From positions 186,001 through 250,000 of the IMG/VR virus record IMGVR_UViG_3300040801_001224: DNA of 64,000 nt. One strand, 5' to 3'. Source of the DNA: a virus. The position numbers and the translations under genes were made by a program. The notes under the pieces are model-generated. The model did not search any database. It was not told the origin of the DNA and was given only the letters and a program-made list of their open reading frames with translations. Each line of letters starts with the position of its first letter. Position 1 is the first letter of the stretch. Shown here one piece after another: positions 1-64,000 of this stretch.

Positions 1-307
1 TCAGTCTGAAGATGAGTCTTTAATTGAGTTACGCCTAGCATTAGCTGGCTGGTCCAAAGATGATCTTGAAGTTGAAGTTGAAAAAGATCAACTAAAGATT
101 TCTGGATCTAAGACAAAAGAAGTCGAAGGTGAAGAAGAAACTACATTCTTACACAAGGGAATTTCAAACAAAGCATTTACACGCACATTCACGTTAGGTG
201 CTGGCGTTGAAGTAACTGATGTTAAGTACATAGATGGCATACTAACGGTATTCATGGAGAAAGTAATACCTGAAGAAGAGAAGCCACGCTTAATTAAAAT
301 TAAATAA
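1..307 (+). CDS. Hsp20 / alpha-crystallin small heat-shock protein (5'-truncated)
   Basis: The reading frame is open from base 2 to a TAA at 305-307, so only the C-terminal ~101 residues are present. They form an alpha-crystallin domain: LIELRLALAGWSKDDLEVEV, an LKISGSK strand, an FTRTFTL strand and a VKYIDGILTVFM end strand, followed by a short tail ending PRLIKIK whose I-K-I matches the C-terminal I-x-I anchor of the family. Small heat-shock proteins are ATP-independent holdases; phage copies are known in T4-like marine phages. It lies just upstream of ClpS, so the phage may pair protein holding with degradation. The N-terminal arm lies outside the window. Confidence 0.88.
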   Translation, partial: QSEDESLIELRLALAGWSKDDLEVEVEKDQLKISGSKTKEVEGEEETTFLHKGISNKAFTRTFTLGAGVEVTDVKYIDGILTVFMEKVIPEEEKPRLIKIK

Positions 308-315
308 AAAAGTAG

Positions 316-344
316 GTGGGGGTGCTTGACATCCCCACTTTTTT
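316..344 (+). terminator. Rho-independent terminator after hsp20
   Basis: GTGGGG (316-321) pairs with CCCCAC (333-338), followed directly by a run of six T. The loop contains the -35 box of the next promoter, so terminator and promoter share bases. Confidence 0.8.
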
Positions 345-354
345 GTGTTATAAT
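326..354 (+). promoter_or_regulatory. Sigma70-type promoter for clpS
   Basis: TTGACA (326-331), 17-base spacer, TATAAT (349-354): a perfect consensus. The spacer begins tccCCAC, the CCAC position seen in many promoters of this window. The -35 box sits in the loop of the hsp20 terminator. Confidence 0.9.
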
Positions 355-395
355 TCGGGTTATGTAACAGTACTGTATTGTATGAAGGATATTGA

Positions 396-704
396 ATGAG
401 TGCCACTGACGTAATCGAAAAAACTGAAGCAAAAGAAGAAGTTGAAGTAAAAGAGCCTGGAAAATATAAGGTTGTTCTACACAATGATGACAAGACAACA
501 TTCGACTTTGTTATCTTTATATTAACTGAAGTATTTAATAAGTCAATGAAAGAAGCGGCTGAAATAACCATGTTTGTCCACGAAAAAGGCCAAGCAGTCG
601 CAGGTATTTACACGTATCAGATTGCAGAGATGAAAATTGACGAGTCGATTACCCTGGCAAGACGTGCCGGATTCCCACTCACACTGACCGCTGAAGAGCT
701 CTAA
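396..704 (+). CDS. clpS: ClpS, N-degron adaptor for ClpA
   Basis: 102 residues, close to bacterial ClpS (about 106). ClpS binds proteins with destabilising N-terminal residues and hands them to ClpA. After a 20-residue acidic extension come KYKVVLHNDD (residues 23-32), T34, and VHEKGQAVAG with H62. These match the E. coli N-degron pocket residues N34, D35, D36, T38 and H66. E. coli gatekeeper M40 aligns with F36, so the specificity may be altered. The start is supported by AAGGA eight bases upstream and a consensus promoter. ClpP (7268) and ClpA (27150) are in the same window, so the adaptor has phage-encoded partners. Confidence 0.93.
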   Translation: MSATDVIEKTEAKEEVEVKEPGKYKVVLHNDDKTTFDFVIFILTEVFNKSMKEAAEITMFVHEKGQAVAGIYTYQIAEMKIDESITLARRAGFPLTLTAEEL

Positions 705-718
705 AACGATCACCGACC

Positions 719-726
719 GGTAAATA
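719..726 (+). promoter_or_regulatory. Possible late promoter (GGTAAATA)
   Basis: One-base variant of the GATAAATA element, 30 bases before the start of a 22-codon frame. Confidence 0.4.
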
Positions 727-756
727 ATATTAGCACTACCTAAAAGGAGTGGTAAT

Positions 757-825
757 ATGCGAATACAACACACTTCCCTCATCACCCAAATTCTGGTAAC
801 CCAGAGTAACACCAATCAAAAATAA
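757..825 (+). CDS. 22-residue peptide, unknown
   Basis: A short frame, MRIQHTSLITQILVTQSNTN plus QK, preceded by a very strong Shine-Dalgarno site (AAAAGGAG, seven bases before ATG). It ends 11 bases before the next gene. It could be a real micro-protein or a leader peptide coupled to the downstream gene. Nothing in it suggests a function. Confidence 0.45.
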   Translation: MRIQHTSLITQILVTQSNTNQK

Positions 826-836
826 AAAGGACAGTT

Positions 837-1148
837 ATGAATATAATAGATTTAATGGAATTAGGAACTGAATTGGATGTATACAAATCAGGCAAGAGAC
901 TTGGCACAATATTAGTAATTCAGTATGAAGACTTAATTCATGAAACAATTGGTGAGTATGATGATCGATTTGAATCATATGCAGAGTATATGATGGAGCT
1001 ACATGCCCGCATCAAAGATCACGTATCATGCCCGTATAATATCACATGGTATACCCTACCGAATACCGAAACTCTTGATATTAATGACGTAGCAACACAA
1101 ACAGTACGTGAAGGCAATAATATAGTGGTCGTGGAATATCTTGACTAA
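837..1148 (+). CDS. Hypothetical protein, 103 aa
   Basis: Not recognised. Acidic, soluble, no membrane segment; it begins MNIIDLMELG, whose L-M-E resembles the (I/L)xE cleavage pattern of T4 capsid-targeting leaders, though weakly. AAGGAC lies upstream of the ATG. The stop overlaps the next promoter. Confidence 0.75.
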   Translation: MNIIDLMELGTELDVYKSGKRLGTILVIQYEDLIHETIGEYDDRFESYAEYMMELHARIKDHVSCPYNITWYTLPNTETLDINDVATQTVREGNNIVVVEYLD

Positions 1149-1169
1149 ACCACTTTTTTAACGTATAAT
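1141..1169 (+). promoter_or_regulatory. Sigma70-type promoter
   Basis: TTGACT (1141-1146), 17-base spacer starting aaaCCACTT, TATAAT (1164-1169). The -35 box lies inside the last codons of the preceding gene. Drives the gene at 1199. Confidence 0.8.
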
Positions 1170-1198
1170 TGTAAGCAGACAAACTAATAGGAGTATTT

Positions 1199-1465
1199 AT
1201 GAAACTTACGCAGCCTTGTCTGCTTATGACAATTGCTGACCAAGAAGTCGATTGGGCGATGCTTGTTGCCCCTGGGGAGGAATGGACTGAAGAGACCGTA
1301 TCCAATTATTGTGACACACTTAATACTGACGGTATATATGGATACCCAGTTATGATGGATGACCCGCGCCTCAAAAATGGCATTGTAAATCGAATTATTG
1401 AATCTTTAAACTCAGCACTCGTTGAGTACAAACCACTTGAAATTCCAGGAGTATTTAAACTATGA
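1199..1465 (+). CDS. Hypothetical protein, 88 aa
   Basis: Not recognised. A small soluble protein starting MKLTQPCLLMTIADQEVDW, with AGGAG seven bases before the ATG and its own consensus promoter. Its stop codon overlaps the next start (ATGA), so the two genes are translationally coupled. Confidence 0.78.
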   Translation: MKLTQPCLLMTIADQEVDWAMLVAPGEEWTEETVSNYCDTLNTDGIYGYPVMMDDPRLKNGIVNRIIESLNSALVEYKPLEIPGVFKL

Positions 1466-1572
1466 TGACATTTGAACCAAGCATGACTTTTGGTGAAGCT
1501 GTATTAAATTTAGAAATTACTACGGTTGAATATACCTCTACCGGTGTAAATATCCGCTTAAGTTTTTCATAA
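1462..1572 (+). CDS. Hypothetical small protein, 36 aa
   Basis: Starts MMTFEPSMTFGEAVLNLEIT and ends at TAA 1570-1572, directly before a terminator. Its ATG overlaps the stop of the upstream gene (ATGA). A second ATG follows immediately at 1465. Not recognised; the operon position between a coupled start and a terminator supports a real gene. Confidence 0.6.
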   Translation: MMTFEPSMTFGEAVLNLEITTVEYTSTGVNIRLSFS

Positions 1573-1579
1573 AGATGGG

Positions 1580-1600
1580 GCGGGCTTTGCCCGCTTCTTT
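1580..1600 (+). terminator. Rho-independent terminator
   Basis: GCGGGC (1580-1585), loop TTT, GCCCGC (1589-1594), then TTCTTTT. Confidence 0.9.
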
Positions 1601-1625
1601 TCCACTACCCAAATGCCCAACAATA

Positions 1626-1633
1626 GATAAATA
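1626..1633 (+). promoter_or_regulatory. Late promoter GATAAATA
   Basis: Exact GATAAATA ending 27 bases before the ATG at 1661, the commonest spacing in this window; resembles the T4 late element TATAAATA. Confidence 0.7.
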
Positions 1634-1660
1634 CTAATATTATTTAGTAGGAGATTTATT

Positions 1661-3103
1661 ATGTCAGACATGAAGAAATGGTTGAAGCTAATGGAAGATG
1701 CGGCGCCATCAAGCCCAAAAGCAGACCTATCCAAGCCTGAATCACCAATGGACGATGATCCAGAATTTACAAATGAAAAGGGTGAAGACAGCGTTGTTAC
1801 ACACATGGCCGAAGATGGCATGGAAGATTACGTTGAAGACACAAGTTTTGAAGAATGGTTAATGGATCCAGCAAACGAAGGCAAATCAATGCCGGTAGAA
1901 ATGATGATTGCTGACATTAACGAACACGGTCCAGATGCTACTGCGGCATATTGGATGGCAACAGAAGAGCAAATCCAATCCTGGATTGATGCTGGTAAAA
2001 TTCCAGAAGATTCGATGCACTACTTCCAGAACACTCAGGAAGAAAAAGCATATGAAATGCACCAAGCGGCAGAAGATGCGATGGGTGGATTTAACGGCTA
2101 CCACCATCAACAAGAAGGCATCAAGACTCCAACTGAAGAAGTTGAAGAAGAGCTAGGTCCAGAACATAGCGACAACCCAGACGCTGAAGAAGCCATGATC
2201 AACGACGAAGGCGAATTAAGCCCATTCTCAATGGACACTCAGGAAGTATGCGAAGATGATGATCTAGCAGAAATGTTAGCATTGGCCGGTATTCAGAAAG
2301 TCAATGAAGATGAGTTCGACGACGAAGAAGAACTTGAAGCTGATGATGACGCAATGGTTGATTTAGGTGAGCCTGACGATATTGATGCGATTGATCCAGA
2401 TGCGATGTCAGCAGACAAAGAGATTGGTGACGCAGTTGTTGGCTCGGCGCCAGAAAACGTTGATGAATTAATTGCGGCAATCATGGACGCACAGATGCTG
2501 GGCATGAGCCAGGCTAAAGCAACATACAGTGATGACATGCTAATCAACATGTCTCCAGAGCGTGTTAAGTCAGTATACGCAAAAGTTATGGGTGAAAGCC
2601 TAGAAGAAGACATGGGTGAAGAACACCCACTAGCTAAGTTCAACATTCATACACAGGATGATTTGGACATAGCACTAGACGATCCGGAGATCGTTGCAGA
2701 GCTAACTGAATACTTTGCAGACGAAATGCCATACGGTTACCAGAAAGCACGTACAGGAACTCCAGAAGAATGGTTATGGGACCATTTACACGCTGATCTA
2801 GAAGAGTCTTGCGGTGACGCAGTTGAAGAAAAACTGGTTAAAGATGGCCCTGGTGAAGGACACTTTGACGGTGAAGTGGATTGTACGACAGAGTTTGATG
2901 ATTCATGCTATGATGAAGTTGAAGAAGACGTTGCTGGTATTGATCCAGAGATTGAAGCGGCTATCCTAGACTTAGCAATGGCTTTGGGTTTAGAAGATGC
3001 TGATCAAGACGATGCAGAAGTAATTGGTAAGAAACTTGACGTGCCAGCAAGTGACGTACACAAAGTTATTAACCAAGACTTAACACAAGAATCTAAGAAG
3101 TAA
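1661..3103 (+). CDS. Large acidic protein, probably virion/prohead associated
   Basis: 480 residues with extreme Asp/Glu content and long low-complexity acidic stretches (about residues 160-260). The start MSDMKKWLKLMEDA has an amphipathic beginning and an L-M-E step like T4 capsid-targeting leaders. There is no signal peptide or membrane segment. The exact late promoter upstream and the good Shine-Dalgarno site (AGGAG) fit a late structural or scaffold-core protein. The C-terminal ~45 residues (IDPEIEAAILDLAMALGLED onward) look like a folded helical domain. I do not recognise a named family. Confidence 0.8.
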   Translation: MSDMKKWLKLMEDAAPSSPKADLSKPESPMDDDPEFTNEKGEDSVVTHMAEDGMEDYVEDTSFEEWLMDPANEGKSMPVEMMIADINEHGPDATAAYWMATEEQIQSWIDAGKIPEDSMHYFQNTQEEKAYEMHQAAEDAMGGFNGYHHQQEGIKTPTEEVEEELGPEHSDNPDAEEAMINDEGELSPFSMDTQEVCEDDDLAEMLALAGIQKVNEDEFDDEEELEADDDAMVDLGEPDDIDAIDPDAMSADKEIGDAVVGSAPENVDELIAAIMDAQMLGMSQAKATYSDDMLINMSPERVKSVYAKVMGESLEEDMGEEHPLAKFNIHTQDDLDIALDDPEIVAELTEYFADEMPYGYQKARTGTPEEWLWDHLHADLEESCGDAVEEKLVKDGPGEGHFDGEVDCTTEFDDSCYDEVEEDVAGIDPEIEAAILDLAMALGLEDADQDDAEVIGKKLDVPASDVHKVINQDLTQESKK

Positions 3104-3106
3104 TTC

Positions 3107-3135
3107 TTGACATCTTTACATCACTATAGTATAAT
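3107..3135 (+). promoter_or_regulatory. Sigma70-type promoter giving a near-leaderless mRNA
   Basis: TTGACA (3107-3112), 17 bases, TATAAT (3130-3135). The ATG at 3142 is only six bases beyond the -10 box, where transcription should begin. Confidence 0.82.
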
Positions 3136-3141
3136 ATTGGT

Positions 3142-4263
3142 ATGCGTTTTAAAGATATAACATTGAACACGATTAATGAAGGCGGTAGCTCAGGCAAGAC
3201 TCGATATAACAGCGAAGTCGCAACTTTATGTGCCTTCTGCGGCGTCAAACATTGGGATGACATTAGACCAGAACAACTAGCAAACCCAGAAGATACTAAG
3301 GCGCAGTTGCGTTATTGGATGGTAGAGAAAAAGAACTATGACGAAAAACTGTTTAACGAATGGCTTGTTCGCGGCAAGGAAATATATACTAAAATAAAAT
3401 CCCATTACAAAGGCCCAATGCCAACCTTGTATGGTTGGGTCGGCGGTGCGAATGTTGGGCCAGTAGCAGATGTTGAGTTTCATGATCATGAACTGTCGGG
3501 AGTCAGCATAAAAGCCAAGGGTGGGATTACACTCGCTAACTTGGGACCGAAGTCAGTCGGTTTACCAACTCCTAAGGGTGTAGATGCTCTACAGCAATAC
3601 GTTGGCAAAGAGTACTTAGAGTTCAAAAAGAACGTATTTACAAAAGTGTTGGCACTAGCAAAGAAACAACCAAACAAGCCATTGAACGGAAGATACACAA
3701 TTGCTTATGTGCCAGAAGTAGATAAGTTTTTATTGAGGCACAAAAAAACTGCTACTGCCGGCCCAGTAGTTGACACGTTGCTTACTGGTCAAGAAATAAT
3801 GACCTTAGGTATGAAAAGCAATAGCGCCTGGCAACGTCCGATTGGTGATTGGTTCCAGGATAACTTAGCCCAGGAGTTTGATTTGATGAAGCCCTTACTG
3901 GATAAGGTTGAAGTGGTTTTATTGGCACTAATAGAAAAGGCTATTGGCGCAAGTGACACTATGAAGTCTATATTACGATTTGAAGACAAGCCCTATTATT
4001 ACGCATCACCAACAAAAATATATTATGTGCCTTCGGCACAAGAAGATCCTGAGTTAGTTTTGAAAAAACTGACCCCAGTTAAAGCTAGGGGCACTGGAAT
4101 AATATTTAGGGCGTATGTGTCTAATGTAGATTCAACATCAAGCGATTATGCGACATACGATGTATATCTAAGATACAGAAATGGGCTGTTTGCTTCTAAC
4201 ATTACAGTGGCGGCACAAAATCTAAAAAATCCACAAAACCTAGCATGGGACGAGGTTGAATGA
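3142..4263 (+). CDS. Putative PD-(D/E)XK nuclease (restriction-endonuclease-like)
   Basis: 373 residues. Residues ~110-135 read ADVEFHD, then GVSIKAKGG, then TLANLGPKSVGL: an acidic residue followed by an S-I-K strand and a T-L-x-N-L segment, a pattern seen in type II restriction enzymes of the PD-(D/E)XK fold. The gene overlaps a DNA methyltransferase gene by four bases (ATGA), the usual arrangement of a restriction-modification pair. The N-terminus, MRFKDITLNTINEGG, resembles a T4 capsid-targeting leader with an I-N-E cleavage site, so the protein may be packaged and injected. No Shine-Dalgarno site is visible. The nuclease call is inference. Confidence 0.5.
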   Translation: MRFKDITLNTINEGGSSGKTRYNSEVATLCAFCGVKHWDDIRPEQLANPEDTKAQLRYWMVEKKNYDEKLFNEWLVRGKEIYTKIKSHYKGPMPTLYGWVGGANVGPVADVEFHDHELSGVSIKAKGGITLANLGPKSVGLPTPKGVDALQQYVGKEYLEFKKNVFTKVLALAKKQPNKPLNGRYTIAYVPEVDKFLLRHKKTATAGPVVDTLLTGQEIMTLGMKSNSAWQRPIGDWFQDNLAQEFDLMKPLLDKVEVVLLALIEKAIGASDTMKSILRFEDKPYYYASPTKIYYVPSAQEDPELVLKKLTPVKARGTGIIFRAYVSNVDSTSSDYATYDVYLRYRNGLFASNITVAAQNLKNPQNLAWDEVE

Positions 4264-5129
4264 CACACAACATCATATGTAGCGACAACATATCAGCTCT
4301 TAATAAAATAAACGAAAACACATTTGATTCCTGTATAACAGACCCACCGTATGGAATGGGCATGGATGACTGGGATCATACTGTCCCTCCAGTTGAGATC
4401 TGGGAGGCAGTATACCGAACACTAAAACCAGGTGCGTTTGTTTTAAGTTTCTGCTCTCCGGAATTATATCATAGAATGGCAATTAACGTTGAAGATGCTG
4501 GTTTCAGACCATTAGACATGATTACTTGGATTGTTACTACAAAGATGGCAAAAACAAATAGATTAAAGCCAGCACATGAACCTATATTTGTAGCACAAAA
4601 GCCACTACAAGGTTCCATTAAAGCTAATGTTGAAGCATGGGGTTGTGGCGAGATTGATATCGAAGACGCCAGAATACCGTGGGATAAAGAGCCCCCAACG
4701 TATCCTACTGGCGGACATCAGAGAAGAGCATTCGGTAAAGACGTATCTAAAGAAAAACAAGGCAAAAAGAAAGCTAATATCAAAGGAAGATACCCTTCTG
4801 ATGTCATTGGACACTTCGATGATCCGGATCATCAGAAGTATTTTTACGCACCTAGAGCTACAAGAAAAGAACGTGGTGAATACAATGATCACCCAACGCC
4901 TAAGCCTATTAGTTTAATGAGGTATTTGGTTAGAGTTTACTCTCCGAAGGGTGGACACGTACTAGATCCTTTCAATGGCAGTGGTTCAACAGGTATAGCC
5001 GCTATTCAAGAAGGTAGTGAATTTACAGGAATAGACATGTCACAACATTACTGTGATATTGCTGAAAAAAGAATAGCAGACCATTGTGCCGAAACACCTT
5101 TTGAAAAGTTATTTGATTACGAAAAATAA
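4260..5129 (+). CDS. DNA methyltransferase, beta class (N6-adenine or N4-cytosine)
   Basis: 289 residues. Catalytic motif IV DPPY is at residues 28-31, followed by a target-recognition region, and the SAM-binding motif DPFNGSG (236-242) with VLDPFN before it lies near the C-terminus. This order (IV first, I last) defines the beta group. PTPKPISLMRYLV precedes motif I as in many DPPY enzymes. It transfers a methyl group from S-adenosylmethionine to an amino group of adenine or cytosine. The four-base overlap with the upstream nuclease-like gene implies co-expression. It may protect phage DNA or work as part of a restriction pair. Confidence 0.9.
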   Translation: MTHNIICSDNISALNKINENTFDSCITDPPYGMGMDDWDHTVPPVEIWEAVYRTLKPGAFVLSFCSPELYHRMAINVEDAGFRPLDMITWIVTTKMAKTNRLKPAHEPIFVAQKPLQGSIKANVEAWGCGEIDIEDARIPWDKEPPTYPTGGHQRRAFGKDVSKEKQGKKKANIKGRYPSDVIGHFDDPDHQKYFYAPRATRKERGEYNDHPTPKPISLMRYLVRVYSPKGGHVLDPFNGSGSTGIAAIQEGSEFTGIDMSQHYCDIAEKRIADHCAETPFEKLFDYEK

Positions 5130-5130
5130 C

Positions 5131-5159
5131 TTGACACCCTCCCTTTAATCTGTTATAAT
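5131..5159 (+). promoter_or_regulatory. Sigma70-type promoter
   Basis: TTGACA (5131-5136), 17 bases, TATAAT (5154-5159). It begins just after the methyltransferase stop and precedes the zinc-ribbon gene. Confidence 0.88.
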
Positions 5160-5183
5160 ACTCCAATAACATGGAGATTTAAT

Positions 5184-5363
5184 ATGCCTACGTATTCTTA
5201 CCGCTGTCAGGACTGTGGACACGAATTCGACATCAATCAACGCATGAGTGATGATCCACTGAAAGAATGCCCTGAGTGTAAAAAAGAAGCACTAAAGAAA
5301 ATTATCAAATCAACAGGCGGATTCCAATTGAAAGGATCTGGTTGGTTTAAGGACGGTTACTAA
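5184..5363 (+). CDS. FmdB-type zinc-ribbon protein, 59 aa
   Basis: Begins MPTYSYRCQDCGHEFD and has a second pair CPEC, giving CxxC-x(n)-CxxC, with a C-terminal GGFQLKGSGWFKDGY. This is the layout of the FmdB/CxxC_CXXC_SSSS regulatory zinc ribbons. Likely binds one zinc ion; the target is unknown. TGGAG lies before the start, and the stop overlaps the next ATG (TAATG). Confidence 0.88.
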   Translation: MPTYSYRCQDCGHEFDINQRMSDDPLKECPECKKEALKKIIKSTGGFQLKGSGWFKDGY

Positions 5364-6145
5364 TGGACGAATTATTAATGAACACAGTAGTCTTAGATAC
5401 TGAGACTACATCACTAGATTGTAAAGAAGCAGAAATCATTGAGTTTGGTTTTGTGCTAAAGATGGAAGATGACTGGCAACAGTTCGACGAGCTACACAAA
5501 CCATCACAACCTATTTCACCAATCATATCAGCAGTGACATATATTTCAAATAGAATGGTTGAAGATAAGCCGCCGTTTGAAGAGGCAGTTGATGATTTCG
5601 ACAAAATTTTAGAGACTATTGGTTCTCCTGATGATACACTAATTGTAGCACATAATGTAGACTATGATAAGGGAGTATTTGAAGCACGTTATAATACATC
5701 CAAGGCTCTGGACTATGACTGGGTATGTACTCTACGTATGGCACGTAAACTATTTAAGGATGATCCAACAGTTGAAAAATATACGTTAGGTTATTTGCGT
5801 TATCGCTTTGATTTGGATGTTGCTGATGATTTGCCCATGCACCGAGCATCAGCAGACGCTTATGTTGCGGCCAAACTATTTGAGTATTTACTAGAAGTAG
5901 CAGAAGAGCAAGGTGTATTTGACAATCTAATGGATACTCGTGCTAGACTAATTGAGTGGCTAGCAGAACCAATTGTGACAACTATTATGCCATTTGGCAA
6001 GCACAAGGGCAAGAAACTTACTGAAGTGCCAGCTGACTATTGGGCTTGGGCTTTAGATAACATGAACTCGTTAAACGAGAATCATGATGACTATGATGCA
6101 GATTTTGCGGCAAGTGTTATCAACGCATTTGATGGACAACTATAA
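5363..6145 (+). CDS. DnaQ-like 3'-5' exonuclease with C-terminal DUF3820-like domain
   Basis: 260 residues. DEDDh exonuclease motifs are visible: LDTET (D12, E14), HNVDYD (D100), and HRASADA (H160, D165), which coordinate two metal ions for 3'-5' hydrolysis of DNA or RNA. A C-terminal MPFGKHKGKKLTEVPADYW (from residue 209) matches the FGKxKGK module (DUF3820) found behind exonuclease domains. It may proofread, degrade host nucleic acid or process RNA. Translationally coupled to the zinc-ribbon gene. An alternative start is Met6. Confidence 0.9.
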   Translation: MDELLMNTVVLDTETTSLDCKEAEIIEFGFVLKMEDDWQQFDELHKPSQPISPIISAVTYISNRMVEDKPPFEEAVDDFDKILETIGSPDDTLIVAHNVDYDKGVFEARYNTSKALDYDWVCTLRMARKLFKDDPTVEKYTLGYLRYRFDLDVADDLPMHRASADAYVAAKLFEYLLEVAEEQGVFDNLMDTRARLIEWLAEPIVTTIMPFGKHKGKKLTEVPADYWAWALDNMNSLNENHDDYDADFAASVINAFDGQL

Positions 6146-6433
6146 ATGTTGAGCAATCTCTGGTCAGCATTAATTGACATACAAAGAGAACCAGAAAAGG
6201 AGAAGGTAGTGGAAGAGTGGCAAGGGTTTAGCGATACACAGGGTCCTACAAGTGATTATGAATCACAAATAATAATTTATAAGACATTCACATGGATGCC
6301 AAAGCGTTGTTACGATTCAGGACGTTGGATCTGGGGCAAGGCATTCGTTGACGGTTGGAAGCACTACTATCATCCTCAAGAAGCTCACTATGGTGTCCTG
6401 GCTGGTGAGTATAAGGTAGAAGAACGTGGGTAG
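6146..6433 (+). CDS. Small Trp-rich family protein, copy 1
   Basis: 95 residues. The core is KTFTWMPKRCYDSGRWIWG followed by an HYYHP segment and VLAGEYKVE. The next two genes share this pattern: aromatic-W-x-P-(K/R)-R, W-x-W-G, an aromatic stretch, then a (S/E)-x-E-A-x-x-x-V-(L/M) helix. The three form a tandem duplication. Function unknown. Confidence 0.75.
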   Translation: MLSNLWSALIDIQREPEKEKVVEEWQGFSDTQGPTSDYESQIIIYKTFTWMPKRCYDSGRWIWGKAFVDGWKHYYHPQEAHYGVLAGEYKVEERG

Positions 6434-6680
6434 CTATTCTGACGGTGGTGGTACGAGATGGGGTGATCTGGGTATAGCGAAAAATGGTTACATATTTGGC
6501 AAGCCAACCCTCCACAAAAAGTTCGTGTGGCTACCCAGGAAAACTGTTGAAAAGACGTGGACTTGGGGTAGTTGTTACGCATACCACGAGCATTATCGAA
6601 ATGGTAGCGATCTATACTATGTATCAAATGAAGATGCTCTTGCTGGCGTTTTAACTGAAAAATATAGGATGAAAGAATAG
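6426..6680 (+). CDS. Small Trp-rich family protein, copy 2
   Basis: 84 residues, GTG start at 6426 overlapping the end of copy 1 by eight bases. Core: KKFVWLPRKTVEKTWTWGSC, then an HEHYRNG segment, YVSNEDALAGVL and a basic C-terminus. Paralogue of its two neighbours; function unknown. Confidence 0.72.
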   Translation: MGSYSDGGGTRWGDLGIAKNGYIFGKPTLHKKFVWLPRKTVEKTWTWGSCYAYHEHYRNGSDLYYVSNEDALAGVLTEKYRMKE

Positions 6681-6934
6681 TGGGCACCGGCTTTAAGAAT
6701 ATATTTGATGTGTATGTCCCCTATAAGTCTAAGATATTCACTAAATTTTTATGGTTCCCTGAAAGAGTCGGAGGCAAGTGGCACTGGGGTAAGACATATT
6801 ATTATCTTGAAAACTTCTATCAAGGCCATGCGAAAATTTATATGTCTAAAGAAGAAGCGTTTATGGAAGTTATGAAGGGCAATCTTACGTTCGCATCGGA
6901 CGAATGTGTTCACCCGGACGATCGTACTGCTTGA
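6680..6934 (+). CDS. Small Trp-rich family protein, copy 3
   Basis: 84 residues, GTG start overlapping the TAG stop of copy 2 by one base. Core: TKFLWFPERVGGKWHWGKTY, then YMSKEEAFMEVM. Its last 50 bases overlap the end of a convergent minus-strand gene. Paralogues lie at 53779 and 62321. Confidence 0.72.
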   Translation: MGTGFKNIFDVYVPYKSKIFTKFLWFPERVGGKWHWGKTYYYLENFYQGHAKIYMSKEEAFMEVMKGNLTFASDECVHPDDRTA

Positions 6935-7202
6935 ATTTTACGCCTGAACGTTGTTTAGCATTCTCGCCCCCACGATACCCTGGAGTTTGAAATTCATCAT
7001 CTGGATTGTCATGTGGATCATTTGACCAGTGATCTTCTTCAGCAGGTTCTTTTGTGATTACCGGTGTTTCACCTTTAGATTTAGCCGCGATCTGTTGGTA
7101 ACGCTCTTCTTCATCATGTCGAGCGTCAGAATTTTCTGGATTGAATTGATCATCAATTTCATTCCAAACTTGATCAATATCGTAAATTTCTTTTATTTTC
7201 AT
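6885..7202 (-). CDS. Hypothetical charged protein, 105 aa
   Basis: Not recognised. Hydrophilic and probably largely disordered, with many D, E, H and Q. The start, MKIKEIYDIDQVWNE, fits the M(K/R)xx(E/D)(I/L) leader seen on several proteins here and may be a capsid-targeting sequence. A minus-strand late element (7241-7234) lies 31 bases upstream, fitting a packaged late protein. Confidence 0.7.
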   Translation of the reverse strand: MKIKEIYDIDQVWNEIDDQFNPENSDARHDEEERYQQIAAKSKGETPVITKEPAEEDHWSNDPHDNPDDEFQTPGYRGGENAKQRSGVKFKQYDRPGEHIRPMRT

Positions 7203-7203
7203 G

Positions 7204-7232
7204 TTGACAAAACCACTAAATTGTTATATAAT
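7204..7232 (+). promoter_or_regulatory. Sigma70-type promoter for clpP
   Basis: TTGACA (7204-7209), 17-base spacer starting aaaCCACT, TATAAT (7227-7232). Confidence 0.9.
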
Positions 7233-7233
7233 G

Positions 7234-7241
7234 TATTTATC
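7234..7241 (-). promoter_or_regulatory. Late promoter GATAAATA (minus strand)
   Basis: TATTTATC on the plus strand. It lies 31 bases upstream of the minus-strand gene starting at 7202 and within two bases of the divergent clpP -10 box, so early and late promoters sit back to back. Confidence 0.62.
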
Positions 7242-7267
7242 ACAATTATACTTAAAGGAGAAGTGAA

Positions 7268-7885
7268 ATGGGATTAGTTCCAATGGTAGTAGAGAAAACA
7301 TCACAGGGTGAGCGTTCTTTCGATATTTTTAGTAGGTTATTGAAAGAGAGGACGGTTTTCTTTACAGGTGAGGTACGTGATGAGATGGCCAATCTAATTG
7401 TAGCACAGTTACTTTATTTAGAAGCCGAAGCACCCGAAGCAGACATTACTCTTTATATTAACAGCCCAGGCGGATCGGTGAGTGCAGGCCTCGCTGTATA
7501 TGACACGATGCAATTTATTAAGCCAGACGTTTCTACAATCGTAGCAGGCCAAGCATGTTCGATGGGTTCTTTCATTGCTCAAGCAGGCGCACCTGGCAAG
7601 CGCATGGTATTGCCACAGTCAAGAACAATGGTTCACCGTGTTAGCTCAGGCACACCGGCTACTCGAGGCTCAGTCCACGTGATGGAACATGAATTTGAAG
7701 ACGCCAGGCGCTCATTTGAAGAGTCAAAGCGTGTTAATGAGATCCTTACTCAATTGTACGCCAAGCACAACACAAAAGGTCAGACTTACGAACAGTTGCT
7801 TGAAACCCTTAAATTTGACACCTACCTTTCGGCACAAGAAGCAGTCGACTTTGGGTTAGCTGATCAGATTATCACAAATCGATAA
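7268..7885 (+). CDS. clpP: ClpP, ATP-dependent Clp protease proteolytic subunit
   Basis: 205 residues, full length. The serine-protease triad is S98 (GQACSMGSF), H123 (SRTMVHRV) and D184 ([10 protein letters not shown]). The conserved [20 protein letters not shown] segment (62-81) and the IITNR end are present. ClpP forms a 14-subunit barrel fed by ClpA or ClpX. The first residues ([20 protein letters not shown]) match the usual N-terminal loop and processing region. AAGGAG lies six bases before the ATG. With ClpA and ClpS on the same phage, a complete phage protease is possible; it could also assemble with host ClpX or ClpA. Confidence 0.97.
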
Positions 7886-7913
7886 ATACTTGTAACATAC
7901 TATTATCACTTAT

Positions 7914-7941
7914 GACGGCGGAGCTTTTTCCGCCGTCTTTC
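7914..7941 (+). terminator. Rho-independent terminator after clpP
   Basis: GACGGCGG (7914-7921) pairs with CCGCCGTC (7930-7937), followed by TTTCT. Confidence 0.9.
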
Positions 7942-7942
7942 T

Positions 7943-7950
7943 GATAAATA
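7943..7950 (+). promoter_or_regulatory. Late promoter GATAAATA
   Basis: Exact element directly after the clpP terminator and 55 bases before the gene at 8006. Confidence 0.55.
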
Positions 7951-8005
7951 CAAATAAGTATATGCTCACAACACAAACTAAATCGCATATATTAAAGGGA
8001 ATGTC

Positions 8006-8344
8006 ATGGAAGAAATAACATGGCCTGTGGCTATAAGTGCCTTGGGTACACTCGTCGTAATTGCTACGTTTATGTTCAAATGGTTCAGTAAGGATCAGAA
8101 ACCTTGGACAAGTGATTTACAGAAAACCGAAGATGAACTTAACAGTGGAATTCGGAATTTGGAACACCGAACTACCGTATCAGAAGGCAAACAACAAGAA
8201 TTGATACGTCGAGTTAACGAACTTAAAGATGAGGTAAAAGCCCAGGGTGAAACCTCAGAAAAGAAGATTGAGAAAATCGAAGAAAAAGTCGAGAAGATCA
8301 CTCAACTTATGATTGACATCTTACAAAACACCAACACTAGATAA
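8006..8344 (+). CDS. Membrane-anchored coiled-coil protein, 112 aa
   Basis: One N-terminal hydrophobic segment (about residues 6-26, WPVAISALGTLVVIATFMF) followed by a long charged helix (residues 40-110) with heptad-like spacing, ending VEKITQLMIDILQN. The topology suits an inner-membrane protein with a coiled-coil domain. It could be a spanin- or holin-related lysis protein, but a better spanin pair is present at 25613-26442. The late element upstream fits a late role. Confidence 0.75.
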   Translation: MEEITWPVAISALGTLVVIATFMFKWFSKDQKPWTSDLQKTEDELNSGIRNLEHRTTVSEGKQQELIRRVNELKDEVKAQGETSEKKIEKIEEKVEKITQLMIDILQNTNTR

Positions 8345-8612
8345 ACGTTAGTGTTGCCGCTAAATAGTCCTCATTGTAGCGGAAGTAAATTTTTACTGAA
8401 TCATTACTGATATTTTGGCGAGTCCAATCAGTCCTACTTATATTGTTGTCCTTAATAAATTTCCAGAAAGAACGTAAACTTGTCCCAGGTATAGTGATTA
8501 CTCGATCCTGCCACTCCCTGCGCCATTGCTTGTAGACTTCGGCTCGGTGACCGATGTCATAGTCACCATCAAAATATTTTTGTATCTCTTCATCAGTATA
8601 TAACTTACTCAT
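8337..8612 (-). CDS. Hypothetical protein, 91 aa
   Basis: Begins MSKLYTDEEIQKYFDGDYDI; not recognised. A longer upstream frame exists, but the start at 8612 is chosen because a minus-strand promoter (-35 at 8647-8642, -10 at 8624-8619) puts transcription initiation at or just before this ATG, making the message near-leaderless. It converges with the preceding gene, overlapping by eight bases. Confidence 0.68.
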   Translation of the reverse strand: MSKLYTDEEIQKYFDGDYDIGHRAEVYKQWRREWQDRVITIPGTSLRSFWKFIKDNNISRTDWTRQNISNDSVKIYFRYNEDYLAATLTFI

Positions 8613-8618
8613 AGGACT

Positions 8619-8647
8619 ATTATACAATAAAAATAAAATCTTGTCAA
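8619..8647 (-). promoter_or_regulatory. Sigma70-type promoter, minus strand
   Basis: Reading the minus strand: TTGACA (8647-8642), 17 bases, TATAAT (8624-8619). Its -35 box is half of an inverted repeat shared with the divergent promoter. Confidence 0.82.
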
Positions 8648-8650
8648 GAC

Positions 8651-8679
8651 TTGACAAAACCACTTATCTGTAGTATAAT
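8651..8679 (+). promoter_or_regulatory. Sigma70-type promoter, plus strand
   Basis: TTGACA (8651-8656), spacer aaaCCACTTATCTGTAG (17), TATAAT (8674-8679). Only three bases separate its -35 box from that of the minus-strand promoter. Confidence 0.92.
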
Positions 8680-8705
8680 AGCCGTATAATAAAAATGGAG
8701 AGCTT

Positions 8706-9200
8706 ATGAGCAATTTTACTCAAGTATGTGATTTAAATAAGGCATTTGGCAGACCTAAGACAAACAGCCAAGAACAAGATTATACGAAGCTAGAGAATCA
8801 ATTTTCTTTAGTTTTAGAAGAAGTTGAAGAGTTACAACAGGCGATTAAAGATGAGAACTGGACGGAAGTTAAAGATGCGATTGGTGACATACTCGTTGTT
8901 ACATACGGGATGGGCTATGTTGCTGATATCAATTGCGATAGACTTATGGCCAATATAAGTGAGAGTAATTTCTCAAAGTTCTGTACGCCATTAGAGAAGA
9001 CACAGACCGTTGATTATTATGAGGGTCTTGGTGCAGAAGTAGTCGCAGAAGAAACAATGATTAATGGTATGCTAAGGTATGCTATAAAATCAGCTAAAGA
9101 TCAAACATACACCGAAAAGGGTGTGGAAAAAGCAGTAAAGAAAGGCAAGTTACTGAAGAACGTAAACTGGGAAGAACCTGAACTAGACGTGGAAAACTAA
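8706..9200 (+). CDS. MazG-like nucleotide pyrophosphohydrolase
   Basis: 164 residues. The metal-binding pattern EEVEELQQAI (E38, E39, E41, E42) followed by EVKDAIGD (E54, D57, D61) is the EExxE...ExxD signature of all-alpha NTP pyrophosphatases. These enzymes hydrolyse (d)NTPs to the monophosphate and pyrophosphate; in phages they may adjust dNTP pools or (p)ppGpp. The C-terminal half (from ~95) is a family-specific extension. Expressed from a consensus promoter with GGAG before the ATG. A second, smaller MazG-like gene lies at 15595. Confidence 0.88.
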   Translation: MSNFTQVCDLNKAFGRPKTNSQEQDYTKLENQFSLVLEEVEELQQAIKDENWTEVKDAIGDILVVTYGMGYVADINCDRLMANISESNFSKFCTPLEKTQTVDYYEGLGAEVVAEETMINGMLRYAIKSAKDQTYTEKGVEKAVKKGKLLKNVNWEEPELDVEN

Positions 9201-9201
9201 T

Positions 9202-10026
9202 ATGTGGCAAGGTGATGCAATATACGAGCTTTTCGAACATTATAATCATTATGATGACAGATACGAGAAGAAGAGTAGTGTGATGAGTAGATACAATAAC
9301 CGATATAACGAAAAGGATCTTTTTTATAAGATGCTTCTTGTACAGCCTCATCGACTGTTCCAGCTACATCCAGAGCTTTTTGGCACGTCACTGTTAAACC
9401 AAGAAGATATAGGTGGCTTGTATCAGAATAACCGGACACTATTTAAGGTGTTGGGATTTGAATATAAGGACCTGCCGTCATATGTCATGCTTGATGATAT
9501 GCTATATGATAGTGTGCCAATTGCTAGTTTGCGAAAGCATAGTGCGGCTATTCTAGAAAAAGTAACCACTAAAGAAGACATATCAAGTATAGCGTATCAA
9601 CGACCAGCATTATTTTTCCATCTTGGATTTAGTCTTGAAAAGGTGAACTCTGGCGAATCCATTGCTAAACTATTAAACTATTGTGATAGGTCTAAAAAGT
9701 TTAATGACCGGTATGATGATGTGTTCAGACAAGCAATGAAGTTAAACAAGACTGAGCTCAGAGAATTTATTCAGAAGTCACCAGCAACACTACGCAAATT
9801 GGATGCTGATTTGTTAGATGAGTCAACTCTAACTCACAAAGAATGGTTGCTACACATACTGAAACCAAAAAGTTTTAACAGGTTTTACAAGAATCATGTA
9901 ACACCAGAGTTAGTGGAAGATTTAAAAGAAGGTGTCTTCGTAGACGCCATATCAGGTAGTTCAATGGTAAACGTAAACAAATACCTGAAACATTACGAAG
10001 GAACGAAAAATTTATGGCCAGCATGA
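9202..10026 (+). CDS. Hypothetical helical-repeat protein, 274 aa
   Basis: Not recognised. Recurring segments such as LFQLHPELFG, NRTLFKVLGF and RPALFFHLGF at about 40-60 residue spacing suggest a helical tandem-repeat protein. The gene starts one base after the MazG stop and overlaps the next gene by 13 bases. Confidence 0.72.
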   Translation: MWQGDAIYELFEHYNHYDDRYEKKSSVMSRYNNRYNEKDLFYKMLLVQPHRLFQLHPELFGTSLLNQEDIGGLYQNNRTLFKVLGFEYKDLPSYVMLDDMLYDSVPIASLRKHSAAILEKVTTKEDISSIAYQRPALFFHLGFSLEKVNSGESIAKLLNYCDRSKKFNDRYDDVFRQAMKLNKTELREFIQKSPATLRKLDADLLDESTLTHKEWLLHILKPKSFNRFYKNHVTPELVEDLKEGVFVDAISGSSMVNVNKYLKHYEGTKNLWPA

Positions 10027-10439
10027 ACGGATTATATGCCCAACAGGAAAGAGCGGCACGTGAACAAAAAGCATTTCTTAATATGAGAGTTGAGTTTGTT
10101 GTAACTGTATATGGAGAAATTATACCATTTAACCAAATAGCCAGGCTGTCATTAAATCAATTTAATGATATTGACGGCATGGCAGATGCACTGGGATCCA
10201 CTGTGACACTTCCAGTGAATCATTTGTTTGCTGAATTGTCCAATGGACAACGATGTATTCTAGATTTAGATAACTTGGATTTTATGAATAGCATTAACCA
10301 GAATGAATATAGCATATACTTTTCTAATGATCAAGTTAAGAATTTTGTCATTAAATCATTTGTGAGGAACTATGAAACCAGTAAAGAAAACATTAAGCGT
10401 AGCAATTTCAACCAAGCAACAATTGAGCCAGCTGTCTAA
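10014..10439 (+). CDS. Hypothetical protein, 141 aa
   Basis: Starts MASMNGLYAQQERAAREQKA; an alternative start is Met4. Predicted mixed alpha/beta with an FVVTVYGEIIPF strand. No recognised family. Overlaps the genes on both sides (13 and 68 bases). Confidence 0.65.
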   Translation: MASMNGLYAQQERAAREQKAFLNMRVEFVVTVYGEIIPFNQIARLSLNQFNDIDGMADALGSTVTLPVNHLFAELSNGQRCILDLDNLDFMNSINQNEYSIYFSNDQVKNFVIKSFVRNYETSKENIKRSNFNQATIEPAV

Positions 10440-10653
10440 TATTCTTATAGAGAATCTAGGCAAACCACAGGAAACCTGGCGCTACCGGAAGATCGATTCA
10501 AATGGCAACCTCAACGTTGGCAAACGTTGTCGTATCGTAAAACACTTGGACAAAGGTAAGAATATTAATCTTGTGATCCAGGTATTTGAAAACGAAAACA
10601 ACATCTCTGATGAAGACATGTTGTTCTTTAGCTTATCGTCATGTGGAAACTAA
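10372..10653 (+). CDS. Hypothetical basic protein, 93 aa
   Basis: Starts MKPVKKTLSVAISTKQQLSQ with GAGG upstream of the ATG. Basic N-terminal half with a strand-rich middle (WRYRKIDSNGNLNVGKRCRI). The 68-base overlap with the upstream gene is long, but both frames have good starts. Confidence 0.62.
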   Translation: MKPVKKTLSVAISTKQQLSQLSNILIENLGKPQETWRYRKIDSNGNLNVGKRCRIVKHLDKGKNINLVIQVFENENNISDEDMLFFSLSSCGN

Positions 10654-11012
10654 AGCAAGGTAAGCAGATGCGTGATTACTCTGGTAAGATGAAATTCTAC
10701 CGGGTGACCATTACTGATGAAGACCTCGGGTCAAACACCCAGTCTAACACATTCCGAAATCATTTCATGACACAACGTAGAAAACAGCAGGCGTTCAAAA
10801 ACAAGTATAGGAAATGGGCTTGGGATAACTGTGGTGACACCTGGGCTATTTCGGAAATCGACACCATCTACAATCACGGTGACATTCAACATTTCTTTTA
10901 TATTGGTTTCACAAGTGGTGAAGATAAACTGATATTTAAGCTTTCACATGATCCTGAAGAAGTAATCATATACAAGGGTGGCATATCACTCTTTGTGCGT
11001 GAAAGAGCTTGA
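10641..11012 (+). CDS. Hypothetical protein, 123 aa
   Basis: Begins MWKLKQGKQMRDYSGKMKFY; 13-base overlap with the upstream gene. Contains an aromatic/basic middle (KNKYRKWAWDNCGDTWAI). Its last codons contain the -35 box of the next promoter. Not recognised. Confidence 0.68.
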   Translation: MWKLKQGKQMRDYSGKMKFYRVTITDEDLGSNTQSNTFRNHFMTQRRKQQAFKNKYRKWAWDNCGDTWAISEIDTIYNHGDIQHFFYIGFTSGEDKLIFKLSHDPEEVIIYKGGISLFVRERA

Positions 11013-11037
11013 CACTACCACTTTATAATGTTAAAAT
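11009..11037 (+). promoter_or_regulatory. Sigma70-type promoter
   Basis: TTGACA (11009-11014), spacer ctaCCACTTTATAATGT (17), TAAAAT (11032-11037). A late-like TATAAATA (11046-11053) abuts the next ATG. Confidence 0.75.
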
Positions 11038-11053
11038 ATACGTAATATAAATA

Positions 11054-11575
11054 ATGTTGGAAAAACTGATGATAAAAATTAAGAGCAAGATTGGCAATTT
11101 TATTGTTAATCGTGCGCTATCAATAACTGCTAAAAAGTTTGAAGATCACTATAATACGTGTGACCCCTTACGAACAGCAGAAGACATGGCTAATCATATC
11201 TATTTAGAGCAACAGGATTCTAACGTAGAAACATTTTATGCTTATTACATTGACATGGAAGGCTTTATTATTGACAGCTTCACTAAGTCAGGATCCAAGA
11301 ATTCAATTCAGATTTCCAATAAAGAGATTTTACAGCGAGCATTGGCGTGTGACGCACACAAGATTATAGTGGCACACACTCATGTCGCCCAATCACATGA
11401 ACCCAGTGATTCAGATATTTTGTTCACATACAATTTAATTAAAGCGGCCGGCCTATTAGACATGGTTGTGTATGATCATATTGTAGTGAGTAGACAAGGC
11501 TGGACGTCAATGAACGAACAGGGTTATATTGAGAATATGTACACTGAATTATTGTCAGAAAAGGAAGAAGCGTGA
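11054..11575 (+). CDS. RadC-like JAMM/MPN+ domain protein
   Basis: 173 residues. The metalloprotease-type motif H108-T-H110-x7-S118-x2-D121 is intact, followed by LIKAAGLLDMVVYDHIVVS and an S-x-N-E-Q-G-Y-I end, as in RadC/DUF2466 proteins. RadC proteins are linked to mobile DNA and phage defence loci, but the reaction is not settled; metal-dependent hydrolysis is likely from the motif. The N-terminal ~95 residues are diverged from typical RadC. No clear Shine-Dalgarno site lies before ATG 11054; Met6 at 11069 is an alternative start. Coupled to the next gene by GTGA. Confidence 0.85.
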   Translation: MLEKLMIKIKSKIGNFIVNRALSITAKKFEDHYNTCDPLRTAEDMANHIYLEQQDSNVETFYAYYIDMEGFIIDSFTKSGSKNSIQISNKEILQRALACDAHKIIVAHTHVAQSHEPSDSDILFTYNLIKAAGLLDMVVYDHIVVSRQGWTSMNEQGYIENMYTELLSEKEEA

Positions 11576-11928
11576 TAACAACTGACAGAGCCCAGGAGTT
11601 AATGTATTTGATTAGGACTAAGACTCCTATTCGACTAACTGACGAAGTCGGTGAAGAACGGCTGTCAGTAAAAATTCCTTTTACAGATAAAGTAGTAGAT
11701 ACTTCCGACATGTATTCTCTACGTGATTTATTTGAAGCCGGCGTTATTAACTTTGGTGAAGTGTCAATTGGAACTGCCGGCACGTATACTCTTGAAGTCA
11801 TATTTTATGATGACCTAATAGTAATGAATGATTATGGCGACCATTTAGAAGTGTTCAGAGATGAAACGATAAATGTTGCTATTGATGAAAACGTTTTTAT
11901 GGATATTCAACAATATTTGAGGTATTAA
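11572..11928 (+). CDS. Hypothetical protein, 118 aa
   Basis: GTG start overlapping the RadC-like stop (GTGA). Acidic, strand-rich (TYTLEVIFYDDLIVMNDYGD). Not recognised. Confidence 0.7.
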   Translation: MITTDRAQELMYLIRTKTPIRLTDEVGEERLSVKIPFTDKVVDTSDMYSLRDLFEAGVINFGEVSIGTAGTYTLEVIFYDDLIVMNDYGDHLEVFRDETINVAIDENVFMDIQQYLRY

Positions 11929-11929
11929 A

Positions 11930-12466
11930 ATGTCAACAGTTACGATTGAACGATATAAGCCAGGCTTCTTTGAAGGCATCTTCTTGAAATTAGCATATAA
12001 GTTTCCAAAGTTTGGAACGGAGAAAGTTAACGTTTTTATGTTTATTAGCGTTATGTTTAAGTTAACCAGGCAGTTTTTCCACCGCACTTGGAATAAAATA
12101 AAAGCTATTCGTTTTGACAAACTGAGTTTGAAATTCTATTTCCATCATATGATGTTGAACCTAATGTTCTTCCTTAAAGGCTTAATCGGCTTGATTTCAT
12201 TAGGCTTATTTAGTCCTAACCTAACCGGCAAAGCAACTACTCGCTTGGCTAGAGCAAGACGTGACGTATCAGACGCTAGAGCTGAACGAGTACTTGAAGA
12301 AGTTGGTGAAGAAGAATTAGACGAACAGTTTGAGCATGGCGAGAAATCAAAGGTCAGTAAGATCCAGAAAAATCGTATTCGCAGGAGTAAGATGTCTGAT
12401 GAAGAGCTTAATGATGAAATTGATCAGAAGCTTGCGGCATTCCTGGACGAAAACGACGATAAGTAA
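11930..12466 (+). CDS. Hypothetical basic protein with hydrophobic helix, 178 aa
   Basis: A basic, aromatic N-terminal half leads to a hydrophobic stretch near residues 68-93 (MMLNLMFFLKGLIGLISLG), possibly one membrane-associated helix, followed by a highly charged Arg/Glu-rich C-terminal half. Could be a peripheral inner-membrane protein. Not recognised. Confidence 0.65.
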   Translation: MSTVTIERYKPGFFEGIFLKLAYKFPKFGTEKVNVFMFISVMFKLTRQFFHRTWNKIKAIRFDKLSLKFYFHHMMLNLMFFLKGLIGLISLGLFSPNLTGKATTRLARARRDVSDARAERVLEEVGEEELDEQFEHGEKSKVSKIQKNRIRRSKMSDEELNDEIDQKLAAFLDENDDK

Positions 12467-12470
12467 AAGT

Positions 12471-12728
12471 ATGGACCAGGAAGAATTAATAATGCTGATG
12501 CGATTGGGTCAGCACGTAAATTTAGATGACTACGATATTGACTTAACTGAGTACACTGATCTTATGTTAAAGAATGTGAACTTAAGTAAAGTGTATTATG
12601 ATGAGAGCGGGAGAGCTTCCTATGTGATTAATGAGGACATATCATATAGGTATAGGAACATTGACTTCCAGATGGGGTCAATAGCATATTCAGAGGGATT
12701 TAAGAATGACACATCATCCGTTTTATGA
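12471..12728 (+). CDS. Hypothetical protein, 85 aa
   Basis: Start chosen at ATG 12471 (MDQEELIMLMRLGQHVNLDD), four bases after the upstream stop; an upstream in-frame extension would overlap that gene by 130 bases. The sequence LMLKNVNLSKVYYDE resembles the ILLNGIQLQNVYVDD part of the DnaE-like protein at 13642, so the two may share a small module. Confidence 0.65.
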   Translation: MDQEELIMLMRLGQHVNLDDYDIDLTEYTDLMLKNVNLSKVYYDESGRASYVINEDISYRYRNIDFQMGSIAYSEGFKNDTSSVL

Positions 12729-12987
12729 TCCAAAGGATTTAAACGACATGCAACTTGCTGAAAAACTGGGTGAGTTGGTTGAAAAGCGTGGCCACGCATT
12801 TAGGATGGGCATGCCATCGCTTGTAGATAATATTGAAATGCTTATAGCTGAGATACACATGGAACAGGAAGCACGTACTTTTAAGGCTGAAAAAGAGTAT
12901 TATGAGAGGCAGGGCATTGATCCTAATGAGCCAATTACACTGGGTGAAGTAGAAGAAGTGGATATGAGGAAAGACGATAATGTTTAA
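12706..12987 (+). CDS. Hypothetical helical protein, 93 aa
   Basis: Starts MTHHPFYDPKDLNDMQLAEK; mostly helical and acidic. Overlaps both neighbours (23 and 8 bases). Not recognised. Confidence 0.68.
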   Translation: MTHHPFYDPKDLNDMQLAEKLGELVEKRGHAFRMGMPSLVDNIEMLIAEIHMEQEARTFKAEKEYYERQGIDPNEPITLGEVEEVDMRKDDNV

Positions 12988-13663
12988 TGAAATATCATTA
13001 TTGAAGATGAGTACAGGATTTTACGGTAATAGAATTAATGACACAACTATTTCACCGACATATTGGGAATTAACATATGAGATAATTCCTACTGAAGTAA
13101 GCGTTGAGGGCAAGATTAATCGTGGTGAGATTGCCTATGAGAAATTAAAGTTTTGGATTGATTACATCCTAAATGATTTGACGGTGAGCGAACACTCCAA
13201 TGAATTAGCCATGCAGATGTCATATATGTTTGAAAATCCAACTATGCTAACACCCTATTCGCCAACTAACAATCACTTAATACAGTTATTACATTCCAAG
13301 TTTTCAGCAATTGTTGGTGATGACCTGTATATTGGAAAGATGACACTGTCAAGCTCAGAAACTGACAGCGTGTGTGTGTTTAATACTGACGAAGGCGCAT
13401 ATAGCCTCCCGGAAGGCGATGAATACATTGTTGGCATGTACCACGATAAGCCATGGTGGCAACGCAAAACAATGGACTTTGCAGATTTTACTAAAGAAGA
13501 AATTGATAGCGATGAAGCGTTGCGTGAATTCATTGAGAATGAAGATCCACTAGTTACCTTTGAACGTGATATTATTGAGAGCGTGGCAGAAGCAACTAAC
13601 CGAAAACCACAGACAGCAGAAATCATTAAAGTACCTAAGAAATGGAAGCCAAAGATAGTTTAG
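12980..13663 (+). CDS. Hypothetical protein, 227 aa
   Basis: Starts MFNEISLLKMSTGFYGNRIN. A soluble alpha/beta protein with a basic C-terminus (KVPKKWKPKIV). Overlaps the following DnaE-like gene by 22 bases. Not recognised. Confidence 0.7.
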   Translation: MFNEISLLKMSTGFYGNRINDTTISPTYWELTYEIIPTEVSVEGKINRGEIAYEKLKFWIDYILNDLTVSEHSNELAMQMSYMFENPTMLTPYSPTNNHLIQLLHSKFSAIVGDDLYIGKMTLSSSETDSVCVFNTDEGAYSLPEGDEYIVGMYHDKPWWQRKTMDFADFTKEEIDSDEALREFIENEDPLVTFERDIIESVAEATNRKPQTAEIIKVPKKWKPKIV

Positions 13664-14154
13664 GACGCATAACATTATCCGAGCAGGATTGTATAGACTT
13701 ATTGTTAAACGGCATTCAATTGCAGAATGTTTACGTTGACGATAAATCTGTGTCTGAAAAATATAACAGAAAAAACGACGAATACTTTCGCTATGACAGC
13801 GTTTTATCTGTGAAGGAGGACGTTTCTTTTGAAGAATTCCACCAGAATAATGTGGATACGTGGTTTATGCCAGATAAGTACAAGAACATAGATGTCAGAG
13901 AATACGTCTTAGATCGTGTCAGCACAGATGAAGAACGTGAGCGTGTTGAAATGGAATACGCCATGTACAAAGAACGAGATTTAGATGACGTATTGCGCCT
14001 TATGATTTTCCTTATAGAATTCTTTAGGGAAAACGACATTGTTTGGGGCGTAGGTCGTGGTTCAAGTGTAGCTTCATATATTTTATATATTATAGGCGTA
14101 CACAAGGTAAATTCAATCCTATACGATCTCGATATCAATGAATTTTTAAAGTAA
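13642..14154 (+). CDS. DnaE-fragment-like protein (Pol III alpha palm-entry motif)
   Basis: 170 residues. The last ~47 residues, from IFLIEFFRENDIVWGVGRGS through SSVASYILYIIGVHKVN to ILYDLDINEFLK, align position by position with the bacterial replicase segment containing VGPGRGSGAGSLVAY and LLFERFL. The protein stops just before the PDFDVDF motif that carries the catalytic aspartates, so it cannot polymerise. Residues 1-120 have no PHP domain I can see. It may be a decoy of host DnaE or a nucleotide/DNA-binding module; both ideas are inference. Confidence 0.72.
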   Translation: MEAKDSLGRITLSEQDCIDLLLNGIQLQNVYVDDKSVSEKYNRKNDEYFRYDSVLSVKEDVSFEEFHQNNVDTWFMPDKYKNIDVREYVLDRVSTDEERERVEMEYAMYKERDLDDVLRLMIFLIEFFRENDIVWGVGRGSSVASYILYIIGVHKVNSILYDLDINEFLK

Positions 14155-14166
14155 ACGGAGATTACA

Positions 14167-14565
14167 ATGGCTAAAATGTATAGAACATCAAAAGGCAAAA
14201 TGATAGACATGGATGCTCTACGATTGCAGAGTGAAAAATCTACAGCAGTAGGCAACATGGGCGTCAATGGCCGTGGTGACAAATTAGGTAAAGGTGGTAA
14301 GGTAGAAGCCACGGTAGAACAACAGGCGAGAGCATACTACCGACATAACCCAAATGCCGCACCAAAGAAAGTAAATCTAAAAGAAGATTTAGTTGAAGAA
14401 GAAGTCAAGCAGGCTGAAGAAGAGCTTGAGGAAATTACTGAAAACATGCCAGAGAAAAAGTCTAAGCCTAAGAAAAAGAAGACTATTTCAAAGAAAAAAG
14501 AAGTTGAACTGGAAGATGGCTCAATACAAATTGTTGACGAGGACGTTGAGGTTGACGAAGATTAG
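14167..14565 (+). CDS. Hypothetical virion-type protein with Lys/Glu-rich tail, 132 aa
   Basis: Residues 1-75 (MAKMYRTSKGKMIDMDALRL, then AVGNMGVNGRGDKLGKGGKV) resemble, from memory only, a small protein conserved in T4-like marine phages. The C-terminal half is a run of Glu then Lys blocks, likely disordered. CGGAG precedes the start. Function unknown. Confidence 0.68.
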   Translation: MAKMYRTSKGKMIDMDALRLQSEKSTAVGNMGVNGRGDKLGKGGKVEATVEQQARAYYRHNPNAAPKKVNLKEDLVEEEVKQAEEELEEITENMPEKKSKPKKKKTISKKKEVELEDGSIQIVDEDVEVDED

Positions 14566-14734
14566 GCAAGTAGCACACACTGGTTATCATAACGGTATAC
14601 CAACTACCGTGTTTGTCAACAACTCCGACGATGAGCGCAGGTATGCCTTCGAAAAAGCAGAAAAAATGAATAAGCATAACCCAATGACATTGCCGGGTGA
14701 TGAATGGTTAATTAAAGAAGGATGGTTAAAGTGA
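14552..14734 (+). CDS. Hypothetical protein, 60 aa (TTG start)
   Basis: The frame contains a compact sequence, RQVAHTGYHNGIPTTVFVNN, followed by RRYAFEKAEKMNKHNP and LPGDEWLIKEGWLK, that looks coding. The start is placed at TTG 14552, with AGGACG nine bases upstream; no ATG lies closer. It overlaps both neighbours. Confidence 0.55.
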   Translation: MTKIRQVAHTGYHNGIPTTVFVNNSDDERRYAFEKAEKMNKHNPMTLPGDEWLIKEGWLK

Positions 14735-15075
14735 ATCTAAAACCAATTAAAGACACAATATTGATACACAACTTAGAACGTGGTGGACGTACCTTAAGCT
14801 CAGGTATCATGCTACTAAATGATGATGGTAAAGAACATGGCGTAAGAGCTCGTTGGGCGCAAGTATACGCTAAAGGCCCAGAGATTGATTTTGTCACTGT
14901 AGGCGAATGGGTGTTGATTGAGCATGGTCGCTGGTCACGTGGTTTAGAAGTAGAAGAAGGTTTGACTGTATATAAGGTAGATAATGAGTCTATCCTGGCT
15001 ACAGCAGACGAAGAACCAAGCAATGAATATGTGAGACAAAGTACGTCCCACGGTTTCACAAAGGTTAGAGTTTAA
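14722..15075 (+). CDS. GroES / gp31-like co-chaperonin
   Basis: 117 residues. The fold signature is visible: LKPIKDTILI, a mobile-loop region (ERGGRTLSSGIMLLNDDGKE), then WAQVYAKGPE, TVGEWVLIEH and a C-terminal YKVDNESILAT that matches the GroES ending SDILAI. Caps GroEL so capsid and other phage proteins can fold; T4 gp31 does this for the major capsid protein. The 25-residue extension after the GroES core is unusual. AAGG abuts ATG 14722, so GTG 14731 (spacing seven) may be the real start. Confidence 0.82.
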   Translation: MVKVNLKPIKDTILIHNLERGGRTLSSGIMLLNDDGKEHGVRARWAQVYAKGPEIDFVTVGEWVLIEHGRWSRGLEVEEGLTVYKVDNESILATADEEPSNEYVRQSTSHGFTKVRV

Positions 15076-15078
15076 CAA

Positions 15079-15086
15079 GATAAATA
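15079..15086 (+). promoter_or_regulatory. Late promoter GATAAATA
   Basis: Exact element ending 25 bases before ATG 15112. Confidence 0.68.
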
Positions 15087-15111
15087 TATAGTAATATAGG
15101 AGATACATACA

Positions 15112-15588
15112 ATGTCAGAAGGGTTGATTTTAATAGGGGTTATAGCTGTAATAGTTGTTTTGATGACTGTGAAGCGTGGCAAGAAAGAGGACGATCACGG
15201 CGGCAACGAGGATGGTAGAGCACCATTGCGTAGTCCAGTTCAAGAAGCACCACGAGACGATGCTATTCGTGGTGAGGATGGAAACATCACTCCAGAGATG
15301 GAAGAAGCTCGCCGTAGAGTAGAAGAACAAGAACGTCAAGCTGAAGAAGATTCAATTCCAGAATTAACTGATGTAGTTGAGCCAACACCAAGTGGCGACT
15401 TAGATTTCAGCGGTACAGGTTCTGTTATTGATGCTGACTTACATGAAGAGTTGCAGATTGACATTTCAGCTTGGAAAAAGCTAAAAAAAGCTGACTTAGT
15501 CACTGAAGCTGGAAAGCAAGGCATTGAACTGAGCATGTCAATGACAAAAAATGACATGATTGCGAAAGTTGAAGAAAGCATTAAGTAA
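15112..15588 (+). CDS. Membrane-anchored protein with C-terminal SAP/HeH-like helix pair
   Basis: 158 residues: an N-terminal hydrophobic segment (residues 4-20, GLILIGVIAVIVVLMTV), a long charged, probably disordered linker, and a C-terminal KKLKKADLVTEAGKQGIELS...TKNDMIAKVEE. The end resembles the helix-extension-helix (SAP/HeH) fold that binds nucleic acid. Late promoter upstream. The gene at 15886 carries a similar helix pair. Confidence 0.7.
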   Translation: MSEGLILIGVIAVIVVLMTVKRGKKEDDHGGNEDGRAPLRSPVQEAPRDDAIRGEDGNITPEMEEARRRVEEQERQAEEDSIPELTDVVEPTPSGDLDFSGTGSVIDADLHEELQIDISAWKKLKKADLVTEAGKQGIELSMSMTKNDMIAKVEESIK

Positions 15589-15594
15589 GTACTG

Positions 15595-15879
15595 ATGCTA
15601 AAAAACAAAGTTGACCATCTACTTGCTACATTGGGCGAGGAGTGTGGTGAAGTACAGCAGAGCGTAGGCAAGGCCCTACGCTTCGGCTTATTTGAGCATA
15701 ACCCAAAGACACAAATGACACACTGGGTTAGTTTAAGGAATGAAGTACACGATCTAATAGCAGTTTACGAAATGTTATGTGACGACCTTGAATTGAGTTC
15801 AGAGTTCGATCGTGAAAAAATAGAAAATAAAATACACAAAGTAAACAAATACTACACTGAATTACAAGACAAGGAGTGA
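15595..15879 (+). CDS. Second MazG-like pyrophosphohydrolase, 94 aa
   Basis: Single-domain MazG type: LGEECGEVQQSVGKALRFGL (E15, E16, E19) and NEVHDLIAVYEML (E50, D53) supply the four metal-binding acids. The E-C-G-E-V-x-Q and K-A-x-R-F-G wording is typical of small phage MazG proteins. Substrate unknown; nucleotide pool cleansing is likely. Confidence 0.85.
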   Translation: MLKNKVDHLLATLGEECGEVQQSVGKALRFGLFEHNPKTQMTHWVSLRNEVHDLIAVYEMLCDDLELSSEFDREKIENKIHKVNKYYTELQDKE

Positions 15880-15885
15880 CACACA

Positions 15886-16101
15886 ATGATACCACAGGGT
15901 ATCCGCAATTTGACTAAAGCACTGAAGCGAAAGTCAAAACCTTCCGAAGACCACTCCGAAGAATTCAAACACCTAATGCGTATGAAAAAGGATGACCTAT
16001 TCGTCCTGGCCGCTGAACATGACTGTGAAATACCGCCAGGTGCTACCAAAGCAAAATTAACAAATCTTATTTTAGACAAGAAAACACTTGACAATCACTA
16101 G
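15886..16101 (+). CDS. Small SAP/HeH-like protein, 71 aa
   Basis: Basic N-terminus, then MRMKKDDLFVLAAEHDCEIP and GATKAKLTNLILDK, the L-x3-A-x4-x-G-x-K-x2-L pattern of SAP/HeH motifs. Probably binds DNA. AAGGAG lies ten bases before the ATG. Its final codons overlap the -35 box of the clamp-loader promoter. Confidence 0.72.
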   Translation: MIPQGIRNLTKALKRKSKPSEDHSEEFKHLMRMKKDDLFVLAAEHDCEIPPGATKAKLTNLILDKKTLDNH

Positions 16102-16116
16102 TATTTCTAGTATAAT
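16088..16116 (+). promoter_or_regulatory. Sigma70-type promoter for the clamp loader
   Basis: TTGACA (16088-16093), 17 bases, TATAAT (16111-16116). Confidence 0.9.
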
Positions 16117-16142
16117 ACACACATCAACATAGGAATATATGA

Positions 16143-17072
16143 ATGAACAAGGTATGGTTCGATAAGTACAGGCCAGTTACTACTGAAGGTTATGTATTTA
16201 AAAATGATAATTTAAAATCACAAATTGCTACTTGGGTCAAAGAGCAAAACATTCCACACTTATTATTTTCAGGGCCAGCTGGCACAGGAAAGACAACACT
16301 AGCAAAAGTTATATTTAATGAGCTTGATGCTGATAAGGCAGACATTCTAGAAATTAACGCTTCTAGTGATAACGGTGTTGACTACATACGTGACACAACC
16401 ACAAACTTTGTAAGCACAATGTCATTCAGTGGTGGTATGCGTTACGTATTACTTGATGAGGCCGACTACTTGAGTCCAAATGCTCAAGCGGCATTGCGTG
16501 GTGTTATGGAACGGTTTATCAACACTTCACGTTTTATTCTAACGTGTAACTATCCAAGTAAAATTATTCCAGCTCTACATTCACGAGTACAGAGCATTAG
16601 TATTGATACCCTGGAGAAACCAGAGTTTGCTGGTAAGATGGCTGAAATTTTAATGTCTGAGGATGTTAAATTTGATGCTGATTCCCTGCAGACGTATATA
16701 GACGCTTACTACCCAGATATGCGTAAATGTATTAATGAGATGCAGTCAAACAGCTCATCTGGTGAACTGGTTATGCCAGACACAAGTACATCATCTAAAG
16801 ACTACATGCTAGAAATGGTTGCCTTATTCCGCAATAAGCAGTTTGAGCAAGCACGTAAGTTAGTCTGTAAGCAAGCGGCACCCGAAGAATATGAACAAAT
16901 ATTCCGTTTTTTATATGAGAACGTTGAGTTCTGGGGTGAGCAAGATCCAGTGAAAACCGGACAAGCAATTGTAACAATTAGAAATGGATTGGTAAATCAC
17001 ACATTAGTAGCAGACCCAGAGATCAATTTGGCCGCTTGTCTGTGTGACTTGGAATTAGTACAACAAGGATAA
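16143..17072 (+). CDS. Clamp-loader ATPase, T4 gp44-like
   Basis: 309 residues, AAA+ of the RFC small-subunit type. Walker A GPAGTGKT (44-51), Walker B VLLDEADYL (about 101-109), the SRFILTCNYPSKIIPALHSR region with sensor I and arginine-finger elements. It opens the sliding clamp and loads it at primer-template junctions. The phage clamp (54168) and polymerase (49301/52658) are elsewhere in the window. In T4 it acts with gp62, for which I see no clear homologue; the next small gene is the positional candidate. Confidence 0.93.
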   Translation: MNKVWFDKYRPVTTEGYVFKNDNLKSQIATWVKEQNIPHLLFSGPAGTGKTTLAKVIFNELDADKADILEINASSDNGVDYIRDTTTNFVSTMSFSGGMRYVLLDEADYLSPNAQAALRGVMERFINTSRFILTCNYPSKIIPALHSRVQSISIDTLEKPEFAGKMAEILMSEDVKFDADSLQTYIDAYYPDMRKCINEMQSNSSSGELVMPDTSTSSKDYMLEMVALFRNKQFEQARKLVCKQAAPEEYEQIFRFLYENVEFWGEQDPVKTGQAIVTIRNGLVNHTLVADPEINLAACLCDLELVQQG

Positions 17073-17076
17073 AATA

Positions 17077-17415
17077 ATGAAGAAAGGATACTACATAGTT
17101 TTAACACACTCATACCACGCGATGCCAACTAACCCGGGCAAGCACACTGTAAACGAAAAATGCGAATTTGTGACTTATGTTAAGGATCGTCATTTAGTTA
17201 ACGCAACTGTTATCATGGATATGGTTGAGCAGAAGTTAGTTAAGAGTCGTGTTGAAAATGCTACGTTTGATAAGTTTGTTAATCACGTAGAAAAAACACA
17301 TCCTGAATACCAGGAATTCAAGAAGCTCCTAAAAGAAGCACATCCTGATTTATACAAAGGCTTTGCTGATAAAGAAGTTTCTGTAACTGAAGATGGAGAA
17401 GTAAATGTTGAATAA
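17077..17415 (+). CDS. Hypothetical protein, 112 aa, after clamp loader
   Basis: Starts MKKGYYIVLTHSYHAMPTNP with AAGGA seven bases before the ATG, four bases after the clamp-loader stop. Position is that of gp62, the small clamp-loader subunit in T4-like phages, but I cannot recognise gp62 from sequence. Overlaps the next gene by 11 bases. Confidence 0.72.
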   Translation: MKKGYYIVLTHSYHAMPTNPGKHTVNEKCEFVTYVKDRHLVNATVIMDMVEQKLVKSRVENATFDKFVNHVEKTHPEYQEFKKLLKEAHPDLYKGFADKEVSVTEDGEVNVE

Positions 17416-17677
17416 AGACTATTCCCAACTAAAAGAGTATCTGGATTTAGAAGGGACTGAGATATCAGATTACCTGTATACAGTGATTGAATTGTATGAG
17501 ATGTATGACATTGCTCACGGCATGTCGGAAGGATTCAAGGAATCAATTGAGCGAGAATTAGATTTCTGGCTCGAACGATTCGAGACTGAAACTGAAATTG
17601 TTGAAGAAGAGCATATCCGCCCGGCTATTCCTGAAAAGAAAACAGTTATCAGAACACTTGTCTGGAATGACGAGTAG
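17405..17677 (+). CDS. Hypothetical acidic helical protein, 90 aa
   Basis: Starts MLNKDYSQLKEYLDLEGTEI; very Glu-rich and helical. Last gene of the clamp-loader unit. Not recognised. Confidence 0.7.
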   Translation: MLNKDYSQLKEYLDLEGTEISDYLYTVIELYEMYDIAHGMSEGFKESIERELDFWLERFETETEIVEEEHIRPAIPEKKTVIRTLVWNDE

Positions 17678-17706
17678 TTGACAAGGCCACTTTCTTGTGC
17701 TACAAT
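17678..17706 (+). promoter_or_regulatory. Sigma70-type promoter
   Basis: TTGACA (17678-17683), spacer aggCCACTTTCTTGTGC (17), TACAAT (17701-17706). The spacer is nearly identical to the one at 18844. Confidence 0.85.
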
Positions 17707-17740
17707 GGTTCAATTGTTTATAAGGAAGGAACGATTATTT

Positions 17741-18847
17741 ATGTGTAAAGTATCTTTAAATTCAACTAGAAAATGTCGCAAGCATAAGGTGACCGGTGAA
17801 GTAATTGATCTGCCGGCTTGCGTTGTTTGTGGCAAAAAAGGCTCACCAATGACAGGCTGGGTTGAGTTAGATGATTCAGATTACCTTTACGCAAGATGGC
17901 GCCCAGTGAGCCAGAAAATTTCTGAAATGACTGGACACTCTACTGATGATTCTTGTTGCGAGAGTTGTAAGAGAAAGCTGAATAGGGAATGGCGTAGAGC
18001 TAATCCTGATGCCTATATCAATAGCATTGATGCAGAGCGTCACATTAAATTAAACGATTACGTTGGTGTTGAATTGACTATTGCTGAGTTTAACCACGTC
18101 ATGGCTCTGTCCAAAACGGGTGAGAAGGCTGCGGATCAATTCAAAGCAATGGTTGAATTGGGTATTGACTACAAAACGTTCAACAGTGTTGCAGAGTATA
18201 CATACTACACTCGTTATAATAACTACAACCCTGGCACAACTATTGAAGAGTTTCGTGAAATCCGCAAAGAAGGCATTAACTACGCTGAATTTGTGGAAAA
18301 AGAAAATAGCAAAATTATCGCATATATGCAACATGGTGATGAAACCAAATATATCGACTTCATCACAAAGAAGCCATTCCACGTAACTGATTACACCGAA
18401 GCAGGTAACGATCAGTTTAAGGAACTCCTTGGCTTCGATACTCTTGAAGAAAAGCCTGATCATCATCATTTTGTGATTTGTAAAAACATTTCTGTAACCA
18501 AAAACAACACAATGAATCCATCGGGTATTATGAAAACTGACATACTTGGTAATTCAGATTATTTTATTGAAATGATGGGTACTATTGCAATTGGCAAAAC
18601 CACCCACAAGCTCATGCATGGTGACAAACTTGGTGGCGATTTTGACATCAACGACATGATGGAATTGGGCATTGCTCCGTGGTGGGCACAGTGTAAAGAT
18701 AATTACGAAGCATTGCGATCTAAATACCCAGGTGTTATTGACCACATTGATTATGAAGAAATGATTGCTAGGCACACCCTATCTAACTACTTGGATGGCA
18801 CATACATGATGTCAGATAAAGCACAAGTAAGATTCCAATACATTTGA
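17741..18847 (+). CDS. Hypothetical zinc-finger protein, 368 aa
   Basis: Start chosen at ATG 17741 (MCKVSLNSTRKCRKHKVTGE) because the promoter's -10 ends at 17706 and GGAAGGA precedes this ATG; a longer upstream frame would start before the transcript. CVVCGKKG (about 28-35) and CCESCKRK (about 73-80) form a probable zinc site. The remainder is a large alpha/beta region with HHHFVICKNI and DHIDYEEMIARH. I do not recognise the family; a zinc-stabilised nuclease is possible but unproven. Confidence 0.75.
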   Translation: MCKVSLNSTRKCRKHKVTGEVIDLPACVVCGKKGSPMTGWVELDDSDYLYARWRPVSQKISEMTGHSTDDSCCESCKRKLNREWRRANPDAYINSIDAERHIKLNDYVGVELTIAEFNHVMALSKTGEKAADQFKAMVELGIDYKTFNSVAEYTYYTRYNNYNPGTTIEEFREIRKEGINYAEFVEKENSKIIAYMQHGDETKYIDFITKKPFHVTDYTEAGNDQFKELLGFDTLEEKPDHHHFVICKNISVTKNNTMNPSGIMKTDILGNSDYFIEMMGTIAIGKTTHKLMHGDKLGGDFDINDMMELGIAPWWAQCKDNYEALRSKYPGVIDHIDYEEMIARHTLSNYLDGTYMMSDKAQVRFQYI

Positions 18848-18872
18848 CATATCCACTTTCTTGTGCTATAAT
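18844..18872 (+). promoter_or_regulatory. Sigma70-type promoter for the HAD gene
   Basis: TTGACA (18844-18849), spacer tatCCACTTTCTTGTGC (17), TATAAT (18867-18872). Confidence 0.92.
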
Positions 18873-18902
18873 AGTGGCGATTCGAAATAAAGGAGAATCG
18901 TT

Positions 18903-19502
18903 TTGGAAAAAATTATATTAGTTGACGTTGATGGTGTATTGCTCGACTGGAACGCAGGTTTCTGTAATTGGATGGATAAGCAAGGCTTTCCGTTCATCCC
19001 AGGTACTGAACATGAATACGCTATTGAAAAGCGTCACGAGAATGTTACATTCACACAGGCACGTAAATTGATAGAAGAATTTAACACTTCTGACGAACTG
19101 CGTACCCTACAACCCAATAAAGACTCACAAGAATTTGTTGCCAAACTTGTTGATGAAGGTTTCCGGTTTATTGCTGTTACTGCGGTATCCGATGATCCGG
19201 TTGCTGGCATTAACAGACGTTATAACTTGGAGCAGGTGTTTGGCGATATATTTGATGAGATCCACTGTACTCCATTAGGTGAATCCAAGCAGGTCATCCT
19301 ACGTGAAAACTGGGGTGGTACAGGTTTGATATGGATCGAGGATCACTTCAAAAATGCTGAAGCGGGTTACGAAGAAGGCCTACGTTCTGTACTGGTGGAC
19401 ACACCATATAACAGGCACTTCATGACCGATCTGTTCCCCAGAGTGGACGCTGAAAAACCCTGGGCAGATATCTATAAAATTGTACATGATCTGTACAGAT
19501 AA
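18903..19502 (+). CDS. HAD-superfamily phosphatase
   Basis: 199 residues from a TTG start with a strong AAGGAG site. Motif I VDVDGVLLDW (nucleophile D8, acid/base D10), motif II in FIAVTAVSDD, motif IV GLIWIEDHFKNAEAG. The cap insertion between motifs I and II and the length fit phage 5'-nucleotidase-like HAD proteins, which dephosphorylate small phosphoesters, often nucleotides. Monocistronic: own promoter upstream, non-coding stretch downstream. Confidence 0.87.
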   Translation: MEKIILVDVDGVLLDWNAGFCNWMDKQGFPFIPGTEHEYAIEKRHENVTFTQARKLIEEFNTSDELRTLQPNKDSQEFVAKLVDEGFRFIAVTAVSDDPVAGINRRYNLEQVFGDIFDEIHCTPLGESKQVILRENWGGTGLIWIEDHFKNAEAGYEEGLRSVLVDTPYNRHFMTDLFPRVDAEKPWADIYKIVHDLYR

Positions 19503-19505
19503 ATA
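19498..19505 (+). promoter_or_regulatory. GATAAATA element overlapping the HAD stop codon
   Basis: Exact late element; no coding frame follows for over 200 bases. It would transcribe the structured stretch at 19513-19577. Confidence 0.5.
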
Positions 19506-19512
19506 AACACGT

Positions 19513-19577
19513 TGCTAGGGTGTGAACACTGGCTACCAGGTCTAATATCCTGTTCCGCCCTTGGAATCGCCCTAGCA
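19513..19577 (+). ncRNA. Candidate structured small RNA
   Basis: TGCTAGGG (19513-19520) pairs exactly with CCCTAGCA (19570-19577), closing a 49-base domain. Inside are short stems CAGG/CCTG (19537-19540 with 19549-19552) and TTCC/GGAA (19553-19556 with 19563-19566). It has no credible reading frame and no T run after the stem, so it is not a simple terminator. It lacks a T-loop and is shorter than a tRNA. A late promoter element lies just upstream. The rest of the gap 19503-19717 holds a palindrome and the next promoter. Confidence 0.4.
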
Positions 19578-19599
19578 CACCAAAAAATAAATCCCCTTT

Positions 19600-19621
19600 T
19601 AGTGTGAACTAGTTCACACTA
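19600..19621 (+). repeat. Perfect 22-bp palindrome
   Basis: TAGTGTGAACT followed by its exact reverse complement, 14 bases before a -35 box. The half-site GTGTGAAC also occurs singly at 19520-19527. Suits a dimeric repressor operator for the gene at 19718, or an RNA hairpin. Confidence 0.6.
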
Positions 19622-19634
19622 TTACCTCAGAACG

Positions 19635-19663
19635 TTGACAATACCACTTTTTTCCAGTATAAT
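19635..19663 (+). promoter_or_regulatory. Sigma70-type promoter for the exported FG-GAP gene
   Basis: TTGACA (19635-19640), spacer ataCCACTTTTTTCCAG (17), TATAAT (19658-19663). Confidence 0.92.
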
Positions 19664-19717
19664 GTATATAAATAGAGATATACATTTAAACTTAATTAAT
19701 CCGTAGGAGGATGAGTC

Positions 19718-21670
19718 ATGAAAACATCAATTTTTAAGAGTTTATTGATACTGACCACGTTGGTGATCCCACTGGTCGTTAACCCTTTATATGCCCACGG
19801 CAACAAGGGCAATAAGGGAAAGAACAAAGGCCAACAATGTTCTTATACAATTCAACAGGGTAACAAAGGTGAGAACTGCGTAGTAGTCACACCAGGTGCT
19901 ACAACTTTTGAAACTACAAGTAAAGGTGTGGTGGTATTCACTGATTTCACTATTAGTGAGCCAGTCAAGAAAACACTAAACACAATGTACAGCTTCGACA
20001 TTGACTTTGCTCAAGACAACAAAGTGTGTAATAAATTAGAAGCACAGATTGAAAAGCGTCCAGTTGGGCGATTTAAGGCAAAGAAGAAAAGTAAAGGTCT
20101 TGAATTCACGTCTAAAAAGATTTTTAAGAATAAAAGATTTTCTAAATGTGACATCACAGCAATAAGCGTCAAAGTTTTCAAAATCAATAAAGGCAACTTA
20201 GGCACTGCTAATACTACCCCAACAACTCCTCCGCCAGCACCTGAAATGTGTGAATGGAATGAAGCTATTGAAGCCACTGATCCTGCTTGCCAGGAACCAC
20301 CACGCTGTGAGTGGAACAGTGACATCTACGCTGATGACTCTTCATGTGTTGAACCACCACGCTGTGAGTGGAATCAGGATATTTATGCTGATGATCAGAA
20401 TTGTGTAGAGCCAGTTACATACGTTTCAAAGGCAGAGCAGATCGCAAACTTACGTCAAATCGTTTATACTAAAGCCTCTGAGCTTGGCTTAAACACTAGT
20501 GGCACACGTTTTGTGGGTCTTGACATTGGTAACGATGGCGATCAAGACATCCTGGCGATCTACGCATTCCACTGGGATGGTCAGGAAGGTCCTGCGGTAC
20601 TGTATATCAACGACACTACATCAGAGAACGGTTGGATTGAGCAAGACATCAACCTTAACACTAACTCTGGATACCGTTCAGCAGTAGTAGGTGACTTCAC
20701 TGGCGATGGTCAAGACGATGTGTTCATCTATAATGGTGCTGGATATAACGTTATGTTAACTCAGATGAATGGTAGCTTGTACAATAACGGTTACATTCCA
20801 GAAGAAGATGGCACAAGCACATATACTAAAGGTTATCAGAAGCACATGGTTAAGCACTCAGCGGCTGACTTTGATGGTGACGGCGATTTAGATGTATTTG
20901 TTGTAGCACAGAACGATTTCGACCAGTACAGAGCAGACAGCCACATTTGGTACATTAATGATGGCAATGGCAACTTTACGCCAGAGTACAGAACTGACCG
21001 CACACAACGTGGCATCTGGTACAACTACGTACTGTCTAGCGCAATCGCTGACTTTGACCGTGACGGCACTTTAGACGTGTATTTAGGTACTGCCAACAAT
21101 GACAATGGTTCCACAAACTATGGTTTAGGCAACCAGATGTTTGGTAACGTTGACGCACTGATTTGCTCAAAAGGTGGCAAGTATAAGAAGTTGATCTCAC
21201 GTACTACTAACCATGGTGTGTCAAGTTCTTCAGCAGAGCATATTGATGTTGTTGCTGACGATGTGAATGGTGACGGCAACCCTGACATTATTGCGCTGAA
21301 CTTTGATACTACTACTAAAGGCAACTCACGTGTAGAGATTAAACTTGGTAATGGTGATGGTACTTTTGAAACAGCTCAAGTACTGTGGAATAGTACACGT
21401 GGTGATGCTCGCATTGGCTATGAAGATGTTAACGGCGATGGCCTAAAGGATATTGTAACAATCCCACAGAGCCAGGCTTACACATACCGTAACTTAACAA
21501 ACGCAGGTACTTCTTATGTACTTAATAACACTAAGAGTACCGTCTACATTAACCAGGGTAATGGTCAATTTGTAGAAGATATGGGCGTAACTATTGACAA
21601 GGTTAGCATATTAACAGCAATGTTCTTTGTAACCGACAATAATGCTTACAACCCAATTGAACTCCATTAA
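19718..21670 (+). CDS. Exported FG-GAP/VCBS beta-propeller protein
   Basis: 650 residues with a strong Shine-Dalgarno site (TAGGAGGA). Residues 1-26 are a Sec signal peptide (basic start, SLLILTTLVIPLVV core, cut near LYA-HG). A Lys/Gly/Asn-rich segment follows, then three near-identical Cys repeats of the form CEWNxxIxAxDxxCxEP (about 180-235), then six or more FG-GAP blades with calcium-binding D-x-D-x-D-G loops such as DFDGDGDLDVFV, DFDRDGTLDVYL and DVNGDGNPDIIA. Such proteins act outside cells in adhesion. On a phage with an early-type promoter it could alter the host surface during infection. Ends with a strong terminator. Confidence 0.85.
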   Translation: MKTSIFKSLLILTTLVIPLVVNPLYAHGNKGNKGKNKGQQCSYTIQQGNKGENCVVVTPGATTFETTSKGVVVFTDFTISEPVKKTLNTMYSFDIDFAQDNKVCNKLEAQIEKRPVGRFKAKKKSKGLEFTSKKIFKNKRFSKCDITAISVKVFKINKGNLGTANTTPTTPPPAPEMCEWNEAIEATDPACQEPPRCEWNSDIYADDSSCVEPPRCEWNQDIYADDQNCVEPVTYVSKAEQIANLRQIVYTKASELGLNTSGTRFVGLDIGNDGDQDILAIYAFHWDGQEGPAVLYINDTTSENGWIEQDINLNTNSGYRSAVVGDFTGDGQDDVFIYNGAGYNVMLTQMNGSLYNNGYIPEEDGTSTYTKGYQKHMVKHSAADFDGDGDLDVFVVAQNDFDQYRADSHIWYINDGNGNFTPEYRTDRTQRGIWYNYVLSSAIADFDRDGTLDVYLGTANNDNGSTNYGLGNQMFGNVDALICSKGGKYKKLISRTTNHGVSSSSAEHIDVVADDVNGDGNPDIIALNFDTTTKGNSRVEIKLGNGDGTFETAQVLWNSTRGDARIGYEDVNGDGLKDIVTIPQSQAYTYRNLTNAGTSYVLNNTKSTVYINQGNGQFVEDMGVTIDKVSILTAMFFVTDNNAYNPIELH

Positions 21671-21690
21671 GCGAGTAAAATAAAACTCTA

Positions 21691-21716
21691 AAAAGCCCGG
21701 CTTGTCCGGGCTTTTT
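21691..21716 (+). terminator. Rho-independent terminator
   Basis: AAAAGCCCGG, loop CTTGT, CCGGGCTTTTT. Confidence 0.95.
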
Positions 21717-21727
21717 CGTGGATTCAC

Positions 21728-21735
21728 GATAAATA
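21728..21735 (+). promoter_or_regulatory. Late promoter GATAAATA
   Basis: Exact element ending 28 bases before ATG 21764, directly after a terminator. Confidence 0.75.
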
Positions 21736-21763
21736 TAGATATTAAGCAGTTGGGGAATAAACT

Positions 21764-22459
21764 ATGGCAGTAAAAACGCAGGGTCTAAATACAACGAGAT
21801 TCAAAAATTTACGTATTAATAGACCAAAAGTACCAGCACGATTCAACGGGGAGAAGGATCCTGCCCACTATTCATATCACGCAGACTCACGCACAACTAC
21901 CATCATATTCAATAATGAGAATACCACCGGATGGATTTTAACTGACGACGAAGTACCACAGGGACAAAAAATATACTGGGAAATAGAAGTATTGAGTCCC
22001 GTGTCATCTTCAGATATAGGTATTGGCATAATGGCTATTAATTCTGGTAATCCGGCCGATGTGACAACCAGTAATATACGATTCAACACAAACGAATCGG
22101 TCTATTGGACGCCACTGGGAACGCATATTGTGAATGGTAACGAATCTGGTGGCAGTGATCCATGGATAATTTATGGACAAAATGACCGAGTAATGCTTGA
22201 ATTCGATCGAATCAACGGCACCATACGACCAGGACTAAATGGTGTATGGGAAGGTAGGACGTCTGGATTACCAGCATGGGGCTCAGGCCAAACTACGTCC
22301 AACTACAGTTGGTATCCAATGGTGGGGACTTACACTCCGTTGCCGCAAACGTTGAATATTCAGTTCAAGGAACATTTTTCACAGTCTAGTATGTTATATT
22401 TTAACCAAGCGGCAAATGATGCTGTGCCTTTTACTAGGTTTGCTGTTACAGGTGAATAA
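21764..22459 (+). CDS. SPRY-like virion/adhesion protein
   Basis: 231 residues. GQKIYWEIEVLSPVSSSDIG, then DRVMLEFDRINGTIRPGLNG with NGVWEG are the core strands of a SPRY (concanavalin-like) beta-sandwich: an aromatic W-E strand and an 'N-G-x-W' edge. The basic N-terminal ~30 residues may attach it to the virion. The late promoter and two related genes (22501, 44558) suggest a tail-fibre tip or capsid decoration that binds surface glycans. Confidence 0.72.
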   Translation: MAVKTQGLNTTRFKNLRINRPKVPARFNGEKDPAHYSYHADSRTTTIIFNNENTTGWILTDDEVPQGQKIYWEIEVLSPVSSSDIGIGIMAINSGNPADVTTSNIRFNTNESVYWTPLGTHIVNGNESGGSDPWIIYGQNDRVMLEFDRINGTIRPGLNGVWEGRTSGLPAWGSGQTTSNYSWYPMVGTYTPLPQTLNIQFKEHFSQSSMLYFNQAANDAVPFTRFAVTGE

Positions 22460-22461
22460 TA

Positions 22462-22469
22462 GATAAATA
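22462..22469 (+). promoter_or_regulatory. Late promoter GATAAATA
   Basis: Exact element ending 31 bases before ATG 22501. Confidence 0.75.
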
Positions 22470-22500
22470 AGACTAAATAACACTTCAGGAGACTTTTTCA

Positions 22501-23202
22501 ATGAGTTTAAAAATGACAGGCAACTTCCGCATACCATCAGGGAGTTTTAAGGCAGGTGATCCACCTCCACCACCACCAAGTTTTACACCAGCTACATGGG
22601 ATAGTTCACGCTTTGCGCTAAGTGCAAGTCATTACACGCTATCTAACGGTGATAGAGACGTTACTGGTATTATGAGCGGCAATGGTAACTTAGGTGGGTT
22701 CGCAACCAATGACGTAACAAGTGGAAAGTGGTACTGGGAAGTTACATTAACTTCTTTTGTAGGCACGTGGTCTAAGCAAGGAAAATACGGTATTGCGGCG
22801 TCGTCTTTTACGCAGTATGCCACACATCCAAATGGTGATCACCCAAATCCAGGCACTGTAATATTCAATAACCTTACATATGTGAATGATGTTTCGATTG
22901 GCGGCAATGGCCTTACGACTCAGGCGCAAGGAGACGTATTGATGTTTGCTCTTGATATGGATAACAAATATTTCTATGCCGGGCAAAATGGAACATGGGC
23001 TAATGGCGCGAGTATTGCTGATATTGAAGCTGGCTCGGGTGCGAACTCAACAGGGCCACAGTTAACTGAAAGTTCATATGCGCCGTATATAGGCAAGACA
23101 CCGGTCATTGCGAGTGCATCGTATACATTTACAGCTAGGATTAACGGTGGACAGGATGCGTTTACATACGCAGTGCCAACTGGATTTACCGCAGGTATTT
23201 AA
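22501..23202 (+). CDS. SPRY-domain virion protein with shared N-terminal leader
   Basis: 233 residues. The first 20, MSLKMTGNFRIPSGSFKAGD, are nearly the same as those of the protein at 44558, then a proline run and a SPRY domain: TSGKWYWEVTL, GDVLMFALDMDNKYFYAGQN with NGTWANG. The leader is probably a virion-attachment peptide and the SPRY domain a binding module. Upstream is a late promoter and GGAG. Confidence 0.8.
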   Translation: MSLKMTGNFRIPSGSFKAGDPPPPPPSFTPATWDSSRFALSASHYTLSNGDRDVTGIMSGNGNLGGFATNDVTSGKWYWEVTLTSFVGTWSKQGKYGIAASSFTQYATHPNGDHPNPGTVIFNNLTYVNDVSIGGNGLTTQAQGDVLMFALDMDNKYFYAGQNGTWANGASIADIEAGSGANSTGPQLTESSYAPYIGKTPVIASASYTFTARINGGQDAFTYAVPTGFTAGI

Positions 23203-23215
23203 GGAGAACTAACCC

Positions 23216-23404
23216 ATGATGAATAAAGATGAATTTATGGCTGAACACGCATCGACATTAGCATTTATCTCTAAGGTAGATGCGATTAAAGCAACTATTG
23301 GTACGCCTGGGAGTTTGACACTCTCGCAATTAGAGTCATTAGCACCACAATTTGAGAAATTAATACAAGACGAATATGACGCTTACGTAGCAGAAAATTC
23401 ATAA
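23216..23404 (+). CDS. Small helical protein, 62 aa
   Basis: Starts MMNKDEFMAEHASTLAFISK, with AAGGAG ten bases before the first of two ATG codons. Helical and acidic. Its place behind a tail-fibre-type gene recalls small fibre chaperones, but there is no sequence evidence for this. Confidence 0.68.
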   Translation: MMNKDEFMAEHASTLAFISKVDAIKATIGTPGSLTLSQLESLAPQFEKLIQDEYDAYVAENS

Positions 23405-23410
23405 AAGACA

Positions 23411-23437
23411 AAAAAGCCCACATGAAGTGGGCTTTTC
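23411..23437 (+). terminator. Bidirectional Rho-independent terminator
   Basis: AAAAGCCCAC (23412-23421), short loop, GTGGGCTTTT. A and T runs on both sides let it serve the plus-strand unit and the convergent phoH gene. Confidence 0.93.
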
Positions 23438-23457
23438 CAAGATACGGATCACCTCCT

Positions 23458-24195
23458 TTATAAGACTTCTCCGAATAATTCCAACGCCATCTTAGTCGTT
23501 TCAGAACGTTCAACATGTTCATGTTTAAACTCAACTAATCTAATGCCATTGATATTATCGCCTTTTCTTTCTCTCATATGTAGCATATGGAGAACATCGG
23601 CTAAGCCTTGTTTGCCTTGATCGGACTGTTTTGTATCGCCAGTAACAACAATGCGTGAACCAGATCCAGCTCTTGTTAGAGCCATTTTCATCTGATTCTG
23701 CGTTGTCAACTGTGCTTCGTCAATAATAATAAAAGAATTGACAAAAGTGCGGCCACGCATATATGCTAGTGGAGCAATTTCAATAATACGCTCTTCCATC
23801 ATACTTGCGATGTCCCTTGGTGAGTAATACTCCTCAAATACGTCATAGATAGGACGTACCCATGGAGCCATTTTTTCTTCTAATGTGCCAGGCAAGAAAC
23901 CGTGTTCTTCGTCCACAGAAACTGCTGGTCTTGTGATTACAATGCGGTCTACCTTGCCGTTTTGTAAATCCTGGATTGCTTTTGTGACTGCGAACATGGT
24001 CTTGCCTGTACCAGCAGACCCTGCGGCTATCACTATTTTATTTGCGTCATCCTCTAAGTATCTTAAATAATCCTCCTGTTTAGTATTACGGGGAATGAGC
24101 TTTACTTCACGTTTACGGATGCGCTTAATACGTGCATCACTAATATTAACCAAGTTATTTTGCTCATGACGAGCCTGTGTTTTACGTTTGGCCAT
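23458..24195 (-). CDS. phoH: PhoH-like ATPase
   Basis: 245 residues from ATG 24195, chosen because AAGGAG lies seven bases upstream; a longer frame to 24267 lacks such a site. Walker A GSAGTGKT (59-66), VITRPAVSVDEEHGFLPGTL, Walker B FIIIDEAQLT, and VVTGDTKQSD follow the PhoH order. PhoH proteins are RNA/DNA-helicase-like ATPases widespread in marine phages; their role in infection is not established. It is the only minus-strand gene between 8.6 and 30.4 kb. Confidence 0.94.
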   Translation of the reverse strand: MAKRKTQARHEQNNLVNISDARIKRIRKREVKLIPRNTKQEDYLRYLEDDANKIVIAAGSAGTGKTMFAVTKAIQDLQNGKVDRIVITRPAVSVDEEHGFLPGTLEEKMAPWVRPIYDVFEEYYSPRDIASMMEERIIEIAPLAYMRGRTFVNSFIIIDEAQLTTQNQMKMALTRAGSGSRIVVTGDTKQSDQGKQGLADVLHMLHMRERKGDNINGIRLVEFKHEHVERSETTKMALELFGEVL

Positions 24196-24345
24196 TGATT
24201 CTCCTTTATTATTGTTGGATTCGGGTAGGTTTCGTGATGTGAATTTAGATATTTTTGTATACTTCACATTATTACTTATCGGTCTCCGGCCATATTGTAT
24301 AATTTAACAGCCTTTTCTTTATCTACAATGTATGTTATAAATTGT

Positions 24346-24353
24346 GATAAATA
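24346..24353 (+). promoter_or_regulatory. Late promoter GATAAATA
   Basis: Exact element ending 26 bases before ATG 24380. Confidence 0.72.
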
Positions 24354-24379
24354 AGTTAAATAACAAAGGATTTTGGAGC

Positions 24380-24940
24380 ATGAAATACAGTCCTAATTTA
24401 GATTCTATTGGGCAGAACTTGGTTCGTATCGCACACGACGTAACACTAAAAGACATGTTAATGGCTTTTGATGAAGTATTGGAAGAGTCAGGTGTTTACG
24501 CATATCAAAACTGGATAGACGGTGAGCTATGTGAAGGTCCAGAAGTATCACGTTACTGGTTCACGACTACTTGGATGTGGCCAAAGCGTCTAATGCCTAA
24601 CCCGGACGCAGGTCTACGTTTAACTGACAAGGGTGCTAAAGTTTACTTCTACGAAGACAAGTACGTTGAGTCGATTAAAGTTAAGAGCCCACGTGACATC
24701 GACGCACAGACCCATAAAGCAAAAGAACTAGCACATGATGTCTGGTGCGTAAAGATTGAAATGCCTCGCAGATTAATTGATGGCAAGTTAGAAGATATTA
24801 TTGATCTAGAAGACACAATAGAGATTGACGTTTCTCATATTGATAGCGCATATGAGCAACAGGAACCAGAAGTTGTTGAACAAGAACAGCCTGAAGAGCC
24901 AGACTTCGACGACGATTTTGACTTAGAAGAAGAATTATAA
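24380..24940 (+). CDS. Hypothetical protein with acidic tail, 186 aa
   Basis: Start placed at ATG 24380 (MKYSPNLDSIGQNLVRIAHD) with GGAG upstream and a late promoter at the usual distance. Contains a compact domain (YWFTTTWMWPKRLMPNPDAG...VYFYEDKYVES) and a very acidic C-terminus. The W-x-W-P-K-R wording recalls the small Trp-rich family of this phage. Coupled to the next gene (TAATG). Confidence 0.75.
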   Translation: MKYSPNLDSIGQNLVRIAHDVTLKDMLMAFDEVLEESGVYAYQNWIDGELCEGPEVSRYWFTTTWMWPKRLMPNPDAGLRLTDKGAKVYFYEDKYVESIKVKSPRDIDAQTHKAKELAHDVWCVKIEMPRRLIDGKLEDIIDLEDTIEIDVSHIDSAYEQQEPEVVEQEQPEEPDFDDDFDLEEEL

Positions 24941-25620
24941 TGGGATTACAATACGGTGATTTAAAAGGACTTGTAATGCCAATGGTTGGCATCGACAAGT
25001 TTCAACCTAAAGCTGGTACAGAAGCTGAAGTTATTGTTGTTAGCTTTTACGTTAAGGACGAACAGGCGGCACATGACTTAGAAAAGTTTTTAGAGATGAG
25101 TAACGTTGAAACACTGGATACTGAGACAAGTCCTAATCCAGATGATGACGGACATTACTTGGTGTTTATTGAGTTATACAGAAACCCACGCTTTTTTGTT
25201 AACTTACGTCTATTATTGCGTGAAATTGAAAACACAACAGAAGAAATGCGCTGGTTAGCAGATGTGTACAAGAATTCAGGCTTATACAGAATGAATGACC
25301 CCAAGCTTCCGGGATTAGTTATTACTGACAAAGCTGAATATGAAGCCAAGATCGTGCCGGAGGAAGATATGTTAGATGGTGAAATGGAAGAAACAGTGAG
25401 TATGCTTGCCAATAAACATGGCATACATATGGAAGCATTCACAGGCGATAAAGAAAAGATCGCATTAAAGTTTGACTTACAAGAACACGCAGTTGCTACA
25501 GACAGAGCATACGAGCAACGCATTATAGAACAATACGTGGGGCCAGTGAGTAAAGTTGGTGATTATTACGTATTGGAAACAGCAGACACATACACATTGT
25601 TCAGGAGAAAAGATGACTAG
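24940..25620 (+). CDS. Hypothetical protein, 226 aa
   Basis: Begins MGLQYGDLKGLVMPMVGIDK, one-base overlap with the upstream stop. Soluble alpha/beta with repeated acidic stretches. Its place in a late unit just ahead of the spanins suggests a virion role, but no family is recognised. Confidence 0.72.
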   Translation: MGLQYGDLKGLVMPMVGIDKFQPKAGTEAEVIVVSFYVKDEQAAHDLEKFLEMSNVETLDTETSPNPDDDGHYLVFIELYRNPRFFVNLRLLLREIENTTEEMRWLADVYKNSGLYRMNDPKLPGLVITDKAEYEAKIVPEEDMLDGEMEETVSMLANKHGIHMEAFTGDKEKIALKFDLQEHAVATDRAYEQRIIEQYVGPVSKVGDYYVLETADTYTLFRRKDD

Positions 25621-26026
25621 TCTAAAAATTTATCTTATACTTGGTGCCCTAATTGTGGCAATGGGTACTGGTTTTAAAATCTATTATGACTACGCCCAAG
25701 AAAAGATGATCTTATTGGCCGCTTCAGTTGAAAAAGCCAATGATCAGATTAAAGAGCAGGAAAAGACATTCAACGAATACAAGACTACTATTGCTACCCA
25801 GCTTGAGGGTTTGAAGATATTAGAAGAACGTCAATTAGCTGTCGAATCTGAAACCGGTGAACTGGCAAAAATGCTTGCTAGGCATCGCTTGGATCAACTA
25901 TCAGCAGGAAAGCCAGGCTTAATTGAGCGTAAGGCAAATGCGGCAACGAAAAAAGTATTTGCTGAAATTGAAGAAATATCAAAGCCAATAAAGAAAGAAG
26001 AAAAAGAAAGTGAGGGTGAACAATGA
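25613..26026 (+). CDS. i-spanin (Rz-like), inner-membrane subunit
   Basis: 137 residues from ATG 25613, selected because AGGAG precedes it. Short cytoplasmic N-terminus, one membrane helix (IYLILGALIVAMGTGF), then a long periplasmic coiled coil and a KPGLIERKANAATKKVFAEI end typical of Rz-like proteins in tailed phages. With the lipoprotein encoded next (4-base overlap) it would bridge inner and outer membranes and fuse them at lysis. Confidence 0.82.
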   Translation: MTSLKIYLILGALIVAMGTGFKIYYDYAQEKMILLAASVEKANDQIKEQEKTFNEYKTTIATQLEGLKILEERQLAVESETGELAKMLARHRLDQLSAGKPGLIERKANAATKKVFAEIEEISKPIKKEEKESEGEQ

Positions 26027-26442
26027 AATTATTAACGATTATCCTTGCCACATTATTCCTGTCGGGTTGTGCTATATTTGGGCCAGACATTCCGCCTAAT
26101 GCGACAGTCCAGACGCAAGAGTTTACCCTTGTTCCACCGAAACAAACACGCCCCATAACGATGAAGGAAGTAGAATTTAATGTCATAAGTAAGCAAGTAT
26201 TCATAGAAACGCTTATGGAAAAGTACAAGCTGGATTTGACTATTGCTGAAGACATTGCTAGTGAAGTATTTGAGGAAGACATTTCACTTTTCACAGTTAA
26301 CGCACAGTACTATGGTAATTTAGGCGAGAACATGCAGGAAATCATACGTTTCATCAAACAACAACAAAACGCACTCCAATATTATCGTGACAATGTGCCT
26401 GAACCTAAAGAGGGAACAGATACAGAGTCCGAAAATGAATGA
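26023..26442 (+). CDS. o-spanin (Rz1-like), outer-membrane lipoprotein
   Basis: 139 residues. Signal peptide with lipobox LSGC (residues 14-17: LFLSGC), so the mature protein begins at a lipidated Cys; no Asp follows the Cys, which favours the outer membrane. A Pro-containing stretch follows, then a helical region ending in an acidic tail. Partner of the i-spanin just upstream (ATGA overlap). It is longer than most Rz1 proteins. Confidence 0.8.
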   Translation: MKLLTIILATLFLSGCAIFGPDIPPNATVQTQEFTLVPPKQTRPITMKEVEFNVISKQVFIETLMEKYKLDLTIAEDIASEVFEEDISLFTVNAQYYGNLGENMQEIIRFIKQQQNALQYYRDNVPEPKEGTDTESENE

Positions 26443-27166
26443 TTACTATGACATATTGGGTGTAAGTAGAACTGCTAGTAAAAATGAAATTAAAATAGCT
26501 TATAAAAAGCTTGCGTCAATATACCACCCGGATAAAAACTCAGACCCAAGAGCAAAGGACTTTTTTGGATTAATCAAAGAAGCGTATACCACTCTTGGAA
26601 ATGAAAAGAAACGTGAAGCATACGACAAGCCGGCGTATGATGCGATGCTCAAGCACATATTTGACAACGGCCCAGTGTACAGAAAAGTACATGATATTTA
26701 TATTACCCTAGAAGATGCGTACAATGGGTGTAAACGTCCTTTAGGCGATGTCACAGCAGAGATACCACCTGGCGTACTCAACAAAGCACGTATGGCACTG
26801 GGTGATACGCTATATAATGTCAACGTCATAAAGCATGATGTGTTTAAACGCAATAGAGATGATTTGCTATTGGACATTGACATAGACGGTGTAGAAGCAC
26901 TGATGGGTAAGCGAGTTGAGATACATCATTTAAATGGTGAAAAACTCACAGTAACGTTAACAGAAACATTTACCGGCGACCTAATCAGACTAGAGGGCAA
27001 GGGTATGCCTAACCAGCTATCGGGTGAGTACGGCGATTTATACTTAAAGATCACAGTAAACCCAATTGATAAAAACACATTGACAAAGCCACTTATAGAT
27101 GCTATAATAGACGCATACGGTGAAAAAATCTTAGAACCAAGGGTGATAAATGAACCAAGAAATTAA
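26435..27166 (+). CDS. J-domain co-chaperone (DnaJ/CbpA-like)
   Basis: 243 residues from ATG 26435 (MNDYYDILGVSRTASKNEIK). J domain with HPD at 31-33, then C-terminal substrate-binding domains: EIPPGVLNKARMALGD, a VNVIKHDVFKRNRDDLLLDI strand pair and GDLIRLEGKGMPN. There is no Cys-rich zinc region, so it resembles CbpA rather than DnaJ. It stimulates a DnaK-type ATPase, presumably the host's. It carries the clpA promoter inside its 3' end and overlaps clpA by 17 bases. Confidence 0.93.
   Translation: MNDYYDILGVSRTASKNEIKIAYKKLASIYHPDKNSDPRAKDFFGLIKEAYTTLGNEKKREAYDKPAYDAMLKHIFDNGPVYRKVHDIYITLEDAYNGCKRPLGDVTAEIPPGVLNKARMALGDTLYNVNVIKHDVFKRNRDDLLLDIDIDGVEALMGKRVEIHHLNGEKLTVTLTETFTGDLIRLEGKGMPNQLSGEYGDLYLKITVNPIDKNTLTKPLIDAIIDAYGEKILEPRVINEPRN
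27080..27108 (+). promoter_or_regulatory. Sigma70-type promoter for clpA, inside the J-protein gene
   Basis: TTGACA (27080-27085), spacer aagCCACTTATAGATGC (17), TATAAT (27103-27108). Gives clpA its own early expression. Confidence 0.9.
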
Positions 27167-30100
27167 AGAAATACTTGAAAACGCAGTACAAGAAGCAGTA
27201 AACCGCAACCACATGTATGTGACACTTGAACACTTACTGTGGGCCATGCTTAATGATAGTGAAATTAAAGACATTATTGTTAAGATGAAAGGCAACCCTG
27301 CCGCAATCCAGGCTGACGTCCAGTCATATTTGGATAACAATGCTAGTGAACTTGCTACGCCAGACGGTTCACCGGCCACGCCAAAAGAGACAACAGCACT
27401 TCGCAGAGTTTTCCAGAGAATGGGTGCTCATGCGGCTCTAACTAACCAAGAGCAAGATACTGTTGATGGCGGGATGTTGCTTGCCAGCATGTTACAAGAA
27501 TTAAACAGTCACGCAGTAATGTATTTAAATAAAAATGATGTTACACGTGATAAACTTGTGAAACTATTGCGTAAAGAATATGATACACAAAACCCACAAT
27601 CACATGGCGGAATGCCAGGTGAAAATCCTCCAGTAACAGCACAAGATTTTGAGAAGTTTTGTTATAACCTAAACGAGCAATCCAAAGACGGTGACATCGA
27701 TCCTGTTATTGGGCGTGAAACAGAAATTAACAACACCATTGAAATTCTTGCTCGTAAGAAAAAGAACAACGTTATATATGTTGGTGATCCAGGTGTAGGC
27801 AAAACAGCACTTTCAGAAGGCCTAGCTAACATGATCGTAAATGATCAAGTACCAGAAGCACTAAAAGAGAAAGAAGTATACTCGTTAGACTTGGGTGCTA
27901 TGGTTGCAGGTACAAAATACCGTGGTGAATTTGAAGAACGCCTAAAGATGGTTATTGATGAGATAGAAAAGCGTGGTAACGTTATTTTATTCATTGATGA
28001 GATTCACATGTTAATGGGTGCTGGCGCAACGGGTGGCGGTTCAATGGATGCCGCTAACTTACTAAAGCCAGGGTTATCAAAGGGTAAGCTCTTATGTGTA
28101 GGCGCAACAACACATGATGAGTTCCACGAGCATATTGAGAAAGACAAAGCATTACTACGTCGATTTCAACGCATGGATATTGACGAACCAAGTGTAGAGA
28201 ACACAAAGCGTATTTTAAAAGGCCTAAAGCAATACTATGAAGAATTCCATGGTGTTACTTATGAAGATGAAGCACTTGATCTAGCAGTAGATCTAGCAGA
28301 CCGCTATATCAAATCAAAGTTCTTCCCAGACAAAGCCATTGATATTATGGATGCGGCAGGCGCAGTAGCTAAACTCACAAATGTCACAAACGTTGACAAC
28401 GAAGCAGTTAAAGCACAAGCGGCAAAACTAAGTAAAATGCCACTTGACATGATTGACATAAAAGTTAATGATTCTATTGAACATCTTGACAGTAAAGTAA
28501 AAGCAGAAGTTTACGGCCAGGATGAAGCAGTAGATAAAGTTACAGAAGCCATTATGGTTTCTAAAGCAGGGTTACGTGAACCTAACAAGCCAGTTGGTAG
28601 CTTCCTATTCGTAGGTCCTACTGGTACAGGTAAAGCCCAGCCGCTATATTCAAAAATCAAGACACCTACTGGTTGGACAACTATGGGTGAAATTAAAATT
28701 GGCGACAAAGTATCTACGCCAGACGGGAAAAGTGCAAACGTTATAGGCATTTTTCCGCAGGGTGAAAAAGATATATATGAGATAACATTTGCCGATGGGA
28801 GAAAGGCGCAATCTTGTAAAGAGCATATTTGGAAAGTATATAATAAGCATTGGCGACACAAATGGAAGAATATGACGCTCGAAGAGATTATGGAACTTTC
28901 AGAAGGTGTCAGAAAAGAATTGTATATTCCCCTTATTTTTAATGATAATGCTCCTGATGCTGATTTGCCGCTACCGGCATACTTCATGGGCGTTATGTTA
29001 GGAGATGGTTGCCTAATAAACAATAATTTTTCTACCGCAGATGAGGAAATTGTCGAATACATAAAAGAAAATTTACACGAAGGGTATGACGTTAATCGTA
29101 GAAATAAATATGACTATGCTATTACTTCTACAAAGACTAAAGCTGAAATTCAGTCGTTAAATAGCAGACAGATTCCGTGGAATCATTATGTCGAAATATT
29201 TAAAGATTTAGATTTACGTGGAAAGCGATCGCATGAAAAATTTATTCCCGAAATTTACAAAAATGGGTCGGTATCGCAAAGAATACAGCTTATTCAAGGC
29301 CTTATGGATACTGATGGCGAAGTTGACAAAAAGACAGGATCGCTGTCATATACTACTGTGAGCGAACAATTATGTGATGACTTTGTTGAAATTGTTCGCT
29401 CTATTGGGGGCATAGCTAAGGTAAGAACTAAAATCCCAACGTACACATACAATGGAGAAAAACGCCAAGGAAAATTGGCATATACAGTTCGGATCAGGTA
29501 TCCAGAACCAAGAAAATTAGTGTCTTTATCTAGAAAAGTGAATAGAACTCCTGAAAATTATCAGTATAAAGATTTGAAACTTCGTATAGAAACTATAGCG
29601 AAGGTAACCCCTGCAGAAGCACAGTGTATTATGATTGACCATGTAGACCATTTGTATATCACAGATGAGTATGTTGTTACGCACAACACATACCTATGTA
29701 AAAAATTAGCAGAACATACGGGTGCTAAGTTATTGAGATACGACATGAGTGAGTACCAGGAAAAACACACCGTGTCAAAGTTAATCGGTGCGCCCCCAGG
29801 TTATGTTGGTCATGGCGAGGGCAAAAATGGCGAAGGGCAACTTATTCAAGAAGTCGAAGCCAATCCTAACTGTATATTGCTACTCGACGAAGTTGAAAAA
29901 GCGGCAAGTGAAGTAACTACTATCCTACTACAAGTAATGGATGACGGCAGGCTTACATCGAGCAAGGGTAAGACCGTAGACTTCACAAATGTGACGCTTA
30001 TACTGACCTCGAACCTGGGTGCCGCCGATTCTGAACGCAAGCGTATTGGCTTTGGTGATCAAGCAAATACAATGGCATATGATGAAGCACTTAAAAAGCA

Positions 30101-30485
30101 CTTCACGCCAGAGTTCCGTAACCGTTTAGACGCAGTAGTACAGTTTAACAAACTTGAGGATCGTGAGATTAAGATGATTGTTAACGCTGAACTAAGCGAT
30201 TTACAGAATACTATCTTGGAACAACATATCACAATGTCTTACACGCCTAAGGCACGTACAATGTTGGCAAGAGAAGGCTTTGATGAGCTGATGGGCGCAA
30301 GACCTCTGAAACGTCTTATCCAGGATAAGATTAAAAAGCCTTTGAGTAAGGAAATACTGTTCAGTGATTTGGGACAGCATGGCGGAATTGTTAAAGTTGA
30401 TTATGTCAATGATGACTTTGTTCTGCAAGTGGCAAAGATAAATCCACCACCAGCAGAACCAACGGTCGCTAACGCTGAAGCCTAG
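27150..30485 (+). CDS. clpA: ClpA unfoldase, interrupted by an intein
   Basis: 1111-residue precursor; removing the 351-residue intein leaves 760, against 758 in E. coli. Clp N-domain repeats at 1-145, D1 Walker A GDPGVGKT (212-219) with LFIDEIHMLMGAG, D2 Walker A GPTGTGK (489-495) completed by T847 after splicing, D2 Walker B LLLDEVEKA. The ClpP-docking tripeptide I-G-F is at 966-968 (615-617 after splicing), where E. coli ClpA has I-G-L. The protein should thus feed ClpP, here phage-encoded, and accept ClpS. The mature ATPase depends on splicing because the intein splits the D2 P-loop. Confidence 0.96.
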   Translation: MNQEIKEILENAVQEAVNRNHMYVTLEHLLWAMLNDSEIKDIIVKMKGNPAAIQADVQSYLDNNASELATPDGSPATPKETTALRRVFQRMGAHAALTNQEQDTVDGGMLLASMLQELNSHAVMYLNKNDVTRDKLVKLLRKEYDTQNPQSHGGMPGENPPVTAQDFEKFCYNLNEQSKDGDIDPVIGRETEINNTIEILARKKKNNVIYVGDPGVGKTALSEGLANMIVNDQVPEALKEKEVYSLDLGAMVAGTKYRGEFEERLKMVIDEIEKRGNVILFIDEIHMLMGAGATGGGSMDAANLLKPGLSKGKLLCVGATTHDEFHEHIEKDKALLRRFQRMDIDEPSVENTKRILKGLKQYYEEFHGVTYEDEALDLAVDLADRYIKSKFFPDKAIDIMDAAGAVAKLTNVTNVDNEAVKAQAAKLSKMPLDMIDIKVNDSIEHLDSKVKAEVYGQDEAVDKVTEAIMVSKAGLREPNKPVGSFLFVGPTGTGKAQPLYSKIKTPTGWTTMGEIKIGDKVSTPDGKSANVIGIFPQGEKDIYEITFADGRKAQSCKEHIWKVYNKHWRHKWKNMTLEEIMELSEGVRKELYIPLIFNDNAPDADLPLPAYFMGVMLGDGCLINNNFSTADEEIVEYIKENLHEGYDVNRRNKYDYAITSTKTKAEIQSLNSRQIPWNHYVEIFKDLDLRGKRSHEKFIPEIYKNGSVSQRIQLIQGLMDTDGEVDKKTGSLSYTTVSEQLCDDFVEIVRSIGGIAKVRTKIPTYTYNGEKRQGKLAYTVRIRYPEPRKLVSLSRKVNRTPENYQYKDLKLRIETIAKVTPAEAQCIMIDHVDHLYITDEYVVTHNTYLCKKLAEHTGAKLLRYDMSEYQEKHTVSKLIGAPPGYVGHGEGKNGEGQLIQEVEANPNCILLLDEVEKAASEVTTILLQVMDDGRLTSSKGKTVDFTNVTLILTSNLGAADSERKRIGFGDQANTMAYDEALKKHFTPEFRNRLDAVVQFNKLEDREIKMIVNAELSDLQNTILEQHITMSYTPKARTMLAREGFDELMGARPLKRLIQDKIKKPLSKEILFSDLGQHGGIVKVDYVNDDFVLQVAKINPPPAEPTVANAEA
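28635..29687 (+). other. Class 3-type intein with LAGLIDADG endonuclease in ClpA
   Basis: Precursor residues 496-846. It begins with Ala (AQPLYSKIKTPTGW) instead of Cys/Ser and ends VVTHN, followed by Thr. The W-C-T triplet that defines class 3 inteins is present: W561 two residues after the block-B His (KEHIW), C826 in block F (AQCIMIDHVDHLYIT), T844 before the final His-Asn. Two dodecapeptides, FMGVMLGDG and LIQGLMDTDG, indicate a LAGLIDADG homing endonuclease with an Asp in each. Insertion is between Lys and Thr of the D2 Walker A, a common intein site. Confidence 0.9.
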
Positions 30486-30964
30486 TATCCTAGGCCTGAG
30501 AAAGTACCATGTTTGTTAATCGTCAGCACTTGCTGGCGATTTTCATCATGCTGTGTGTAACTGACATGAACCCAGCCCATATTAGGATCACCGTCTGGAT
30601 TCTTTTCTTCATCATCTGGATCATACCAGAATTCTAGAATAAGTTGATCAAATACTAGGTTATCCTTTATCCACTCAGCTAGTTCATAGTTACTGACACC
30701 ATAAATTTCAATGTCTGCCGCTTCACCCTTTGTGTGCTGTGAACGATCACTTGATCCTAATTTACGGTTTAACTCTAAACAACGAAACCCTGAGTTAACG
30801 TTTACTGAGCGTCCGAAGTGATCACGAACTGGCTGTAATACGTTTTCTGCAAGTGCTATCATGTTATCGACTTCATCCTCATAAGGTGTGTTGTCGATGC
30901 CATGTCTCGCCGCTGTCTGACTCTTAAGCATTTCGCCTAATGTAAAATTTGCTGATAATCTCAT
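30482..30964 (-). CDS. M15-family peptidase (D-Ala-D-Ala/VanY-like), possible endolysin
   Basis: 160 residues from ATG 30964 (MRLSANFTLGEMLKSQTAAR). Zinc ligands are H77 and D84 in SQHTKGEAADIEI and H133 in GWVHVSY, as in Peptidase_M15_3. NSGFRCLELNRKLGSS is the usual preceding segment. Such enzymes cut peptidoglycan peptides; in phages they serve as endolysin or virion peptidase. An upstream Met (31039) lies too close to the late element, and AAGGAG lies 12 bases before 30964. The stop overlaps the clpA stop (CCTAG). Confidence 0.85.
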   Translation of the reverse strand: MRLSANFTLGEMLKSQTAARHGIDNTPYEDEVDNMIALAENVLQPVRDHFGRSVNVNSGFRCLELNRKLGSSDRSQHTKGEAADIEIYGVSNYELAEWIKDNLVFDQLILEFWYDPDDEEKNPDGDPNMGWVHVSYTQHDENRQQVLTINKHGTFSGLGY

Positions 30965-31043
30965 AGTTCTATCAATCTCCTTTGTGTGTATTTCAGGCTG
31001 AAATAAGCCTTTGAGTAATTTTCTTAAAAATTCTATCATATTG

Positions 31044-31051
31044 TATTTATC
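31044..31051 (-). promoter_or_regulatory. Late promoter GATAAATA (minus strand)
   Basis: TATTTATC on the plus strand, 79 bases before ATG 30964 of the M15 peptidase; divergent from the element at 31087. Confidence 0.6.
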
Positions 31052-31086
31052 GTAGTTTTTATATAAATCGTAAATAGCAAAATAGT

Positions 31087-31094
31087 GATAAATA
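31087..31094 (+). promoter_or_regulatory. Late promoter GATAAATA
   Basis: Exact element ending 22 bases before ATG 31117, start of the tail-fibre block. Confidence 0.75.
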
Positions 31095-31116
31095 ACATAA
31101 ATTAAGGAGTTTTTAC

Positions 31117-31551
31117 ATGTCTCGACGTTCGATCAAGATGATGACAAACACAACAGGTAAGATTGAAGAAGTTGGACCAGCAATTAGAGCTGACAGCTAC
31201 TTTGGATACACCGATGGTTTACATACAGTAGCCGTTCATGTGAATAATTTTACTGGGCGTTTTGTTCTACAAGGCACTCTTGCCCTAGAGCCAACAGAAA
31301 GCGATTGGTTTGACATCTATTTACAAGGCAACCCATGCGGTAATGAGCCATTCGTTCAATATCCAAAAGATCCAGCGAATCCTACTACTAGCGTTACATC
31401 AGGCTTTGTTGGTGACACAGGCGTTGATGCTTTCACATTCATAGGCAACTTTACGTTCCTACGTGCTAAGTTAGAACGTGAGTATTTAGGTGAAGTAGAC
31501 TATGGCAACAATACCCTTGGTGTTATTGATAAAGTATTATTAAGTTTATAG
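31117..31551 (+). CDS. Putative virion protein, 144 aa
   Basis: Starts MSRRSIKMMTNTTGKIEEVG with AAGGAG before it. Strand-rich: GLHTVAVHVNNFTGRFVLQG, then SDWFDIYLQGNP and FTFIGNFTFLRAKLER, as in small beta-sandwich tail or baseplate proteins. First gene of the tail-fibre unit behind a late promoter. Family not named. Confidence 0.75.
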   Translation: MSRRSIKMMTNTTGKIEEVGPAIRADSYFGYTDGLHTVAVHVNNFTGRFVLQGTLALEPTESDWFDIYLQGNPCGNEPFVQYPKDPANPTTSVTSGFVGDTGVDAFTFIGNFTFLRAKLEREYLGEVDYGNNTLGVIDKVLLSL

Positions 31552-31558
31552 GATAAAT

Positions 31559-32653
31559 ATGTATATTAGCGCACAAAATACAATACTAAATAAAGACGTG
31601 CCAAACTTTTGTTTTGAAGACTTAGGTGATGGGCAGGTTTTAACGTGGGATAAAGACAAAAGAGCTTTTGTCAACACAAACGTTATTGATCTTAACCTTG
31701 AAGTACCTTTAGGTGTTGATGATATACGTATATTTGAAGCATTTGGTAATGGTACGCAGAGTTTGTACCCTATTCCATGGCCAGCGATTAGCCCAGAATC
31801 CCTAATCATTACATTGGGTGGTGTTAAGCAGGAAAATGCGGCATATGACATTACGACATTTGAAACGTTTACCAATGTACAGTTCGCAGAGCCAATTCCA
31901 ACAGGATTAAAAATTGAGATTGTTGGTTTAATTGTTGAAGATGCGTCAAGCATTAAGTTTTTTGAAACACAGGGTGATGGATCATCATTCCAATACACAC
32001 TACCGTGGATTGCCCCTGGTAAAGAATCATTAATTGTCACTATTGAAGGCATTAAACAAGAACAAGCGGCATATGATATCACTGTAATAGGTAACGATAC
32101 ACTATTTACATTTAATGGTATCCCGCAGGTTACGGATACAATTGAAATTGTTGGTATTACTGGTAACTTTGGCACAACTAATTACGGCGTTGAAGCTGTA
32201 TTTGGCGCAAACTTAAGTCCATTGGGCGAAGGTGTGTTTGCCAGTGAGTCAGTAGCTGGTAAAGAGACAACATTAAACTTTAAGAATCTACTTCCAGGGT
32301 GGGGCATTGAATTATCAAGTGACGCCACTGGAATCACTATTGCCAAAACAGCAGATAGTGTGTCTTACACTGCTAATCCGGTTTATCCGTTAGTAGCAAC
32401 AGACGAAGTAAAAGTATTTGAAGCATCATCACCAGTATCATGTGTTGTTCCACTAAACAGCACAGTGGCGTTTCCAATAGGATACGAAATTGAAATCATA
32501 CAGCGTGGTACAGGCGTTGTAGTGATTACTGGTGATACTGGCGTGATAGTTGAATCACTTAACGGTGCCAACATAACTACTGGTCCTGGATCAGTAGCAA
32601 GGTTACGCAAAATTTATGATGATGTTTGGTCACTAAGTGGCGACATAATTTAA
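31559..32653 (+). CDS. Tail-fibre-type structural protein, 364 aa
   Basis: Two tandem repeats of about 75 residues: FEAFGNGTQSLYPIPWPAIS with SLIITLGGVKQENAAYDIT, and FETQGDGSSFQYTLPWIAPG with SLIVTIEGIKQEQAAYDIT. A later GEGVFASESVAG...LNFKNLLPGWGIELSS copies a module repeated in the next, giant fibre protein. An exact GATAAATA (31552-31559) overlaps the ATG, so translation from that start must rely on transcripts from upstream; a later start is possible. Confidence 0.78.
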   Translation: MYISAQNTILNKDVPNFCFEDLGDGQVLTWDKDKRAFVNTNVIDLNLEVPLGVDDIRIFEAFGNGTQSLYPIPWPAISPESLIITLGGVKQENAAYDITTFETFTNVQFAEPIPTGLKIEIVGLIVEDASSIKFFETQGDGSSFQYTLPWIAPGKESLIVTIEGIKQEQAAYDITVIGNDTLFTFNGIPQVTDTIEIVGITGNFGTTNYGVEAVFGANLSPLGEGVFASESVAGKETTLNFKNLLPGWGIELSSDATGITIAKTADSVSYTANPVYPLVATDEVKVFEASSPVSCVVPLNSTVAFPIGYEIEIIQRGTGVVVITGDTGVIVESLNGANITTGPGSVARLRKIYDDVWSLSGDII

Positions 32654-32667
32654 AAAGGAAAATAATA

Positions 32668-35600
32668 ATGGCATTAACAAGAGTTACTACAGGTGTAATT
32701 GAAACAAACACTATTTTAGGGCAAGACATTTCGGACGGAACAGTCAGCCTAGATAAATTGGACATTTCTGGCGCACAACCTGGCGACGCGATTGTATTCA
32801 CATCAGGCGGAGCATTAGCATACCAGCCAGTGAACTTGGATAACATTGGTGACGTATCAACTTCAGGTGCTGACATCGGTGACGCATTAGTATGGAATGG
32901 TACAGGTTGGGCTCCAGGCACTCCAGTTGGTGGTGGCTCAGGTGGTTCAGGTATTGACACTTTAGACGAGCTATTAGATGTATCATTAACACCATTGAGC
33001 GCAGGACAGTACCTAAAGTGGAATGGTAGTGTATGGACTAATGACGTTATTGATTATAGTGAAATTGCTAACACACCATTTATCCCATTGAACTTTGGTG
33101 ATTTGGGTGATGTAACATTAACAGGGCCTGTAGCGAATCAGGTAGCAGTATTTGACGGTACTAACTGGGTTAACCTAGCTGTAACTAAATCGTTAATAAG
33201 CGACTTCAATGACGCTGACTATGCCACACAAGCGCAGGGCGCATTGGCTGATACAGCACTACAGGGTGGCGAGAACATAAGCATTTTTGCTAACGATGCC
33301 GGCTACCTAACGGCAGGTACAGCAGTTGGCGCAATAGGATTAGAGCCAGTGGCATTAAGCGGTTCATATAATGACTTAACTGATGTTCCAACAGAGTTTA
33401 ATCCAACGGTACACGCCCATGTTAAAGCAGACATTACGGATTTTGACGATGCTGATTACGCAACATCAGCACAAGGTGCTCTAGCAGATACAGCACTACA
33501 AGGTGGCGAAAATATTAGTATATTTGCTAACGACGCCGGTTACTTAACATCAGCAACGGGCGGTGCTTCATTAGGTCTTGCTCCTGTAGCTACATCTGGT
33601 GATTATGCGGATTTAACAAACATTCCAAGCACATTTGCTCCGTCAGCACACACCCACGTTAAAGCACAGATTACAGACTTTAGCGATAGTGACTATGCGA
33701 CAGCGGCCCAAGGTGCTCTAGCAACTTCAGCAGTACAACCAGGTGATTTAAGTACAGTTGCTACAACAGGCGACTACAATGATTTAGCAAATATTCCAGC
33801 GACAGCTACGCCATCTGCTCATACACATACTAAGTCAGATATTACAGACTTTGATGACGCAGATTACGCTACAGCAATACAAGGGCTAAAGGCAGACACT
33901 GCTCTACAATCAGGTGATGTTGCTACATTAGCTTTAAGTGGACTATGGGGTGACATTATCGGTAAACCAACAACGTTTACACCAGATGCTCATACTCACT
34001 TAAAAGCAGATATTACAGATTTTAATGACGCTGACTACGCTTCAGCGGCACAGGGTGTTCTTGCTAATACAGCAGTTCAACCAGGTGAAAACATTAGCAT
34101 ATTTGCTAATGACGAAGGCTTCCTAAGCACAAACATCGCAGGATCACTACCAGGACAGTTTGTTTACTTTGATGGTACTGATTGGACTAACAAGACACTT
34201 GCTAAGTCAGACATTTCAAACTTCGATGACAGCGATTACGCAACATCAGCACAGGGTGTCCTAGCAACAACAGCCTTACAGCCAGGCGACAACGTAAGTG
34301 ATCTAGTTAATGATGCTGGTTACTTCAGTGACGTTGCCGTTAACACCGGGACATTATCATCAGGTGATGCTCTATTGTTTGACGGTACTATTTGGAGAAA
34401 CCGTCCAATTGAATTAGCTGATATCGTTGATTATGATGGCAATATTTATGCTACAGCGGCACAAGGTGCTCTGGCTGATAGCTCATTACAGCCAGGATCG
34501 GATGTTTCGGTCCTTACGAACAATGTTGGTTACTTAACAGGCGACAGTATTCTAAATGACTTATTAGACGTTATCGCTGTTACACCAGACGCTGGTGACG
34601 TACTACGGTGGGATGGCAGTGAGTGGGTTAACAGCCCAGATAGTATTGATACACTAACCCTAGACGACGTTACGGACGTTGATGTTAGTGGCGCAGTACC
34701 AGGACAGATACTAACGTTCGACGGCACAGGCTGGATTGCTTCAGGCGCTAATGGTGGCACTGGTGAAACTAACACAGCAAGCAACATTGGTCCAGGTGAA
34801 GGCATATTTGCTACTAAGACTGGTGTTGATTTAGAATTTAAGTCAATCCTAGCAGGTTCAGGCGTAAGTGTTACTGATTTTGGCAATAACCTAACACTAG
34901 CATTGGACGCAGGTTTAAGCAACTTAGATGACGTTGACACAAGTGGCGCAGTTGCTAACCAAATCCTACGTTTCAATGGTACTGAGTGGGTTGCTTCTAC
35001 AGAATCACCAACAGCAGGCGAGGCTAACACATTTAGTTCACGTCCAGGCACTGGTGAAGAAGTAATTGCCAGTAAAATTGGCGTGGACCTACAGTTCAAG
35101 AGATTACGTGCTTCAGGTAACATTGTGTTATCTTCAGATGGTAACGAAATTACTATTGGCACAGCATCTAACGTTGGTGAAGCAAATACAGCAAGTAACG
35201 TTGGCACAGGTGCTGGCCTATTCTTACAGAAAACTGGCACTGACTTAGAATTTAAGACATTACTAGCAGGTCCTAACGTTACATTAACGCAAGGCGCAAC
35301 AGAAGTACAGATTGAGTCATTTAACCCATTAGAAAGTGTGAGTAACTTACAGGAAGGTGATGGCTTAATTTACGAATCAGGTGCTTGGAACAATCGTCCA
35401 CTACTAAAAGCAGACATTAGCAACTTCAGTGATGCTGATTATGCGACAGCGGCACAAGGTGCTCTAGCTGATAGTGCGGCACAGCCAGGCGATAGCATTA
35501 GCATATTCGACAATGACACAGGTTACTTAACAGGTAGCTCAATCCTTAACGACTTACTAGATGTTGACGTTGATGGTAACCCTGACCCTCTAGTAGCAGG

Positions 35601-38600
35601 ACAAATCCTACGCTGGAACGGCGTACAGTGGGTTAACGACAACGAGTCTACTGACCTAACAGCAAGTAACTTGGGTGATGGTGAAGATGTATTCTTCCAG
35701 AAGAACGTTAATGACTTGGAATTTAGAACAATTAAAGCGGGTTCAGGCATTAACATCACTGTTAACGGCAACAATGCTCTAGAGATTGAATCTACAGCAT
35801 CAGGCGCAGGTGAAGCAAACACAGCAAGCAACCGTGGCGCAGGTGAAGGCGTGTTCTTCCAGAAGACAGGCGCAGATTTAGAATTTAAGTCATTAATTGC
35901 TGGCGCAAACATTACGCTATCAAGCGATGATGATGGCATTACTATTGAGTCAACAGGTGGTGGTAGTGCTTCAGAGCTGGATGACCTAACGGACGTTACA
36001 ATTGTTGGCACACCAGCGGCTAACAACGTATTATTCCACAATGGTTCAGTATGGCGTAACGGAACAATTTTGGAAGCAGGTTTAGCTACTGCGGCACAAG
36101 GCGCCCTAGCAGAATCGGCACTACAGAATATTAATTCAGAATCAATTACTGAACTATTAGACGTTGACACAACAGGCGCAACAACTAACGATGTATTAAC
36201 ATTTAATGGTACAAGTTGGGTGCCAGGCGCTCCTGCTACTGGCGGCATTGACTGGACTGTAGATCAGAATGGTTCAGCAGTAATTCACCCAGGCAACTAC
36301 ACCAATACTGATGCTTTTGCTGACTTAACTGATGTAGACTTAGGTGGAGGAGCTATTGCTCTAGCACCAGGCCAGATTCCAGTATACAATGGCATAAATT
36401 GGGTTAATACTGGCGGTGTTAGTTCTTTTGATGGTACTGCTACGTACTTAACATACAATACGCCAGCAGTTGGCGAAGTCCTAGTCACAGCAAGTGTGTC
36501 AGGAAGCAATGTTATAATGCAGAACCAAGCGTTCACATTAGAAAATTTAACTGATACAGACAACACTGGTACAGCGGCAGATGGCGAAGTACTAACGTGG
36601 ATTGCGGCAAACAACAAATGGGAACCACAAGCAGTAAGTGGCAACCAATTCCCTGACCCACTTGACGCTTACGAATATATCGTTGGTGGTGAGCAAGGTG
36701 GTGAAGATAATGGCTGGGATATCAGAGATGTTCGTGAACTGCCAAGAAGAAGGAAAGATTTCCAGGTATCACGTTCAGTAGAAGACACTGACATAAATGC
36801 TCTATTGATCGCAGAAGGCGCAGGTGCCAAAACATATACTCTGGACGAATTAAACTTCCCAGGTTTTGAAGGTACTGACTTTTACCAGATAACGATGCAC
36901 AACAGAGGTGTCGACCCAGTGACAATAACATCGGGTCTTAACGCAGAAGTAATTTCGCCAAATGGTCGAGCACCAGTATTGAATCAAGGTGAAACAGTTA
37001 CGATATCAAGAATTTCACTAGGCGGCTTTGATCGTTGGGTATTAGACTTCAGCACACAAACTATCAATGATCTAGTTGGCACTCAAAACTTATCAACGGC
37101 CGCAGATGGCCAAGTTATTGCTTGGAACCAGACTGCTGGTTTATGGGAGCCACAGACTGTGTCAGCTGGTGGCGGTGGTGTCACAGAATTAACGGCACTT
37201 AACGATACAATTGGCACAGCAGTAGCTAATGGTTTCCTACGTTGGAACGCAGGCGGAACAACCGTTGAGTACGTTTCAATTGTTAAAGCAGATATTACAG
37301 ATTTTAATGACGCTGACTATGCGACGGCCGCACAAGGTGCTCTAGCAGATACAGCACTACAGTCAGGCGCAAACATTAGCTTATTAACTAATGATGCCGG
37401 TTATCTAACAACAGCTATCCAACAGAATGATAACATTAGTCTGCTAACAAACGATGCTGGTTATATAACATCGGCACCGAGCGTTATTGATGACTTAGGT
37501 GATGTTGATACGACTTCAGTAGTTCCTAACAATGGTGAAGTACTAGGTTGGGACGGTTCTAATTGGGTACCAACAGCAGTATCATCAGGTGTTACAAACT
37601 TAACATGGAATCCTGCTACACAATCTGTGAACAGTGATACTGGTACGGACGCAGTTATTCCAAACGTACTTCCAGCAGGCACATCAGGCTTAATGAGTGG
37701 CGCTGACAAGACTAAGTTAGATAATATACAAGATGGTGCTGAAATAAACCAGAACGCATTCACAAGCGTAGCATTAACGGGCAACGTAACAGGTGACGCT
37801 AGTATAGACGCTGATGCGAAGACAGATACGCTAAATATAGTAGCAGGCACAAACGTAAGTATTGTGGGCGATGGTTCTACTGATACGATTACAATTAATG
37901 CGGCTCCAGGCGGTGGTGCTACAAACTTAAGTACTACTAATGTTACGGCAACTAACGTGGATGTAGCAAGTGACACTGGCACAGACGCAACTCTACCAGC
38001 AGTGACTACAACTACAGCAGGTCTAATGACAGCATCAGATAAGACTGCTCTAGATGGACTTGCAGGTGCAGAAGCTAACCAGAACGCATTCAGTAACTTT
38101 GCGTTAACTGGCAACACGGCAGGTGACACAACTATATCGGCAGACACGCCTACTGACAGTGTTACACTTGTTGGTGGCTCAAACGTCACACTAACAGGTA
38201 ACGCGGCCGGTGACCAGATCATAATTGATGCCGCAGGCGGTGGTGCTGGTGGTGGCGCACAGACTGAGGATCTAGTGGTACGCTATACTTCGGGCTCAGG
38301 CGGTACACTAAACGCAGGTGACGTAATTGTAAGTACAACATCAGGCATTAGTGCTACGGTTGTTGACGGTGCTAACTCAATTGTTGAGATATCATTCACT
38401 GGTTATAACTTACCGCCAGCAAGTATTGTGGCTTATGGTCAGAACTACTCAAGTAATGTTTGGTCTATTAAGGGCTTAGGTAGCTTAGTGGCAAGTGCGT
38501 CTCAAACAGTGAACGACACAGGCTCAGCGGCTAACCCAGATATACTGAATACTGGTGTAGCATGTCCACCAATACGTTTACAGATTAGAATGTCAGATAC

Positions 38601-38664
38601 AGGCAGTTCAGCAGGCTTCGGCCAACGTGCTCAAGCACTAATTAGACTAGTAATGTTAGGATAA
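32668..38664 (+). CDS. Giant repetitive tail-fibre protein, ~1998 aa
   Basis: The start is ATG 32668 (MALTRVTTGVIETNTILGQD) with AAAAAGGA upstream. The body consists of repeats: 'DITDFxDADYAT-AQGALADTALQ' followed by 'NISIFANDAGYLT' (about ten copies), 'LDDVDTSGAVAGQILxWNGTxWV' and 'NTASNxGxGEGxFxxKTGxDLEFK'. The C-terminal ~130 residues (QTEDLVVRYTSGSGGTLNAG onward) are non-repetitive and probably the receptor-binding or trimerisation tip. Long, Thr/Asp/Gly-rich repeats of this sort form fibrous trimers. Confidence 0.9.
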   Translation: MALTRVTTGVIETNTILGQDISDGTVSLDKLDISGAQPGDAIVFTSGGALAYQPVNLDNIGDVSTSGADIGDALVWNGTGWAPGTPVGGGSGGSGIDTLDELLDVSLTPLSAGQYLKWNGSVWTNDVIDYSEIANTPFIPLNFGDLGDVTLTGPVANQVAVFDGTNWVNLAVTKSLISDFNDADYATQAQGALADTALQGGENISIFANDAGYLTAGTAVGAIGLEPVALSGSYNDLTDVPTEFNPTVHAHVKADITDFDDADYATSAQGALADTALQGGENISIFANDAGYLTSATGGASLGLAPVATSGDYADLTNIPSTFAPSAHTHVKAQITDFSDSDYATAAQGALATSAVQPGDLSTVATTGDYNDLANIPATATPSAHTHTKSDITDFDDADYATAIQGLKADTALQSGDVATLALSGLWGDIIGKPTTFTPDAHTHLKADITDFNDADYASAAQGVLANTAVQPGENISIFANDEGFLSTNIAGSLPGQFVYFDGTDWTNKTLAKSDISNFDDSDYATSAQGVLATTALQPGDNVSDLVNDAGYFSDVAVNTGTLSSGDALLFDGTIWRNRPIELADIVDYDGNIYATAAQGALADSSLQPGSDVSVLTNNVGYLTGDSILNDLLDVIAVTPDAGDVLRWDGSEWVNSPDSIDTLTLDDVTDVDVSGAVPGQILTFDGTGWIASGANGGTGETNTASNIGPGEGIFATKTGVDLEFKSILAGSGVSVTDFGNNLTLALDAGLSNLDDVDTSGAVANQILRFNGTEWVASTESPTAGEANTFSSRPGTGEEVIASKIGVDLQFKRLRASGNIVLSSDGNEITIGTASNVGEANTASNVGTGAGLFLQKTGTDLEFKTLLAGPNVTLTQGATEVQIESFNPLESVSNLQEGDGLIYESGAWNNRPLLKADISNFSDADYATAAQGALADSAAQPGDSISIFDNDTGYLTGSSILNDLLDVDVDGNPDPLVAGQILRWNGVQWVNDNESTDLTASNLGDGEDVFFQKNVNDLEFRTIKAGSGINITVNGNNALEIESTASGAGEANTASNRGAGEGVFFQKTGADLEFKSLIAGANITLSSDDDGITIESTGGGSASELDDLTDVTIVGTPAANNVLFHNGSVWRNGTILEAGLATAAQGALAESALQNINSESITELLDVDTTGATTNDVLTFNGTSWVPGAPATGGIDWTVDQNGSAVIHPGNYTNTDAFADLTDVDLGGGAIALAPGQIPVYNGINWVNTGGVSSFDGTATYLTYNTPAVGEVLVTASVSGSNVIMQNQAFTLENLTDTDNTGTAADGEVLTWIAANNKWEPQAVSGNQFPDPLDAYEYIVGGEQGGEDNGWDIRDVRELPRRRKDFQVSRSVEDTDINALLIAEGAGAKTYTLDELNFPGFEGTDFYQITMHNRGVDPVTITSGLNAEVISPNGRAPVLNQGETVTISRISLGGFDRWVLDFSTQTINDLVGTQNLSTAADGQVIAWNQTAGLWEPQTVSAGGGGVTELTALNDTIGTAVANGFLRWNAGGTTVEYVSIVKADITDFNDADYATAAQGALADTALQSGANISLLTNDAGYLTTAIQQNDNISLLTNDAGYITSAPSVIDDLGDVDTTSVVPNNGEVLGWDGSNWVPTAVSSGVTNLTWNPATQSVNSDTGTDAVIPNVLPAGTSGLMSGADKTKLDNIQDGAEINQNAFTSVALTGNVTGDASIDADAKTDTLNIVAGTNVSIVGDGSTDTITINAAPGGGATNLSTTNVTATNVDVASDTGTDATLPAVTTTTAGLMTASDKTALDGLAGAEANQNAFSNFALTGNTAGDTTISADTPTDSVTLVGGSNVTLTGNAAGDQIIIDAAGGGAGGGAQTEDLVVRYTSGSGGTLNAGDVIVSTTSGISATVVDGANSIVEISFTGYNLPPASIVAYGQNYSSNVWSIKGLGSLVASASQTVNDTGSAANPDILNTGVACPPIRLQIRMSDTGSSAGFGQRAQALIRLVMLG
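33196..37470 (+). repeat. Internal coding repeats of the tail fibre
   Basis: Approximate bounds. Units encoding DITDF-DADYAT-AQGALADTALQ begin near 33196, 33430, 33664, 33838, 34009, 34207, 34420, 35407 and 37288, and many are followed by a segment encoding ISIFANDAGYLT or a close variant. They diverge at synonymous sites, so they are old or kept apart, not a fresh expansion. Confidence 0.8.
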
Positions 38665-38670
38665 AATTAA

Positions 38671-40641
38671 ATGGCAATTAACATACCTTCAAGAGTTATC
38701 AATGGTGATATTATATCTTCAGTTGGCGTAGAGTTTTGGCCCTATGATGACGGAACTGGCGACCCATGGTGGGCTGGTGGTGGAACACCACGTGACTATC
38801 GTTGGTCATTAGAGATCAGTATCATCCCACAAACTCACTCAAGTCACTTAACGAGAGATGACTATGAATTTAACGGGTATGACGTAAGACTGGGTGACTG
38901 GATTGCTAGTTCTACAACGGGTACAACAGTACAGATCGTTGAAGTGACGTCAAAAACAGCATCTAGTATTACGGTTATTGTTGAAGACGTTGTTCGTTAT
39001 AACACATTTAGAGCACCAGGTGCTACTGGTAACGGTAGCATTGGTGTTGGTCAGTGTATTATCTTTGAACTAAACGAAGAGGGTGAACCAATGGTTGACC
39101 CGATTCCACCAGCAGGTGTTAGTGCTGTTTTCTTCAGTAACTTAATGTCACGCTTTCAGAACATCAACGAACAATTTGATTTTAACCTAACACAAGTTGG
39201 CCATACTTTTCAGAAGGGTGATATTATAAGTGTAGATTCAGACTCAGGTAACTTTGTTTTATCTGATAATACATTTACAACAGTTATTGGCCAAGTAACT
39301 GACGTTGGTCCTACTCCGGACCAGTTCTTTATCAATCCGGTGCAAAAGATTGTTAATGACTTCGATACTCTCCCGGGAGCAATCACTGATATACTATATA
39401 CTGATAACGCAGGCGGTTTAACCACAAGTCCTTCATCAGGTAAGATGATGTATATTAAATTGCGTGAGAATACGCAGAGTACAGCAGTGGGACAAGTAAT
39501 CGATGGTACAACAACACCAGGCAATGTAATTGAAATTAATGGATCACCAATCACAATCAGTGGCGCAGGTGATATTCCGGCGGCTATTTCAGCGATTAAC
39601 TTAAATACTGGCGTTACAGGGATTACGGCAGATTCAGTAACAGCTCCGACGCAGGTAGACACATCTCTACCATTATTTTACGGTGAGCCAGCATTATATA
39701 CAGTGCCAACCCCAGCAACGGCAACAATCAATGGTGTGACGGTTACATTTGATATTGATACAGTGGGCTTGTCAACATATGCTCTAAATCTAGCATTAGA
39801 AGAAGATATGGCGGCCGCCATTAATCGTGACATGCTTGCGGCGGGCAATACAGATATTGTTGCGACTACAAATACAAATAATTTAATTATATCAAACAAC
39901 TCAGGTGGTGCGATTACAATAAGTAATGGCGCAGTTGATCAATCTGGTGTGGCATTTGCCGGTAATAACTCAGGCTCAGGGGTTGAACTATTGACTCCTG
40001 CTGGCTCCGGTTCATACTTACGTTTAACCGCACCGGACGCAAGACCAATTGACATTTTTGATGTCGCAGGAACACCAAGTGTTGATTACGGCATATACAG
40101 CGCAGAAAACGGCGCAAAGGCCGCGGCAATATATGTTGAACAAGGGCTACGTACTGGCGGTACCACAGTAGTAGCTGATATTCCATCCAGGGACGCACTA
40201 AATCCTTTCATTGGAGACCAAGTAATGGTACTAGACAAAGGCAACGGAGAATGGGAACTATATTTATATGACGGCAGTGTGTACATTCCAGTAGCCAACC
40301 AAGACTCGGCGAGAACAGACGCTAACTCAGTAGACTTGATTGTTGATTTCAATGATCCAGCACTACAGGAGATAGTAACGGTGAGTTCACAGTCGAGAAT
40401 CACACTCATCACAGTAGAAGTAATTACGCCATTTGATGGCTCACCAACATTGACAGTGGGCATAAGCCCAGATCTAGATTTGTTGTTCACAGATGATCTG
40501 CATGATTTAAGCACAGTCGGTTCATATGCTTATCAGACAGATTACTACTTTGACACAGGCGTCGACACAGATATATTAGTTAATTACATTGCCAATGGCG
40601 CAACACAAGGCCAGGCAAGAATTATTGTAAGTTACATGTAA
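38671..40641 (+). CDS. Structural protein of the fibre block, 656 aa
   Basis: Starts MAINIPSRVINGDIISSVGV, six bases after the giant fibre stop. Long beta-rich protein with a middle region (INGSPITISGAGDIPAAISA and INLNTGVTGITADSV) recalling the hook-like domains of flagellin-type or phage fibre proteins, and repeated 'ITISN' strands. No catalytic motif. Probably a fibre or baseplate-attached protein made with its neighbours. Confidence 0.78.
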   Translation: MAINIPSRVINGDIISSVGVEFWPYDDGTGDPWWAGGGTPRDYRWSLEISIIPQTHSSHLTRDDYEFNGYDVRLGDWIASSTTGTTVQIVEVTSKTASSITVIVEDVVRYNTFRAPGATGNGSIGVGQCIIFELNEEGEPMVDPIPPAGVSAVFFSNLMSRFQNINEQFDFNLTQVGHTFQKGDIISVDSDSGNFVLSDNTFTTVIGQVTDVGPTPDQFFINPVQKIVNDFDTLPGAITDILYTDNAGGLTTSPSSGKMMYIKLRENTQSTAVGQVIDGTTTPGNVIEINGSPITISGAGDIPAAISAINLNTGVTGITADSVTAPTQVDTSLPLFYGEPALYTVPTPATATINGVTVTFDIDTVGLSTYALNLALEEDMAAAINRDMLAAGNTDIVATTNTNNLIISNNSGGAITISNGAVDQSGVAFAGNNSGSGVELLTPAGSGSYLRLTAPDARPIDIFDVAGTPSVDYGIYSAENGAKAAAIYVEQGLRTGGTTVVADIPSRDALNPFIGDQVMVLDKGNGEWELYLYDGSVYIPVANQDSARTDANSVDLIVDFNDPALQEIVTVSSQSRITLITVEVITPFDGSPTLTVGISPDLDLLFTDDLHDLSTVGSYAYQTDYYFDTGVDTDILVNYIANGATQGQARIIVSYM

Positions 40642-40680
40642 ATGTAATTTAAGCATCTTATAACTTATCTGCAAGATTCC

Positions 40681-40688
40681 GATAAATA
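40681..40688 (+). promoter_or_regulatory. Late promoter GATAAATA
   Basis: Exact element 85 bases before ATG 40774, giving the longest leader of the set. Confidence 0.7.
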
Positions 40689-40704
40689 ACTGTAACAATG
40701 GGCG

Positions 40705-40746
40705 GGACTCATTGGAGTCCTACTTTATTGTTATCGATAACAATAA
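40705..40746 (+). other. Two hairpins in the 5' leader of the 916-residue fibre gene
   Basis: GGACTC (40705-40710) pairs with GAGTCC (40715-40720). Then a perfect 22-bp palindrome spans 40725-40746 (TTATTGTTATC and its reverse complement). AGGAG lies 28 bases further on, before the ATG. Probably stabilises the mRNA 5' end or controls translation; an operator is also possible. Confidence 0.6.
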
Positions 40747-40773
40747 TTTTACATAAATAGGAGATTAAAATTT

Positions 40774-43524
40774 ATGGCAACTTCAAAACAATTCGGTCTA
40801 CGTGGTATAGGTTCGGACGTACAGCTAGGTAAAGCTGGCGGTCGTTTCGTATTCGACGGTACAGACTTCAACATGACAGGCACTGACGGCTCTACGCTAG
40901 TCAACGTTTCTGGTGCTGAGCCTACATTAGGCACTCACTTAACTACAAAGAACTACGTTGATTCAGTAAGCTCAGGCCTAGATCCGAAAGAATCGGTACG
41001 TGTTGCTACAACAGCTAACATCGACTTAGGCACAGGCGGTCTATTAACAATTGACGGTGTTACTCTACAGGCAGGCGATCGTGTTCTTGTTAAAGATCAG
41101 ACAACAGCTACAGAAAATGGTATCTACGTTGCGGCGGCAGGTGCATGGTCTCGTTCAGAGGACATGGACGGTACTCCAGCTTCTGAAGTATCAGGTGGTA
41201 ACTTCACATTCGTTGAGCAAGGTACAGCTAACATCAACAGTGGTTGGGTTGTACAGGGTGACGGCATCCTAACGTTAGGTACTAACGCCATCACTTGGGT
41301 ACAGTTCTCAGGTGCTGGTTCAATTACAGCAGGTGTAGCATTAACAAAAGTTGGTGAAACATTAAACGTTGACTTATTCGACGGTGACGTTCCAAACCAA
41401 ATCCCAACAATGACTGCTACGGTTGATTCTGCAGATTTACTGATGATTGGTGATACTTCGGAATCTACTACATTAGTTAAGTCAGTAGGTGACGTACTAA
41501 ACGACTTAGACGTTCCTCAATTCCCAGCTTTTGCTCAATCTGCATTAATTACACGTACTGCTGATGACGTTTACGTTGAGACAGTATTTGGTGCTTCTAC
41601 AACAGCTGGTCAGGAAGGCTTAGTGTTCAACGCTTCTAACACTGCTCCATCATTTGGTCTAAACATTGATGGTCTAACAGGTGCCGGTACACTAACAGGT
41701 GCAGAAGAAATTGCGGTATTTGACGGTAATAACAACGTTAAAGCTTCAATCAACGACATCATTGCTGATCGTGACCTAGTTACAGCGGCTGACGCTCTAA
41801 CAGGTATGGTACAGATCACTGGTGGCGTACTTACTTCAACTTCAGTCACTGCTTCATCAGCGGCTAACCGTTTAGGTATTGACGTACAGAACGGTGGTAC
41901 TGCTCCAGTAGTTGGTTTAAACATCAACGGCTTAACTGGTACTACACTAGAATTAACTGACGAACTAGCAGTTTACAGTACTTCTAATGCTACTAACGAA
42001 AAAGCTACAATCCAGAACATCGTTGACTTAGTTGCGGCTAACTCTTCAGATAACGAAATTTCAGAAGGCGATAGCTCTGTAACAGTTACAGACGCAGGTA
42101 CTGGTACAATTACAACTACTGTTGACAATACAGTTGTAATGACAGCTACAGCAGGTGGCGTAGACGTTACTTCACTAACAGTTGACAGCTTAACAGCAGG
42201 TCAGGTTGTTTACGCAGGTACAGACGGTCTACTAACTACAGAAGCTGGTTTCGAGTACAATGACACTACTGATACTTTATCAGCGGCTAACATCTCAGCA
42301 ACTACTTCTGGTACGTTCGCAAGCGCGGCAGTAAGCGACTTAACATCAGGTCGTGTTGTACTAGCAGGTACAGCTGGTGAGTTAGAAGATTCAGCAGACT
42401 TAACGTTCAACGGCACTAACTTAGTTGTTGGCGGCACAGCTGGTCTACAGGTTGCAGGCAACATTGCTACAACTTCTGGTTCAATCACAGCGGCTGGCGG
42501 TTTAATCGACAGCACATTATCAGTTAACAACGGTGTTGTAACTACAAACGCTTCAGGTGCTTTACAGCAGTCAGCTAACTTCACATTCGATGGTTCTACA
42601 ATGACTATCGCTGGTGACGTTGACATTACTGGTTCACTAGACGTTGATAACATTGCTATTGACGGCAACACAATTAGCTCAACTGATACAGATGGCGACA
42701 TCATCATTGCTCCTAACGGCAACGGCGAAGTAATCATTGGTAACGCTGGTAGCCCAGCTCAGTTAATCGCTGAAGACGATCAGTCACTAACAGTTGCTGG
42801 TGGTGCTGGTACATCTACAGCAGGCGGTGATCTAAACCTATTCGGTGGTGACGGCGCAGGCGCAATTGACGGTGGCGACGTAACTATCCAGGCTGGTTCT
42901 TCAGCTTCAGGTACTGCGGGTACTACACTATTCCTAGACGCTAACGACAACGTTGTAGCACAGATCCTTAACTCTGCGGCTTCAACTGACGGCACTCTAG
43001 ACTTATCAGCTGGCGCAAGCATTGCGGCTTCTGGTACAGCGGCTAACATTGACATTACTCTTGATCCTAAGGGTACTGGCACTGTTATCGTTGGTGACGA
43101 GGCTACTTACTCAGCTAACATGGTTGACGCAAGTCTTACAACTAAGGCATACCTTGACTCACAGATTAGTGCTAACGTAGTTCCTGGTTCACTAGCAAGT
43201 GTATCTGGCACAATCGACCTAAGCTCAGCAGGCGCACAGAACATTGGCGCGGCAGACGGCATCCCAGCTAACGCAACGATCCTAGAAGTTACAATGGACG
43301 TTACAGCGGCTTCGAATGCGGCTACAACAGTTACTTTTGGTGACAGTTCAAACGGTGCGGCAAGCTACATGGCTGACACTGAGAACGATCCAGAAACTAC
43401 TGGCCTATACATTGGTGACGCTCGCGTTACTAACGGCGGTACTGCTCAGCAAGCTCAAGCAACAGTTGCTACACCAGGCGCATCTGGTAGCGCATTTGTT
43501 GTTATTACTTTTAGAAATGCCTAA
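40774..43524 (+). CDS. Tail-fibre protein, 916 aa
   Basis: N-terminal KQFGLRGIGSDVQLGKAGGR, then LTTKNYVDSVSSGLDPKESV, TIDGVTLQAGDRVLVKDQTT with ENGIYVAAAGAWSRSEDMDG: a domain common near the start of T4-like fibre proteins. The middle has repeated ITSGTF/LTAGRVV-type units (for example LTAGQVVYAGTDGLLTTEAG and LTSGRVVLAGTAGELEDSAD). The C-terminus is a beta-rich SLASVSGTIDLSSAGAQNIG domain. The single-gene unit has its own late promoter, structured leader and terminator, which suggests high expression. Confidence 0.85.
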   Translation: MATSKQFGLRGIGSDVQLGKAGGRFVFDGTDFNMTGTDGSTLVNVSGAEPTLGTHLTTKNYVDSVSSGLDPKESVRVATTANIDLGTGGLLTIDGVTLQAGDRVLVKDQTTATENGIYVAAAGAWSRSEDMDGTPASEVSGGNFTFVEQGTANINSGWVVQGDGILTLGTNAITWVQFSGAGSITAGVALTKVGETLNVDLFDGDVPNQIPTMTATVDSADLLMIGDTSESTTLVKSVGDVLNDLDVPQFPAFAQSALITRTADDVYVETVFGASTTAGQEGLVFNASNTAPSFGLNIDGLTGAGTLTGAEEIAVFDGNNNVKASINDIIADRDLVTAADALTGMVQITGGVLTSTSVTASSAANRLGIDVQNGGTAPVVGLNINGLTGTTLELTDELAVYSTSNATNEKATIQNIVDLVAANSSDNEISEGDSSVTVTDAGTGTITTTVDNTVVMTATAGGVDVTSLTVDSLTAGQVVYAGTDGLLTTEAGFEYNDTTDTLSAANISATTSGTFASAAVSDLTSGRVVLAGTAGELEDSADLTFNGTNLVVGGTAGLQVAGNIATTSGSITAAGGLIDSTLSVNNGVVTTNASGALQQSANFTFDGSTMTIAGDVDITGSLDVDNIAIDGNTISSTDTDGDIIIAPNGNGEVIIGNAGSPAQLIAEDDQSLTVAGGAGTSTAGGDLNLFGGDGAGAIDGGDVTIQAGSSASGTAGTTLFLDANDNVVAQILNSAASTDGTLDLSAGASIAASGTAANIDITLDPKGTGTVIVGDEATYSANMVDASLTTKAYLDSQISANVVPGSLASVSGTIDLSSAGAQNIGAADGIPANATILEVTMDVTAASNAATTVTFGDSSNGAASYMADTENDPETTGLYIGDARVTNGGTAQQAQATVATPGASGSAFVVITFRNA

Positions 43525-43548
43525 TTGTAAGTAAGGATTTAGATATTT

Positions 43549-44370
43549 TTACAGTATCATAAATTCAAAGTTAAAGCCTGCTTTTTTGCAGGCTTTTTCT
43601 TTTGCTAAGTTTTTTTCTAAATCTGCTTGGAAAGTATATTTTGATTTTACTTCGATGATGAGATTTTCCTTTGGAATGTAGAAGTCCGGGTAATAGCGTT
43701 TTGTTTGGCCATTTATTTCATACCATATGTCGGGCGTTTCATTATCCTTATATACGATGTCTTTTTCAGAAAATTTTTCTAATAGAATATCCAATGCTTG
43801 GCATTCATATCCCTGCACGTCAATCTTATTCCCAGACGGAAGAATATATTCTTTGAACTTGTACATCTTGTGCTTTATCTTTTCGTATAGTTCTTTATTC
43901 TGCATGTGATTCTCTACACCATATTTTTTCAAACACGTCTTCTTTTTCTTTTCTTTAATTTTTTCTGAGATATTGGGGTTATCAACACCATATTTAGTTT
44001 TCCATGTTTCTTTTCTTTTCGCATTGAGTTCAGGAACCTGGCCGGTGTGTTTGTATCCATATTTTTCTAAATTACTTGCTATTGTCGCTTCTTTTATTTC
44101 GTCTGATTGTTGAGGATATTCAACACCATATTTTTGTAGATTAGTGTCTTTTATTTTATTCTGAACACCCTTATTGCCTAATGGAGAAATTGAACCATAT
44201 TTCTTTAGACATGTTTTTTCACGCTGTTCTTTTCCGTTAATGTAAGATAGCTTGCCGGCACAGGATCTTGAACATGCCTTTTTGTATTTATTGTTCCATT
44301 TGTCCCATTCTACAAGATTAGAACAATCGGGATTCGCACATTCGGGTGGGTTGTTGCGGTAAATATTCAT
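43549..44370 (-). CDS. Free-standing homing endonuclease (PD-(D/E)XK type with KYG repeats)
   Basis: 273 residues, AAGGAG before ATG 44370. N-terminal zinc-finger-like part with four Cys (ECANPDCSNL, ACSRSC), then repeats of the form 'TCLKKYGVENP' (five or more) typical of DNA-binding modules in phage homing enzymes, and a C-terminal nuclease core RYYPDFYIPKENLIIEVKSK (PD-x(n)-E-V-K). A minus-strand late element lies 61 bases upstream. The last codons hold the terminator of the convergent fibre gene. Confidence 0.85.
   Translation of the reverse strand: MNIYRNNPPECANPDCSNLVEWDKWNNKYKKACSRSCAGKLSYINGKEQREKTCLKKYGSISPLGNKGVQNKIKDTNLQKYGVEYPQQSDEIKEATIASNLEKYGYKHTGQVPELNAKRKETWKTKYGVDNPNISEKIKEKKKKTCLKKYGVENHMQNKELYEKIKHKMYKFKEYILPSGNKIDVQGYECQALDILLEKFSEKDIVYKDNETPDIWYEINGQTKRYYPDFYIPKENLIIEVKSKYTFQADLEKNLAKEKACKKAGFNFEFMIL
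43573..43600 (+). terminator. Terminator of the 916-residue fibre gene, inside the endonuclease 3' end
   Basis: AAAGCCTGC (43573-43581), loop TTTTTT, GCAGGCTTT (43588-43596) and more T. The same bases code for KEKACKKAGF of the minus-strand endonuclease. Confidence 0.88.
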
Positions 44371-44431
44371 AGCTGATACTCCTTTCCAGTATTAGAGTAG
44401 TCAGATGTTGGCGCATCGTGGACTACACTTC

Positions 44432-44439
44432 TATTTATC
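44432..44439 (-). promoter_or_regulatory. Late promoter GATAAATA (minus strand)
   Basis: TATTTATC on the plus strand, 61 bases before ATG 44370 of the endonuclease. Confidence 0.6.
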
Positions 44440-44521
44440 ATTATTGAACCCATTGTCTGAGCAAAGTTGATTTTAGGCCCTTTTCTTTTTGTCTGACATT
44501 TCTGATATATTAGAAAATTAT

Positions 44522-44529
44522 GGTAAATA
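44522..44529 (+). promoter_or_regulatory. Late promoter variant GGTAAATA
   Basis: Ends 28 bases before ATG 44558, the usual distance. Confidence 0.6.
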
Positions 44530-44557
44530 AGAGTAACAAGCCCAAGAGGAACAAATC

Positions 44558-45721
44558 ATGACTTTAAAATTATCAGGAAGCTTTAAGATACCAAGCGGAA
44601 GCTTCAAGGCCGGAGATCTATCATTAATAGATGCCGGAGCTCACCGTTATTGGCGAGTAAATGGGGTGCCTGACGCAGGCAGTAATGATTTAGATATCAT
44701 TGAGATTGAAATGTTTGAAGAAACTAGTGGTGGTTCTGACGTAACAAGCACTTCTTTTGCTATTGCTGATAGTGAGTTAGATAGTAGGTTCTTAAAAGAA
44801 AATGCGTTTAACGATGTAATTAACAAAAGCAACGTTGGCGCCAGTGGCAACCGTTGGAGCTCAGTTAGAAATGACGGCCAAGGATGGGTTGGTCAAGATT
44901 TTGGTGCTGGTAACGAGAAAAATATTAAACGTGTGAACTTAATTAATGGTTGGAGACCACCAGGTTATCCAGCAGATAAACCAGCTGGATCAGGATGGCA
45001 AGTACAGTACTCGGATGACGGAACAACGTGGACTGATATTGGCCCACTAACACCAGCAAGTGCTTTTGAGGATGTCGAAGTGTTACTAGTTGCACCACCG
45101 GCTCCAACATTAACCCCAACTACTTGGGATCCAGTGGGAAGTGCTTCTAACTGGACATTATCAAACGGTAACTTAACTGCGGCACATACAAACGTTGGCG
45201 GTTCATTTGGTTATGTTGAAACAGTGGATTCCTTTTCATCTGGCAAATTTTACTTTGAAATTACAGATGATAACTCAGTTGATTCAGCACCATCTATTGG
45301 TATTACTGATTACACTGGTCCAAATACGCCAACTACTAACCTATTTGGTGCTCAGCCAGGCAACAACACTACAGCAGTATATGGCCCAGACGGTGTATGT
45401 TATTTTGAAAGCGGTAGCGCGGCATGTTTCCCATCAGGTTGGACTAGTGGTGACGTGATTGGCGTTGCGCTTGATTTAGACAACAACGCTATCTGGTTTT
45501 CTAAAAATGGTGTCTGGGGTGGCGGTGCCAGTCAAGCAGAAATTGAAGCTGGCAACACTACAAACGCTATTAGAACTGGTTTAACAGGAACTTACCAAGT
45601 TGTTATCACTGACAGTACAGGTGATAGTGCTGTGCACCAACACACTGCTAATTTTGGACAGAATGCTTTCTCATACACAGTTCCAGCAGGATTTACAGCA
45701 GGCCTTGGCACTGTTAGCTAA
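44558..45721 (+). CDS. Discoidin-like plus SPRY virion adhesin
   Basis: 387 residues. The N-terminal MTLKLSGSFKIPSGSFKAGD matches the leader of the 22501 protein. Next comes an F5/8-type C (discoidin) domain: HRYWRVNGVPDAGSNDLDII, WVGQDFGAGNEKNIKRVNLI and WQVQYSDDGTTWTDIG. A SPRY domain follows: SGKFYFEITDDNS, SGDVIGVALDLDNNAIWFSK and NGVWGGG. Both domains bind sugars or proteins on surfaces, so this is a likely host-recognition or decoration protein. Confidence 0.83.
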   Translation: MTLKLSGSFKIPSGSFKAGDLSLIDAGAHRYWRVNGVPDAGSNDLDIIEIEMFEETSGGSDVTSTSFAIADSELDSRFLKENAFNDVINKSNVGASGNRWSSVRNDGQGWVGQDFGAGNEKNIKRVNLINGWRPPGYPADKPAGSGWQVQYSDDGTTWTDIGPLTPASAFEDVEVLLVAPPAPTLTPTTWDPVGSASNWTLSNGNLTAAHTNVGGSFGYVETVDSFSSGKFYFEITDDNSVDSAPSIGITDYTGPNTPTTNLFGAQPGNNTTAVYGPDGVCYFESGSAACFPSGWTSGDVIGVALDLDNNAIWFSKNGVWGGGASQAEIEAGNTTNAIRTGLTGTYQVVITDSTGDSAVHQHTANFGQNAFSYTVPAGFTAGLGTVS

Positions 45722-45740
45722 AACTTTTTCAAACTAACGC

Positions 45741-45768
45741 AAAGGGTTCTTAGGAGCCCTTTTCTTTT
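45741..45768 (+). terminator. Rho-independent terminator
   Basis: AAAGGGTTC (45741-45749), loop TTAG, GAGCCCTTT (45754-45762), then TCTTTT. Confidence 0.85.
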
Positions 45769-45788
45769 GATTTCACATTCACAAACAA

Positions 45789-45796
45789 GATAAATA
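45789..45796 (+). promoter_or_regulatory. Late promoter GATAAATA
   Basis: Exact element only five bases before ATG 45802, so the transcript would be near-leaderless. Confidence 0.6.
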
Positions 45797-45801
45797 TTAT
45801 T

Positions 45802-46299
45802 ATGCGTGTAGAAGAAGTTAAAGATGATGATACATACAAGATTAAGTATACTAAATTGGACTATGGCGATTTCTGTGACATGTTTGGAGAAAATGTTGCT
45901 ATACACGTATACGCAGAATATATAATATCAGAGTGCAATCTTTTGGAGAGTAATAGCGAAGAATCTATTGCTGAATTTGATTCACTCGAAGGCGAGAAGC
46001 CAGTTGTCGGAAATATCTATTATGGTTTACACATTGGATTAACCAATGGAAAAATACAACCCCTAGGTAATTTTAAAGGAAAAGTGGATAGTGTAATCTC
46101 CAATCCATTTGGTGATACATATATTATAGAACTTAAGGACGGCACCAAGGCCCCCTATCCACAATATGATACACAAGAAATCTTAAAATCAAAAGTTTTG
46201 CTATCATCGTCCAAGGAAGATCATGAATCAGAGATGATGTCTATGAAATTAAAATTCGGTATAGATTTTGACGCAATAAGAGAGCAAATGGTAGTCTAA
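45802..46299 (+). CDS. Hypothetical protein, 165 aa
   Basis: Starts MRVEEVKDDDTYKIKYTKLD; fits the basic-start M(K/R)xx(E/D) group. Soluble, with a strand-rich middle (GKVDSVISNPFGDTYIIELK). No Shine-Dalgarno site: the ATG follows the late element by five bases. No recognised family. Confidence 0.72.
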   Translation: MRVEEVKDDDTYKIKYTKLDYGDFCDMFGENVAIHVYAEYIISECNLLESNSEESIAEFDSLEGEKPVVGNIYYGLHIGLTNGKIQPLGNFKGKVDSVISNPFGDTYIIELKDGTKAPYPQYDTQEILKSKVLLSSSKEDHESEMMSMKLKFGIDFDAIREQMVV

Positions 46300-46347
46300 A
46301 AAAATTTGACTTCAATTTCACTAGACTACGCTATCTGTCATTCCAAT

Positions 46348-46355
46348 GATAAATA
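46348..46355 (+). promoter_or_regulatory. Late promoter GATAAATA
   Basis: Exact element ending 28 bases before ATG 46384. Confidence 0.75.
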
Positions 46356-46383
46356 CTAATATAATAAAAATAGGGCAAACACC

Positions 46384-46773
46384 ATGAGTACATTTAAAGC
46401 AGGCGCTAGACCTCACGTAATCGAGGAACATGAGAAGCCAGTAGAAGAAACAAACGTATTAGGAAAACATTGGAGAACAGCGTGTGCTATAATCTACCTA
46501 GTTATCTGTGTGTTCGATTTCTTAATAATGCCAGCAATGTTAACTCAGTATAGTAAAGAGCAAGATTACTCTCAATTATTTATTGAGATTTCAAAGCTAG
46601 AAAGTCCACAGGCACAAACGGCATTAATCAACAAGATTGATTATAGCGTACAAACATGGGATCCTATTACACTACAGGGCGCAGGAATGTTCCATGTAGC
46701 ATTTGGTGCTATTTTAACAGGTGTTGTGTTATCACGTACAGGAAGGGAAAGAATCACTAGAAGGGTTGATTAA
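46384..46773 (+). CDS. Putative holin
   Basis: 129 residues with two hydrophobic segments: ACAIIYLVICVFDFLIMPAM (about 34-55) and MFHVAFGAILTGVVLS (about 102-118), a charged N-terminus and a basic TGRERITRRVD end. WDPITLQGAGMFHVAFGAIL resembles the holin family found in marine T4-like phages. Holins form inner-membrane holes that time lysis. Late promoter; the spanins are 20 kb away and the M15 peptidase 15 kb away. Confidence 0.75.
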   Translation: MSTFKAGARPHVIEEHEKPVEETNVLGKHWRTACAIIYLVICVFDFLIMPAMLTQYSKEQDYSQLFIEISKLESPQAQTALINKIDYSVQTWDPITLQGAGMFHVAFGAILTGVVLSRTGRERITRRVD

Positions 46774-47225
46774 TGAGACTGTATGAGATTGATAGTGAGC
46801 CGGGAACATATGTTTCTGTAAGGTTTACTAAAGACACAAATAAAAAATTACGTGAGTTTGCTCTAAGTTTGGGTTTAAAGCCTATTGACAAATTTCACAT
46901 TACTGTAGTTTATTCACCAAAACCATTAGGTGTAGAATTTGGCGAGAGCAGATTTAACGGATCTGCTAAAATAACTGGCATAGATTATTTAGGTGATATT
47001 GACTCTGAGTACAGGGCAGTTGTATTGCACGTTGATTCAAAAGAAGTACAAAATTTATATGATACGTATGAAGTAATACATGGGTACAAACACACATATG
47101 ATGAGTTTATCCAGCACGTGAGTTTAGCTTATCGGCCACCAGAGGATTTGGATTTAAGTCAAGTAGATTTACCAGACTTTGAAATAGAATTTAGTTACGT
47201 AAAAATTGAGGCATTAAAAGAATGA
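46773..47225 (+). CDS. 2H phosphoesterase, Acb1-like (anti-CBASS)
   Basis: 150 residues, about the size of T4 Acb1 (gp57B). Two catalytic H-x-(T/S) motifs: H42-I-T44 in KFHITVVYSPKP and H115-V-S117 in FIQHVSLAYRP, 73 residues apart, as in the 2H superfamily. The GTYVSVRFTKD start and YSPKP segment fit my memory of the Acb1 family, which cleaves the cyclic nucleotide signals of CBASS defence. Other 2H enzymes (ligT-like) remain possible. The N-terminus MRLYEIDSE fits the capsid-targeting leader pattern. Coupled to both neighbours. Confidence 0.75.
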   Translation: MRLYEIDSEPGTYVSVRFTKDTNKKLREFALSLGLKPIDKFHITVVYSPKPLGVEFGESRFNGSAKITGIDYLGDIDSEYRAVVLHVDSKEVQNLYDTYEVIHGYKHTYDEFIQHVSLAYRPPEDLDLSQVDLPDFEIEFSYVKIEALKE

Positions 47226-47806
47226 GAGCAAGCGAATTATTAAACGAAAGCATGGATTTTTCTGTATCTGAGTTGAAAGACTACAAAGGCACACATCCTA
47301 AATTTCAGGGTAAGAAAATATGGTACCCAGTTGGACAAGAAGAAGACGTTGAATGTTGGGCATGTAAAGGCCAGGGTTGGGAAGACTTTGGGCCTGAATA
47401 CGGCAAGGAAGAATGTCGTGTATGTGACGGAGAAGGCACACGCAATGAATTCGTTAGTGTTGGTCCAGAGTTTAACGTGTCTAATTCCAATGGTTATGAG
47501 ATACAGCGTATGATGGGATTAGATCCAGACTACAGTGGTTCACTACAGGGTGAAGAAATAACGACTGTTTTGCGTAGATTAATTAAATTAAAGAATACAG
47601 ATAGTTCAGCACATACTCGTGACGTGTCAGATGAACGTGGCGAAGCACGAGCCGTTAAGGGTGATGATGGCGTAGACCGCATACAGCGTGGTCCTAGAAT
47701 GGTGGATTTTGGTCGCACTCAAGAACAGGTAAATCGTTACCTAGACGATATGATTGAACTGCTACAGTTTGCCAAAAAGAACGGATATGGAGTGACTTGG
47801 GGCTAA
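47222..47806 (+). CDS. Zinc-binding DnaJ-type finger protein, 194 aa
   Basis: Two CxxCxGxG motifs, CWACKGQG and CRVCDGEG (about residues 45-72), as in one zinc-binding unit of DnaJ. There is no J domain. The N-terminus MRASELLNES looks like a capsid-targeting leader with L-N-E. The C-terminal half is helical. Starts by ATGA overlap with the 2H gene. Function unknown; zinc-dependent protein or RNA binding is likely. Confidence 0.75.
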   Translation: MRASELLNESMDFSVSELKDYKGTHPKFQGKKIWYPVGQEEDVECWACKGQGWEDFGPEYGKEECRVCDGEGTRNEFVSVGPEFNVSNSNGYEIQRMMGLDPDYSGSLQGEEITTVLRRLIKLKNTDSSAHTRDVSDERGEARAVKGDDGVDRIQRGPRMVDFGRTQEQVNRYLDDMIELLQFAKKNGYGVTWG

Positions 47807-47807
47807 T

Positions 47808-48119
47808 ATGTACGCAACATTAAAAACGCAGAGTGAAATGGGTGAAGAATTATTCCAGGACGTATTCATTGTAATGGATGATGCCCTAGAGATAACAAAT
47901 GTGTTGACTTTCGATGATGAAGGCAATAGAATAGAGACAGTAGCAACACTAGACTATTTGAGTGACAAAGATGACTATGGTGTTGAATACGAGTTCGATG
48001 TAAACAAGAAATTAACTGTTGAAGAAGGTGAGCAGTTAATGGACGCATTAAACCAAGTTTTAAAATATGATTACGAATTAGATTTACCTATAGATAAGGA
48101 TAGTTACAATGAAAGTTAA
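47808..48119 (+). CDS. Hypothetical acidic protein, 103 aa
   Basis: Starts MYATLKTQSEMGEELFQDVF one base after the upstream stop; very acidic, with VNKKLTVEEGEQLMDALNQV. Overlaps the next gene by 11 bases. Not recognised. Confidence 0.7.
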   Translation: MYATLKTQSEMGEELFQDVFIVMDDALEITNVLTFDDEGNRIETVATLDYLSDKDDYGVEYEFDVNKKLTVEEGEQLMDALNQVLKYDYELDLPIDKDSYNES

Positions 48120-48528
48120 CGATATTATTTACGAGTCAGACGAAGCTCATAGAGAAAAAGTCAAAAAGATGATGGACACGATGGACCGAGAGCGTGAACG
48201 TGCGGCTCAAATGAAAGCCAAGCGTAAAGAACGTGAGGAGCAGGAACGTCCAGAACGTGAACGTCGAGCTAAAGCCCATAAAGAAAAGATGATCAAGCAA
48301 CAGAATCGTCTGGACACAATTGCTAAAGGTCACAACGACTATGAAACGTTTGAGCAGGCAGTAGAGCGTGAAATGGGTGAAAAAGTATCCAACAACTATG
48401 GACTGATGCAGAGTACATGGCACAAGATCCATCCAATGGGTGACGAAGAAACCAAAGACTATTACACTGGATGGGCAAATTCTCACAGTGATCTAGCCAG
48501 AAAAACAGGTGGCTGGACTGGAGATTAA
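48109..48528 (+). CDS. Highly charged helical protein, possibly packaged, 139 aa
   Basis: Leader-like start MKVNDIIYESDE (I-Y-E site), then a nearly continuous Arg/Lys/Glu helix (residues 15-75) and a compact C-terminal segment (NNYGLMQSTWHKIHPMGDEE). Resembles T4 internal proteins in layout (leader plus charged body) though not in sequence. Confidence 0.7.
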   Translation: MKVNDIIYESDEAHREKVKKMMDTMDRERERAAQMKAKRKEREEQERPERERRAKAHKEKMIKQQNRLDTIAKGHNDYETFEQAVEREMGEKVSNNYGLMQSTWHKIHPMGDEETKDYYTGWANSHSDLARKTGGWTGD

Positions 48529-48531
48529 TAC

Positions 48532-48560
48532 TTGACAAAGGATATAGATTGTAGTATAAT
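48532..48560 (+). promoter_or_regulatory. Sigma70-type promoter
   Basis: TTGACA (48532-48537), 17 bases, TATAAT (48555-48560). Confidence 0.9.
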
Positions 48561-48593
48561 ACATTCTATAACAAGTCAAGGAGTACCCAAAAA

Positions 48594-48866
48594 ATGACAG
48601 ATAGAGAATACAACTCTAAAAGTTTCAAACAGGAAGATATCGTTCGTTTAAAGCAGTTAATGACTGAAGGCTGTCAAGTGATGCAGGAAGTTGATGACCT
48701 AAACGAAGGCTTAAACGATACAATTAAAGCGATTGCTGAAGAGATTGAAGTTAAACCAGCCCAATTGAAAAAAGCAATTAAAATCGCATACAAGAACTCA
48801 ATGATCGAAGAGCGTGATAAGCTTGACGAAATTGATGACATATTACAGGCGGCTGGCCGAGGATAA
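48594..48866 (+). CDS. dsbA: DsbA-like double-stranded DNA-binding protein
   Basis: 90 residues, the size of T4 DsbA (89). Small, charged and all-helical: FKQEDIVRLKQLMTEGCQVM, IKAIAEEIEVKPAQLKKAIK, IAYKNSMIEERDKLDEIDDI. DsbA binds phage DNA near late promoters. The call rests on size and helix pattern, plus similarity remembered from T4-like phages. Own promoter; AAGGAG before the ATG. Confidence 0.7.
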   Translation: MTDREYNSKSFKQEDIVRLKQLMTEGCQVMQEVDDLNEGLNDTIKAIAEEIEVKPAQLKKAIKIAYKNSMIEERDKLDEIDDILQAAGRG

Positions 48867-48872
48867 TGAGAG

Positions 48873-49241
48873 GTGGCAAAACATATCGTAATAGTAGACG
48901 ACGACCCTACGGTTATTCAGATACTAAAAGCGTTTATTCGCCAGGCCATTAATGGCAATGGTCATTACGATATTGTCACCTTTGATAACATAACTGAAGC
49001 CTGTGATTATATAACTGAACATCCTGTGGATTTATTATTCCAGGATGTTCACGTTCAAAGCGACTTAGACGGATTAATTGCCGCTCGAATAGCCAAAAAC
49101 TTTGGTGTTCCGGTAGTTGTTATCACTTCTGATATCTGTCTATCAATAGTTGAAAGAGTCGCTAAGGGTAGATACGACAAGCTAATACTAAAGCCCATCA
49201 GTATTGGTGAAGTGAAACACGCCCTAGATCTTTGTAAATAA
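48873..49241 (+). CDS. CheY-like response-regulator receiver protein
   Basis: 122 residues from a GTG start, one complete REC domain. Acidic pocket VDDD (8-11), phosphorylatable D58 (LLFQDVHV), T85 (VVVITSD) and K107 (LILKPIS) are all in place; FDNITEACDYI and the alternating strand/helix pattern fit CheY. No output domain is present. REC domains receive phosphate from histidine kinases; none is seen in the window, so the partner is probably a host kinase. Co-transcribed with the DsbA-like gene. Confidence 0.88.
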   Translation: MAKHIVIVDDDPTVIQILKAFIRQAINGNGHYDIVTFDNITEACDYITEHPVDLLFQDVHVQSDLDGLIAARIAKNFGVPVVVITSDICLSIVERVAKGRYDKLILKPISIGEVKHALDLCK

Positions 49242-49245
49242 TCAC

Positions 49246-49274
49246 TTGACAAAACCCCCGTTATATAGTATACT
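49246..49274 (+). promoter_or_regulatory. Sigma70-type promoter for DNA polymerase
   Basis: TTGACA (49246-49251), 17 bases, TATACT (49269-49274). Confidence 0.85.
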
Positions 49275-49300
49275 ATAGCACTATAGTAGGAAAGGATTCT

Positions 49301-51670
49301 ATGTACGTACACGCACGATATTCTAAAGAAGAAGACATAATCAACATCGTTGAACGGGTAGACGGTGAAAGAGTTTATAAAGAATTTAAGCCCGACCATT
49401 CATTTTACGTTGAAGATCCACGTGGCACATATACGAGTATCTTTGGCGACACAATCACAAAGTTACAACCTAACAGCTACAAAGACAAGCGTAGGCTAGG
49501 CAAATTACATGGCGCAAAGAAAACATTTGAGTTTGACTTGCCACCAATTGCTCGTTGTATTGAACAACACTACAGTGACTCAGATCCCGCAGATTTACAT
49601 GTTGCTTTCTTCGATATTGAGACCGACTTCGACAAGGAGTTGGGCTACTCTAGTCCTGATGAAGCCTTTAATCCAATTACATCTATCGCTGTATATTTAC
49701 AGTGGATGGAGCAGATGATATGTCTAGCAGTTCCGCCCAAAACCCTAACCTGGGAAGAAGCACAGGAGATAGCAGGTGAAGTACCTGACGTTATTTTATG
49801 TAAAACAGAAAATGAAATGCTTCAGATGTTTTTAACAATTATTGATGACGCAGATGTGCTTAGTGGTTGGAACTCAGAATTTTACGATATTCCATACACA
49901 ATTCATAGAATTATGAATCAATTAGGAAAGCATGAAGCACGTAAAATGTGTTTATGGGATGAAATGCCACGCAAGAAGACCATTGAGCGTTTTGAAAAGC
50001 AGGAAGTAGTATATGAGTTAACTGGTCGTGTACATCTAGATTACTTAGAACTATACAAGAAGTACACATATGAGGAACGACAATCCTATAAACTGGATGC
50101 TATTGCTGAATTTGAGTTAGGTGAGAAAAAGGTCGAATATCCTGGAACACTTGATCAATTGTACAAAGAAGATTTTAAGAAGTTCCTGGAATACAACATC
50201 CAGGATACCATGCTCCTGGAAAAGCTGGATAAAAAATTAGACTTTATATCACTAGCCAACACAATTGCCCTGGGCTCAAGCGTATTGATGCCAGCAACGA
50301 TGGGTGCGGTAGCAGTAACAGAACAATCCATCATTAAAGAAGCGCACAGACGTGACATGATGGTGCCTGACAAGAAGCAAGGCGATAAAGGTGATACCCG
50401 AGCGGCAGGGGGCTGGGTACAGCAACCTAAGAAAGGCTTACATCATTGGGTAGGCAGTTCGGATTTGAACTCACTGTATCCATCAGTTATCCGTGCGTTA
50501 AATATGAGTCCAGAAACAATTGTGGGACAGCTAGTAACTGACAAGACGAATCAGGAAATTGCTGAATGGATTGCCAGTGCTAAGTCACGTACTTTCGCAG
50601 GATGGTGGAATGATAAATTTAATACCCTGGAGATGGATGATTTTATCAACAAGAACAGTAGTAACAAACACACATTCCAGATGGAGGATGGCTCAAAGAG
50701 TCCTATAACTGGCGCAGAGTTACATGAGATTGTTTTTAAGAGTGGGCAACCCTGGTGTATTAGTGCTAACGGCACAATATTTAGGACAGACATTGATGGT
50801 ATTATTCCTGGACTACTAGCAGGCTGGTACGCAGATCGTAAAGCAATGAAGAAAATTCTCTGGAATCTAATTCAATTGCGTACGGGTCTAATCGATGCTA
50901 AAATTGACAACTCTGATATTACAGTGCCAAGCGAAGTGCCTAACTTGCGTAAACTGGCATATGGTGAGCTTGACAAGTGCTTTGAATTGGAAGGCTCTGA
51001 ACGTGCGGCATTTGCCAGCAAGTTTGGGTTAGAAGTTAGAGACGGAAAGTTTTGGGCAAGAGATGAATTTGTTAAAGACTACAAAGACGCTGAAGGCTAC
51101 TGGGACAAACGTCAGCTGGTACGTAAGATTAACCTTAACTCACTATACGGCGGATTGCTTAATGAGCATTGTAGATTTTATGACCATAGATTAGGACAAT
51201 CAACTACACTAACCGGACGTAGTATTACAAGACATATGGCGGCAAAAACAAATGAATTTTTAACTGGTGAATACTCAGAGAAAGGCAAGACTATTATATA
51301 TGGTGACACCGACAGTCTGACAGGTGATTCGATTATTGAAACTTCATTAGGTCAGATGACCATCGAAGAATTGTACGAAAAATGTGAATCATATACAGAA
51401 AACGAAGACAAAGAATATGGGCATGATAATGATATGATGGTCATGTCGTATGATGAAAGTAGAGATGAACCATACATGGGACACTTCGATTATGTGTACC
51501 GCCATAAAGTGTCAAAAGATTTATATGAAATAGAAGATGATAACGGCAACGTAGTGACTGTGACAGAAGATCATTCGGTTATGGTTGAGCGTGATGGAAA
51601 GTTAATAGAAATGAAGCCAGCAGATATACAGGAAGCCGATATCATTATTTCACTTGAAATTACTAAATAA
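49301..51670 (+). CDS. Family B DNA polymerase, N-terminal piece fused to split-intein N half
   Basis: 789 residues; 1-671 are polymerase. Exonuclease motifs FFDIETD (D105, E107), SGWNSEFYDIPY and EYNIQDTMLLEKL; polymerase motif A SSDLNSLYPSVIR (D388), motif B KINLNSLYGGL, and the first part of motif C, YGDTD. The chain then continues into an intein N half and stops. Trans-splicing with the product of 52658-53770 would join YGDTD to SVYFSAY and restore motif C. Combined length is 965, against 898 in T4 gp43. Neither piece alone has a full active site. Confidence 0.95.
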   Translation: MYVHARYSKEEDIINIVERVDGERVYKEFKPDHSFYVEDPRGTYTSIFGDTITKLQPNSYKDKRRLGKLHGAKKTFEFDLPPIARCIEQHYSDSDPADLHVAFFDIETDFDKELGYSSPDEAFNPITSIAVYLQWMEQMICLAVPPKTLTWEEAQEIAGEVPDVILCKTENEMLQMFLTIIDDADVLSGWNSEFYDIPYTIHRIMNQLGKHEARKMCLWDEMPRKKTIERFEKQEVVYELTGRVHLDYLELYKKYTYEERQSYKLDAIAEFELGEKKVEYPGTLDQLYKEDFKKFLEYNIQDTMLLEKLDKKLDFISLANTIALGSSVLMPATMGAVAVTEQSIIKEAHRRDMMVPDKKQGDKGDTRAAGGWVQQPKKGLHHWVGSSDLNSLYPSVIRALNMSPETIVGQLVTDKTNQEIAEWIASAKSRTFAGWWNDKFNTLEMDDFINKNSSNKHTFQMEDGSKSPITGAELHEIVFKSGQPWCISANGTIFRTDIDGIIPGLLAGWYADRKAMKKILWNLIQLRTGLIDAKIDNSDITVPSEVPNLRKLAYGELDKCFELEGSERAAFASKFGLEVRDGKFWARDEFVKDYKDAEGYWDKRQLVRKINLNSLYGGLLNEHCRFYDHRLGQSTTLTGRSITRHMAAKTNEFLTGEYSEKGKTIIYGDTDSLTGDSIIETSLGQMTIEELYEKCESYTENEDKEYGHDNDMMVMSYDESRDEPYMGHFDYVYRHKVSKDLYEIEDDNGNVVTVTEDHSVMVERDGKLIEMKPADIQEADIIISLEITK
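51314..51667 (+). other. Split-intein N half (118 aa) in DNA polymerase motif C
   Basis: Starts at Ser (SLTGDSIIETSLGQMTIEEL) after YGDTD and carries block B VTVTEDHSVMV with the T-x-x-H motif. It ends at the stop codon. Insertion at D|S of YGDTDS is the classic pol-c intein site. Ser1 with TxxH makes it a class 1 intein. Confidence 0.9.
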
Positions 51671-51671
51671 T

Positions 51672-51679
51672 GGTAAATA
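51672..51679 (+). promoter_or_regulatory. Late promoter variant GGTAAATA
   Basis: Two bases after the polymerase N-piece stop and 29 bases before the endonuclease ATG. Confidence 0.6.
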
Positions 51680-51708
51680 CTATGGAGCTTGTTGCGTAAA
51701 GGAGTATT

Positions 51709-52668
51709 ATGCCGAAATGTTTAGAATGTGGTTTTGAAGCACCACGACTACAATGGACACACTTCCGATACAAATGTACCGGAAAATTTAAGAACGGCCG
51801 CGAGTATATGGCGGCATATCCGGGCGCAAAGGTAGTTGATGATGATTTGGCCAAAAAGACTGCGGTGACTGAAGAAAATCTTATCAAAAAATATGGTGAA
51901 GAAGAAGGCATTCAACGATTCAAGGAATACAAGGAAAAACAAGCGTACACTAACAGTCTCGAATATAAGGCAGAAAAAAATGGCTGGACAAAAAGCCAAT
52001 TTGATGAGTATAACCAAAGTAGAGCATGTACGTTGGAAAATTTAATCGAACGTCATGGCGAAGAAGTTGGTGTAGCTAAATGGGATGATTATATTGAGCG
52101 ACAACGTTATACAACTACAATCGAATATTTCAAAGAAAAATATGGTGCGGAAGGTGAAGAAAAATGGAATGAATTCTGTCGTGAACGAGGCAAATCAAGC
52201 AGTATAGAATTTATTCAGAAAAAATATAATGTAACAAAAGAAGAAGCCGAAACACTATTGGCTGGAAGATACCGTAATAGATATACTTCACAGATGGAAA
52301 TGGACTTCGTTGATGATATCCAAAAATGTGTAGGTGATATTAAATATACGGCACAAACGAACCAATTCTGTATATGGTCATATGAGTTAGATGCTCCTGT
52401 ATTTTATGATGTAGTTGATAGTGATAAAATGAAAGTTATAGAATTCAATGGTGATTATTGGCATCAAAACCCAAAGAAATATTCGGCTGATTCAAAAATA
52501 TCTCAATCTGGAAAAACCGCCAAAGATGTGTGGGAAAGAGACAGGATAAAATTAAATGAAGCTAAGAAACGCGGTTTTGATGTTATGGTAGTGTGGGAAA
52601 GTGATTATCAAAATAATCCAACTCAAGTATTAGATAATGTGGTGAAGTGGTGGAATAATGAAGGATAA
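51709..52668 (+). CDS. Free-standing Vsr-like (EDxHD-family) homing endonuclease between split-intein halves
   Basis: 319 residues. N-terminal Cys/His finger (CLECGFEAPRLQWTHFRYKC), repeats such as TEENLIKKYGEEEGIQRFKE and TLENLIERHGEEVGVAKWDD, then a Vsr-like nuclease core: VIEFNGDYWHQNPKKY and DVWERDRIKLNEAKKRGFDV plus MVVWESDY. The E-x(n)-D-Y-W-H pattern fits the EDxHD enzymes described in fractured genes with split inteins. It overlaps the downstream intein-C gene by 11 bases and has a late promoter and AAGGAG. It probably spreads the insertion among phages. Confidence 0.88.
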   Translation: MPKCLECGFEAPRLQWTHFRYKCTGKFKNGREYMAAYPGAKVVDDDLAKKTAVTEENLIKKYGEEEGIQRFKEYKEKQAYTNSLEYKAEKNGWTKSQFDEYNQSRACTLENLIERHGEEVGVAKWDDYIERQRYTTTIEYFKEKYGAEGEEKWNEFCRERGKSSSIEFIQKKYNVTKEEAETLLAGRYRNRYTSQMEMDFVDDIQKCVGDIKYTAQTNQFCIWSYELDAPVFYDVVDSDKMKVIEFNGDYWHQNPKKYSADSKISQSGKTAKDVWERDRIKLNEAKKRGFDVMVVWESDYQNNPTQVLDNVVKWWNNEG

Positions 52669-52885
52669 GTTGTTAAATATATTAAAAGCTAAAACTCCAG
52701 AAGAAGTTGATAAAGCCAGTAGAGAGTTTATGTCAAATGTGGGTACAGATCAGATATCATTAAAGCGAGCTAAAGTTAGAAAAGTTAGAAAAGTTAGAAA
52801 AGCAAATGATGAATATGTATATGATGTGGGTATGAAAAATAAAAATCATCCATGGTTTTTTGCGAATAATATCCTTGTCCACAAC
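52658..52885 (+). other. Split-intein C half (76 aa)
   Basis: Block F EYVYDVGMKNKNHPWFFANN and block G NILVHN are intact. About 35 extra residues (MKDKLLNILKAKTPEEVDKA onward) precede the usual C-half core, longer than most natural split-intein C halves. Confidence 0.88.
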
Positions 52886-53770
52886 TCAGTTTATTTTTCA
52901 GCATACCCAGCGTATAAAGAGCAGATTGAAGCAGGTGAACTGGAATGGAATAAAGAAAAGGCTGTTGAACTGTATGATGAAATATCTTCAATGGTGAGTG
53001 ACACGTTCCCGCAGTTTATGTTGGATGCGTTTAATGTACCCTATGCGAGATCTGAAGGTGTTATTGCCGCAGGTCGTGAAATTGTAGCAAGCACAGGCTT
53101 GTTTATTAAGAAGAAACGTTATGCGGCAATGGTGTATGACAACGAGGGTGAACGCAAGGATGTAGATGGTAAGCCGGGTAAAATGAAAGCAATGGGCCTG
53201 GATCTAAGACGTGCTGACACACCGGTATTCGTACAAGAGTTCCTATCCAAAGTATTAACAATGGTGTTAACAGAACACACTGAAGAAGAATGTATCCAGT
53301 TCATCAAGGAATTTAAGGAATTGTATGACGACATGGCACCCTGGGAAAAGGGTACACCCAAAGCAGTAAACGGCGTAACCAAGTACATGAATAAGATTGA
53401 AGAACGTAATAAGCAGATTGCCCGTGGCCAAACGCCTAAGACTCTAATGGTTCCCGGTCACGTACAAGGCAGTTTCAACTGGAACTTATTGCGTGAGCGT
53501 CACAATGACTTACACAGAGCAAAGATCACAGACGGATCAAAGGTGATATTGTGTTACTTAAAGGATAATGATTATAAATTTAAGAACATTGCTTATCCTG
53601 TAGAAGAAAACCATTTGCCAGACTGGTTCTTAGAACTTCCATTTGATGAAGAACGCATGATGGAGAGTGGTGTGGATAAGAAAATTGAGAATATGCTTGG
53701 CGTAATGAAGTGGGATTTAAGCAAAGCAAGTAAACAAGCAGATCACTTTGGATCACTATTTGAATTTTAG
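52658..53770 (+). CDS. Split-intein C half plus DNA polymerase C-terminal piece
   Basis: 370 residues. Residues 1-76 form the intein C half, ending NILVHN; residue 77 is the +1 Ser of SVYFSAY, completing polymerase motif C. The C-extein (294 residues) holds the thumb: IVASTGLFIKKKRYAAMVYD (the KKRY motif), KAMGLDLRRADTPVFVQEFL and a C-terminal DHFGSLFEF. The GSLFEF end resembles the clamp-binding tail of T4 polymerase. The gene's own Shine-Dalgarno site is weak, so translation may be coupled to the endonuclease. Confidence 0.94.
   Translation: MKDKLLNILKAKTPEEVDKASREFMSNVGTDQISLKRAKVRKVRKVRKANDEYVYDVGMKNKNHPWFFANNILVHNSVYFSAYPAYKEQIEAGELEWNKEKAVELYDEISSMVSDTFPQFMLDAFNVPYARSEGVIAAGREIVASTGLFIKKKRYAAMVYDNEGERKDVDGKPGKMKAMGLDLRRADTPVFVQEFLSKVLTMVLTEHTEEECIQFIKEFKELYDDMAPWEKGTPKAVNGVTKYMNKIEERNKQIARGQTPKTLMVPGHVQGSFNWNLLRERHNDLHRAKITDGSKVILCYLKDNDYKFKNIAYPVEENHLPDWFLELPFDEERMMESGVDKKIENMLGVMKWDLSKASKQADHFGSLFEF
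52772..52798 (+). repeat. Three tandem 9-bp units in the intein C half
   Basis: AAAGTTAGA three times in a row, encoding KVRKVRKVR at residues 39-47. Identical at the nucleotide level, so recent. Confidence 0.85.
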
Positions 53771-53778
53771 GAGCTATT

Positions 53779-54111
53779 ATGCAGTGGAATACAATTAGCA
53801 AAGAAGAGAAAGAAAAGCGTAAACAGGAATGGCACGTAATCTTTGCGTGGTTACCACATAAAATCACACGTAATCGCAACGGCATAAACCGTTGGGCATG
53901 GTTAGAAAATATTGGCCGTAAATACGTGAAAGAAGTAGGCTGGTTAGACAATATGCCTGCAGATGTCTGGATTAAAGAATATGCTAGTAAAGAAGACGCA
54001 GTTTTTTACGCAATGGGTGGCCAGGAACCTGAAAAAGATCAAGACATAAGGTCAATAAGGCCATTAGGTCCACCACCTATGCCAACCGTAAAACCACCAA
54101 AGAAAAAATAA
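53779..54111 (+). CDS. Small Trp-rich family protein, copy 4
   Basis: 110 residues, TAGGAG before ATG. Core VIFAWLPHKITRNRNGINRW then WAWLENIGRKYV and EYASKEDAVFYAMGG match the aromatic-W-x-P, W-x-W and S-x-E-D-A pattern of the proteins at 6146-6934. Pro/Lys-rich tail. Function unknown. Confidence 0.75.
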   Translation: MQWNTISKEEKEKRKQEWHVIFAWLPHKITRNRNGINRWAWLENIGRKYVKEVGWLDNMPADVWIKEYASKEDAVFYAMGGQEPEKDQDIRSIRPLGPPPMPTVKPPKKK

Positions 54112-54112
54112 C

Positions 54113-54141
54113 TTGACACAACCAATACACTATGTTATAAT
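54113..54141 (+). promoter_or_regulatory. Sigma70-type promoter for the sliding clamp
   Basis: TTGACA (54113-54118), 17 bases, TATAAT (54136-54141). Spacer starts caaCCAa. Confidence 0.92.
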
Positions 54142-54167
54142 GTGTAAATTAACAGGAGAACTTTTGA

Positions 54168-54911
54168 ATGATTAGGGATAGTTTTAAAGATATTTTAGGC
54201 CATACACATGGCTTAAGTTTCATCACAGACGTAAAGTTAACAGGCGAATCAGATAAGACACGCATTGAAGCAATTGCTGAAGACAAGTCAGTTGTTTTAA
54301 TGGGTGAAACTAAAGAGCCAATTGCTGACTTAACAGACCACGTTGTTGGTTTACATCGCATGAGCGTACTGAGCGGTTACATTAGTGGCCCAATGTTTGA
54401 CACAGACGAAGCAGAGATTTCTATTGTTGAGCAGACACGTGGCGACACAACCCAGCCTACAGAAATCAAGTTTGATTCTAAGAAAGGCCACAAGGCGTTT
54501 TATCGTTTTATGGGTGAAGAAGCCGCAAGCCAGATTGAAATGCCAAAGTTTAAAGGTGTTGAGTGGAATGTAGCATTCCAGCCCACAATTGATAACTTAA
54601 AAGAGCTTTCATACTTTGCTGGTATTTTAGGATCTTATGAACCTTCTTTTGAAGTACACATGCAGGATGGAAATTTACAGTTCCATATCGGTACTGGTGC
54701 AAGTGACCGCACAGTATTACCAATTGCTTCGGACTTAGAAGGTAACTTAAATACAGCACACCATTATCCATTAGCACAGGTACTGAGTATCCTTAAGTTA
54801 AGTGATAGCGAGCAGTGTGTGATCCAGTTCAGTGATGTTGGCTGTATGCAGATTACACTAGACAGTGGTTTGGGCATTTACGACTTTATCCTACCAGCAA
54901 AGATGCGATAA
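54168..54911 (+). CDS. Sliding clamp, T4 gp45-like
   Basis: 247 residues, near T4 gp45 (228). PCNA-type two-domain pattern: HGLSFITDVKLTG with KTRIEAIAEDKSVVLMGETK in the first half and FEVHMQDGNLQFHIGTGASD, LSILKLSDSEQCVIQFSDVG and MQITLDSGLGIYDFILPAKM in the second. It is the processivity ring for the polymerase and, in T4, an activator of late transcription, which suits the T4-like late promoters here. AGGAG before the ATG. Confidence 0.88.
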   Translation: MIRDSFKDILGHTHGLSFITDVKLTGESDKTRIEAIAEDKSVVLMGETKEPIADLTDHVVGLHRMSVLSGYISGPMFDTDEAEISIVEQTRGDTTQPTEIKFDSKKGHKAFYRFMGEEAASQIEMPKFKGVEWNVAFQPTIDNLKELSYFAGILGSYEPSFEVHMQDGNLQFHIGTGASDRTVLPIASDLEGNLNTAHHYPLAQVLSILKLSDSEQCVIQFSDVGCMQITLDSGLGIYDFILPAKMR

Positions 54912-55084
54912 TGACAGTAACAAAGTACACACCATTAATGCTTAAATGTTTTCTCAGAGGACTGAGTCCTTTTGAGTGTTATGATGTACTTTCTGAAGAA
55001 TACCCGGGAGATGAACTCCCAACGCTTGAATGTATTCGAGCGATATATCAAGGATTTGAGAAAAAAGATAATGACGAATTTTAA
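54911..55084 (+). CDS. Hypothetical protein, 57 aa
   Basis: Starts on the clamp's stop codon (TAATG) and overlaps the DpdA-like gene by 14 bases: MTVTKYTPLMLKCFLRGLSP, then CYDVLSEEYPGDELPTLECI. Perfect operon packing supports a real gene. Position matches small translation regulators in T4-like phages, but it does not look like RegA. Confidence 0.65.
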   Translation: MTVTKYTPLMLKCFLRGLSPFECYDVLSEEYPGDELPTLECIRAIYQGFEKKDNDEF

Positions 55085-56612
55085 CGACCAATATGATGAA
55101 AGCTGGGCAAGATTTTTGCCTGCTATCTCTGGCTTTTACACATCATTGCTTGGAGCAATGGAACGAGATCCACACTACACCGATAATGACCGACCTAATG
55201 GCTTGCCAGCAGGTATGGACAAAGGCTTCGAAGGATTGGATTACCTCACTGATCAAGGATATTTCCAGTATGACTACTCGTTATATTCTGCAGGTCATGC
55301 GGCATTGGATCTCGAAAAGAGTAAAGAGAAAGAAGGCATGGTGTCACGACGTGGCGGTCACACTACTCTGGTAGGCGACTCCGGCGGATTCCAGATTGGT
55401 AAGGGCGTTATTAAATTAGACTGGGAACGTTTCTACGAAATGGAAGATGATCCAAGCACATGGATTGGCGGCAAGTATGTTGGCGATGCCGACAAAGTAC
55501 GCATGAAGATCTTACGTTGGTTAGAAGCTACCGCAGATTGGTCAATGACCCTCGATGTTCCGTCTTGGGCGGCCTTACCTCAAAACCAAGCACGTACAGG
55601 ACTAAAGAACTTTGCGGACTGTTTACGTGCTACCTTACACAACAATGACTTCTTTGTTAAGAATCGTGAGCCAGGCGCTACGAAATTCCTTAACGTGTTA
55701 CAGGGCGGTAACTGGACAGAAGCAGAAGCATGGTATCAAGCGGTTAAAGACTATCCGTTTGAGGGCTGGGCTTTTGGTGCGGCAAATGTGCGTAACATGT
55801 ATATCGCACTAAGACGTCTAATTATCATGCGTGATGAAAAGATGCTTGAAGGTAAGGATTGGATTCACATCCTGGGTATTTCTAAATTGGATTGGGCTTG
55901 TATGGCTACTGCTATTCAGCGTGAACTACGTAAGGAAGCTAATCCTAACATTACTGTTAGCTTTGATTGTGCGAGCCCTTTCATTAGTGCGGCCAACGGG
56001 CTAATGTATACTGATTCAGTTACTACTGGTGATAAGTTCGCTTACCCAATGGAGAGTTTTCCGGATCAGAAGATGTTTAAGGGCAGTAACTTGCCTTTCC
56101 CTAACAAGAGTCCTATTGGCGATATGCTGACAATGGGTGATCTCTGTGTTCGTGGTGAAGGTGACTTAAACAAGAACGGCAAGGAGACTAAAACTTCTTG
56201 GGACACATTTAGTTATGGACTTATTATGGCACACAACACTGCCAAGCACATTGAGTCTGTTATTAAGGCTAACCGGTTGGTTGATATTGAAAGTTCTTAC
56301 ATCAAGCCAGATATCAGAGACTGGAAAAAGCTTAAGTCGAGTGATAAGTCAGACAACTTGTCAGTATATGTTCCACGCAATATCTTATACTTCAACCACT
56401 TTGTTGAAGAACTATTCCAGAGTGAAAAGCCAATGGATCTATTAGAAAAGAACCATAGATTCCTGGATTCGATAAGTAACAATGTACAGCTTCAAAACAG
56501 TGATGTCGCATTCGCAAACTTGTTTGAGATGCCTGAAACAGCAAATGTTACAGCAGACACAATGGATGAAGAAAAACTGAACGAACTTGAACGATCTATT
56601 ATGGGAGATTAA
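55071..56612 (+). CDS. dpdA: DpdA-like DNA 7-deazaguanine transglycosylase
   Basis: 513 residues from ATG 55071. TGT-fold motifs: VGDSGGFQIG (103-108), FLNVLQGGNW (QGG 211-213), FEGWAFGA and SFDCASP (D299), equal to the DSGGFQ, QGG, GGL and catalytic Asp of tRNA-guanine transglycosylases. The C-terminal CxCxxC zinc site of tRNA enzymes is missing, as in phage DpdA. DpdA swaps guanine in DNA for a 7-deazaguanine. QueE (63427) and a QueD-like protein (56909) supply precursor steps nearby. The upstream in-frame extension to 54972 is rejected because it overlaps the 57-residue gene. Confidence 0.85.
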   Translation: MTNFNDQYDESWARFLPAISGFYTSLLGAMERDPHYTDNDRPNGLPAGMDKGFEGLDYLTDQGYFQYDYSLYSAGHAALDLEKSKEKEGMVSRRGGHTTLVGDSGGFQIGKGVIKLDWERFYEMEDDPSTWIGGKYVGDADKVRMKILRWLEATADWSMTLDVPSWAALPQNQARTGLKNFADCLRATLHNNDFFVKNREPGATKFLNVLQGGNWTEAEAWYQAVKDYPFEGWAFGAANVRNMYIALRRLIIMRDEKMLEGKDWIHILGISKLDWACMATAIQRELRKEANPNITVSFDCASPFISAANGLMYTDSVTTGDKFAYPMESFPDQKMFKGSNLPFPNKSPIGDMLTMGDLCVRGEGDLNKNGKETKTSWDTFSYGLIMAHNTAKHIESVIKANRLVDIESSYIKPDIRDWKKLKSSDKSDNLSVYVPRNILYFNHFVEELFQSEKPMDLLEKNHRFLDSISNNVQLQNSDVAFANLFEMPETANVTADTMDEEKLNELERSIMGD

Positions 56613-56613
56613 T

Positions 56614-56892
56614 ATGAAGAAGGTAGTATTTTTGCTTGTAGTACTTCTAACACTCATGCCGGTTAAGACTGAAGCTAATGACTTTTTGGTTCTCGCAACA
56701 TCACTATGCGAGAACACTAAAGTTGACAATAAGTCAGGCATTCGTAAAGCACTCAAAAAGCATGGTGTTAAGATACGTAGAATATATGATGACATCAAGT
56801 GTAATGACATGAGTCTACATGCGTTTGCTAAAGCTAATGGTGCTGAAGAAGTAGCCGCTTGGTACGAAAAGAAGGTTAAGAAAAATCTATGA
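56614..56892 (+). CDS. Exported DUF3718-like protein, 92 aa
   Basis: Start at ATG 56614 (MKKVVFLLVVLLTLMPVKTE) with GGGAG upstream. Signal peptide of ~21 residues cut near TEA-ND. The mature part has two Cys (LCENTK, IKCNDM) and KALKKHGVKIRRIYDDIKCN then LHAFAKANGA, like DUF3718, a small secreted family of gammaproteobacteria. Probably periplasmic with one disulfide. Role unknown. Confidence 0.72.
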   Translation: MKKVVFLLVVLLTLMPVKTEANDFLVLATSLCENTKVDNKSGIRKALKKHGVKIRRIYDDIKCNDMSLHAFAKANGAEEVAAWYEKKVKKNL

Positions 56893-56908
56893 TAAAAGGA
56901 CGCAGATA

Positions 56909-57274
56909 ATGAAAACTGAAACGAAAATGATATGGGTGACTTTCCAGAAAGCTGGGATACATTATTACCCTGCGGCGAAAACTGATAAAAATCTTAATGA
57001 TGTCAGTTATCTTGGCAACAAGCATAGACATTTGTTTAAATTTAAAGTTTCCATTGAAGTATTCCATAATGATCGAGACATTGAGTTTCATCAATTTTTG
57101 AATTGGATAGAAGGGCTTTATGAATCACAAGTACTGTCATTAGATAGTCGCAGTTGTGAAATGATTTCAGATGAACTAGCTGAGAAAATTACAAGCAAGT
57201 ATGCAGGAAGAAAATTAGTCATAGAGGTCTCCGAAGACGGAGAATGCGGAAGTACAATCGAGTATTGTTCTTAA
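56909..57274 (+). CDS. QueD/PTPS-like T-fold protein lacking the catalytic Cys
   Basis: 121 residues, the same length as E. coli QueD. H18 (KAGIHYYP) and H39-R-H41 (NKHRHLFKF) match the zinc triad H...HGH; DIEFHQFLNWI matches the DF helix, and RSCEMISDELAEKI plus IEVSEDGECG match PTSEVLAKWI and the pterin-binding Glu. The Cys normally four residues before HGH is replaced, so the standard reaction (7,8-dihydroneopterin triphosphate to carboxytetrahydropterin) is doubtful. Place between DpdA and QueE supports a deazaguanine link. The last 60 bases overlap a convergent endonuclease gene. Confidence 0.6.
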   Translation: MKTETKMIWVTFQKAGIHYYPAAKTDKNLNDVSYLGNKHRHLFKFKVSIEVFHNDRDIEFHQFLNWIEGLYESQVLSLDSRSCEMISDELAEKITSKYAGRKLVIEVSEDGECGSTIEYCS

Positions 57275-58042
57275 AATTTCATTATCATTAGAGTTATTAA
57301 TATAAGATTCAGACATTCGCAGAATTCGGTATCCGAAGTCATTTGCTACATACGAACAAGTTGTATCCCAGTTTTTCACTTCGATACTTGAGTGCCAATA
57401 GTCACCATCGACTTCTATGATTAAGTTATGATCAGGTAAGAGAAAGTCATATAGATGTCTAAAGAATAGTTTGTTTCTCCTATGCTCTTTAGTTTGTATT
57501 AAAAATTGAAATTCATGACGTATATTATTATGGATGAGGATTTCTAATATTCTTTTTTCAATAGAAGTCATTTTAAACTTATTCGATTTTCGTGTTTCAG
57601 TAATTGTTTTGGACAACATTTCTCTATGCTTATCAGTTCGAACATAACGTCCCATTTTTGATGTGTCTGATTTGGGCTTTCTCATTTTTTTCCGAATTTC
57701 TGGATCGTTTGTGAATTTCCCTTCAAAATTTGGGTTCTTTTCGCCTTGAGATAGTCCTAATCTAATTCTCGTTTCTGATATTTTGGATCCGACCCGTTCC
57801 TTATATGATTTTGTTTTTCTTATATTCGAGTTATTGCCTTTTATTGACATTGATTTCATATGAGCTTCTTTGGAACCTGGTTTCTGTCTCCACGTTTCTT
57901 CTCTCGACTTTTGCTGTTTTTTTATAACTCCTGGGCATTTCGTTACCTTGTATTCACATCTGAATACCTTCGTATTCACGGATTGAAATTTTGCTGGAGA
58001 CCCACAATACTCACATACCTTTCCTTCAATAAAATCTGTCAT
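57215..58042 (-). CDS. Free-standing Vsr-like homing endonuclease
   Basis: 275 residues. N-terminal zinc finger (VCEYCGSPAKF...FRCEYKVTKC), NUMOD-like region (GEKNPNFEGKFTNDPEIRKK), then a Vsr-like core: SIEKRILEILIHNNIRHEFQ, HNLIIEVDGDYWHSS and VANDFGYRILRMSESYI. Same E-x-D-G-D-Y-W-H signature as the 51709 enzyme. Its 3' end overlaps the QueD-like gene. A minus-strand late element lies 36 bases upstream. Confidence 0.87.
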   Translation of the reverse strand: MTDFIEGKVCEYCGSPAKFQSVNTKVFRCEYKVTKCPGVIKKQQKSREETWRQKPGSKEAHMKSMSIKGNNSNIRKTKSYKERVGSKISETRIRLGLSQGEKNPNFEGKFTNDPEIRKKMRKPKSDTSKMGRYVRTDKHREMLSKTITETRKSNKFKMTSIEKRILEILIHNNIRHEFQFLIQTKEHRRNKLFFRHLYDFLLPDHNLIIEVDGDYWHSSIEVKNWDTTCSYVANDFGYRILRMSESYINNSNDNEILRTILDCTSAFSVFGDLYD

Positions 58043-58078
58043 GTAGTTTACCTATTAATTCTAGTTCGCTATCATTGT

Positions 58079-58086
58079 TATTTATC
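58079..58086 (-). promoter_or_regulatory. Late promoter GATAAATA (minus strand)
   Basis: TATTTATC on the plus strand, 36 bases before ATG 58042. Confidence 0.65.
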
Positions 58087-58138
58087 TTTTTTTAGGTTAT
58101 AATTAAATCAATATTGAACAGACATAGAGTATACTCCA

Positions 58139-58146
58139 GATAAATA
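58139..58146 (+). promoter_or_regulatory. Late promoter GATAAATA
   Basis: Exact element five bases before ATG 58152; near-leaderless transcript. Confidence 0.6.
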
Positions 58147-58151
58147 ACAGT

Positions 58152-58808
58152 ATGAAGAGGTATATAGGAAAAATAACACCATTCGCATATGCGGCATTTG
58201 CGGCAATTGTTTCAATGTGGCTATTGGCAATGTTCATGTCTATTTCTCAAGAAATTCAGTTGTCAATTACATTATTAATATCCTTCCTCATCGGTTTAAT
58301 GGCTTTCAACATAGCAGGAGCTATAGATGCCAGAAGTTATAAAAAAATGACTCGTGATCCAGAATCCGGAGCTCGGACAAGGCAATATTTCATTGATATA
58401 TCAGAACGTGAAATATCAAGGAGCATAAGAAGCCAGACACCAATTTATGCGATTGCGTTTAAGTTGGACCAATACGAAGAAATTCATAGTGAAGCTCCCA
58501 AATGTATTGCTACTATCTTTGAGCAGATGACTATACATTTAAGAAAAAATACACGAAAAAATGATGTCCTAGCTAGACTAAGTGATAATGCCTTTGTACT
58601 ATTGCTGTCAGACGACACTAAAGAAGAACATACCGGAATGCTTGCTGAACGAGTTCAGAATACTGTGAACTCACTAATGTGTACCGCAAATAATAAAACA
58701 TACCAAAATCTAACAGCCACTACATTCGTTGAACCATATGATATGGATAACGACATGAGCTCTGAAGACTTTACAACTCGCCTAGAAAACATCTTAGAAA
58801 ACGCTTGA
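58152..58808 (+). CDS. Membrane protein with degenerate GGDEF-like domain
   Basis: 218 residues. Two membrane helices (about 9-30 and 37-57), then a domain following the GGDEF order: DPESGARTRQYFIDISEREI (DxLTGLxNRR-like), PIYAIAFKLDQYEEI (the 'D-x-D-x-F' strand), LRKNTRKNDVLARLSDNAFV (R-x-GGDEF-like), LLSDDTKEEHTGMLAERVQN. The signature G-G-D-E-F reads S-D-N-A-F (144-148), so diguanylate cyclase activity is unlikely. It may bind c-di-GMP or GTP, or block a host enzyme. Confidence 0.68.
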   Translation: MKRYIGKITPFAYAAFAAIVSMWLLAMFMSISQEIQLSITLLISFLIGLMAFNIAGAIDARSYKKMTRDPESGARTRQYFIDISEREISRSIRSQTPIYAIAFKLDQYEEIHSEAPKCIATIFEQMTIHLRKNTRKNDVLARLSDNAFVLLLSDDTKEEHTGMLAERVQNTVNSLMCTANNKTYQNLTATTFVEPYDMDNDMSSEDFTTRLENILENA

Positions 58809-58833
58809 CAAACACACCAATTTATAGTATAAT
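58805..58833 (+). promoter_or_regulatory. Sigma70-type promoter
   Basis: TTGACA (58805-58810), 17 bases, TATAAT (58828-58833). Drives the glycosyltransferase unit. Confidence 0.92.
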
Positions 58834-58860
58834 GACTATAACTATAAATACAGGTGACTA

Positions 58861-59961
58861 ATGAACACAATTTTTATTATACCTATCGAACCTATCGATA
58901 CACGTTATACCCGTCATTGGTATGAACACATACCGGAATTACTTAAAGCCGCTGGAGATGACCGATACAGAGTCATAACAATTGATGGCACAGACGTCCC
59001 ACCAGTTCCTACTCCAGGCGCATTCTTAGACTTTGGCGCAACGAATATTTATAAGAGTTCACAGCTCATTAAAATTGCTGACAAGTTCCGCCGTGGTGAG
59101 GTTAAGGATGGTGATAAGTTTTTATTTACTGATGCGTGGAATACAAGTATCTTACAAGTAAAGTATATGAGTGAACTATTGGGCGTTAAAACTGAGTTAC
59201 ATGGCTTATGGCATGCTGGTTCTTATGATCCACAAGATTTCTTAGGACGTTTAATCAAGGACAAACGTTGGACAAATAACACGGAAAAGGCAATCTTTTA
59301 TTCATTGGATAAGAATTGGTTTGCTACTGAGTTTCATGTTGAAATGTTTATGGCTAACGTATTTTTAGAAACTGATGTATTTAAAAATGATCAAGACTTA
59401 TCACACAGTGACAGGACAAGGCGTATTGGCATAACTGGTTGGCCAATGGAATACATGACTGAAATGTTAGAGCGTTATGAAGCTCCAAAGAAAGACCTCA
59501 TACTATTTCCGCATCGTCTAGCACCTGAGAAGCAGTTGGATATCTTCAAGGACTTAGAAAAGGAACTGCCCGAATACGAATGGGTTGTCTGTCAGGAAAA
59601 GAAACTGACCAAGAACGAATACCATAAATTATTGGGTAGAGCTAAGATGGTGTTTAGTGCTAACTTACAGGAAACCCTGGGTATTAGTGTTCCTGAAGGA
59701 ATGGCGACAGGCGCTATACCCTGTGTTCCAGACCGTTTAAGTTATGCGGAAATGTACAGAGATGAATGGAAGTATCCAAGTGAATGGACTGAAAGCTTTG
59801 ATTCATATACACGATACAAAGAGAAACTGGTTTCTAGAATTAAAGAACATATGGAATCATATGATGAAAAAATGCGTGAAGTTATTTATGATGACTACAA
59901 AGTTCTACATGAAAAATTCTTTAGCGCAGGACCATTAGTAGAGAGTTTAGTTAGTGAGTAA
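58861..59961 (+). CDS. GT-B glycosyltransferase (GT4-like)
   Basis: 366 residues. The C-terminal half has LILFPHRLAPEKQLDIFKDL and FSANLQETLGISVPEGMATG followed by AIPCVPDRLSYAEM, the E-x7-E nucleotide-sugar pocket of GT4-type enzymes. N-terminal half starts FIIPIEPIDTRYTRHW. It transfers a sugar from a nucleotide-sugar donor; targets could be modified phage DNA, a virion protein or host envelope. The next gene, a sugar-nucleotide epimerase overlapping by eight bases, would supply donor. Confidence 0.82.
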   Translation: MNTIFIIPIEPIDTRYTRHWYEHIPELLKAAGDDRYRVITIDGTDVPPVPTPGAFLDFGATNIYKSSQLIKIADKFRRGEVKDGDKFLFTDAWNTSILQVKYMSELLGVKTELHGLWHAGSYDPQDFLGRLIKDKRWTNNTEKAIFYSLDKNWFATEFHVEMFMANVFLETDVFKNDQDLSHSDRTRRIGITGWPMEYMTEMLERYEAPKKDLILFPHRLAPEKQLDIFKDLEKELPEYEWVVCQEKKLTKNEYHKLLGRAKMVFSANLQETLGISVPEGMATGAIPCVPDRLSYAEMYRDEWKYPSEWTESFDSYTRYKEKLVSRIKEHMESYDEKMREVIYDDYKVLHEKFFSAGPLVESLVSE

Positions 59962-60889
59962 AATTTTAGTAACTGGTGGAAGTGGCTTCATAGGCACTTC
60001 AGTCTGCAATATGTTGGTTAAGGAAGGCTATGAAGTCCATAACTTAGATCGTGTTAAGAAAGTCATTCCTGGCACCAAGCAACATTGGATGGATTTAGGC
60101 AATACAGAACTGCTCGATCAGATCCTATGCGAACATCAGTATGACGCAGTAATACATCTAGCTTCAGAACATGAAGTTGGGAGGAGTATTGTTGAACCAG
60201 AACTCTATTATGAAAACAACGTTGTTAATACGATTAGCTTGCTTCGTCTCATGAAGAAGCATGGCATTGACAAATTAATTATGAGTAGCAGTAGCTCTGT
60301 GTATGGTGACGCTGATTGTTATCCAACACATGAAGAAATGCCAAAAAAGCCATTGAGTCCTTATGCGAGAACTAAGGCTATTATGGAAGATATGCTACAA
60401 GACTTTGATCGTGCTTATGGCATTCAATATACAGCACTAAGATATTTTAATGCTGTAGGCGCAGGGTATACGCAGGAGCCTGCAACACATATTATGCCCA
60501 AGCTATGTCAGAAAGTTTTATCGGGTGAGACATTCAATGTTTATGGTGGTGATTACGATACTGCTGATGGAACGTGTGAACGTGATTATACTCATTTAGA
60601 AGATATAGCAGAAGCGCATATATTGGCGCTGAATTATTTGTTTAATGGTGGCACCAGCCAGATACTAAACATTGGCGAAGGGTATACTTGGAGTGTACTT
60701 GAAATATTAGAAAAATTTGAAGAAGTTACTGGTGAAGAAGTAAAATACGAATTCACTGACAGGAGAGAAGGTGATGTTATGACGACATCTTCCGATTCGA
60801 GCAAAGCAAAGGACTTACTTGGTTGGGAACCTTCTTATAATATAGAAGACATGATAAAAGACGCATGGGAATGGGAGAAAAACAAATGA
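59954..60889 (+). CDS. NAD-dependent sugar-nucleotide epimerase (UDP-glucose 4-epimerase-like)
   Basis: 311 residues, extended SDR fold: GTG-type start then MSKILVTGGSGFIG (TGGSGFIG 7-14), HLASEHEVGRS, SSSSSVYG with catalytic Ser, and Y-x3-K in SPYARTKA, RYFNAVGAG and RDYTHLEDIAEAH. These are the hallmarks of GalE-like epimerases acting on UDP-hexoses. Overlaps the glycosyltransferase by eight bases and the next gene by four. Confidence 0.92.
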   Translation: MSKILVTGGSGFIGTSVCNMLVKEGYEVHNLDRVKKVIPGTKQHWMDLGNTELLDQILCEHQYDAVIHLASEHEVGRSIVEPELYYENNVVNTISLLRLMKKHGIDKLIMSSSSSVYGDADCYPTHEEMPKKPLSPYARTKAIMEDMLQDFDRAYGIQYTALRYFNAVGAGYTQEPATHIMPKLCQKVLSGETFNVYGGDYDTADGTCERDYTHLEDIAEAHILALNYLFNGGTSQILNIGEGYTWSVLEILEKFEEVTGEEVKYEFTDRREGDVMTTSSDSSKAKDLLGWEPSYNIEDMIKDAWEWEKNK

Positions 60890-61353
60890 CCGTCAAGAAA
60901 GACATAAGCTACGAACAGATTGAAGATTACGTTAATCTACTCATTAAAGAGATTGAAGCTAAAGAATGGAAGCCAGACTTAATTGTGGGACTTACTCGTG
61001 GTGGCCTATTGCCAGCAGTACGCCTAAGTCATAAGATGGGTATTCCGATGCAGTCGCTCCAGTGGACCACAAGAGATCATACAAATAGAAATTGTCATGA
61101 TGCGGCATTGGCGGAGGACATGGTTGACGGTATGAAAATACTCATCGTTGATGATATTTGTGACAGTGGTGAAACATTTAAGACCCTTATCAAAGACATG
61201 AACACAAGTGTAGTGGATGATATTGCCTGGCATGAACAAGTACGTTTCGCGGCATTGTTACATAAGAATGGATCACATTTCCATACGGATTTTAAAGCAA
61301 CTACAGTATTAGACGAAAGCATCTGGTGGGTATTTCCCTGGGAGAAAGAATAA
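60886..61353 (+). CDS. Phosphoribosyltransferase, xanthine/hypoxanthine-guanine type
   Basis: 155 residues from ATG 60886, with GGGAG upstream. The PRPP loop ILIVDDICDSGETF and LIVGLTRGGLLPAVRLSHKM (PPi loop R-G-G) are those of purine phosphoribosyltransferases (Gpt/Hpt). It would salvage purine bases to nucleotides using PRPP. Placed between sugar enzymes and the deazaguanine genes, it might act on a modified base, but this is inference. Confidence 0.87.
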   Translation: MTVKKDISYEQIEDYVNLLIKEIEAKEWKPDLIVGLTRGGLLPAVRLSHKMGIPMQSLQWTTRDHTNRNCHDAALAEDMVDGMKILIVDDICDSGETFKTLIKDMNTSVVDDIAWHEQVRFAALLHKNGSHFHTDFKATTVLDESIWWVFPWEKE

Positions 61354-61553
61354 TGGCAGAATCAATAGCCACAATACAATTACTATTAACGCCTGAAGAA
61401 TTAGAAACGTTATATAAAGTAATAGGACATGTTAGCGATGCTGACTTCGAAAAGAAGTTTAAGTTAGATGATGATCAAGTAGAAATTATACATGATATCA
61501 TAAACGAAGTATTTTCATATGAGATGTTATGGAGTGAAGAATGGATTCTATAG
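61353..61553 (+). CDS. Hypothetical protein, 66 aa
   Basis: ATG overlaps the upstream stop (TAATG), GGGAG upstream. MAESIATIQLLLTPEELETL continues as an acidic helical protein. Overlaps the next gene by 13 bases. Not recognised. Confidence 0.7.
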   Translation: MAESIATIQLLLTPEELETLYKVIGHVSDADFEKKFKLDDDQVEIIHDIINEVFSYEMLWSEEWIL

Positions 61554-61801
61554 ATGATTTTGAAGAACGATTATCTGAGAATTATAATCCTGAAGTAGGT
61601 GACTATTTGATGCCTGCAAGGGATAATGGAATGAATTGGGAGTCTAGTAGAATTATTGACAAGAATAAACCGCACATGTATAAGGTTAATTATGATGATA
61701 GATGGTACGCGGTTTTACCTAAAGATATACAATCTTTCAATTATACTGAATGTGGAAATAAAATGTATAAAATAATTGCTATTACACAGATGTCGAGATA
61801 A
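61541..61801 (+). CDS. Hypothetical protein, 86 aa
   Basis: Starts MDSIDDFEERLSENYNPEVG; KVNYDDRWYAVLPKDIQSFN suggests a small beta barrel (SH3-like). Not recognised. Confidence 0.68.
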   Translation: MDSIDDFEERLSENYNPEVGDYLMPARDNGMNWESSRIIDKNKPHMYKVNYDDRWYAVLPKDIQSFNYTECGNKMYKIIAITQMSR

Positions 61802-61810
61802 GGAAATAAA

Positions 61811-62155
61811 ATGAAGTTTGAAGATATACCATGGAAAGACATAGTTGTTGAGACTAAGAACTTCGTCATATTTAACGACGGGTTTCCGGTTAGCGAAGGG
61901 CATGAGTTAATTGTGCCACGAGACCCAAAGAATGTGCGTCATTTAGAAGAGTGTATGTTGACAGCATATAAACGTGGCCGAGATTTAATTCGGAGAGGGT
62001 TGGCCACAGGTTTCAATGTTGGCATGAATTATGGCGAATCTGCTGGCCAGACTGTTCCATATCCACATATACACTTAATTCCACGTAGAGATGGTGATAC
62101 TGAAAACCCACGTGGTGGGATCCGTAACTGTATTCCAGGCAAGGGAGATTATTAA
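61811..62155 (+). CDS. HIT-family nucleotide hydrolase/transferase
   Basis: 114 residues. FNVGMNYGESAGQTVPYPHI then HLIPRRDGD and PRGGIRNCIPGKGDY are typical of bacterial Hint/Ap4A-hydrolase-like HIT proteins. The HxHxHxx triad appears as Y-P-H86-I-H88, so the first His is Tyr while the catalytic middle His (H86) is kept. Acts on nucleoside phosphoramidates or dinucleoside polyphosphates. Confidence 0.88.
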   Translation: MKFEDIPWKDIVVETKNFVIFNDGFPVSEGHELIVPRDPKNVRHLEECMLTAYKRGRDLIRRGLATGFNVGMNYGESAGQTVPYPHIHLIPRRDGDTENPRGGIRNCIPGKGDY

Positions 62156-62334
62156 TGTCAGAACCCAGGACATTTGACCATGAAGGTGGCACTGGTATTA
62201 GTGCTTCTCCCATGTTAGCAAAGAAAGTTGCCGTATCTATTACGGAAGAACAAGCAAGGGAGTTGCTTGGGTTAGTTGATAGGGTAGCCGAATTAGAAAG
62301 ACGAGTTAAGGAGCTATCTGATGAAAAGAGTTGA
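62155..62334 (+). CDS. Hypothetical protein, 59 aa
   Basis: ATG overlaps the HIT stop; MSEPRTFDHEGGTGISASPM, then a coiled-coil-like helix (QARELLGLVDRVAELERRVK). GGGAG eight bases upstream. Overlaps the next gene by 14 bases. Not recognised. Confidence 0.7.
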   Translation: MSEPRTFDHEGGTGISASPMLAKKVAVSITEEQARELLGLVDRVAELERRVKELSDEKS

Positions 62335-62560
62335 GCGTTGGGCACCGGTATTTCTAATACTGCCTAAGAAAATATTAGGAGAATGGTATTGGCTCAGACG
62401 TGTGATGCGTAAGGGTAATGTTTATATGACTGAAAAAGACTATTTGGGTATGGTTGAATCTCAAGAGCCAACTAAAGAGGATATATCAAAATTGTATCCG
62501 TACACTGCGGATGACATATTAGAAATGGAGGACGATGATGAGTGTGAACAAAGACAATAG
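62321..62560 (+). CDS. Small Trp-rich family protein, copy 5
   Basis: 79 residues: WAPVFLILPKKILGEWYWLR, then VYMTEKDYLGMVES match the aromatic-x-P-K, W-x-W and Y-(M/V)-(S/T)-x-(E/K)-(D/E) pattern of the four other copies. Acidic C-terminus. AAGGAG upstream. Confidence 0.7.
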   Translation: MKRVERWAPVFLILPKKILGEWYWLRRVMRKGNVYMTEKDYLGMVESQEPTKEDISKLYPYTADDILEMEDDDECEQRQ

Positions 62561-62945
62561 TCTTGAAGCTATCAGAAAGAAAATCAAAGATTTCAATAAG
62601 AAGTATAGTGAAGAACGTACAACTTGGGCATCAAGCGGAACAAATACTGATCCATTTGGCCTAGGATCTGGCGGTAACGCTGGTTGGCCATATGGTAATG
62701 ATCCTTATATAGGATATCCACAGTATCCAGGGAACAGTGGATGGGATAGTTCAGGAACCGGAACTGTTGATATGACTGCCCTTCAACTCACACAGATCAT
62801 GGCACGCCTAGACGCTATTGAAAAACGTTTGAGGATTATGGAAGATGCTGATCCAGATCTAGTGGAAGCACTCAAGGAAGCTTATGACCATTATAAATTC
62901 ATTGAAAAACTTTGTGAAGATTCCCTGGCGGGGAGGGAAGACTAA
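62535..62945 (+). CDS. Hypothetical protein with Gly/Pro/Tyr-rich linker, 136 aa
   Basis: MMSVNKDNSLEAIRKKIKDF, then a Gly/Asn/Pro/Tyr-rich linker (GWPYGNDPYIGYPQYPGNSG) and a C-terminal helical zone (LTQIMARLDAIEKRLRIMED). Starts within the previous gene. Function unknown; may be a structural or assembly protein. Confidence 0.7.
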   Translation: MMSVNKDNSLEAIRKKIKDFNKKYSEERTTWASSGTNTDPFGLGSGGNAGWPYGNDPYIGYPQYPGNSGWDSSGTGTVDMTALQLTQIMARLDAIEKRLRIMEDADPDLVEALKEAYDHYKFIEKLCEDSLAGRED

Positions 62946-62946
62946 C

Positions 62947-63393
62947 ATGTCAGCCAAGCAATCTAGATATACTGTATTGGGACAAAATACTTGGAATAGT
63001 AGCAATAGCGGCACTGTAACAATAAATACAGGAACAACTACACCAGCCGGAACTGTATCTATCGGCACTACTAGTCAAAGACATCTGGCGATAGAGCCAA
63101 AAGATGATGAAGATAAGTTTTTTGAAAAACTGGGTGGCGGAGAATTAGCCTTAGAGATTTTGTCCTTTGATTTTGATCTAGTTAATAAAACAGCTAGGAT
63201 GGTATGTAGCTCAGCTAATAATATCGATATTGAATTATTTGTTGAAAGACTGGAAGGTTACAATGTTATTATGGGTGGGAATGTGATGGGTATTGATAAA
63301 GTGACAAGCGCATCGGCTAGGACAACAACATCAATATACGATGAAATAGAATGGACAATTGAATTTAAATATAACATTGACAAGCCACGTTAA
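62947..63393 (+). CDS. Hypothetical protein, 148 aa
   Basis: Start at ATG 62947 (MSAKQSRYTVLGQNTWNSSN) one base after the upstream stop, with GGGAGGG upstream. Thr/Ser/Gly-rich N-terminal region, then an alpha/beta domain (GGELALEILSFDFDLVNKTA, FVERLEGYNVIMGGNVMGID). Not recognised. Confidence 0.7.
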   Translation: MSAKQSRYTVLGQNTWNSSNSGTVTINTGTTTPAGTVSIGTTSQRHLAIEPKDDEDKFFEKLGGGELALEILSFDFDLVNKTARMVCSSANNIDIELFVERLEGYNVIMGGNVMGIDKVTSASARTTTSIYDEIEWTIEFKYNIDKPR

Positions 63394-63406
63394 CATATGT
63401 TATAAT
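63377..63406 (+). promoter_or_regulatory. Sigma70-type promoter for queE
   Basis: TTGACA (63377-63382), 18-base spacer starting agCCACG, TATAAT (63401-63406). The -35 lies in the end of the upstream gene. Confidence 0.88.
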
Positions 63407-63426
63407 ACGCTATTAATGGAGAAAGT

Positions 63427-64000
63427 ATGAACAAGCATTATTATTCAGAAATATTTAGAAGTCTACAAGGCGAAGGCACATACACTGGTGCTAACAGCTT
63501 GTGGATTCGTTGGTTTCATTGTAACCTACAGTGTGACGGATTTGGACAAGATGATCCCACTAATCCAGACAGTTATGAACTACCCTACAAAGACTATGAT
63601 TTGATCAACACAAAGACAGTTGAAGATTTGCCAGTATTTGACAAAGGCTGTGATAGCTCATACACATGGAGTAAAAAGTACAAGCACTTAATGGCACACG
63701 AAGATGCGGTAACTATTGTTGACAAGCTAGAAGACACACTACGTGGCCCAGGTAATCCAAATGGCACGTTCCTACATCCAGTCAGTCATCAGGAAACCCA
63801 TATGTGTTTTACCGGTGGTGAGCCCATGCTTAAAAAGAATCAATTAGCTATTGTGGAAACAATGGAAGAGTTTGCTAAAAGACGCAATGCTCCACGTTTT
63901 GTGACTGTTGAAACTAATGGTACACAGAAACTTACAGATGATATGCTCAAACTTATAGGCGGGCATAACAGTTTATTTCCTTCAGGCACTACTAGTGAAT
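63427..64000 (+). CDS. queE: QueE-like radical SAM enzyme, 7-carboxy-7-deazaguanine synthase (3'-truncated)
   Basis: 191 residues to the window edge, no stop. MNKHYYSEIFRSLQGEGTYT, then CNLQC, CFTGGEPML and FVTVETNGT are QueE hallmarks (SLQGEG start, GGEP SAM-binding, ETNG). The iron-sulphur motif is unusual: canonical CxxxCxxC is CNLQC plus 38 residues plus CDSSYTW, so the third Cys (usually in CDTxYsW) has been moved by an insertion. QueE converts carboxytetrahydropterin to 7-carboxy-7-deazaguanine. With the DpdA-like gene this points to deazaguanine in the phage DNA. Confidence 0.9.
   Translation, partial: MNKHYYSEIFRSLQGEGTYTGANSLWIRWFHCNLQCDGFGQDDPTNPDSYELPYKDYDLINTKTVEDLPVFDKGCDSSYTWSKKYKHLMAHEDAVTIVDKLEDTLRGPGNPNGTFLHPVSHQETHMCFTGGEPMLKKNQLAIVETMEEFAKRRNAPRFVTVETNGTQKLTDDMLKLIGGHNSLFPSGTTSE

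Follow-up and report, generated by a model that had tools for sequence, protein, structure and literature searches.

We found that the window, a 64-kb stretch of DNA corresponding to positions 186001–250000 of a 328,096-bp virus record, encodes a fractured family B DNA polymerase (PolB). We conclude with high confidence that this is a replicative polymerase rejoined by trans-splicing of a split intein, with a mobile endonuclease in the break, a reading that draws on sequence, homology, fold, gene order, recurrence, and cassette movement in relatives. The locus spans positions 49301–53770 and consists of PolN, an endonuclease gene and PolC, in that order and all on the (+) strand. PolN (49301–51670, 789 aa) is an ORF that begins as a T4 gp43-like family B polymerase (phrog_262, E=3e-144; Pfam, E=3e-23) and, after the N-terminal portion of that enzyme, runs on into an intein N half (Int-N). 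PolC (52658–53770, 370 aa), recognized as an ORF and by profiles, starts with an intein C half (Int-C) and continues with the C-terminal portion of the polymerase (Pfam family B polymerase, E=3.5e-8). The N-extein (49301–51313, 671 aa) aligns with intact PolB and contains the exonuclease and palm/fingers motifs up to the YGDTD of motif C, while the C-extein (52886–53767, 294 aa) aligns from Ser+1 (SVYFSAY) through KKKRY and the thumb. Joined, the two exteins come to 965 aa, the size that had been predicted for the ligated product, and they align over their full length, in 965 columns, with intact polymerases. By this alignment, a conserved enzyme gene is broken in two at one point. PolC had initially been described as lying in a separate frame; it is a separate ORF, yet shares its reading frame modulo 3 with PolN. 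An intact polymerase elsewhere in the same genome had been named at the outset as counter-evidence; no second PolB (PF00136) or PolA (PF00476) was found in the 328-kb record, which is linear and may be incomplete.

Each polymerase piece carries what is, by profile matches and conserved residues, the matching half of an intein. Int-N (51314–51667, 118 aa) begins with Ser1 and contains blocks A, N2, B (TEDH) and N4. PolN matches the Pfam intein splicing domain (E=3.9e-8) and passes the cut-off of TIGR01445 (intein_Nterm; 36.2 versus 24.5 bits), and the top PDB match of Int-N is the split intein of Aes123 PolB1 (9HTH, E=5e-14), which bears out the initial annotation in placing the end of the first polymerase piece in motif C, inside an intein N half. 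Int-C (52658–52885, 76 aa) contains blocks F and G (Pfam intein C end in PolC, E=0.004) and, as first noted, ends in VHN before the polymerase resumes with SVYFSAY. All residues of class 1 splicing are kept, namely Ser1 (SLTGD...), the TEDH of block B, the terminal HN and Ser+1. The insertion point is YGDTD|S and the junction VHN|SVYF, so the intein does not lie between YGD and TDS, where the pol-c allele is inserted. The two halves are oppositely charged, with a net charge of −21 for Int-N and +8 for Int-C, which fits the electrostatic capture described for split inteins (PMC11923092). The first 32 aa of Int-C (52658–52753) form an N-terminal extension seen in one subfamily, shared with phage PA5oct and several other loci, and present also within the contiguous intein of a surveyed locus, L100. 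In a structure model of the latter (pLDDT 87), which adopts a Hint fold with 9HTH as its best fold match, the extension forms two helices at the split position. Its occurrence in several loci and in a contiguous intein marks the extension as a trait of the subfamily and not a by-product of one particular endonuclease. By homology, the split would sit where endonucleases are inserted into the Hint fold, with the modelled L100 junction falling between strands. No further inteins were found in the 328-kb record, and in the window region Rfam returned neither an RNA element nor an intron.

The gene between the halves (51709–52668, 319 aa) was correctly recognized at the outset as that of a free-standing Vsr/EDxHD-type endonuclease. 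The protein has a CxxC...H...C N-terminus, helical repeats and a C-terminal Vsr-like nuclease (IEFNGDYWH). Its structure model (pLDDT 93) matches Vsr (1cw0) and the catalytic domain of I-Bth0305I (3r3p) with probability 1.00, at E-values of only 0.03–0.07, as would be expected for a protein of which the nuclease domain makes up only a small portion, and the closest viral structure model is that of the Aes123 VSR endonuclease (E=7e-21). The EFNGDYWH motif, including E245, D249 and H252, is invariant across 34 relatives, so that the window protein has both a nuclease fold of the Vsr-like type and the conserved acidic and His positions. It falls below the cut-offs of the curated Vsr models (17.1 versus 97.85 bits for TIGR00632, 23.3 versus 38.2 bits for MTES_1575), and we therefore class it as Vsr-like and not as a Vsr mismatch-repair enzyme. 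The nearest endonuclease is 57% identical; no near-identical copy of the window cassette was found elsewhere, and the 328-kb record yielded no further copy of the endonuclease. At the corresponding position PA5oct encodes a different, 560-aa protein that has only a short Vsr-like stretch in common with the window endonuclease (E=0.003), so lineages have swapped the endonuclease that occupies this place.

How such loci are distributed was surveyed by three scans of IMG/VR and classification of the loci. Viral metagenomes yielded more than 100 loci with a fractured PolB, dispersed among relatives that are intact. Two insertion sites that lie two residues apart are used, YGD|TDS in most loci and YGDTD|S in the window. 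On a tree of 146 polymerases (exteins only, FastTree with approximate support, and sampling biased by the queries), well-supported branches carry at least 26 changes of the intact state; the clade that holds the window polymerase has 14 members, 8 of them intact. In pairs of loci such as L154/L156 and L177/L186, cassettes of 1.4–1.5 kb are 99.7% identical, while the polymerase DNA on either side reaches 67/81% and 83/75% identity, respectively, and the upstream flanks differ by 17–33%. Identity drops within 10–45 bp of the insertion points. Synonymous divergence in both pairs is about zero within the cassette; in the exteins it exceeds 1 or is saturated. That cassettes so alike sit in polymerases so diverged indicates that the two intein halves and the endonuclease between them travel by homing as one. 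At the sequence level these patterns amount to a signature of homing by the entire split-intein cassette, seen in relatives of the window copy. The endonuclease is most likely the mobility engine of the cassette. Were it instead an unrelated free-standing gene residing in the break, with no part in intein movement, this would accommodate the split inteins that lack an endonuclease or retain only a remnant (L011 and L093, with a truncated remnant; L138, with a 4-nt gap), as well as the different architecture of the PA5oct endonuclease. We consider this improbable, since the near-identical cassettes shared by diverged polymerases include the endonuclease, and since the same Vsr-type family occupies the same position in most of the surveyed loci.

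The intein also occurs in contiguous form, in L023, L027, L100 and L120. Contiguous L120 and fractured L126 differ by a clean insertion or deletion of the endonuclease, and their inteins are closely similar (96% DNA identity in Int-N, 91% in Int-C) with exteins that are only 59–66% identical. This disparity argues against a simple deletion within one lineage, and transfer together with gain or loss of the endonuclease is the better reading. We think it likely that split inteins with a free-standing endonuclease are mobile units that home as one cassette into motif C, that the endonuclease may afterwards drop out or be replaced, that the intein may be either contiguous or split, and that breaking and rejoining of the polymerase is a reversible part of the homing cycle, of which the window would represent one stage. 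Evidence that a fractured cassette moves as a unit is what this analysis adds, together with the set of more than 100 loci among intact relatives; on a limited literature search, no earlier demonstration of such unit movement is known. Among the surveyed loci are natural pairs that differ in having the insert, diverged polymerases that carry near-identical cassettes, and one intein in both contiguous and split versions; this material makes the origin and spread of split inteins directly testable.

The fractured genes of Dassa et al. 2009 are reportedly DNA-metabolism enzymes that a split intein interrupts, the halves being separated by a free-standing gene for a Vsr-like endonuclease. We found no difference in kind between these and the window locus, which contributes a PolB from a jumbo phage. 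The initial annotation had likened it to fractured genes described for other enzymes; the likeness holds, but the arrangement is not limited to other genes, as it is annotated in Aeromonas phages and has been published for the split DNA polymerase B of phage MIJ3, for which a split intein and an endonuclease are described (PMC6892783). The window locus is accordingly a further example of a known arrangement, known for PolB itself. Among isolated phages, MIJ3 and PA5oct (both Pseudomonas jumbo phages) are the nearest relatives: they and related records encode a PolN with Int-N (about 52.7% identity to the window PolN), followed in the MIJ3 and PA5oct loci by an endonuclease gene and then Int-C/PolC, with the same insertion site and the same Int-C extension as in the window, and unlike the window both have the 560-aa endonuclease. 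The Klebsiella phages KP13-7 and phiKp_21 have the fractured layout with an endonuclease of the window’s family. Aeromonas phage Aes123 encodes gp43B1 with an N-intein, a putative VSR endonuclease and gp43B2 with a C-intein, and the same arrangement is found in Aes508 (Aeromonas), Tenacibaculum PTm1 and Vibrio VPALA. In addition, the PolB mini-intein of Salicola phage SCTP-2 is in one piece and the polymerase of Sinorhizobium phage Phosso is without an intein. Inteins of SCTP-2 (Int-N 41% identical to that of the window), Mimivirus and Nanoarchaeum lie, like the window’s, in motif C of PolB, but at the pol-c site, YGD|TDS, two residues upstream of YGDTD|S, and those of SCTP-2 and Mimivirus are contiguous, unlike the split intein of the window.

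Gene 43 of Aes123 and Aes508 bears most directly on whether the window polymerase is rejoined. It shares with the window locus the enzyme, the DTD|S site, Ser1 and Ser+1, a homologous intein (about 33% identity between the Int-N of Aes123 and the window), a Vsr-type endonuclease of the same family (32% identity over 82%) and short gene overlaps; in Aes123, both the site (YIDTD|S...VHN|SVYL) and the gene order match those of the window. It differs in having an additional, intein-free break (gp43A) and, in Aes123, an Int-C of 39 aa that lacks the 32-aa extension. The Aes123 PolB1 split intein splices in trans, and the structure of its fused form has been solved (PDB 9HTH; PMC11923092). From homology to this proven relative we infer that the window intein likewise trans-splices, which makes assembly of the polymerase by this route, as initially proposed, the expected outcome. 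The window adds a member from a jumbo phage, inserted where an experimentally proven split intein also lies, and is a source of a further Ser-nucleophile split intein. Intein-free breaks in PolB do exist, in Atu_ph07 and, upstream of the site discussed here, in L123, L173 and others, and one could envisage that PolN and PolC do not splice and instead form a non-covalent, two-subunit polymerase of the gp43A/gp43B type, with the intein halves as remnants. This is very unlikely given that the window retains every splicing residue, that the break falls in the catalytic motif itself and that the same-site relative, Aes123, splices in trans (PMC11923092). The intein halves are, moreover, under constraint in relatives, with dN/dS of about 0.03–0.07 in the few measurable pairs (computed on pairs of relatives, which are too distant from the window locus itself, with many values saturated). 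Finally, assembly error was raised as a concern at the outset, and the record is a metagenomic virus contig. That the layout is an assembly or frameshift artefact has a negligible chance of being true, since the same layout recurs in independently sequenced isolates and in many contigs, and all three ORFs, PolN, endonuclease and PolC, are open and full length.

Trans-splicing of the fractured polymerase may thus be pictured as follows. A single transcript would give three proteins, PolN-Int-N, the homing endonuclease and Int-C-PolC; the acidic N half would bind the basic C half, the two folding into one intein; and a class 1 reaction, using Ser1, the terminal Asn and Ser+1, would excise the intein and join PolN to PolC. 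Ligation would restore motif C (YGDTDSVYF) and with it the active site. The endonuclease, for its part, most likely cuts near motif C in polymerase alleles that have no intein, and the complete cassette of Int-N, endonuclease and Int-C would thereby be copied in.

The initial annotation proposed that the two polymerase pieces are made from two messages, which finds no support here. A sigma-70-type promoter-like sequence (TTGACA-17-TATACT, 11/12 matches) lies at 49246–49274 on the (+) strand, 26 nt before PolN, and is the probable promoter of the unit. The next such site (TTGACA-17-TATAAT, 12/12 matches; 54113–54141, (+) strand) marks the downstream boundary, and nearby sites with 11 or 12 of 12 matches occur only at these two places, upstream of PolN and downstream of PolC. 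Across the (+) strand of the window, 19 promoter-like sites with at least 11/12 matches were found versus 2.0 expected, an excess of about 10-fold. A promoter of PolC’s own was also considered; the best internal site, at 52415 (10/12), is within chance (18 found, 19.6 expected). On the (+) strand at 51698–51704, 5′ of the endonuclease gene, AAAGGAG provides a good ribosome-binding site. The end of the endonuclease gene and the start of PolC overlap by 11 nt (52658–52668, (+) strand, ATGAAGGATAA), and an overlap of this type is found in 50 of the 57 Vsr-type loci with an assigned site; this makes translational coupling of endonuclease and PolC probable. Together, the promoter positions and the overlap suggest one transcript with coupled translation, and one transcript giving separate polypeptides is the simplest reading and more likely than two messages. 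A control hairpin 5′ of the endonuclease gene was considered as well; at z −2.45 the signal in the window is moderate, and we do not claim such a hairpin there. A hairpin before the endonuclease is strong in L126 and L098 (z about −4.4).

Homologous inteins occupy two sites in motif C of the polymerase, YGD|TDS and YGDTD|S, which lie two codons apart among the IMG/VR loci of our survey of related PolB loci (L011–L229; coordinates given after an L number refer to that locus), and the +1 nucleophile varies with the site, being Thr or Ser accordingly. The insertion site may have slid, or the polymerase may have been reinvaded. At three loci, L110 (5759–7969), L135 (4240–6879 and 6986–7981) and L151 (5537–6076 and 6989–8515), a single polymerase carries two inteins separated by an extein of two residues (Thr-Asp), in the layout YGD|intein 1|TD|intein 2|S, such that the second Asp of motif C falls within this extein. 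One or both of these inteins are contiguous or split. We found no published report of two inteins around a two-residue extein in one polymerase in a limited literature search. In Campylobacter phage CP21 (L233) the PolB intein is split, with an endonuclease gene in the break, and a closely similar intein is contiguous in CC_R7 (L237).

An additional upstream polymerase break, without an intein, is present in L123, L173, L115, L198, L126 and L110, with an extra endonuclease ORF inside it in L123 and L173. These breaks resemble both the gp43A/gp43B break and the intein-free PolB break of phage Atu_ph07. Six split-intein loci with further polymerase breaks also carry group I introns inside the polymerase gene, near motif B (Rfam RF00028, 95–106 bits): L093 (6100–6314), L107 (6048–6260), L115 (5046–5284), L137 (5117–5335), L156 (4183–4397) and L164 (4179–4395).

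Strong RNA hairpins (z about −4.4) separate the stop of the intein N half from the endonuclease start in L126 (4430–4510) and L098 (5960–6040), and possibly control the endonuclease; the window counterpart is weaker. The window (+) strand carries 13 promoter-like sites that match TTGACA/TATAAT perfectly, and in nearly all of them the spacer is 17 nt long (326, 3107, 5131, 7204, 8651, 16088, 18844, 19635, 27080, 48532, 54113, 58805 and 63377). Sites matching at least 11/12 positions on this strand numbered 19, against 2.0 expected. Together, these sites suggest host sigma-70 promoters throughout the window. The gene immediately preceding the window polymerase (48873–49241) encodes a protein with a response-regulator receiver (CheY-like) domain (Pfam E=1e-13).
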